Translations under genes and position numbers: made by a program
In this document: one piece after another, positions 1 to 37,346 of the stretch
Numbering within the stretch: position 1 is the first letter of the stretch
Layout of the letters: each line of letters opens with the position of its first letter
NCBI GenBank assembly: GCA_009602725.1
Contig: WELB01000295.1
Coordinates: forward strand, 49,915 to 87,260
Direction: 5' to 3'
DNA: 37,346 bases
Source: Spirogloea muscicola
Lineage: Eukaryota > Streptophyta > Zygnematophyceae > Spirogloeales > Spirogloeaceae
Notes under the pieces: generated by a model
Told to the model about the DNA's origin: nothing
What the model saw: only the letters and a program-made list of their open reading frames with translations
Databases searched by the model: none

Positions 1-122
<122 letters not shown>

Positions 123-124
123 CG

Positions 125-127
125 CCC

Positions 128-159
<32 letters not shown>
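125..159. repeat. CCG trinucleotide microsatellite
   Basis: About ten CCG units follow the T run. The tract lies upstream of the first recognisable ATG3 exon, so it is intronic or 5' sequence. Confidence 0.85.
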
Positions 160-161
<2 letters not shown>

Positions 162-193
162 TGATGGGCGCTGCGGCTGCGGCTCTGCCGACA

Positions 194-1946
194 GGGAGGG
201 CGGCGACGCGTCCCGCCGTAGGCCCTTCCTCCCGCCGCACAGGCAGTTCCTCATCACCCGCAACGGTGAGCCTGCGCGGCAATGGCGGCCATGGCCGCGC
301 GCCGTCGCCGCCATTCCCGCCGCCGAGGCCGTCAGACGGCGCTCGCGGTGCTGACCCCGGCTGGTCTTGGCTTGGCTGCGCCGGTCGAGCCAGTGCCGTG
401 CCTGCGGCGGGCGGGGTATCTGGAGGAGGCCTACGCGCACGCCGGTGGCGACCTGCTCCTCGAGGCCGACGGCGGCGACGGCGGCTGGCTCGCCATGCAC
501 GGCAACCCGGCTGCAGGTCCGTCCCGCTCGTCACACCGCCGGGCAGGCTTTGCCAGACCCATGACCGAGGCAGTGGGACTGCGGCTCTAGGCAGTCGTGT
601 CGTCACGCTTAGTCTGCTGTCATTGGGTTTCCTTCAGACGTCAGGATGGAGGAAGCGATCCCGTCCATCGAAGCCCAGGAAGGCCGTGTGGGAAGCGAGC
701 TCGTCATGGGTCGGGGCGGCCCGGGCGGGAACCTGGCGGCGGACGACGCCGCCGACAATGACGACGACGTCCCTGACATGACCGAGTTCGAGGAGGACGA
801 CAACGCAATGGAGTCTGATCCTGTGAGCAGACGCCCATTAAGGAGAATCCGTGATTGCCCTGCTTCAGTCGACCGCCTACGTGCAGGGCTGACTGCGAGA
901 TCCCTTGCCGCCCCTGCCCGGCATTGCTGCCGTGCAGGCCACCTTGTCGCCGTCGTTTCTCGTGGCACGTGAGCCCACCGAGGACCACATTCTGCGGACG
1001 AGGACGTACGACATAAGCATAACGTATGCTCCTAGTGTTCTGCATACTCAAAGTATATTCAAAGCGCTGCTGCGAAAGTACAAGTCCAGTGGTAGTGCCT
1101 CTAGCTGACAGACCTGGATCAAGTTTCAAGCAGCTTGTGGGCTTGTCCACAGATATGACAAGTACTATCAGACGCCTCGGGTGTGGCTCTTTGGTTACGA
1201 CGAGGTGAGCACGCCGCCTGTAATGGGTTTGCAATCCATGCTGTGCCGACCCTGTTCATCACCATCGCGAGTGCACAGAATCATCTGGGCTGTCCTGGTT
1301 TTGAAAGACTTACTCACTGTTTCTGGTGGCTTGCTGGCTCAGAGCCGGCAGCCGCTGAAGCCTGAGCAGGTGCTTGAGGATGTCAGCCAAGACCATGCGC
1401 GCAAGACGGTAGACCCCTCCCTAAGCTGCCTGTCTTCTGTAAATAGTGCCACTTGAGCCACTTTGCAGCAGATAAATCCTGGACTTGGCTAAGGCAAGGG
1501 CTGCTCCAAGCCAGCCATAGTGGCACGAAACTAAGTAGAACGATGTTCACATTTGCAGGTGACAATAGATGACCATCCAAACATGCCTGGCAAGTTTGCC
1601 TCCGTCCACCCCTGCCGGCACGGTGCTGTGATGAAGAAAATCTTGGATGTTCTCACCTCCAGAGGCGTAGAGCCTCGCATTGATCAGTGAGTCTGTAACT
1701 GGGCTGCTTCTTCACAATCTTCATAGCACTACGATGCTTGCTGGATGAAGGTGTATGCATCTGTGCTTCACATGCTGGTCAGTCCTGGCAGAGTCAGACC
1801 TTGTCAAGAGAGAAGTATTTACCCTCGGCTGTGTTTGGGCTCGCTGCAGATATTTGTTTATTTTTTTGAAGTTCATCGCCTCCCTCATACCTACCATTGA
1901 GTACGACTACACTGTGGATTTTGACCTCTCAAAGCAGGTCTGCTGA
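194..1946 (+). CDS. ATG3: Autophagy-related protein 3 (E2-like enzyme), 5'-partial, 8 exons visible
   Basis: ATG3 is the E2-like enzyme that transfers ATG8 to phosphatidylethanolamine at the growing autophagosome. Phase-consistent exons are about 194-265, 394-516, 638-822, 938-1023, 1153-1204, 1343-1408, 1559-1686 and 1850-1946 (TGA at 1944), all with GT-AG introns. Family landmarks appear in order: QFLITRN, VPCLRRA, GGWLAMHG, an acidic VPDMTEFEEDD stretch, LRTRTYDISITYDKYYQTP, VWLFGYDE and SQDHARKT. The catalytic HPC motif follows, with its Cys codon at 1613-1615 just before RHGAVMKK, and the gene ends in IPTIEYDYTVDFDL. About 269 residues are visible. Known plant ATG3 is about 313, so roughly 45-70 N-terminal residues (the membrane-curvature-sensing helix) are missing at the T run. 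The left edge of the first exon is not exact. The gene converges with the ligase gene downstream; the 272 bp between the two stops holds nothing else I recognise. Confidence 0.95.
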
Positions 1947-2218
1947 GCAGGGCAAGAAGGTGTCATCGTCTAATGAAGCAGTCAAATGGGCCACAGCGAG
2001 ATGATTTCATCTTTTCAATGCAGCTTGGCCTTCAGCAACAATCTAGGAATGGCACTTCACATTGAAGTGTCAGAGGACCAACCAGAACTATGGTTGCTCC
2101 ACACCTGTACAAAATGCGCCTTTGGCAGCTCTTGCCGAGCTTGTCTGCTCACATATACGCATGGACAAATATTGCCATTTCATGGCAACTCGTTGGCAGC
2201 CATGGTGAAGCCGAGAGT

Positions 2219-4879
2219 TCAGTAAGGTGTCGCTGTTGCCTGCTGGTCTTCAAACGAGTCCTCCCCTCCAACATCCACATCGGCGTCCATCAGTGTTGCA
2301 GTCAATTCATTGCCATATAAACGAATCAGCTGCTGGATCGTGAGGTCCGCAGAATGAGCAACCAGAAGGAAATGCAGGGGTCCGCTATACTGGGGTGACT
2401 CCACCATCCGATGTTCAAGCCGATGTCGCTGGTTGAATCGGCCAGCAGCCGGCAAGGGACCTTGCTGGCAGTCTGAACATACATCATACCCTACAGCCTC
2501 GGGGCAGTCCTTGCAGTGAAACCGCCTGCCCACAATGGGGAATGCCTGGTAGCAGAAGTCAAGACGATTGCATCATAGATTAGTTTACAAGGTTCCTCTT
2601 CTCCTTTTGTTGAAAGTGGACCAGGCCAGTTACCAAGTCAAACTTCGTGGTATAAGAACGCCATGTTGACAAGCAGGACAATAGGAGCTTCCACCTGCTT
2701 CAGTAGCCTACAACATCAACGTAATACTTCCCAATCTGTGAGACCTAGTTGCTGGCAACACGACCTTGGGCAGGACATGGACACGGTTGGCATCCTGTCC
2801 AACAATTTGCAGATGGCCACCAATCCTCATGGAACTTACCCCACAGGCATCGCATCCAACACCAGTGTGGATGTAGTTCTGGGCTCTGGTCTCCTTGAGC
2901 AACGTGTCGAGGCTTTCCTGCTCCTGCTGGGACCTCGCGGCCTGCCTCCTTCGAGCAACGGCTGCAATGTTCTCCCAGGCCCTCTGCACCAAGGTCACCA
3001 TTCCCTGGTCACCACCAACCTGCGGCACAGCAGAGCTCTCTGCCTCTGGACAATGCCTCCTGTCCTGGTCCTGATAGGACAATCCTGAGGTCCCTGAGCC
3101 TCGATCCGAGCTGCTGGCTTCACTATGCAATCTGGCCTCCGCCGGCTCGCGTGCAGAGCTTTGAGGCATGGTTGCGTCTTCTGCAGGTCGACCCACCACA
3201 TCAAGTCATCAGAAGTTGGTCCATGAGTCACATGCCATGGCGTTTATGACAAATAGAGACAGAGCATGCCCACCTGATGCAGCTGCAGAGGTGGCCATGG
3301 TCGTGCTCCGACCACTTCGCGACGAGTATGCGTCCGGGTGTGATGTCATCAGAACTTTCTCCAGTGTCATGCACTTCCCTAGCATCCCCTCAGGCTGCCG
3401 AGCCATGCAGCCATGCAAAGGGCACAACCAGTTTGGCTGGCTTTGTTGCGTGTCGGCACAACGTAAGCAGATGGCTGCAAGGAAATGGTTGAGGACATGA
3501 GAATGGTTGACTGCGAGGACAGCAAGCTTCAGCAACAGAGCACGCCGTTAATATGATGCAGGTCAGTGTACAAAGGACCTTGAGCATGCCAGTGGCATGT
3601 CAGAGCGGCCAGCAGCAGATTGCAAGCAGTGGCTGGCCAGAGGAGGAGCAACTTCTTACCATGGCCGCAATTCAAGACCACAGGCTCGTGAAGTAGCTCG
3701 CTGCATGCACCGCACTCGAAAGCTGCGATGTTGAGAGAGCAGCCCATTGGTGTAACGGGCTCGTTGCCGCCGCATCCGCAGGTAGCATCAATTGGGTCGC
3801 CCTCTGTGGCTGGCGTCCTTGCAGCGCACTGGGAAGGATCGCAGCCACCAGCATCAGGTGCTGCAGCATCCAGATCCGGAGAGAAGACGTTGTTTGCGAT
3901 CTCATCATCTGCAGCAATGGCGACATGGCACCACTTGTTCAGTACTCGAGGACGATGGTCAAATTCAAGGGGCTCCGATGCCCATCAAGCCGTGGTTGTT
4001 GTGCCGTACGCCTCAGAAACTATAGGCAATTGCCAATTCAGGTTGCAAAGCACCTGATGTGGACTCATTGCTGAGTGCTGAGGAATCCCACCTCGAGTCT
4101 CCTCGGCGCGGGCTTGGTACTGCTGCGGGAAAGCTTGCGATATCGCGCAGTGCAGGAGCTCGCAGATCGCGGGGAAGTGGCCGAAGACGCGGCGGCAGAG
4201 CGGGCAGTGCGACTCCCTGATGGGATTCATCGCCCGGTGGATGCACCAGAAGCAGAAGGCGTGGCCACACGCTGCACCACCACCCGGAAGCGTCAAAGAC
4301 AACCTTCTACGACGAGTCGGGCAGACGACGAGGGCCCTTCCAAAGCCCAGGACATCGTGAACGAGGCCAGCTGGTAAGCACGCCATCGAGAAGTCAATCT
4401 CTTATATGTGTGACCCCTGAGCGGCCATACAGTAAGCCGGCAGGAGCCGGCGCAACAGCCGCTGCCGTGCCCTTGCTGACGGCTAAAATTGCCTTCAGAC
4501 AGACGGAGCACGGGCGTGGCACCGCCGTGACAGGTCAGGGTGGCGGGACGAGGAGCCGGCGCTCACCGTTGATGACTGGCTTGTACACCAGCGAGCTGCG
4601 CAATAAAGCGACGGAGGAAAGGGCGCGGCATCGTCAGAGCGGCAGGAGCAGAGTGCGTGCGGCGCGGCGGCCATGAATGGCATTGCCAGTCACTGGAACT
4701 CAAGCTGGAGATGCGGCAAAGGAGGTCCAGAGCGGCGGACGATAGCGGCCGAAGGCAAGCTAAAGCCGGCGCTCACAGGCAGATGGGGCACTGAAAGTCC
4801 GCGGGGTCGACCGCCGCGGCGGCGCTGGGGGCTGTGACGACGGCGGCGGCGCTGGGGGCTGCGACGACGGCGGCGGCCA

Positions 4880-4880
<1 letters not shown>
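2219..4880 (-). CDS. PRT1: PRT1-like N-degron E3 ubiquitin ligase (two RINGs plus ZZ finger), complete, 7 exons
   Basis: PRT1 of plants is an E3 ligase that recognises aromatic N-terminal residues in the Arg/N-degron pathway. Exons (minus strand) are 4880-4777, 4595-4567, 4271-4054, 3972-3660, 3474-3274, 3180-2840 and 2545-2219. All are phase-compatible and total 1,533 nt (510 aa; Arabidopsis PRT1 is about 410). The ATG at 4880 sits in a GCCGCCATGG context after a CCG tract and starts an Ala/Pro/Val-rich leader. RING1 is split over three exons: FQCPIC, then LVYKPVINACGHAFCFWC, then SHCPLC followed by HFPAIC. RING2 has CGACSELLHEPVVLNCGH, but its last Cys pair reads CPLHGC, four residues apart instead of two, so it may be degenerate. 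The ZZ finger spans the last intron: HTGVGCDACG, then FHCKDCPEAVGYDVCSDC and GRFNQRHRLEHR. This order (RING-RING-ZZ) is diagnostic of PRT1. Confidence 0.93.
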
Positions 4881-4918
<38 letters not shown>

Positions 4919-5189
4919 GTTCTCGCCGCCTTCCGCTCGCCGTCCGCTCGACTTCCTGCGCCCGTCAGCGCCGGAGTCCTGGGCTGGGGCGGCCTCGTGA
5001 CGGGCTGACGGGGGATGACGCGCTGCTCCATCAGAACCTGCTCCAAAGGAGGCTAATAAACAGGAAGGGCTCGCCCACTGACAGGAGCTCTCCCAGAAGG
5101 ACAAAATTTGTGTATGTGAAAGTGGCCAAGTACAAAGGCAAGAGGGGGGGCTTTTGAAATGCCAATCCACATACCGTAGTGCCAATCCT

Positions 5190-5299
5190 AAGGAGGCCGA
5201 CGGACTACACACGCGACGAGTCGACTTGGTGGCCTCCACGCCGTGTGGTGGACCGCTTCATTTCTGCCTCGCCTTTCTGACTAGAGGTTACTGAGAGTC
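5190..5299 (+). mobile_element. Chimeric retroelement fragment: endonuclease core fused to C-terminal tail
   Basis: One open frame reads EADGLHTRRVDLVAS, the endonuclease core also present in the large retroelement ORF at 5610-10247 (ADGLHARRVDLVAT). After about a dozen residues it runs straight into the terminal tail AFLTRGY and a stop. In the intact element these parts are about 150 residues apart, so this copy is 5'-truncated and internally deleted. The rest of 4881-5340 is repeat-derived; the GTGGCCAAGTACAAAGG segment near 5122 recurs at 11211 and, inverted, near 21225. Confidence 0.75.
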
Positions 5300-5339
5300 C
5301 CCTTGCTGCTGTCTTAGTACTTAGCACTCAGGCTTCGTC

Positions 5340-5609
5340 TGTCCTTGTCCATTCCTAATGGGGGCAAGGGCTGTGAAAGAAGTGGCACTTCAAATGGGGG
5401 CAAGGGCTGTGATAAGCCAGCCCAAAAAGAATTGACAAGGGTTCGGGGGGGGCGACAAGCGTTTAGCAGCTACAGAAGAAAGAGCTCGCCCATTGAGGAT
5501 AGAGGCTGGAACAGCCAGCCCAAAAAAGAATGGACAAAATACGAGAAGGGAGCCAGGGGAAGCGCTAAGAAAAACAAGCACAAGAAGAAACAAAGCAGCT
5601 ACGAATGAC
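5340..5609. repeat. Dispersed retroelement-associated repeat with tandem pair and hairpin
   Basis: Two copies of TGGGGGCAAGGGCTGTGA lie 36 bp apart (5359-5376 and 5395-5412). The second runs into a perfect 6-bp hairpin GGGCTG-N8-CAGCCC at 5404-5423. Two nearby GCCAGCCCAAA...GAATKGACAA modules (about 5417 and 5513) recur near 10421 and 11948. The block abuts the 3' end of the large retroelement ORF and resembles 21270-21330 in inverse orientation. No gene is supported here. Confidence 0.7.
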
Positions 5610-8600
5610 TCAGTAATTCCTGCTGAGCAGCCGCAGATCAGAGATGCTAGGGGCGTGGAAGTGGGTCCCCTGGACAGAGCCAGAGGCAGCAGCTAGGGCT
5701 CTTCCAGCACGAAGGTGCAGCGCACGGGCCATGGACCTCTGCAGCGAGACGGCCAAGCGCATGCGATACACTTGCGCCAGCGACCCGGCTGCAGGAAAGT
5801 CTACCGGTTCACCATGGAAGCGACGGGCGATTGCGTGGCGGGCGAGCTGGTTAAGTAGCTCAAGCCACCGAGCGCCCAGTGCCCCATGGATGTCAATTGC
5901 CAACGGGAAGAACTCGTCTTCCGGTGGATGGTCGGCGTACTTGATCTCTTTTGCCCGAGCGGCGCAGGCGACCGCATACCCAGCCTTGGTGGCAGACTGG
6001 GCTGGGTGGGAGCGGTCAAATGCGTCGGTAGTCACCACATCCAGAAGCAGACGTGGCCCGCCGGCCTGTGGGGTGGCCACCAGGTCGACGCGACGAGCGT
6101 GGAGACCGTCGGCCCTGGCCTGGAGCGGCATGACGCCGGAGTGCTCCGCTGCCACCGCGAAGCCAGCCTCCACCAGGATGCTGTGCATCGCGTCCCGGAG
6201 GCGGTCGTGGGCCGCCGTCCTCTCGCCGCCATGGGAACAGCGCAGGACGTGAGCAGCCAGCTCGCCAGGCTTGGCCCCTCGCTCGCCACACTGGCATTGA
6301 CGCACGCCCTGGAGGCATGGAGGCGGCAGCCCCAGGAGCCGGTGGACGGCAGTGCGAAACACCTCATCTGGGAGGGTCAGGGCGTCAGTGATGGGGAGTG
6401 CCTGGAGCCACGCCGCTGCCCCCGGGGAGGAGGCCGAATGTAGTCTCGCGCGCCCGCGCAGGTCAGCCTCAGGAAGCTGCAGCACGGCGGTGGTGTAGGC
6501 GGCCTTGTCGACGACGGCCGCGAAGCGCGCTTGGACGCGCAGGTCAGCGGTGTGCGCGAGGTGCGCAAAGGAGACCGCCTGGCCGGCCATGTCGGGGTGC
6601 GCCGCGAGCAGCTCCTGGTGGGCGGTGCGAAGCGCCACCTGGAACGGCAGCGCGCCTTTGTCCACCTCCACCACCGCCTGCTCCAGTGCACGCCGGCCAT
6701 GGACCATGAAGCGCTGAGCCACGGAGGCGGCAGTCTGCGCCCAGCTGCCGAGGTATGCAGCCCGGCATGAGCGGACGAGCGGGCGCAGGCCGAGACCCCC
6801 GTGGCTGATGGGTAGCGCCGCCTGGTGGATAGCGGCTGGCGACTGGGGGAAGCCCTGGTGGCGGACCAGGGCCGCCAAGCTCGCCACCATGCCCGCGTCG
6901 AAAGTCGCGTACGCCGCCAATGCCTCTGGGGACGGCGGGGTGGCCCGCGTCAAGTACTGGGGCCGCTGCCCGATGGCCTTGGTCAGCATGGCCAAGGACA
7001 GCTGCATATCCTCCAGCTCGGGGAGCCGGGCCGCGGGCTGAAGGTGCTCCGCGAGGCGGGCTCGCAGCTGCCCCTCCACGAAGGCTGGCGTGCCGATGGG
7101 GACTCCCAGGAGGGTGAAGCCGTCTGCCGGAGTCCGGCAGCCCGGGGGCAGCGCCAGGGTGGGTAGGATCACGCCAGGGGACCAAGCCGCGCACTTCGCC
7201 GGCCGGATGGTCAGGCCGAGGGTGGCCAGCTGCTGCGTGAAAGTAACGAAGGCCGCCGCCACGTCTTCCGGAGGGCCGACGATGGTGGTGTCGTCCGCGT
7301 AGGTGGGAAGAAGGACTCCTGGGTGGGCCGCAGCGGTAGCCTGCAGAGCCCGGTTGTGCGCGAGCGCAAAGAAGAAGCCGGCGAGGGGGTCCCCTTGCCG
7401 CGTGCCCGAGCGGGACTGCAGGACCTCCACCTGATCACCCCCTGTCCACCAGAGGAGGTCGCTGGGCTGACCGTACCCCAAGCGGAAAAAGGGGACCAGG
7501 GAGGGGAAGGAGGCCCGGAGCTCCTCCGCAATGCAGGCGCGCTCCACGGTGTTGAAGGCGTTTGCCACGTCGACGGCAAGCACCAGCCAGCTCGGGTGCT
7601 GGTCCAAGGTTGCACGGACCCCGTGGACGACGGCCTCACCCCCACTCCGCAGCCCCGCGCCGTACTGGTGTGGCGCCATGTGCACCTGCGCCGGCCCCGC
7701 ATGCTGCTGCCAGAGTACGCGACTCACCAGGCGGTACAGGACCTCCCCAATGGCAATGGGTCTGACCCCCCCGCTCGGCTTGTCGAGGGCGAGCAGCGTG
7801 CTGGCGCACAGGACGCCACGGATGCTGGCCGGCACATTGTCCCTGGCCAGGTGCTGGCAGATCTGCAGCAGCGCGTTGAAGTCCGCCGCCTCGCCCTCGA
7901 GGAAGATCTCCCGCAGGTGCTCAGTGAGCATGCGGGAGGGACCGCCGGCGGCTGCGCGACGGCTGGTCTGGAGAGCCTTCTTGAGGGCGTCGGCTTCCAA
8001 GACCACCGCCTCCGGCGGGGTGAACGCGGCCAACCACGGTGGCAGGGAGGAGCTGGCCGGGGGGTGGAGGGAGTCCAGGGCCGCCCGAGTGGCCGCATTG
8101 GTCGGCGCCAGCATCGCATCGTCCAGGGCCTGCACCGCCCGGGAGAGCTCACCCGCGTGGCCGTAGCGAAGAGCCCTGCGGACGCTGGCGGCCCGGGCGT
8201 GTGTTGCCCCTCGGCCACCACGGTTGGCCGCGGACGCCGCCACGGCTGCGTCGTGCCTGGCCAGGAGCTCCTCCCAGTGCCCGCTCTCGAACAAGTGGAC
8301 GCGCTCCAAGAGGGGCTGCTGGCCCTGCTTGCGGCTGTCGGGAGAGACCCGCCCGAGCAACAACCGGGGGAAGAGGATGAATAACTTCCACGCCGCCTCG
8401 TCCCTGTGGTCCGCGACGATCCGCTGCGTAACCGGGCGGAGCGCGCGGCGGAGGTGCGGGCGCGCCCAACGTGGCACGTGGCGGAGGAGCGGCAGGGCCG
8501 CCTGGCGGTGAACTGCGGCCAGGTCGAGGCCTGCCAGCCACTCCCAGTGATGAGGCGTGGGCGGGGACGGCGCAGGAGGCCTGCCTGGTCGGCCTCGACG

Positions 8601-10247
8601 ACCACCCGCTGCCGCTGCGCTCCGCGCCTGCTCCGCACGGTTGTTGGTACACGCGCAAGCTCGCTGGTGGTTGGACCGGCCGGACCGCGAGGTGAAGGTC
8701 TTCTGGCACAGCTGGCACCGCGGCGGGTCGGGCGAGCGAGGTGGGGGCGACGGCGGTGGCGCCGGCTCGCTCGGCGGAGGTGGAGGCGGCGGAGATGGGG
8801 GCGGCGTCGATGGTGCTGACCGCGGTGGGCACGACGGCGGAGGGGACGGCGGCTGAGCGGGAGGCAATGGATGCTCCTCCATGGCCGGCTCCTGGGGTGA
8901 GGCTTCCAGGACCGTGGCGGTGGGGCTGCAAGCTGCGGCGGCCACATCGGGCGGCGTCGAGGGCGGCGGCGGCGGCGGCGACGGCGGTGGGGACGGCGGC
9001 TGAGCGGGAGGCAATGGATGCTCCTCCATGGCCGGCTCCTGGGGTGAGGCTTCCAGGACCGTGGCGGTGGGGCTGCAAGCTGCGGCGGCCACATCGGGCG
9101 GCGTCGAGGGCGGCGGCGGCGGCGGCGACGGCGGTGGGGACGGCGGCTGAGCGGGAGGCAATGGATGCTCCTCCATGGCCGGCTCCTGGGGTGAGGCTTC
9201 CAGGACCGTGGCGGTGGGGCTGCAAGCTGCGGCGGCCACATCGGGCGGCGTCGAGGGCGGCGGCGGCGGCGGCGACGGCGGTGGGGACGGCGGCTGAGCG
9301 GGAGGCAATGGATGCTCCTCCATGGCCGGCTCCTGGGGTGAGGCTTCCAGGACCGTGGCGGTGGGGCTGCAAGCTGCGGCGGCCACATCGGGCGGCGTCG
9401 AGGGCGGCGGCGGCGGCGGCGACGGCGGTGGGGACGGCGGCTGAGCGGGAGGCAATGGATGCTCCTCCATGGCCGGCTCCTGGGGTGAGGCTTCCAGGAC
9501 CATGGCGGTGGGGCTGCAAGCTGCGGCGGCCACATCGGGCGGCGTCGAGGGCGGCGGCGGCGGCGGCGACGGCGGTGGGGACGGCGGCTGAGCGGGAGGC
9601 AATGGATGCTCCTCCATGGCCGGCTCCTGGGGTGAGGCTTCCAGGACCATGGCGGTGGGGCTGCAAGCTGCGGCGGCCACATCGGGCGGCGTCGAGGGCG
9701 GCGGCGGCGGCGGCGACGGCGGTGGGGACGGCGGCTGAGCGGGAGGCAATGGATGCTCCTCCGTGGCCTGCTCCTGGGGTGAGGCTGCCAGGACCGTGGC
9801 GATGGGGTTGCCAGCTGCGGCGGCCCCACCGGGCGTCGTGCCGGCGGCGCTGGGATACCCCTTGCAATGCTTCCGGTGCATAAGAAAGCGGCTGCTGATA
9901 TGAAAGAATCGGCTGTGAAATGCCGGCGGTGGGGACGGCGGTGGGGACGGCGGCTGAGCGGGAGGCAATGGATGCTCCTCCATGGCCGGCTCCTGGGGTG
10001 AGGCTTCCAGGACCATGGCGGTGGGGCTGCAAGCTGCGGCGGCCACATCGGGCGGCGTCGAGGGCGGCGGCGGCGGCGGCGACGGCGGTGGGGACGGCGG
10101 CTGAGCGGGAGGCAATGGATGCTCCTCCATGGCCGGCTCCTGGGGTGAGGCTGCCAGGACCGTGGCGATGGGGTTGCCAGCTGCGGCGGCCCCACCGGGC
10201 GTCGTGCCGGCGGCGCTGGGATACCCCTTGCAATGCTTCCGGTGCAT
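5610..10247 (-). CDS. Non-LTR retrotransposon polyprotein: C2H2 finger, reverse transcriptase, zinc knuckle, restriction-like endonuclease
   Basis: This uninterrupted 1,545-codon frame is read on the minus strand. Residues 1 to about 480 are Pro-rich tandem repeats. A C2H2 finger follows at about 511-533 (CQLCQKTFTSRSGRSNHQRAC region, 8655-8715). The reverse transcriptase includes GGVRPIAIGEVLYRL, motif A DVANAFNTVE (about 890), SGTRQGDPLAGFFF (about 945) and the catalytic YADD (about 982, 7291-7301). A knuckle CQC...HVLRC lies at about 1317 (6245-6297). A PD-(D/E)XK-like endonuclease then shows RVDLV, LLLDVV and AKEIKY (about 1384-1432). The frame ends ISDLRLLSRNY. This order matches R2-type (RLE) non-LTR elements, which nick target DNA and prime cDNA synthesis there. 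No apurinic-type endonuclease domain is seen. No ATG lies upstream in frame before a stop, so the true 5' end may be lost. The open frame suggests a young, possibly active copy. Confidence 0.9.
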   Translation of the reverse strand: MHRKHCKGYPSAAGTTPGGAAAAGNPIATVLAASPQEPAMEEHPLPPAQPPSPPPSPPPPPPSTPPDVAAAACSPTAMVLEASPQEPAMEEHPLPPAQPPSPPPSPPPAFHSRFFHISSRFLMHRKHCKGYPSAAGTTPGGAAAAGNPIATVLAASPQEQATEEHPLPPAQPPSPPPSPPPPPPSTPPDVAAAACSPTAMVLEASPQEPAMEEHPLPPAQPPSPPPSPPPPPPSTPPDVAAAACSPTAMVLEASPQEPAMEEHPLPPAQPPSPPPSPPPPPPSTPPDVAAAACSPTATVLEASPQEPAMEEHPLPPAQPPSPPPSPPPPPPSTPPDVAAAACSPTATVLEASPQEPAMEEHPLPPAQPPSPPPSPPPPPPSTPPDVAAAACSPTATVLEASPQEPAMEEHPLPPAQPPSPPPSPPPPPPSTPPDVAAAACSPTATVLEASPQEPAMEEHPLPPAQPPSPPPSCPPRSAPSTPPPSPPPPPPPSEPAPPPSPPPRSPDPPRCQLCQKTFTSRSGRSNHQRACACTNNRAEQARSAAAAGGRRGRPGRPPAPSPPTPHHWEWLAGLDLAAVHRQAALPLLRHVPRWARPHLRRALRPVTQRIVADHRDEAAWKLFILFPRLLLGRVSPDSRKQGQQPLLERVHLFESGHWEELLARHDAAVAASAANRGGRGATHARAASVRRALRYGHAGELSRAVQALDDAMLAPTNAATRAALDSLHPPASSSLPPWLAAFTPPEAVVLEADALKKALQTSRRAAAGGPSRMLTEHLREIFLEGEAADFNALLQICQHLARDNVPASIRGVLCASTLLALDKPSGGVRPIAIGEVLYRLVSRVLWQQHAGPAQVHMAPHQYGAGLRSGGEAVVHGVRATLDQHPSWLVLAVDVANAFNTVERACIAEELRASFPSLVPFFRLGYGQPSDLLWWTGGDQVEVLQSRSGTRQGDPLAGFFFALAHNRALQATAAAHPGVLLPTYADDTTIVGPPEDVAAAFVTFTQQLATLGLTIRPAKCAAWSPGVILPTLALPPGCRTPADGFTLLGVPIGTPAFVEGQLRARLAEHLQPAARLPELEDMQLSLAMLTKAIGQRPQYLTRATPPSPEALAAYATFDAGMVASLAALVRHQGFPQSPAAIHQAALPISHGGLGLRPLVRSCRAAYLGSWAQTAASVAQRFMVHGRRALEQAVVEVDKGALPFQVALRTAHQELLAAHPDMAGQAVSFAHLAHTADLRVQARFAAVVDKAAYTTAVLQLPEADLRGRARLHSASSPGAAAWLQALPITDALTLPDEVFRTAVHRLLGLPPPCLQGVRQCQCGERGAKPGELAAHVLRCSHGGERTAAHDRLRDAMHSILVEAGFAVAAEHSGVMPLQARADGLHARRVDLVATPQAGGPRLLLDVVTTDAFDRSHPAQSATKAGYAVACAARAKEIKYADHPPEDEFFPLAIDIHGALGARWLELLNQLARHAIARRFHGEPVDFPAAGSLAQVYRMRLAVSLQRSMARALHLRAGRALAAASGSVQGTHFHAPSISDLRLLSRNY
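8830..10247 (-). repeat. Nine-copy 147-bp (49-codon) in-frame minisatellite in the retroelement N-terminus
   Basis: A nearly identical unit recurs with the plus-strand TGAGCGGGAGGCAATGG landmark at 8854, 9001, 9148, 9295, 9442, 9589, 9736, 9955 and 10102. The spacing is exactly 147 bp except for 219 bp between 9736 and 9955. Each unit encodes 49 residues with MEEHPLPPAQ, poly-Pro and DVAAAACSPTA blocks. Overlaid is a 366-bp in-frame direct duplication: the segment starting MHRKHCKGYPSAAG occurs at 9881 and 10247. Units differ at few sites, implying recent expansion or gene conversion. All frames are open through the array, which explains other long spurious frames here. Confidence 0.93.
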
Positions 10248-10264
10248 GGAGACACCCTTCGGAC

Positions 10265-10860
10265 AGAGGGGCCTGAAGATGTCATGTCAGCACAAGGGGA
10301 GGATGGATCACTCAGTAGTTACGAGTGAGGAGCCGCAGATCCGACAGACTAGCTGCCGGAAAACTATCCCCCTGCCGAAAGCCAGAGGCCGCAGCGAGAG
10401 CACGGCCAGCACGAAAGCCAGCCCGAATCAATTGACAAAGGATCAAAGGGGCCAAATGACGGAGGGGCCCATGTCTATCGCATGCGTCTGTCAATCTCCC
10501 TCCTATGTAGCATTGTTTAGTCTGCACTCGACTCTGCCTGAACAATGTATTGGCTTGAATTGGCCTCCCTTTCAATTCATGCGCCCCGCGCGCCTTCTCC
10601 CTCCAGCGGTCCATGGACCACGCCTTGCATCTGCGTGCTGGGCGTGCTCTCGCTGCGGCCTCCAGCTTTCGTCAGGGGGATAGTTGTCCATTCTTTTCAA
10701 TTCATGCGCCCCGCGCGCCTTCTCTCGCTCTCTCTCTTTTTGGACTGGCTTTGCCAGCTCCTCTTCTCTATATTCTTGATAGTTTTCCGGCAGCTAGTCT
10801 GTTCCTCACTCGTAGCTACTGAGTGGTCCATCCTACACCCGTTCTGACATAGCATATTAA
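10265..10860. mobile_element. Foldback element bounded by inverted retroelement 3' ends
   Basis: On the minus strand, 10442-10312 encodes RAGRALAAASGFRQG and then a tail LSDLRLLTRNY with a stop, continuing into GAGTGATCCATCC. On the plus strand, 10605-10822 encodes RAGRALAAASSFRQG and a tail ending FLTRSY with a stop and GAGTGGTCCATCC. Both arms share GATAGTTTTCCGGCAGCTAG. The arms therefore form terminal inverted repeats of about 85-90 bp (one has an internal gap of about 15 bp) with retroelement 3' ends pointing outward. The centre holds further repeated pieces (GCGCCCCGCGCGCCTTCTC twice). No target-site duplication was identified. Confidence 0.7.
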
Positions 10861-10929
10861 GGCCTCGATAATTGGCCATGCTGCGGCGAGCGCCGCCCGC
10901 AGCAAGGCGGCGAAACACGCTGACCACCC

Positions 10930-11180
10930 CCGGCTGGGGACGAGTTCGTACCCCTGGCCATGAATGTGCACGGGGCTTTGGGTCCCAGTGGCTCGACCTG
11001 CTAGCCAGGCTTGCGTGGCGCGCTGTGTCCTGCAGGCGAGGTGAGCAGGCTGACTTCAACGCCGCTGGCTTGTTAGCCCAAGTCTACCGCATGCATTTCC
11101 CTACAGCGTTCCATGGCCCACAGCTTGCACCTGCTTGCTGGCCGTGCTCTCGCTGCAGCCTCTGGCTTTCGTCAGGAAAG
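10930..11180 (+). pseudogene. Degenerate 5'-truncated retroelement 3' fragment
   Basis: The frames read DEFVPLAMNVHGALG and later RSMAHSLHLLAGRALAAASGF, matching DEFFPLAIDIHGALG and RSMARALHLRAGRALAAASG of the intact element. Stops and frame changes lie between them. Only the last 100-odd residues of the polyprotein are represented. Confidence 0.75.
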
Positions 11181-11271
11181 GAGAGTGTATTAAGAGATGG
11201 AGGGCCATGTGTGGCCAAGTACAAAGGTAAGCACATTGACAAATGTACGTCACCCTGCTGCTAAGCTGACC

Positions 11272-11543
11272 CGCTCAGTACCACGAGTCAGCACATAGAG
11301 GTCACTAACTGATGCCCGAATACCGGACAGCACTCGACAACCTCTAGAGCTACCAGCTAAGGCTCGACCAGCTTTTTGATGCAATGCATGAGCCTGAGCT
11401 CGCTGCAGACAGACTGATACTCGACGTCGCAAGAACGACAAGAAGGCTGCCGGCATGCCCAGCTGAGCTGGAAGCATATCCTCACGACGTGCATATCCCA
11501 AGCTTGAAATCTTCTCCAGCAAGGTGTGAAAGCGAGGGCCCAT
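11272..11543 (-). pseudogene. 5'-truncated fragment of a second retroelement family
   Basis: The minus strand reads MGPRFHTLLEKISS, then ADM..AQLGMPAAFLSFLRRRVSVCLQRAQAHALHQKAGRAL, ending in SDLYVLTRG before GAGCGGGTC. It matches the fragment at 20360-21183 better than the intact ORF, so it belongs to a diverged sister family whose tail ends VLTRGY. It covers only the extreme C-terminus, and the last tail codon is broken. Confidence 0.75.
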
Positions 11544-11589
11544 GCAGCCGAATGTGTCGATGGCCGCCGGTAGGAGATGATCGCTGCGG

Positions 11590-11680
11590 GTATAGTTTTC
11601 CGGCAGCTACTTTGTCGGATTTGAGGCTCCTCACTCGTACTTATTGAGTGATTCATCCTACACCAGTCCTGAGGTAGCGC
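11590..11680 (+). mobile_element. Isolated retroelement 3' tail
   Basis: TATAGTTTTCCGGCAGCTA is followed by a frame ending ATLSDLRLLTRTY, a stop and GAGTGATTCATCC. This matches the arms of the element at 10265-10860. It points rightward while the fragment at 11272-11543 points leftward, again giving two outward-facing 3' ends. Confidence 0.7.
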
Positions 11681-11689
11681 TTCTGGCCC

Positions 11690-12020
11690 CTTCGTAGTGT
11701 GGCCCCTTCGAACCTTGTAAATTTTCGGGCTGGCTTTTCACAGCCCTTGCCACCCTTGGGAGAGCCACCTTCAGCTGGCTCTCGCACTGTTACCAGTCAA
11801 TTTGGAACTGCTGTTTCTTTCTTCTACCTCAGGCCCCCTGAGCACAGGGCTTCGCACCAGCTTTTGTCCGAACAGTGTGTTTACTGGCTTGATCTGGCCT
11901 CCCTTGAGATGCAAGCGCGGCCAGATTGACTGGTGGCTGGGAGAGGCCAGCCCAAAGGAATGGACAAGGTCTGAAGAAGCCGGAGCCCTTGCAATCGTGC
12001 GCGCCGCGCGCCTTCCCCTT
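11690..12020. repeat. Repeat-derived spacer with conserved hairpin
   Basis: It contains the inverse copy of the 5404-5423 hairpin at 11727-11746 (GGGCTG-N8-CAGCCC, different loop). A GCCAGCCCAAAGGAATGGACAA module lies near 11948, and the GCGCCGCGCGCCTTC segment also seen at 10570 and 10700 lies near 12000. No coding gene is supported. Confidence 0.6.
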
Positions 12021-12023
12021 GAT

Positions 12024-12103
12024 TGTGGGAGTCCGTCGAGCTCGAGGTGAAAGCGTGGGTTGTGCTCGCCGAGCCTCGCCGGGGTTCGAACCCTCGTCCC
12101 ACA
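12024..12103 (+). promoter_or_regulatory. tRNA-like element with a B-box beside the TFIIIC gene
   Basis: TGTGGGA at 12024-12030 pairs perfectly with TCCCACA at 12097-12103. Directly before the latter is a canonical-looking T-arm: CGGGG, loop TTCGAAC, CCTCG (12080-12096). GGTTCGAACCC at 12083-12093 fits the TFIIIC B-box core (GWTCRANNC). The 80-nt span and placement are those of a tRNA acceptor and T-arm, but I could not fold a proper D-arm or anticodon loop with U33, and no good A-box is visible. It is therefore a degenerate tRNA, a tRNA-derived SINE head, or a bare TFIIIC site. It lies about 110 bp before the first recognisable TFIIIC-subunit codons. Confidence 0.5.
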
Positions 12104-12211
12104 TGCTCAAGCGCCAGACCCTACATCGCGAGGCCAAGCCGCGCCGGCGTGCCCCGCCGCTGGTGCGAGGCGACGGCGGCGAGGCCGCCAGACCGCCGCC
12201 GGCGCCGCCGC

Positions 12212-12212
12212 N
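12212..12212. other. Single ambiguous base in TFIIIC exon 1
   Basis: One N sits in a GC-rich run where the N-terminal coding sequence of the TFIIIC gene begins. It may mark an unresolved base or a collapsed GC-rich stretch, so the start codon cannot be fixed. Confidence 0.95.
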
Positions 12213-15200
12213 CGCGCGCTCGAGCCCGCCGCGGCCCGCCTTGGCCTGCCCCTGGATCCGGCCGCCCGAGCCGCCGCCTGGCGCGCTCTCCTGCTGACGG
12301 ACGACCTGGAGCTCCGGCTCGCTGCCCCCGACGGGAGTTGCCGCAGCGTCTCGCGCGAGGATCCTGCCGTCCAGGATGCGGCAGAGGCGGAGCGCCTTGG
12401 CGTCGCAGTGGTCGCTCCCGAGGCTCTGCGCACAGCCGCGCTGGGGCTGTACGATATGCCGCCCCCCGAGGTGGAGGAGCAGCGGGCTGTCCTGCGAGCC
12501 CTGGCGACGGCCAGGTAGCAAGCCTTATCGGCAACTGCGGCCTTGCCAGCTGTCACTGGCTCGACGTCGACCATGGCTAGCCGCCTCCGGCATTACATCG
12601 CGATGCATTTGACATCAGACGCCAGGACGGCTCTGCCACGACCTGAATCATCTACCTGACTCGTCTTTAACATACGCACAGGGAGAAGGGCATGACGCAG
12701 GCAGCACTGGCGAAGCTCCTCAACATCAGCAACAACAACTTCTTCTACCATGTGCGGCACCTCGAGGCTCGCGGTCTCGTGACCCGCCATAATATTCTAT
12801 CCAAGCAGGATCGGAAGCCGACCGGGCAGGTTGTCAGCACCAACATCTGTCACCTCGCACGATTCGGCCGCTCTGTCATGAACAGTGGCGTGCGCTGGGA
12901 GACTCCTCCCGCCTCAAGTAGCTGCAAGAAGGAGCTATCTGAGGAAGGGGCAGATGATTCCCCAGCGTGGCTGGTCACCGACGACACCGCTGCTCTGCAG
13001 GCCATTTGCCAGAGGCTTGAAGCAGCAGATGGCAAGGTGCTACAGGCTTTCTCCTTCCATGATAAGCATGAAGATATTACAAAACTCTGGTGGCAATGCA
13101 ATCTGAGGGATGATACTGCAACTGAACTTTTGATTGCCTGAATTCTGTTGAGGTGGCTTGCTTGCTGTAAACGACTGGAGTGCTACGGATTGATCAGTAC
13201 CTTGAAGCCTCTGTGCAGGTACTTGTGGTGCACGAGCTGAAAGTGGACCTTGGATATCGGCATGCGAAAGGCCATCGCCAGTGGCGCAGAGTACAGTGAT
13301 ATCACCTGATTACCACGACTCAGCAGCCCATCTAGTGTCCTCGAGAGACTTTGCACAATCTGTTCAGCACAATAGGTGTACTATATGGAGACAGTGGGCT
13401 TATTTTCGAGGCACACCTGTGTGCTTGTTGCAGTTGGAGAGAAAGCTTGTGGACTCAGGCGCAGTTGAAGTTTTTGCAGGCAGCGTAGACACCAAGGTAT
13501 GGGTGACGCTTACCTCATTGTGGTGTACACTGGTACTGGTCCAGGATACTAATAGTGAAACTTAGACCACTAAGACACGTCCCAATCTTGGTCTGACAGG
13601 CTGCTGAGACTGGACAATTGCTACTGCATGTAGTAAATTGCATGATGAGACTGCTCATGCAGTACTCTCATTGATGCTGTGCTTGAAAGCCTGCTTAGAC
13701 TGGACGTATTGTAACTGCAGGTAGTAAGTTGCATGAGGCTCCTTGATCCCCTCCGACTTAGCAAGACACTCAGCCAGGGGCAGAAGCAGACACAGGGGGA
13801 GGACGGGCAAGAGTTGGAGAACGATGAGCAGGGAATTGGCAACTCCGGGGGCGTCCTAGTGGAGCTGCCCTTGCTCGAGCAGATGTACGACATGATCCAT
13901 GCTGCAGGCCCAGCTGGCTTGTACTCCTCAGATGTGAGTACAACATCTTAGAGGAGTTTGCATGTTGGGTAGACTAACACTTTGAGATTCTTTTGTGGGA
14001 GTTTCACCTGTTGCTATGTCGGTGCTATCTTGGTTGCATGAAGTAAATTGAGATGGACACTGTGGAGCTGCTAACACCCCTTTGAAGCTCGCTTGGTGCT
14101 GATAGAGAGGGATAATGGCATGCGCAGCTGTGGAAGCAACTTGGCGTCAGTAGCAAGCGAAACCAATTCCGTCTCGACAGGCTGCTTGAGAGGAAGTTGG
14201 TGACAAGGTTTGGCGAGCTGAAAAATAAGTCCACAACATACCGCCTGAGGGCAGCCAACCTTGATGTTGCTCCAATGGAGCAGCTGCTGCTCAAGCCAGA
14301 GCTTCATGTGAAGGAGAGGGACAAGGCTGCCTCTGCTACAATTGTCAGCCTCGCCAAAAACGTCAAGCAAGAGCCACAGGAGGAAGGGGCAATTGCTGTT
14401 GCTCCTGCCAAGTATGTCAAGCGGCCCAACTTCCCCAGCACTTTCAAGGGTCTCAACCGGGAGCAGAAAGTTCGCCACTTCCTCCAGGTACGTGCCGCTC
14501 ACTGCACGACTTTCAGTATCCTCGATGCACTTGGAAGTCAATATATCATGTACTAAGCCTCAATGCACTGTAGTCCTATATCATACATTCCTTGAAGCTT
14601 GAATGCTTGATCTCATCTTGCAGAACGGCGGGGGATGGTGTCTGCGTATGGAGCTGCAGCGTGTTTTGGAGGATGCAGAATTTCCAGTGAAATTAGATAG
14701 GAAAACAGTGACCAGAGTCATTGAGAGACTGCAGCAACAGAATTTTTGCAGGAGCACTTACGTGGAAGTACTGGGAATCTCAAACGGAGGGCTTAAACGA
14801 AACGTGGAGGTGATCCTAGTAGACGGCGTGGAGCTCAGCAACACTCTTTTTGAAAGCATACACACTCGCTTCCGATTGCTGGAGTCGCAGGGTCGTAGTG
14901 CTGGTCAGTCCAAGGTCAGTGCCTGCAATGGCCAGCATCATACCTTCTCGCTTGGTTTCGGGTTCCAAAATATGTGAATGCCAACATCATCATTGGACCT
15001 TGTCTTGTTGTTGCATCACCTTCTATGCTCAGTCGAGATACACATAGTGACAATTGCTTTCTGGAGGCAGGTCAGACCTGGGGACGGGGCAGCAGTGCAG
15101 GTACTCACAGGAGTTGAGCGGCTTCCCACTGGTCGCCGACTCGACGCTAAAGTCCACAAGGAGGCTTACTTAGCCTCTGAGGAGCGACTAGATGGTCCAA

Positions 15201-18200
15201 CCTCAGCCCCAAAGTCAGCCGTCATAGCTAGGGGCTACATTACTGCAAAGCTCAGTCGTGCATGCTCGCTGCACACCTTCCTGTGGAGGACGTTTTATGC
15301 AGGTGGTTCATTACAGATATTCACTGCTGCTGAAGCAGTAGCCAGGATGCCACCGGAGACTTTACATCGTCTTGTTGGTGTTGAGGGATGGCGCAGCCGC
15401 ATGTCTGTCCTCCTTGACCTCCTCAAACGCCTGAAGGTCAGGAGCTCTCTGCAGTTTCATTCTTCAAGAGAAGTGATGCTTTCATCCAGTGGTGTGATCT
15501 GGCAACGTTCTGATCAATGTGGCTTCTGACGTGGCAGCTGATACGGTTGGACTACAGCCAGAGTCTGCCCAGTCAAGGAATATTGGAGAATCTGGTGAAT
15601 TTGCCAGGCATGCCGGAAGCATCACAAGCATACGGCTTGGAGGAGCGGGCTACTCTAGAAGAGCCCAGTGCCGACGAAGTCAAAGCGTTTCGCACTTACA
15701 CCTTCAGCACCAAGGGTGCAGTTGCCCTCTATTGGGAAGAACTTGAAGCCATGTTCTCAAGCGCTGATCAATACTACGCCCTTCAAGCTTTTCCAGCCAC
15801 CGTCGCCCCTGAGGTAAGTCCACTTTGAGGACAGCGATTTGCTAAGTTGCAATTGAACATCAATCTGTGCTGTATCCGCTCTGACACAGCCATGCTAGCT
15901 GGTGTAACCAATAGGTGTGCCGATCGCGATCGTGGTCCAATCGCGACACTCTGACGGCAGAGGCACGAGCGGATTTACAAAGCAGGCTAAGGCGAGCAGC
16001 GGGGGGCCTGGGTCACAAGGCGACGCACGAGCAGTGCTTGTTGGTTGCCATGCAGGCTGATGTATTGCTTGAGCAGGTTCTCAGGGTCTCCTACAGAAGG
16101 AATCACCTCATGAGGCTTGCCCACCTTTCCAGAGGTCCTGCTTCCGGGTCAGGGGGCAGACGTGCTCGTCATGAGGGAGAAGCAGGGCATGTCCGTGCAT
16201 ATAAGAGACGGCGATTGAAGGAAGGCCAAGAGGGGCATCTTGGCGAGGATGTAGAGCACCAGACAGTGCATTCCAGGGGTGAAGAAGTGGTGGCAGAGCA
16301 CGTCCATAGCAACAAGAAGCAGAGAAAAGCACGAAGGTCAAAGCGCTTCAAGTGGACTGAGCAAGCCGACAGGTCGGTGCTCCTCCGTGATTGTCTTCCT
16401 GACCTGTATTTTTGCTGGTCGTAGGTGCTATGTCCATGCTTGATGCGCTTCTCACTTGGTACGCAGAGCATTACTGTGGAGCTACGCCACTCAAAAGGCT
16501 CGCCACCCTAGAGGTAAAGTGAACTGGAGCCGCTGCCAAGGCCTCCCAGCCAAGCAGTTGGTGTGTCGTCGCCGTGTCGTGCTTCTGAAAAACAAGAAGC
16601 GTGTACGGGATCTCATTCTGGACCTTAGTACACACCTTGCTGTTCGTCATCGCGCCTCTGCAAGGAGCTCAATTACACCGGCCATTGCATGGGATGACCC
16701 CAGCGTTCCAGAAGTGGCAGCAAAATTGGATGCTGTGGTCCGTGCGTCTCAAAGGATGCTGCCGTCAGCCCCACTCTCCATCCAGAAATTCGAGCAGCTG
16801 GATCACCTGCACTCCACCAGTCCTTTTCCAATCCATCTCCACTTGCCTGCGCCTGGCGTCCACCCCCCCCTGCAACCACCTCTTGTCTTACCGAATCCAA
16901 AGAGGCAGAGACGGGAGCAGCTTGTCCGTGAGCGCTTGAGCGTCGCCACATCTCTGGAGTTGCTAAAGGCCATGCTCTTAAGAGCACAGGAGGATTCTAG
17001 CAGCAGGAGTGCCGGTGCGCTTTATGCTGCTGTGCAGCAACAGAGTGAGCTGGATCTGCTTGCAGCATTTGACCTTCTCCGTGACCGTGGCCACGTGGTA
17101 CTCCCTCCTCCTTCCTATGACTCAAGCCTTGCCATTTGTGCTGAAGGTCGTGTGAAGCTCCTGTGACCATTTTCTCTAAAGAGCATGACATTCTTGCAGG
17201 TTGCAGGTCAAGGCTCGTCGCCCTTTATGCTCTCTGGAGGCTTCTATAGCAGACTTGGAGATGTGTTCCCCTTTTCACTGGGTATGACAGAAAATCAAGG
17301 AACTTTTGCCACCCGCCTCAGTGCCGCCCTCGAAGCCGAAGGCCAGCTGACAGTCACTGAGAGCACAGACCTTAATTTTGGCAATCTCTTGTGGCTACTG
17401 GAGATGCGGCAGAGTGAGGAAATATGGTTGGAGCCTGTGCTACCTTCGACTGGTCTTGGAGAAGCTGATTGGCAGGTGTGAAATTCCGCTTCCTTTGACC
17501 CTGCATGGATGTCGTTGATTGTGTGTTGGTTTCATGGCTTAGCTCAGGGCTTACTATTCTTTTGTAGGGAGGAGAGGACAGAGGCCGCAGAGAAAGAGGT
17601 TTCCCAAAGATGGAAGTGAGGGTACAACAGGCCAGCTATTCTGCAGCGGCATGCTTGACCTCTGTGGAATCAAGTGAGCCATAATGTAGAGGCACCAGAA
17701 TGAAAGCCAGTCTGATTTTGAGCCTGTCCGATCGTTGATGAAGCCTAGTTTGTGCATCTTAACAATTTGCTAATCCATAAGCTTGTTCTCGTCCCTCAGA
17801 GGACATTGGGCCATCCAGCCAAATTCAATCCGCCAATGAGCAAGTCTCTGCCGATGGGAAGGAAGAGCTACGCTCAGTGGAGAGTGATCAGGGGGGGCTG
17901 CAATCCCTCGAGATCCAACATGGGGAGCCTACAATGCCTCCTATGAATAGCTCAACACTTGCACAGTTACTGCGCCAATGGCCCCCTTTGAAGGATGTCA
18001 GTGAAGCTCTGCCTTCACCAGCTCCTGTAATGCTTGAAGAAGAGTCAGAAGCATGCCTTCAACACTGGTGCAGCCAGGAAGCTGAATCCTCGAGGGCAAA
18101 GTGTGTGAAGGTGGCCTGTTTAAAGCATGCTCTGCTCAGCATCAAGACATCAGGGGCAAGGGGTCTCACTCTTGATAGCTTGGCTGCAGAGCTCCGAGCT

Positions 18201-19522
18201 GAAGCAGGTACTCTAAGAATTTCCCTTCACCTACTGTGCTTGCAAGTAGAGCAACCTGGTGAACAATAGCTTTGCGTCACCCTTACTTGGTTGTTACCAC
18301 TTCAATCAGGCAATAACTGCAGCAACCTGGAGTGTGCTGAGAGGTGTGCAATTGAGCTGGAAGCATTTGGTCTGATCAAGAAGGTGAGATCTTCCTATAT
18401 TCTGTACTTTGGTGATGGCCAACTAAGTCAGTTTTATTCTTGAGGAGGCATGCAACTGATTTAGACATTCAGCATATCTGGCTATCAGATATGATAGCAT
18501 CATTCTTGAGCACTTCTGTCTGGTTCTTGTAGGTGAATGCATATGATCACGTCGTGCTCCTCCCACCAGAGGAAGCTGCAAAGCACATGATGAGTGTACC
18601 GGAGCATCTCCCAGGTTCGCTATTGTCGGTTCCATGACTTCCTACGTAATTTTTTGAATGCTGCCCTACTCTGTAGAAGACAGTCATAGCCAATGACTCA
18701 ACTTATTGTGATACTCATCAACAACTTATCTGCAGGCAAGGGTACCATTGCCAGTCAGAAGACAAATGGCAATGGCGAAGGAACAGGTCCTGTGCACAGC
18801 CCGGAACCACAGGCAGATGCAGCTCTTGGTACAAGTGGTCTGAAAGCGTCAGATCTACAGGCAGATGCGATTCCTGCTGACAATAGCGAACAAGAGAGGA
18901 GTAAGGTTGCGGAGGTCAACCTGCATGCAATAGCCATCCGACCCTGGTCACAGACTGAAGAAGTTGTCGACGAAGGCCTCTTAGGGCGACTCAGGCGCCG
19001 CATACTAAGCCTGGTGGTTACACGGCCTGGAATACCAGAGGTGACAAAGTCTTACTAAGTCAAACCCCTCTGCTTATGGACTCCTTCATATTCGCTGAGA
19101 TCCTCTTCTGCGAGCAATGTACTTAGGTCTCGTTTTGTGTGGCTACCTTTGCAGGCTGAGCTGATCAAGGAGATGGATGCGATCAATCCTCAGGTACGAG
19201 TGGTCAGGGTGGACACTTTTCAATCGGACACTTCGTGCAGTTTTTGAGCAGCACTCTAGCTATTGGCTCAGCCCCTTCAATGATAAGTGACTGAAATACA
19301 CGTTCCTCATTGCAGAATTGTCGAGATCTGCTACAAGTCATGGAGCTGGATGGTTTACTGTGCGTGCGAGTGGCACCACGTTCAGAGATTGAAGGAGGTG
19401 CGCATGGGCTGCTGCAGCAGTCTGTGGGGGTCAAGGACAACAGGGATTCCCTCCACAGCGTGTCACAGATGCCCCCTCTTCGACATTACTTTGTGGCCGG
19501 GAGCATATCAGGGCACTTGTGA
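12213..19522 (+). CDS. TFIIIC B-block-binding subunit (TFC3/GTF3C1 type), 19 exons, 5' end unresolved
   Basis: This largest TFIIIC subunit binds the B-box of tRNA genes and so nucleates Pol III pre-initiation complexes. Exons are (12213)-12514, 12682-13036, 13219-13290, 13434-13496, 13721-13933, 14128-14487, 14624-14914, 15071-15436, 15538-15813, 15915-16372, 16467-17094, 17200-17475, 17568-17673, 17800-18207, 18310-18383, 18533-18614, 18736-19040, 19155-19193 and 19316-19522. All phases fit, giving about 1,626 residues. Plant-family landmarks include a winged-helix segment (KGMTQAALAKLLNISNNNFF then YHVRHLEARGLV), ICQRLEAADGK joined to VLVVHELKVDLGYRHAKGHR, KRFKWTEQADR joined to ALLWSYATQKARHPRGKV, FMLSGGFYSRL, VDEGLLGRLRRRILSLV and a C-terminal RHYFVAG. 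No supported start ATG is visible. Exon 3-5 boundaries rest mainly on phase and splice sites. Family assignment is strong; exact edges are less so. Confidence 0.9.
13600..13745 (+). repeat. Tandem imperfect duplication of a splice-acceptor/exon-start segment in TFIIIC
   Basis: CTGCTGAGACTGGACAATTG...GCATGTAGTAAATTGCATGA near 13601 is echoed 90 bp later as CTGCTTAGACTGGACGTATTG...GCAGGTAGTAAGTTGCATGA near 13691. The second copy provides the acceptor (AG at 13719-13720) and start of exon 5. The first has ATG in place of the acceptor AGG, so it looks like a dead duplicate. Confidence 0.65.
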
Positions 19523-19984
19523 AGCCACTCTGTCCGCCCATTCCTTTTATTGTACATTTCATTCTTTCATTCTTTGTTATCTTTGATCGTCAAAACACTT
19601 TCTTTCTTGAAATTGTTCTTCCACAATGGTGGCTGAAGCCGTGGGAAGTATCAGCATAGTATTATAAGTCAGCGGGCACAGCCTTTGTGAGTGACTGTTA
19701 TGTGCTTATCAGATCTTGCTAACATTGGCCGCTTCAGGTCCATCCACACATGAGCTGACCGAGATGGCTTGACCTGCAGCCGCTTCCTTGCATCAGAGCC
19801 TTGGGGCCACTGCCCTGCTCACATCCTGCCATAAGGGTGTGGGTGTCATTGTTTTCAAATGGGGCTGTGAGACATGCCATGGCCGTCTAGATGTGCCCGT
19901 CTGATTATGAGCTCGACGACAGCCCTCTATCAGAACGGCACTGAAGCCGTCAGAGGGGGCAAGGGCTGTGAAAAGCGCTGTCTC
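19523..19984. other. Intergenic region downstream of TFIIIC
   Basis: No gene is recognised. The right end (about 19953-19975) carries GGGGGCAAGGGCTGTGAAAAG, the dispersed repeat module also found at 5359, 5395 and, inverted, near 11735. This marks entry into the second transposon cluster. Confidence 0.6.
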
Positions 19985-20085
19985 AGAGCTTGAGAAGGAT
20001 GGACTACTTGGTAACCACGAGTCAGGAGCCGCAGCATATCCAGAAGACTAGCAGCCGGAAAAAGGCCTTGTCGGTTCCATTGGGC
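19985..20085 (-). mobile_element. Leftward-facing retroelement 3' tail
   Basis: The minus-strand frame reads FPAASLLDMLRLLTRGYQVV, the tail seen elsewhere as FPAASLSDLRLLTRNY plus stop. Here the stop is mutated to a Gln codon. With the rightward composite repeat beginning near 20092 it forms another outward-facing pair. Confidence 0.65.
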
Positions 20086-20091
20086 TGGCCC

Positions 20092-20335
20092 TCTCCCAGC
20101 CACTGCTGTCAACTTGGACGAACTGCATTCCATTTCCTTTCCCAGCCACCAGTCAATCTGGCCGCGCTTTCTTTCCCTGACGGAAGCCAGAGGCTGCAGC
20201 TAGAGCACGGTCACCACGTGCTGACTTGTGGTTATTGAGCGGGTTAAGTATTAGAGTTTAGGATTTAGGGTTTAGGGTGATGTACACCTGTCACATGTGC
20301 TTGCCTTGGTACCATTCAGGCCCTCCATCACATTA
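20092..20335 (+). mobile_element. Composite repeat copy 1 (antisense fragment joined to sense tail)
   Basis: The order is CTCCCAGCCACTGCTGTCAA, then AAGCCAGAGGCTGCAGC (the antisense of the ALAAASGF codons), then directly a sense tail ending VLTCGY with a stop. A 3' region follows: GATGTACACCTGTCACATG, TGCTTGCCTTGGTAC and AGGCCCTCCAT. The same order, including the antisense/sense junction, recurs at 21333-21540. This copy has an extra insert of about 50 bp before the junction and a TTTAGG-rich tract at 20253-20278. Confidence 0.7.
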
Positions 20336-20359
20336 ATCACACTCCATTCCCCCCTTCCC

Positions 20360-21183
20360 TTACTTCTCTAGCCACACCTGGTGCCACGGATTGGATCATC
20401 ATCATCTCACATGCCGTCGCCAACGCCTTCAGCATCAGCTCCGAGGCCTTTCGGACGTTCCTGCAACTCTTCCTTGGCCTCCCACCTAACTGCCTAATTG
20501 GGGTGCGCCAATGCGAGTGCGACTTCCGCGCAGAGGGTGCTGAGCTCGCCACTCACATGCTGAGATGCCCCACTGGACCAGAAGTGGGGGGCATCCACAA
20601 CCTCCTCCGCGATCCCCTGGCGGGCTTGATGCGCGACGCCGGCTACCGTGCGGTCGTGGAAGTCAATAATATCATGCCTATCACCACGGACGCCCAGGGA
20701 CATCATCATCGCCGCACACTTGACATTGTGGGCGTGCAACCTGGTGATGGACCACGGGCCCTGGTCGACGTTGTTGTTAAGGAGGCGTATAAAAGTCCAG
20801 CATCAACACACATCGCTGGTCACGAAGTGGGCAGTGCAGAACAAAAAGGTTGCAGCACACTCCGACTACCCACAATGCGATCAGCTCCTGCCAGGGGCAA
20901 TCTTTGGCTGTCTGGGTCCTCGTTTCCACACCATCCTCCAAAACATTGCCAATCTAGGCTCTACACACGTCGTGCAGATGTGTTTCCGGCTGAGATGGGC
21001 TTGCCAGCTGCATACCTGTCTTTCTTGCGACGACGAGTTTCAGCCTGTTTGCAGCGTGCTCAGGCTAATGCCTTGCACCAGAAAGCTGTACGAGCTCTAG
21101 TTGGTGGTAGAAGGGCTTCGTATCTGACATCTAGTATTCAGGCATTGATTAGCGACCTTTATGTTTTGACCCGTGGTTACTGA
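20360..21183 (+). pseudogene. 5'-truncated, frameshifted retroelement of the second family
   Basis: It begins near the region aligned with the end of the reverse-transcriptase linker (AFRTFLQLFLGLPPNCL, cf. VFRTAVHRLLGLPPPCL). It keeps the zinc knuckle CECDFRAEG...HMLRC and endonuclease core (TLDIVGV, ALVDVVVKEAY). It then needs frame changes near 20800 and 20960 to continue through KWAVQNKKVAAHSDY and LGPRFHTILQNI to AYLSFLRRRVSACLQRAQ and the end SDLYVLTRGY plus stop. Similarity to the intact ORF is clear but distant. It is dead as a coding unit. Confidence 0.85.
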
Positions 21184-21332
21184 GCGGGTCAATCTGCTGT
21201 AGGTTATGTAGGTCTTGATGTGCTTGCCTTTGTACTTGGCCATTTGGCCTTCGTTTGTCTCAAATACACGAATCCTTCTCCAAGCCCTTCTTTGCCAGCC
21301 CCTCTTTCTCTATGGGCGAGCCTTCTTCTTCT

Positions 21333-21540
21333 TCTCCCAGCCACTGCTGTCAATGTGGAAGAGCTGTATTCTTTTTCCTGTTCCTGACGAAAGCCAGAGG
21401 CTGCAGCTAGAGCACGGCCACGACGTGCTGACTCGTGGTTACTGAGCGGGTCAGCTTAGCAGCTGGTGATGTACACCTGTCACATGTGCTTGCCTTGGTA
21501 CTTGACCACTCAGGCCCTCCATTACTCGATTATTTTTATC
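21333..21540 (+). mobile_element. Composite repeat copy 2, abutting the PP7 promoter
   Basis: It has the same architecture as the repeat at 20092-20335: CTCCCAGCCACTGCTGTCAA, antisense AAGCCAGAGGCTGCAGC, sense tail HDVLTRGY with a stop, GAGCGGGTC, GATGTACACCTGTCACATG and GGCCCTCCATTAC. It ends about 40-55 bp before the ATG of the downstream phosphatase gene, so it probably contributes to that promoter or 5' leader. Confidence 0.7.
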
Positions 21541-21577
21541 CATTACTCGATTCCCCACTCCCCAGGACGCGACAGCC

Positions 21578-23855
21578 ATGGCCGCCGCCGCGGCGGACCT
21601 CGGCGAGGCCGCTGGGCCGCCGCCGGCGGCGCCGGCAGCGGCGNNNNNNNNNNNNNNNNNNNNNNNNNNNNNNNNNNNNNNNNNNNNNNNNNNNNNNNNN
21701 NNNNNNNNNNNNNNNNNNNNNNNNCGCGCCGCCTCCGTCACCGTCGTCGGCGACCTCCACGGCCAGCTGCACGACGCGCTGGCGCTGGTGGCCGCCGCGG
21801 GCGCGCCCGGCGCCCCGGGCGCGCTGCACGTCTTCAACGGCGACTACGTCGACCGCGGCGCCTGGGGCCTCGAGACGTACCTCCTCCTCCTCGCCTGGAA
21901 GGTCTAACCCCTAACATTGATGTCTAAACTCCTGCTGCGCCCCGCCGGCGTTGCGCGCTGCACTCCGCTACCTGATTACCAAGAACTTGGCTCGGGGTTA
22001 CCGAGAGCGCCCAGTTTTCCTGGCCTGTGGCTCCGCTAACATAGTCATTAACACCCTCTGATGCCACCTGGCTGGCTTCAACAGCTGCTCTTTTGGTATC
22101 AGCATTCGTCTCTGTCATCTGTTGTAGTAACGATGAAGTCGCGGAAGTGTTTTGGCCAGATGTGCTCATGCAGGACTACAATGTCCTGCCAATCAAAGAG
22201 TTGAGAGAGGCTCTTTATGTATGTCAGTTGTATGCGCCCACCAAGCTCAATGGCTGCAGGCGGCTGGTCGCGGCGGTGGTCGCAGCAGGCAGCCTGCGAC
22301 TGTCGACGACCCAAATCCCATAGCTCTGACTTGAGCTCCACGACCGTTGCCGCTTCTGACCCAAAACCCAGAATCCATCTCTCGCGTCGCAGGTGGCGTC
22401 GCCGGAGCGCGTGATCCTGCTGCGTGGCAACCACGAGACGCGCTTCTGCGCAGGCGCATACGGCTTCGAGCGCGAGGTTGCGGCCAAGTACGGCGTGGCC
22501 GACGGCGGCCACCTGTTCCGCCGCGCCCTCGCCACCTTCGAGTCGCACCCGCTGGCCGCCGTGGTCGCCGGGCGGGTCTTCCTCTGCCATGGCGGTCTCT
22601 TCCGTGAGCCCCCCAATCCCGGCCTCGCCGCAGCAGGCAGCGGCAAGGGTCGGCACGCCAAGGGCCGGCATGCCAAGGGCGGCGGCGGAGGCCGGCGGCG
22701 CGTCACACCCAAGGGCCTGCCCGCGGAGCTCCGGCTGGGGGGGCTGGCGGACCTTGCCAAGTCGCGGCGCGCGTTCCTGGACCCCAACGGGCGCGGCCCG
22801 CAGGCGCTCGCCGCTGACGTGCTGTGGTCCGACCCCGGCACGGAGTCGGGGCTGCACCACAACGAGGGCCGCGGCATTGGCCTTGTCTTCGGGCCCGACT
22901 GCACACAGGAGTTCCTCGCCCGGCATGGGCTCAGAGTGAGCTCAACTCCAGATGCAAAACCATAATGATATCTCTACCCTTAGTCAAATTTCTATTCCTA
23001 AACGTAACAGGCTATTGACTGGTAACTATTGTAGCTAACTGCTTGCGAATTAATCCCCCGCCTTTGCACAGCTGATTGTGCGGTCTCACGAGGGCCCCGA
23101 CGCACGTGAGAAGCGGTCCCACATGGCCAGCATGCAGCAAGGGTGGAGCCTGGACCACGACGTGCCGGCTGGGAGGCTCTACACGCTCTTCTCTGCGCCC
23201 GACTACCCACAGTTCCAGGTCAGTCTCGACAGTGCGTCCTCTCTTTTCTTAAGTAGACATAGGCCGAGGAACTGGCTCTGAGCACCATGAATGAACTATG
23301 AAGGTAAAGGCACGCCATTAGTGCGGTTATGACCTTTACCTGTGAGGCCATTAGAGTGCTTCCAGTATTGGCATCTGAAGATGCTGAGGATCTCTTGGAG
23401 TAACTTTTGCCAGTGCTGACGCATGGTGCGCCACGCATGGCCTCCCAGGCGGGCGAGCATCGGCACGGCAACAAGGGCGCATACCTTGTTCTGGAGCCTC
23501 CAGACTTCACTGAACCTCGCATCATCTCGTTCGATGCGGTTCACCCTCGCCCCACGGTAATGCCAAGCACAAGCTCCAATGCAAACGTTCTTGCTTAGCA
23601 CCATGCAAGCCTAAACTGTAGGTTCGAGGTCAAGGGCTTACAGTGGAGGGCCTTGAGATAGTGTCAAGCTTCAGCCCCACCTTGCCCCTTACCTCCACAT
23701 GAGATGATACTATTATCGACTCACTGTGCTGACGGCTACAAAGAGGGCAGGTGAATGCGTACTACGATTTCGCAAACAGTTTGGACTCGGATGAGGAGCT
23801 CAACGTCCATGGCAGCTCCAACAGTGGCAGTGACCAGGATGCAAGCGGCTCATGA
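21578..23855 (+). CDS. PP7: PP7-type serine/threonine protein phosphatase, 5 exons, with internal sequencing gap
   Basis: This is a PPP-family metallophosphatase. Plant PP7 is nuclear, binds calmodulin and acts in light and heat signalling. Exons are 21578-21901, 22393-22935, 23072-23218, 23449-23556 and 23751-23855, giving 408 codons (Arabidopsis PP7 about 413). Metal and phosphate motifs are GDLHGQ, GDYVDRG, RGNHETR and CHGGLF, and later VRSHEGPDAREKR. PP7-specific features are DVLWSDPG...GIGLVFGPDCTQEFL, LFSAPDYPQFQ, NKGAYLVLEPPDF and the acidic tail YYDFANSLDSDEEL. A Gly/Lys/Arg-rich insert (about residues 185-215) holds a doubled GRHAKGRHAKG. The ATG at 21578 opens an Ala-rich leader that runs into 81 Ns. 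The Ns keep frame, but the residues before the first motif are unknown. The promoter side is transposon-derived. Confidence 0.93.
21644..21724. other. Assembly gap of 81 N inside PP7 exon 1
   Basis: A run of N lies between the Ala-rich leader and the first phosphatase motif. Its length is a multiple of three and the frame is open on both sides, so the gap estimate is consistent with continuous coding sequence. Confidence 0.99.
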
Positions 23856-24749
23856 CTGTCTTGGACCAACACTTGGACAATCTAGCTGGTGCTGTCGGTT
23901 CACTTCTCATGCACTCAGGGAGCTGGCTTGTCAGCCCGATCATCGGCGGCGAAGAACGTGTGCACCGGCTTCAGAAGTACGACTCGCTCGGCTGGCAGGT
24001 AATGGGCCACCACTAAGTAAGGAGGGGCACGGCGTTTGCAGGTGACATTGCAGTGCTGCTGTTCAAAGAGCAGCCAGATGCCTGTTCACTGGTGACTGCT
24101 GCATCAAAGGGCTAAACTGTAGTCGTGATTGCCAGGAGCAAATATGCACATTATCATGTCTTGGTTGGTACTTACCACAGCCTTTGATTTCGTCATCACC
24201 TGACTGCTTGCATCTGATGCATGCAGATGGGCTGGCCTTGCTCACACCCTCGCTCCCGACGTGCTACAGCACAGCCTAGCCTGTCACTGTGGCTGGGCTC
24301 GAAATCTGCCGCTCAGGGTTAGAGGCTTTGCCAGAGTATCGTAACAACTTGTGGCAACTTGGATGCTCCTGGCGCACTGTGTCAGGCGAGCTGCTGGTTG
24401 CGGAAATAGGTTCCTGACAATCATTTGCAGCTCTAGCAAGGGTTAGCCAGCATACTACTTCCGAGAGAGGCCCCCAGTAAGAGCTGAATTTGTGGGAGAA
24501 CTCAGTAGTCAAGTGGTTGTGCTGGACAGGCTGGACAGCAGAACACCAGCTCAGCGCTACAGCAATTACTTTCATTTTTGCAGCGGATACTTTTATTGTT
24601 GCAGCCGCAGAAGTTGCTCTTGCCTCTGCATAAGCCAGCTACTGACACCTCAACTCCTGAACCATGAAAATATTGAGCAGAGTGCTGCCCATTTCCTAAT
24701 TTTGTGATCATGGCTATCACAAGAATAGTGGCAGTGCTCACGCCGTGAC
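23856..24749. other. Convergent intergenic region, no gene seen
   Basis: This 894-bp stretch separates the stop of PP7 (+) from the stop of the sugar kinase (-). It is less GC-rich than the exons. It holds only short unsupported frames and no repeat or RNA gene that I recognise, and probably comprises the two 3' untranslated regions. Confidence 0.6.
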
Positions 24750-27700
24750 CTACAGGCAATGCGACGCTCGGAAGCTGGCAAGGCCAGCAAATGTAGGCAC
24801 TAGAGTGGCACAGGCCTGCGAGTAGAGCTCATGGAGCTCGCTGTAAGCAGCAATGTCTGCATCCGCGGGCTCCACTCTCCACTTGACACTCACCCAGTCT
24901 CCTGCATTTATTATAAGTGAGCAATGTCAGGCACGCGCGGCAATGTTGCAATTGAAACAGAGATTTAAAACTGGACGAAGTCAAGCCGCCAACAAGCCAG
25001 CTGCTTGCTGAAGGCAAGAGGCTACCATTCAAAATTAAACAGGCAACCATAAACAGCAATATGAGCTGATAACCACCTTCAGGAGCTAGTGTCTGGTGCC
25101 AGCCTAGCCAGCAGCCCGCCAGCAACGCAGCGCCCTTGACGCCCACGTCCTGCACTACTACGTCACAGCTTACTCAACTCCATCGAGACTCTTAACTCAG
25201 CAGCTGTGTTGATAACCACAACTCTTTCTGCACTTTGATTACTTCAGCATATTTGGCACTTCAATATGCGCATCCTTGCCAACTGCGTGAAAACCTAGCC
25301 ATAGCAAACAGCACATGGTTGGCAACCTGAGCGTCTGCAAGTACATCCACAGGCTGGCCCATAATGGCCGCCAGGTACTGTGGCCACACAAGTGATCTGC
25401 AGGAACGAGCACTCCTTCCTAAAAAAAGCTGCAGATGACAAGCACTAACAAGATGGGGACGAAGGTTGGCAGCACAAAGCAAGGGACTGTGAAGGGACGG
25501 CTCATGTACCTTGCACCGCCCCCCACAACACGCAGGGGAGAAGAAGCTGCCTCTGTGTATCAAACGTGCACAAAAAGCAAGCGTGAGCAAAACACCAAGA
25601 AAATTCTTGTTGAGGCAGAAGCATTGCAATGAAAGCTTCGCGCCAGGTTTGACAGATGCTGTGCATGTGTCATATACTAGAAGAATCTGTGTCTGAAGTG
25701 CTTCTGTTGTACCAGCTAAGGTGCATGCTCCTTCCACGAGCATTGCATCGCGGGCAGAGCGGAGGCCCATGGCCACACCCTCCATCACAGCGCGGGCTAC
25801 CTCGGACCTGGTTGTGCTGCTTCCGCACCCAATCAGAGCAACTCTGAGATTTGCATTCTCAATTGGGCACCTCTCTCCTGCACAAAAGCACAGTAATGGT
25901 ATGGCATTAAAGCAAACCTTGGCAGTCGTAGTCTACCAGCGAAGGTGGAGTTGAATCAGTCAGCTAAACATGGACTAGCAATGAACTGAATGCTGCGTGT
26001 CTTAGCAACACGAGGTAGCTAGCTGAATTGTGCTAACCTAGTGAGATAACAAGGTGCTGGGCTGTCACTGCTATTTTTAATTTAACCAAGAGTTTCACTG
26101 ATCCTGGCATCTCAGGAACTCCCTTGCAGCTGCCAAAGGTGTGCCATAGTAATTAGATTTGTGAGGCGCCTTGCAGACTTAAGCATGACTGATTATTTTG
26201 TTGCTTGGCCTCACAGACGTAGTTTTACGTTGCTGCTATCTAGGTCAAAGTGCAAGACACACATGCCATTGGCCATGGCAGCAGCTCTTAGTCGCATCGC
26301 AACACTGGAGCTCAAGCAGGGAGACAATGCAATCTTTGCTCCAGGTAATCAAGAGGTGCTAAGGTTGACTGCTCTTGACCTGCTGGATTCATCATCTAAA
26401 CGAATTTCCATAGAAGCCAGTATCTAACACATGGAATTGCAGCCCACATGCCCAGAAGGCATATAACCGACATGAGGAGCTCAAGCTCAGCTTTTCAAAA
26501 AGACAGAAGTGGATAAAGAGTCGTCCCTTACAGAGTCCCTCAGAACAGTCATGGAATAACGTTAAACTGAGGCAAGGGTGCACAGATTTCTGAACGTCAA
26601 ATGGGGACTAACCTGCAAGAAAGGGAAGGTAGAGGAGGCCTCGACCAGCCAGGGGTGCACTCTTGGCCAATTCGTCCATCTCCTCCATACTCAATGGTCC
26701 TGGCAAGCAGAAACTTGGGCACAGTGAGTCTAAGCTTCAACATATAGCTGCCACCACAATTCAAACATGCATTTGGGTCAGTGCTTAGACCTGCTCTATG
26801 AGTCAAGATTATGCAGTACCTGAGGCAGAGCTAAGCAGAGAGGAGGCCCATTGCAAATTCCCGCCTGCTGTCATGATGCTGCCTGAAGAGAGCCACAGAA
26901 TGGACATCTGCTTCACTTTTGTGCTCAGAGGGCGGCCATGAGCGGCCCCACTCTTTCGAGACACAGCTGGCAAGCGATTGTTGGAGCTGGCTTAACCTGT
27001 TCGGAAGACGTAGTCCTCATGCGCATGGGCTAATGTCAGAACTCCAGCCGAAGGAGGCATGCCTAGCTGCACTCAAATGACACTCATTCAAAGTGTCAGG
27101 AGTGCCAAGCTGGCTATCCAGCAAGTCCAACAGCTAGCGCCTTGTCGACCATAGAAATTTCTGCGTGATAGTACATGCTGGAGACTTGAGGCAGAGAAGG
27201 CCGCTTTGTGAGGTCTTCATCAGGGCAGATGTTTACAGATCTGGCCTTCTTCACGACGTCATTTCTTTGGCTGCGATCACGCAAGAACGTCCCAGCAACC
27301 CAGCTGCCTGCAGTGCAGCCACTGGATGACCTCATGGTTGTGCGCTCGTTGACGGTGATGTTCTACAGTAATTTGGCCTGCTCTGTACCAGAATGTGCTG
27401 ATTTGGTGCGGCAGATTTTGCTCTGCTATCAATAATGTAAGCACTATGTATAGACAAGAGAGACCGACCCAGATGTGCCAAGGTAAGCATAGCTCCTTCC
27501 TGGTAGGCCTGCTCCACACCTGCACCCAAGTCTCCTAACTGTCCATTATGAGCATTGGAATACAACGAGATAATGATGCCAGCTTGTCTGAGTGACAGAC
27601 ATTCTTTAAGCTGCTCACCCTGCCTACCCGAGAGAGCAAGTGCCGGCATCGCCACAGGAGTGGAAGACGGGCAGACCAGCCAGCTCAGCTGCGCCAAGAG

Positions 27701-29055
27701 ATATTGCGGCCTCGCCCAGAACCTTGCCTAGCAAAACACGCACTTGTATGGGCTTGCCGAAGTTGCGCAATTGCAGATGCAAGTGTGAGAAACAAGTGGA
27801 AAAGCACACAAGCTTCTGCATTGCCTAAAGACTTGCAGAGCCAGAAGTCCACCGAGCATGACGCACTAACCGCAAGGTTCATCGACAGCGACCATAGGAG
27901 CTAAGCGGGGTAACCAGTGGTGCAAATCAAGCTTGTCGAGTAGCTCAGTTGCATAGTGGCCTGCAAGTACCAATGGGAGGCTTAGAAGCGCAGAAGTGTC
28001 CACAGGGCCACACAATAAATAAGCTGATAAGGTCAATCTGTAAATGTGTGTACGTTACAATGCCACTAAGTCAACAATTGAAGAGGATGCTGATTACAGC
28101 AATCAGAGCTGCTTATTGCACGGATAAGCCATTCACCTGGGCTGTGCAGAAGAGCAAGGCCGGTTGTTGATGCAGTTGTGCAGTCTGTGACCCACTTGCC
28201 ACACAGCTTCCCGACAACATAGTCGTGGCTGCCAAGAATCAGCAATGGTCATGTGAAGTGCTTATATCCAGACAGCGGTTATCGGCATGCACGTTGGCAT
28301 TTGAGATGAGCAACCTGCTGAGGCTTCTGCTGACATAGTAAAAGATAAACAGCGAGGCAGCAATTTGTTTGCAAAGAGGATTGCATGCGAAGAGCGCGCT
28401 AGATTAAACAAACCCCAAAACTCCAGCACCTAAACCTTAATAGTTACAGGAAGTAACTGCAGTGCCAGTCTTTCCAGATTGGGTCAAAATGTGCTCACGC
28501 TCCCAACAGGACGGTGCAGCCGGAGGAGGCCAGCTGCAGCTCGTGCCGGTCCAGCCACCGCAGCTTGGCGAGTACGCTGCTCGATGGCACCCCGCCGGCT
28601 CAGCGGGCGTCGGCCCAGATGGGACTTAAAACCACAAATCCTACAATTTCAGTCAACAGTAGTGCATGAAAGTCAAGGAGCGGGGCAAGCAACCTGGCAG
28701 CCACGGGCCGCATCCCAGTGAGAGCGTGGACGTACTCGGCGGAAGCCTCGTCGGCAATCTGCTCGCCGGCCGCCGCGAGTGAGAGGTCGAGGCCGAGGGC
28801 AGCGGCACCGAGATTGATCTCATGGGCAATCAGAAATCAAGGGTCTGCAATGTACGGCTAAGGGTTAGGTTTAGGGTTAAGGGCTTAGGGTTAGGTTAAG
28901 GTTAGGGTTTAGAGGCATGGGCTTGAGGGCAAAGGGTTGATTGTTTACAGTTAAAGATAGGGGTTTGAGGTTAACGGTCAGCGAGCGGACCTCGGCGGCC
29001 TCGGCGATGGCGCGCGCGTCGGAGTAGAGGATGGCCGGCCGCAGCGGCTCGGCGG
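24750..29055 (-). CDS. FGGY-family carbohydrate kinase (xylulokinase-like), 16 exons, N-terminus missing
   Basis: FGGY kinases phosphorylate sugars such as xylulose, ribulose or glycerol with ATP; the substrate here is not determined. Minus-strand exons are (29055)-28991, 28758-28694, 28576-28499, 28228-28137, 27960-27871, 27727-27628, 27519-27469, 27303-27237, 27066-26997, 26882-26820, 26699-26613, 25877-25713, 25552-25510, 25396-25327, 25149-25077 and 24901-24750. All are phase-compatible. Landmarks are EPLRPAILYSDARA, HDYVVGKLCGKWVTDCTTAS, PVFHSCGDAGTCSLG, AYLGTSGWVAGTF, SIMTAGGNLQWA, GLLYLPFLAGERCPI, ARAVMEGVAMGLRSARDAM, RVVGGGARSLVWPQYLAAIM and DVGVKGAALLAG. About 440 residues are visible. 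The first 75 or so of the fold, with the usual DxGT phosphate loop, are absent, and no in-frame ATG precedes the Ala-rich run in exon 1. A telomere-like tract lies in the first visible intron. Confidence 0.9.
28857..28912. repeat. Interstitial telomere-like tract
   Basis: Degenerate TTAGGG/TTTAGGG units run for about 56 bp inside the first visible intron of the sugar kinase. Shorter degenerate tracts lie at 20253-20278, 36625-36660, 36876-36892 and 37140-37200. The TTTAGGG form is the plant and green algal telomere repeat. Confidence 0.75.
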
Positions 29056-29511
29056 CGGCGGCGGCGGCGGCGGCCGCAGCGGCAAGCGGCGGCGGCGGTG
29101 GTGACGACGAATGGCTCTGGGGTCCTTGCCCTTGCCCCGCTGAATCGGTGGATAAATGCAATGCCCCGGAACGAACGGTCCTCCAGCCCAGTGCTCCTTA
29201 CCGGGCCGGGGCAGCCGAGTCGATTGCGCGCCGGTCCCCAATGGACGGCTCGAGTGTCTCGCGGGGGCCCGGCCGGCCCCCACCAGCCGTCGATCGGAGG
29301 ACCCCGCCGAGTCCGCCGGATTCGGTGCATCGGACGGCCACAGGCTGCGCGCGCGGCTGGCCCGGTTTGAAAATCGCGCGCCCGGCTTCGAATCCCCACC
29401 CTCTCGTTCCCTCTGGTTTTTCTCGCTCGAGCTCTCCTTCCTCTGTCTCGGCGCCCTCCTGGCCGCCATTGCACTCCGGCTCCGAGCTTGCGCCGCCGCG
29501 GCGGCTGCGCC
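29056..29511. promoter_or_regulatory. Divergent intergenic region between sugar kinase and condensin CAP-H
   Basis: The region between the head-to-head kinase (-) and CAP-H (+) is very GC-rich with a GGC run near 29053-29095. It should hold both promoters, but I see no clear TATA element. It may also be where the missing kinase N-terminal exons were lost, since none can be read here. Confidence 0.4.
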
Positions 29512-31989
29512 ATGGGCGAGGCCGCCCTCCTCGACTCCATGGCCGCGGCTGCGGCGTCTCAGGCGGTCGCCGCTGCCGCTGAGCCGGCGGGGCCGGCGGA
29601 CGACGGCCTGAGCCGGGAGCAGGTCCTGGCGCTGTACCAGAACTGCATCAAGCTCGCGTCGGAGAATGTAAGTGAGCCTCGCCGGGGTGCTGTCACCATC
29701 TGGGCGCTGCCGTTCAGCGCAGGCTTGGACATGCTGCCGGAGGGGCTGCACGGCCATTGCTCCCGGCAAGGTCAGCAGACGGCGCTTTGGTGACATGTCT
29801 GCGCTGTGGCGCGAGGCTCGGGGGCGCAGAAGATCAACCAGAAGAACACTTGGAGCCTGCCGCTGATCGACCACATCAGCGAGATCGTGCTCGGCGACGA
29901 CGACGGCGACAACGCGCAGACCAACTTCCAAAAGGTGTGCCACCTTCTGTCAGAATCTATCGTCAGAATCCATCGTGCCAAGGCCACCAGCAGGTAGTAC
30001 GCAATGAGAAGGCTGGCGGCATTGGCGCTGCCTGCGGCAAGGCTCATGGCGGCCCGGTGGCGGCGGCGGCGGTGTTGGCGTGGCAGGCCAGCTGCACTCT
30101 GGAGGCCGGCGTGAAGATCTACTCGTACCGCGTCGACTCGATGCACTCGGAGACGTACAAGGTCCTCAGCGCGCTCAACCGCTCGGCGGCTGGCCCGGCC
30201 CCGGAGGAAGGTCAGCGCCGCTGGTCCTCGTTTGCCGGTCGTCGTGCTTTCGCAAGACCCACTGTGCGTGGCATCATCTGAGGCCATCGACTTGCCACCG
30301 CGGCCTTTGGTGTCGTGCTCGCTAGCCGGCGACGGCGACGGCGACGGCGACGGCTCTGGCGAGGACGACGACGAGTCTGGCGCAAAGCGCAAGGTCTCCA
30401 AGAAGGTGCGAGCTCCCACAGCCATCAGTCTGGGCTCCGTCCAAGTGCCGCCTACGGGGGCTTGCCGCCGTCATACAGCGCATTCGGTCCTTGGCCAGCC
30501 ATGGCTAAGGCTTGGCGCTCCCTGTCCGGGCCCGCAGCTCGCCTGCCCCTCGGCGACGCTGGAGCCGCCAGAGGCGCTGAACGTCAAGAAGTATGACCGT
30601 GAGTTGCCATGCGCTCCGTCGCCCGCGGCGCGGCAGTGACGCCGGCCATTCCCGCCGCCCACTCGGCAGCCTGCGCTGCTCCAGCTGCCACTTGAGATCC
30701 TCCAGCTGTGCTGATGCTCCGTCGCGCCGCCGCTGCGCCGGCGGGCCCTCCAGTGGCGTTCAGCGTGGACCCGCTCTTCCACCAGACGCAGGCGCAGTTT
30801 GACGAGGGCGGCGCGCGCGGCCTGTTGCTCCACACACTCAGCGTCCACCGCGGCTGCGAGCTGGTCTTCGACTCGCTCGAGGTCCCTGACCAGACGCCGG
30901 CTGCGCCTTCGGCCGACCACGCCGGCGGCGGCGGCGACGATGTCGTTGACCTCTCGTTTGCTTGGAAGGAGGTGCAAGCCGTGCTGGCAGCGGCCGACGC
31001 AGAGACTGAGATCAGCCCGGCGCTGGACGAGATCGTGGCGCTCCTCGACGACCCGCGCCGAGCGGCGGCCGCTGCGGCCGGGTGCTCAGCGGCAGAGGCT
31101 GACGTGGACGGAGCTCTGCAGGCCCAGCGGCAGCTCGGCAGCGCTGCCGCAGAGCCCGATGTAGGACCAGACTGTGGCACTGCCATGGACGCCGTCGAGC
31201 CCTCTGACGCTGCCGGTGACTGGGATCCCCCCGACTGGGACCACGAACCTGGCGATGGCGGCGGGACAACGGTGGCGGCCTCTGACGGTGGGGTCGATGC
31301 TGACATGGAGGGCGTACGCGAGGTATTGGCGAGACTGCATGCTGCGATCTGGCATGCCGGCAGGGCTGCACACTGCCCATGCGTGGCGTCTTGGCTTACT
31401 GCCGTGGCCTGACTCCTGCCGTCGTGCCATGCATGGCACAGGACGGGGCCTCTGATTCAGAGATCGGCGAGGAGGACGAGTCCGGCCAGCTGGCAACGCA
31501 GCGGCGGGCGATCGAGTGGCTGGCCGCCAGCCTCGGCCTCACGGCACCCTCCAAGTCTGGCCGCGATCCCTGGCCTCACCTCAGGCCTCGAGGTGCGGGG
31601 CCTTGGAGCAAGCGTGCACCGATCAATAACATTAACATAATCTTCAATTTATTATATTACATCACAGTTACTGTATGATATAAATATGCTGCAGGTGGAC
31701 TGCCTGAGGCTTGCAGTGCTGTCTTCCAAGCAGGGGGAAATTCCACAATTGGTTGTTGCATGCTTGGTCTCGTCTACATTTTAGGTTCAATTTGTTTAAA
31801 GTCATCAGGATTGTCACGTGGGTCTGGCATGCAAGCAGATCAGGCCGCCAGGAAGGCCAGGCGCGAGCGGAAGCAGCCAGCCTACATCGATTTCTACGAC
31901 CTTAGTGCCGTGGACGTGGCCGCGTTCGCACCGCCCGAGGACCCGCGTGAGACGCTCCTGGCCCGGTCTACGGCCACGGCGGTTGCTAA
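29512..31989 (+). CDS. CAPH: Condensin subunit 2 (CAP-H / kleisin), 3'-truncated at assembly join
   Basis: CAP-H is the kleisin of condensin I; it bridges the SMC2-SMC4 heads to compact mitotic chromosomes. Exons are 29512-29667, 29830-29934, 30087-30210, 30326-30405, 30538-30598, 30754-31322, 31442-31592 and 31785 to about 31989, all in phase. The ATG is at 29512. Landmarks are LALYQNCIKLASEN, KINQKNTWSLPLIDHISEIV, SCTLEAGVKIYSYRVDSMHS then YKVLSALNR, EALNVKKYD, FSVDPLFHQTQAQFDEGGAR, CELVFDSLEVP, the acidic segment GEEDESG and KQPAYIDFYDL. A GGCGAC run encodes a Gly-Asp repeat in exon 4. The frame runs into a single N at 31990. The expected C-terminal third or quarter, including the winged helix that binds SMC4, is not found, because the sequence past the N belongs to another gene. 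Confidence 0.93.
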
Positions 31990-31990
31990 N
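31990..31990. other. Single N marking a probable false join
   Basis: Left of this N is condensin CAP-H, still mid-protein. Within 20 bases on the right begins the coding region of a different protein (TPR-RING-LON) without an ATG and with an in-frame stop at 31992. A join of unknown gap size written as one N is the simplest reading. Confidence 0.8.
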
Positions 31991-32009
31991 CTGACCGTAC
32001 GGCGGGGCT

Positions 32010-35000
32010 GTGGCCGCGGCTGGCGGCGCTCAGGACGGCGAGGCGCCGGACGGCGACGCCGCCGCGGCGGCCGCGGAGGACGAGGACGCTGCGCAGTGTC
32101 TGCGCGCTGGCAACGAGGCCTACCGCCAGGGCCAGTTCGCCGACGTGAGAGCTCCCGCGGCAGCCATCCATGGCCGCCGCTCCTCCCTCGCCCTCGTCGG
32201 CGCTGCCCCTGCTGATGAGCTCTGCTGCGGCGGCGCGCTCGCAGGCCATCCAGTCGTACACGCAGGGCCTGCAGGAGCACCCGCGGGACCCCTCGCTGCT
32301 CCTCGGCAACCGCTGCGCCGCCTTCTGCAGGTCTCGCCTCGGCAGCTCCACATGCAGTCATCGCAAGGATCTGGTTATGCATTCATTGCATACTGAATGT
32401 TAGTACGATAGTATCAGTAGTATCAGATCAGTATTAGTATGTTAATTTGGTATTAGTAACGATATAGCATCAGATTAGTATGAATGTTAGTATGAAGTTA
32501 GTATGATATGATGTATGATATGATATGTATGATGTCAAGCTTTGGTGATGCAGTGGTTTCGTATAGGTCGCAGCCATCATGATTGCAGTCGCAGTGCTCG
32601 CCTTCTCGGCGCTGCTCTCATCGCTCGAACCTGCGTTCCCTTGTTTGCGGGAGTGCAGCCTCAGCCGGTGGCTGCGCCAGATCCCGGCTGGGCAGTCGGA
32701 GCAGCAGGCGCTCTCGGGCTTGGACCCTATCTCGCTCGCCCAGGTGTGCACAGTCCTACTCGATATCAGTGGGACTAAACTCAACTCAAGTTAAGTCAGT
32801 CAAGTCAAGTATAGTCAAGTCAAGTCAAAGAAGCGGAAGTTAAGTTCCAACAAGAACTTGATCAACGAATCTGTAGCAGTACTGCTGAAGGTCTCAGTCC
32901 TTCTGAGGCACGGCGCCCGTCGCTCAGCGGCGCCCTCGTTGGGCCGGCATGGCATAAGCTCGAGGCCTGACTTTGAGACGGCTGCTTGATCGGCGGTGAT
33001 GCAGCTGGCGGTGAAGGACGCGGAGAAGGCCGTGGCGGCCCGCGGCGCGTCCTGGCCCAAGGCGCATGGCCGCCTGGCAGGCGCCCACATGGTGCTGGAG
33101 CACTACGATGCCGCGCGCGCCGCGCTCGCTGCTGGCCTCGCCCTGCACCCCAATGAGTGAGACATTCGGTGGCCTTGCATTAACATATCTGTGGGCTCTT
33201 AATGGGGTTATTGGAGCGACTAACCGCGGCGCTCTGTCGTGCTGCAGCCAGCTGCTTCTCGCGATGCACGACGCGCTCGAGTCGGCCATCTACTCGGACG
33301 AGGTGGTCGGCAGAGAGGCGGCCAAGGCGGCGAGGCGGCAGCAGGACGAGGAGGAGGCCGAGGCCGCCGAGCGGCCTGCTGCCGGGGCGAGGCCGCCGCT
33401 GCGCCAGGTCTCAAGGGGCGACGAGCTGGACTGCGTGCTCTGCCTCAAGCTGCTCTACCAGCCGGCCACGACGCCCTGCGGCCACACGTTCTGCCGGGCG
33501 TGCCTCGCCCGTGCTCTTGACCACAGTGAGCAGCCCATGCACCGGATGACGGGCTCAATTGCCACGACCATGTATGGCTGGCGGCCATGTCAGGCCTCTG
33601 ACACGCGCTCCGCTTGATGGGCTGCGCGCTTTGCTGCAGGCAGCAAATGCCCTGTTTGCCGCTCCACCCTCTTCATGAGCGCCCGGAGCTATCCCATAAG
33701 GTCCTCACTTGATCCGAGCCGCTGCCGCCTTGGCCGCGTTCGCACGCATTGCCACATTCTTGGTGATGCATCGGAAGGAATGACTTATGATCTGCTTCGC
33801 GTGTCTGCTTGTGCAGTGTGACTCTGCAGGCCCTTGTCGAGCGCAGCTTCCCGGAGGAGTATGCCGAGCGGGCGGCCGAGATGGAGGCTCTCACCTCTGC
33901 TGGCCCTCAGGTGGGGCCCTCCGTCACGCCTGAGCCTCGCAGTCAGTGCCTTGTGTCTCTCCTGGCGAGGCTTATACTTGTCTGCTTACTTAGCCATGTT
34001 GGCGCAATACTTGTCTTGGTCTGTGCAGAAGCTGCCGATGTTTGTGATGGACGTGGTCCTGCCGGGCCAGAAGGTCAAGCTCAACATCTTTGAGCCGCGC
34101 TATCGCTTGATGGTAAGGTCTCACAGCAAGAACCCCCATCACACTGCGCACGTACAAGCAAGCATTGCTGGTGTTGTGACTGATGCAGCAGTTTGAGTGA
34201 GTTGATGCAGGTGAGGCGAGTGATGGAGTCTGACCGGCACATGGGCATGGTGTGAATCTGTTACCCATACTGCTTATCAGTTGTCGGGCAATGACACACA
34301 TCTATCCTGATTCATTTTGTCAGTGTGCTGAAGCCCTTGTCTAGCCAGTGGCACGAGTTTTCCATATGCATGTCTTGTGAACTCAAGCCCCACGGATGGT
34401 GCACAGCCTCATCTTGAGCGCGACATTCTGGGGTACTTTAGGTGGGGTATGATGCTGCTACGCAGCAGCCAGCGGACGTTGCGTGTGAAGTTGAGATATG
34501 CGAGTGAGCACCAGTCTGCTGGCAACCTTGCCACTATGATTGTACCCAAGTGAAACCTTATGCTTCTCTGCGATAATCTAAGGCTGGATCTTCGTGTATG
34601 CAGTCAAGAGATAGGCAGCTCTTATAGTATCCGTGTGGATGTGGGACTGTCTGTATATATTGATGCAGATGCGTGCCGTTGCCAGATGGCAGACTGTATT
34701 TGGAGGTACTCATAATCTTGGTGTCATTTGCTGCTTGCTCAGTCTCCCTGGTGTTGTTATATGCACTAGACTGGAATGCTTGGTGTTGCTCCATGCTGGC
34801 TGCTCTGTGGAGTCCAAATGTGTTCAGCTTAGAGGCAGCTGACTATTCACCTCTTTAGTGCATCCTCCATAAGAGTCAAACTTATCACTCTCTTATCGAG
34901 ACAAGAAACCGCTGATCTTATGGATCTACTGTAGTTCAGCAAGTCAGGCAACTTCTCGCTTTCTCTCACGTGGTATTCTTCTTGGACATGTTATAGGTGG

Positions 35001-35835
35001 AAGGACGAAGGAGGTGTCAAGTGGTGAATTACAGCGAGTTGGACGGTTATCGCGTCGGGCATGTCACATGGCTGGAGGATACCTCCCCAGTGGAGGGCTC
35101 TCCTGCTGCCGCTGAGGTTGCTTGCCGGACCCATTTCAGGACCGTGTGCTTGCAAGGTTAAGCTTAATTTGAGACTAATGAACTCAAAAGCGACAGGCTG
35201 TGTGCACAGTTCTTACTTTACTGACGCAGGCGTTGCGCATTTGGTGAAAGCAGCTGCAGGTGCTGGCGGCAGAGGCCGTAGAGCGCCTTCAAGCTCTGGG
35301 CCAGCGGGCTCAAGAAGGGGGCAGGCGAGGCCTGCAGCTATCTGGCATGCCGCCCACCTCAAAGCCCGAGGCTTTCAGCTTCTGGGTGAGTTTGAGTGAC
35401 TGTGTACATGAAAGCATCATGTACCTCTAAATGTATTGGTGTGTAATGACCTGCTATCTTCAGCTGACTACTTTTGATGCATCTAGTAACGTCCTTCCCT
35501 CAGCCTCAATGTCGTATATCCTCATAGGACTTCTTTGTGTGTGTCTGCTCCAGGTGGCCAATCTTTTGCAGATGGCTACAGAGGAGCGGCTGCTACTCTT
35601 GCGTATGCAGGATACGCTTGAGGTACACCTCAAGGAGATCTTATAGACATAGAGTTCCATTTGCAATGTACAGAGTGTGGGTTTTGCTGCGCTCTCAAAA
35701 TAGTGGTACCACAAGTATAATCAGTTCAAGCATAACCAGTGTACTGAGGGTTGCTGTGTCGTTATACAGCGGCTTCAGCGGGAGATGGTGTTCCTGAGAG
35801 CTCCTCTGCAGGCGCACAGCTGCCGCATGCAGTGA
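32010..35835 (+). CDS. TPR-RING-LON domain protein (LONRF-like E3 ligase), 15 exons, start codon missing
   Basis: The TPR, RING, LON-substrate-binding order is that of LONRF proteins and the plant RING/LON protein at Arabidopsis At1g18660; they are putative E3 ligases. Exons are (32010)-32144, 32245-32330, 32659-32743, 33005-33156, 33248-33525, 33640-33700, 33817-33910, 34029-34112, 34211-34249, 34442-34503, 34669-34705, 34997-35116, 35260-35385, 35554-35622 and 35770-35835 (497 residues). TPR: CLRAGNEAYRQGQFAD, AIQSYTQGLQEHP, then GLDPISLAQLAVKDAEKAV. RING: CVLCLKLLYQPATTPCGHTF then CRAC, completed by CPVC in the next exon. LON domain: LPMFVMDVVLPGQKVKLNIF then EPRYRLM, RRVMESDRHMGM, CVPLPDGRLYLE and GYRVGHVTWLED. 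The C-terminal half has SFWVANLLQM. The first codons lack an ATG because the assembly join lies just upstream. Exon 3's start was chosen by phase and by similarity to plant homologues. Confidence 0.92.
32398..32540. repeat. AGTAT-type degenerate microsatellite in an intron
   Basis: AT-rich repeats of AGTATNAGTATG and TATGATATGATG type fill much of intron 2 of the TPR-RING-LON gene. It is low-complexity with no coding potential. Confidence 0.75.
32788..32828. repeat. AAGTC pentanucleotide microsatellite
   Basis: About seven imperfect AAGTC units lie in intron 3 of the TPR-RING-LON gene, just after the exon ending at 32743. Confidence 0.75.
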
Positions 35836-36549
35836 CAACCTGCACAAGCTCGTCACACACTGGCTGTCAGAGCAGATGGGCTCAGGTTGTTGATATCTAT
35901 TCTACTTTGGCTGCCCTCAGCCCAAGCGACTGACATTGTTGCCAGTCCCCCATTCATTGTATATTGATCATAGGATGCTCTTTGCAGAAGCTCAGTCCCT
36001 GTGCACATGCGAACATCACAGCAAGTGGAGAGCTGCCTTTTGCACCTGGCATGTCTAGCTTTCACAGGCTCGCTCACATTATTGGTGACAGTCATTGAGG
36101 TCCTTGTGGGTAGCAACCACAGTGTGCCGCCTACCACCCAATGAAATGATGGGTACTGGGTGGGGCCAGAACTTGGATAAAGTTGGACAATGCTTCCATG
36201 AAGCCGTTATGCAGCTTTGGGCCCATCGAATAAATTTGGCGCATTCTCAGTCCCCTCTTGCATCGTCAGCTTGCCCTGCTTCTGCTTCTTCACCATCGCC
36301 ATTGCTGTCAACCTCCGCCTCCCATGGGTCCTCTGCAACGCCACAAATAGAGGTACGTCATTGGCCAGTCCACCGTTTCCTAGCCAAGTCCATGGCCATG
36401 TATGTAATAGGCCACAGCAGAGGAGGCTATAGTGGCGATGCACGAGGATTTGTGGGTCAGGCTGAGCTTCACAGCCCGACTCAGCTTGCGACGAGCTGCA
36501 ACACCGCTGTGAGCTCACGCTGCGGCGCATGGCCTCAGCAGCTCTGACT
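35836..36549. other. Intergenic region, no gene recognised
   Basis: This lies between the stop of the TPR-RING-LON gene (+) and the stop of an unidentified minus-strand gene. Both neighbours end here, so it is a convergent 3' region. An acidic minus-strand frame ending near 36255 was seen but has no phase-matching partner. Confidence 0.5.
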
Positions 36550-36831
36550 TCATGAAGCGGCCTTGACACGGCCAAGCCGAACCTCCTCTGAACAACCGGC
36601 GCCTCCATAACAGTGCCAGTGCCAAACCCTGAACCCTGAGCCCTTAACCCAAAACCCCAAAACTGCACTACAAAAGTGGCAGCAGGCAGGCGGAGTTGGC
36701 AGAGGGAGCCGGCAGGCGGCGGCAAGCAGTACCAATGGGGCCGACGGCGACGGCGTGGGCGGCCAGGTGCGCGGCCAGCACCTCCATGCACTGCTCCTTG
36801 AGCGCCGCCAGCGCCTCGCTCAAGCTCGCGC
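36550..36831 (-). CDS. Unidentified protein, two C-terminal exons
   Basis: Two minus-strand exons join in phase: 36831-36733 (acceptor CCGGCAG, ending phase 1) and 36587-36550 (TGA at 36552-36550). They encode ASLSEALAALKEQCMEVL, then AAHLAAHAVAVGPI, and finish EEVRLGRVKAAS. The first exon is a likely amphipathic helix with GC-rich codon use like the neighbouring genes. I do not recognise the family. Upstream exons should lie right of 36831, where an oppositely oriented gene begins within 70 bp, so this gene looks cut off. Confidence 0.45.
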
Positions 36832-36900
36832 CTGCCGGCAAAGGAGCGGGGGGCCTGCGGTGTCAGCTCCCACGCCCTAAACCTAAGCCCTTGACGGCAG

Positions 36901-36918
36901 CGGCTGTGCCGGGGGCTG

Positions 36919-36951
<33 letters not shown>

Positions 36952-37346
36952 ACGCTTCGCCGCGCTCTCTATGCTGCCGGCGTGCTGATGCCGGCGCGGC
37001 TGCCGCTGCCCGTCGTCAGCGTGGGCAACGTGACGTGGGGCGGCAGCGGCAAGACGCCCATGGCCGAGCACCTGGCGCGCCGCAGCGCCGCGCTCGGCAT
37101 GCCGCCGCTGGTCCTCACGCGGGTGAGAGGTCCGGCCGGCATAGTCAGGCTAAGGGTCAGAAACCAGGGTTGGGGGTTGGGGTTTAAGGTGTCCAGGGTT
37201 GCCCTTGGTGGCGTGGCATTCTGAGTGGGTTTGAGCCGTTTTGCCCTTCAGGGTTATGGCGGCGGCGACGAAGCTCGCCTCCTGGCACGGCGGCTGGCGG
37301 GCACTGGCGCCGAGGTCGCAGTCGGCGCCGACCGCGCCGCCGCCGC
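36901..37346 (+). CDS. LPXK: Tetraacyldisaccharide 4'-kinase-like protein (LpxK), partial at both ends
   Basis: LpxK phosphorylates the 4' position of the lipid A precursor. Plants keep a homologue, thought to act in organelles on a lipid-A-like molecule. Exons are 36901-37122 and 37252 to the window end. The first reads, after a poly-Ala stretch, TLRRALYAAGV, LPLPVVSVGN, then VTWGGSGKTPMAEHLARR (Walker A GGSGKT) and PPLVLTR. The second continues GYGGGDEARLLARRL and VAVGADRAAA. These match the LpxK pattern of VGN, GGTGKTP, TRGYGG and DEA motifs. The rest lies beyond the window. The acceptor at 36900 implies an upstream exon that I cannot find. Confidence 0.85.

Follow-up and report, generated by a model that had tools for sequence, protein, structure and literature searches.

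The element in the window (the whole 37,346-nt stretch of DNA that was analysed) is very probably a 5'-truncated copy of a single-ORF LINE encoding one or more zinc fingers, a reverse transcriptase, a Cys/His knuckle and a restriction-like endonuclease (RLE), the relatives of which move by target-primed reverse transcription, lie dispersed in the genome and nest in one another. The lineage is best read as a non-site-specific, self-nesting RLE-type LINE, parallel to EhLINE1 of Entamoeba. The host genome (153.1 Mb in 471 contigs) gave 68 matches to a light-harvesting model, and one fragment matched chlorophyll a/b binding proteins, from entries which we take to be those of plants and green algae, with E-values of 1.8e-83 or weaker, outranked by an LHCI-2 chain of 620 aa (8e-106). 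These matches support a host with a green (chlorophyll a/b) plastid, in agreement with the green-lineage host originally proposed, and fit a primary and a secondary green alga alike.

The window copy and its surroundings

The features recognized in the window are as follows.

5474..10263, minus strand: retrotransposon copy of subfamily A, 5'-truncated at 10263, with its 3' end near 5474
5610..10247, minus strand: open reading frame of 1545 codons
8832..9839, minus strand: coding minisatellite, 147-bp unit x 6.9, proline-rich N-terminal region
8664..8720, minus strand: C2H2/C2HC-type finger, the second finger of the full-length element (zf-met, E = 0.0097), conserved in subfamily B
7098..7784, minus strand: reverse transcriptase domain RVT_1, with YADD at 7290-7301
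6237..6296, minus strand: Cys/His knuckle C-X1-C-X12-H-X3-C, Cys and His invariant in the alignments
5865..6209, minus strand: putative restriction-like endonuclease core, H848, E869, D889, D904 and K934-X2-K-Y938 (P0001 numbering)
5474..5525, minus strand: 3' tail, hairpin GGGCTGG-loop-CCAGCC plus terminal TCAATGGGCGAGC(N)CTTTCTTCT
10315..10416, minus strand: 3' end fragment of another copy (tblastn 73.5% over 34 aa)
10974-11099, plus strand: sister piece
11280..11597, minus strand: C-family fragment (83% to the L049 protein over 106 aa)
20359..21180, plus strand: C-family copy, C-terminal part, frameshifted around the catalytic K (69.5% to the L049 protein)

The frame reads from ATG to stop (1545 aa) and, as predicted, carries the reverse transcriptase with YADD, the CQC...H...C knuckle and the RVDLV, LLLDVV and AKEIKY segments in one piece, the C2H2 finger at residues 510-528 being weak and below the Pfam cut-off. 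The original prediction also described the element as intact; the frame is indeed open, but the copy breaks off at 10263, partway through a first zinc finger present in its siblings. Subfamily A siblings align with the window copy up to 10262-10263, similar sequence continues upstream in all five siblings shown (L002, L003, L004, L005, L007), and the first finger is complete there in L002, L004 and L005 as CPTCPRDF(K/R)NPKGVSMHRKHC, followed by further coding sequence; the same region is disturbed in L007. Homology in the window copy starts at PKGVSMHRKHC, which keeps just the last part of this finger. Since the siblings extend past 10263 and the 3' end of another copy lies just 5' of the window copy, the latter is regarded as 5'-truncated, a common outcome of target-primed reverse transcription, and it may itself be dead. 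Its 3' limit is marked by the loss of homology in most other copies at about 5473-5478.

Residues 1-500 of the window ORF are largely encoded by the minisatellite (98% matches), so that the length of 1545 overstates the conserved protein. The repeat stands in frame within 8832-10247, and its unit number seems lower in siblings such as L002, as a result of which protein length would differ among copies.

The sister copies expected nearby were found on both strands (the last four features above). In addition, 3' fragments of several subfamilies in both orientations form a patchwork of nested insertions upstream of the element, at 10264-11800. A recurrent unit around CAATTCATGCG..CGCGCGCCTTCTCTC, a dispersed repeat that adjoins many junctions, was seen at 10590-10740 and in the flanks of L013, L020, L023, L034, L038 and L040. 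The element sits in gene-bearing DNA, with host gene pieces for a calcineurin-like phosphoesterase, condensin subunit 2 (Cnd2) and a RING finger protein at 22393-22965, 30708-31412 and 33066-33617. The window gave no Rfam match.

Protein domains, the putative endonuclease and relatives

The window ORF encodes a reverse transcriptase of the non-LTR type (RVT_1, E = 1.8e-17, residues 822-1050; Pfam) and is under constraint, with a dN/dS of 0.17 against subfamily B over 1046 codons. For the knuckle and endonuclease together, the A-B comparison (229 codons) gave a dN/dS of 0.141 and that of two C copies (C-C2; 226 codons) one of 0.063, values no higher than those of the reverse transcriptase (0.221 and 0.084, respectively). 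Values for A-L006 (0.85), A-L004 (0.63) and A-L005 (0.40) came from pieces picked by longest frame and were set aside because these pieces are thought to include misframed stretches. Subfamilies A/B and C coexist in the genome, C at about 44% protein identity. One full-length B ORF has 1299 aa and two finger-like motifs with Pfam scores below cut-off, and one full-length C ORF has 1255 aa and one finger-like motif (zf-C2HC_2, E = 0.0004, below cut-off). A single ORF with N-terminal zinc finger(s) is a feature of both B and C, the window copy being without the first finger. Besides RVT_1 and these sub-threshold fingers, Pfam yielded nothing in either of these two full ORFs, with no match to APE, RNase H or Ulp1 at E <= 5.

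When the last 996 residues were searched against all solved structures (phmmer), the only matches at E <= 1 were three proteins of R2 retrotransposons. With a five-member family profile, R2 proteins in the PDB scored 1.8e-13 to 6e-11, group II/retron-type reverse transcriptases 2e-4 and weaker, and human L1 ORF2p 3e-3 and weaker, suggesting a reverse transcriptase that ranks nearest to R2 among the few solved structures, by score and not by phylogeny. Relatives were also sought in a viral contig collection (46 pattern stretches) and a genome contig collection (95 pattern stretches), and none was confirmed in either. Two C-family matches, at G000:C119:216530-217213 and G000:C380:9892-10575, are recorded within open frames that span 5700 and 3525 aa.

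The landmarks of LINE RLEs are a conserved H that opens the first helix, an acidic residue behind the first strand, two D residues and a catalytic K far downstream in a KX2KY motif (PMC5678591, in excerpt). The core in the window was assigned from family alignments against that description, and the C-terminus fits it, with H848 at the first-helix start, E869 after the first strand, D889, D904 and a distal K. The first four residues were invariant in 12 of 12 family members and the K and Y in 11, the sole exception being the frameshifted window copy at 20503. The KX2KY motif reads KEIKY in A, KELKY in B and KLRHY (K-X2-H-Y) in C, and the GXW motif is approximate (GARW/GPRF). The knuckle reads C-X1-C-X11/12-H-X3-C in the aligned families, not with the published spacing CX2-3CX7-8HX4C, which is described as highly conserved in the excerpt of PMC5678591; because APE LINEs have a knuckle too, this spacing was not taken as defining RLE-type LINEs.

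Sequence searches did not find the endonuclease domain in Pfam (last 231 residues of 12 family members), the best match being an unrelated winged-helix model at E = 0.17 in 4 of the 12, and a profile search against the PDB gave one match at E = 1, hence no convincing solved structure. AlphaFold models were of low confidence (mean pLDDT 39.1 for one sequence and 34.9 for three window rows); the three-row model, to whose confidence no weight attaches, has a helix at 80-97, strands at 100-104, 126-130 and 136-141 and a helix at 161-169, which is the expected order plus extra strands in between. Foldseek with the low-confidence model gave 295 matches at E <= 10 and none at E <= 0.001, with nucleotidyltransferases ranking above EcoRV. 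Since neither sequence nor fold searches gave anything convincing, the assignment as an endonuclease is based on motifs, selection and architecture. To judge by its motifs, the C-terminus is a putative restriction-like endonuclease, and the element would belong to the RLE-type LINEs in a broad sense, by motif and architecture and with a knuckle of different spacing. The RLE-type assignment made at the outset thus stands on the catalytic motif (H, E, D, D, K and Y in order) and on the architecture.

For a green host, the RLE-bearing LINEs to compare are Dualen/RandI of green algae, and the element could be an APE-less derivative of this one RLE-bearing group found there, which is improbable though the best placed of the alternatives. 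Dualen families have been reported in all core-Reinhardtinia species of PMC8226300 (in excerpt). RandI is one of three LINE groups tabulated for green algae, next to L1 and RTEX, and SINEX-2_CR, which is linked to RandI, has a (CTTT)n tail (PMC3747384, in excerpt). However, Dualen carries both APE and RLE (PMC4640811, in excerpt), whereas the one full B and one full C ORF have neither APE nor RNase H, so that Dualen was rejected by domain content. Moreover, the APE model PF14529 had no match in the whole genome and the general APE model PF03372 had ten, suggesting that APE LINEs are rare here or too divergent to see.

Copy number, 3' tails and insertion pattern

Genome-wide, the 22-base core of the 3' tail had 4554 exact copies (2310 forward, 2244 reverse; reversed control 0), a 35-base endonuclease pattern 639 matches and a 32-base near-5' pattern 52 (the latter two with up to 3 mismatches, controls 0). 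The gradient 4554 / 639 / 52 shows steep 5' truncation, and the tail may be common to further families. The C family has a different tail from A/B, with 1705 genomic matches at up to 3 mismatches. First-look candidate numbers (6627, 12447 and 16560) are not counts of copies.

Among 20 sampled B loci, nine had the start, both fingers, the ADD motif, the endonuclease motif and the stop in one frame, four ran into N and seven were truncated or altered. The median pairwise difference among the seven B copies measurable over about 4 kb was 0.10%, and L010 and L024, on different contigs and with different flanks, were identical over 4016 bp. This near-identity indicates very recent activity; the recent activity predicted for the lineage is thus borne out by subfamily B and not by the window copy. 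L028 matches L010 in the near 5' flank and, with 3 differences, over most of the 2.06 kb that follow the ATG, and from there on it is a roughly 93% relative, a pattern due to recombination or to an assembly artefact; an N run begins about 2.10 kb past the ATG in L013, L017, L025 and L026.

The hairpin GGGCTGG-loop-CCAGCCC, allowing up to two substitutions, was present in 64 of 76 sampled tails; a stretch resembling TCAATGGGCGAGC and an end resembling CTTTCTTCT come after it, and this tail is probably what the reverse transcriptase recognizes. A third tail type (GGGCTGGCTT..CACAGCCCTTGCCCCCATT...CCACTTCTTTC) was observed close to the A/B tail, in the window at 5340-5450 and at several loci, and may represent a further family or a non-autonomous element.

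Site-specific insertion had been expected for an RLE element, with an alignment of genomic 3' ends proposed as a test for a preferred target; the expected specificity is not borne out. Flanks of B copies differ from one copy to another. In most pairs of 20 C copies the flanks diverge about 91-107 nt past the stop, with some alignments extending to 112-188 nt where both flanks are repeats. Across 59 distinct 3' junctions kept from the 76 tails, T was over-represented at +1 to +4 (0.23-0.49 bits), and base information at +5 to +20 was 0.08 bits or less. The T-rich start may reflect tail slippage or length variation, or priming microhomology, rather than target choice. Strict site specificity was rejected on account of the differing B and C flanks and the lack of target bases beyond this start. 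Six of 11 B copies showed target duplications of 6-8 bp, frequently accompanied by as many as 26 additional bases ahead of the 5' end of the element. Over all 11, the best shared word averaged 6.8, as against 5.0 in mismatched pairs (permutation P = 0.0006). As some such words include part of the CTT tail of the element itself, the duplication lengths given are maxima.

Of the 11 B copies that retain an intact tail, six (L009, L011, L016, L020, L024 and L027) sit directly in other element copies, their 3' flanks entering element DNA within about 13 nt of the junction. The nesting of L016 consists of a 23-nt match, and L018 has a 23-nt match about 90 nt away. The probability of six in 11 is 6e-6 at an element coverage of 5% of the genome and 0.03 at 25%, and that of five in 11, without L016, is 1e-4 and 0.11, respectively; coverage itself was put at 1-2% by a rough model from tail counts, which used 760 nt where the measured spacing is 545. 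Nine further B loci fell outside this test, four because they run into N and five with shortened, broken or different 3' ends. In a first flank test, 34 of 72 tail flanks matched a library that held up to 400 bases past the C copies, four of these matches being the locus itself and others (L023 among B) a dispersed repeat; the 11-copy test used an element library without the stretches beyond the C copies. On contig C1, tails were clustered as well, with 18 of 86 gaps below 1 kb, compared with 3.2 expected and a maximum of 11 in 20000 simulations.

The nesting and this clustering would suit an RLE element that prefers a repeat target, namely its own copies and above all their 3' region, in a Zepp-like manner. 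This is slightly less probable still than a Dualen/RandI origin, given that landing points differ (ORF, 3' UTR, either orientation), that 5 of the 11 B flanks are not directly in element DNA, that base information is lacking past +4, that C copies have differing flanks and that the element coverage of the genome is a modelled figure. With dispersed, non-site-specific insertion as the preferred reading, full-length relatives would move by target-primed reverse transcription, in which the endonuclease would nick DNA with low sequence preference, the hairpin tail at the 3' end of the RNA, judging by its conservation, would be taken as template, and short T/pyrimidine matches at the nick may aid priming. 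Copying often ends early, leaving the many 5'-truncated copies observed, and 6-8 bp target duplications are seen in about half of the testable copies; the dispersed insertions are enriched in existing copies, giving the nested clusters found in the sample and on one contig.

Comparison with known elements and significance

R2 is specific for 28S rRNA genes. R2Bm and R2Tg, the best PDB matches, have the same single ORF with N-terminal finger(s), a reverse transcriptase, a knuckle and an RLE whose lysine lies distally in KX2KY, whereas the insertions here are dispersed, with flanks that vary from copy to copy instead of the 28S rDNA target of the R2 clade, and the knuckle spacing differs. NeSL targets the spliced leader. 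No fixed repeat target of the NeSL/Utopia kind (U2; spliced leader) was found, as the flanks differ, and Ulp1 was absent. That an ordinary APE-type LINE should have an RLE-like C-terminus by chance is highly improbable, since, despite an endonuclease found by neither sequence nor fold search, the one full B and one full C ORF have no APE domain, the landmarks are conserved in a region under purifying selection, and R2 stands above L1 in reverse transcriptase scores.

The non-site-specific RLE-type LINE preferred here is closest, by description, to EhLINE1, an RLE LINE of Entamoeba that does not insert at specific sequences and lies near T-rich stretches (PMC3118788, in excerpt); it differs in its host and in the self-nesting observed here, which that excerpt does not mention for EhLINE1. 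Target specificity prevails in four of the five RLE clades other than Dualen; the HERO clade, with many non-specific families, is likewise similar by description (PMC4640811, in excerpt). Zepp/ZeppL, a green algal LINE, also nests in its own copies with frequent 5' truncation, but is L1-type and forms one cluster per chromosome (PMC8226300, in excerpt), whereas the present element is RLE-type, dispersed along contig C1 and without the APE endonuclease of Zepp in the two full ORFs (one B, one C) searched.

We tentatively suggest, while leaning towards doubt, that a separate APE-free, RLE-only LINE lineage has come to occupy the LINE niche of this green genome, giving up fixed targets in favour of low-specificity nicking biased to its own copies, and that the changed knuckle may mark a new RLE clade. 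Searches of open-access literature, which leaves out Repbase, turned up no APE-free RLE LINE described from the green lineage, and only Dualen/RandI were found there with this endonuclease, so RLE-only LINEs would be extended to this lineage. RLE elements are known above all for inserting at specific sites; a natural, dispersed RLE family of recent activity, offering thousands of insertions, target duplications and full copies that are nearly identical, opens the determinants of target choice to comparative testing.
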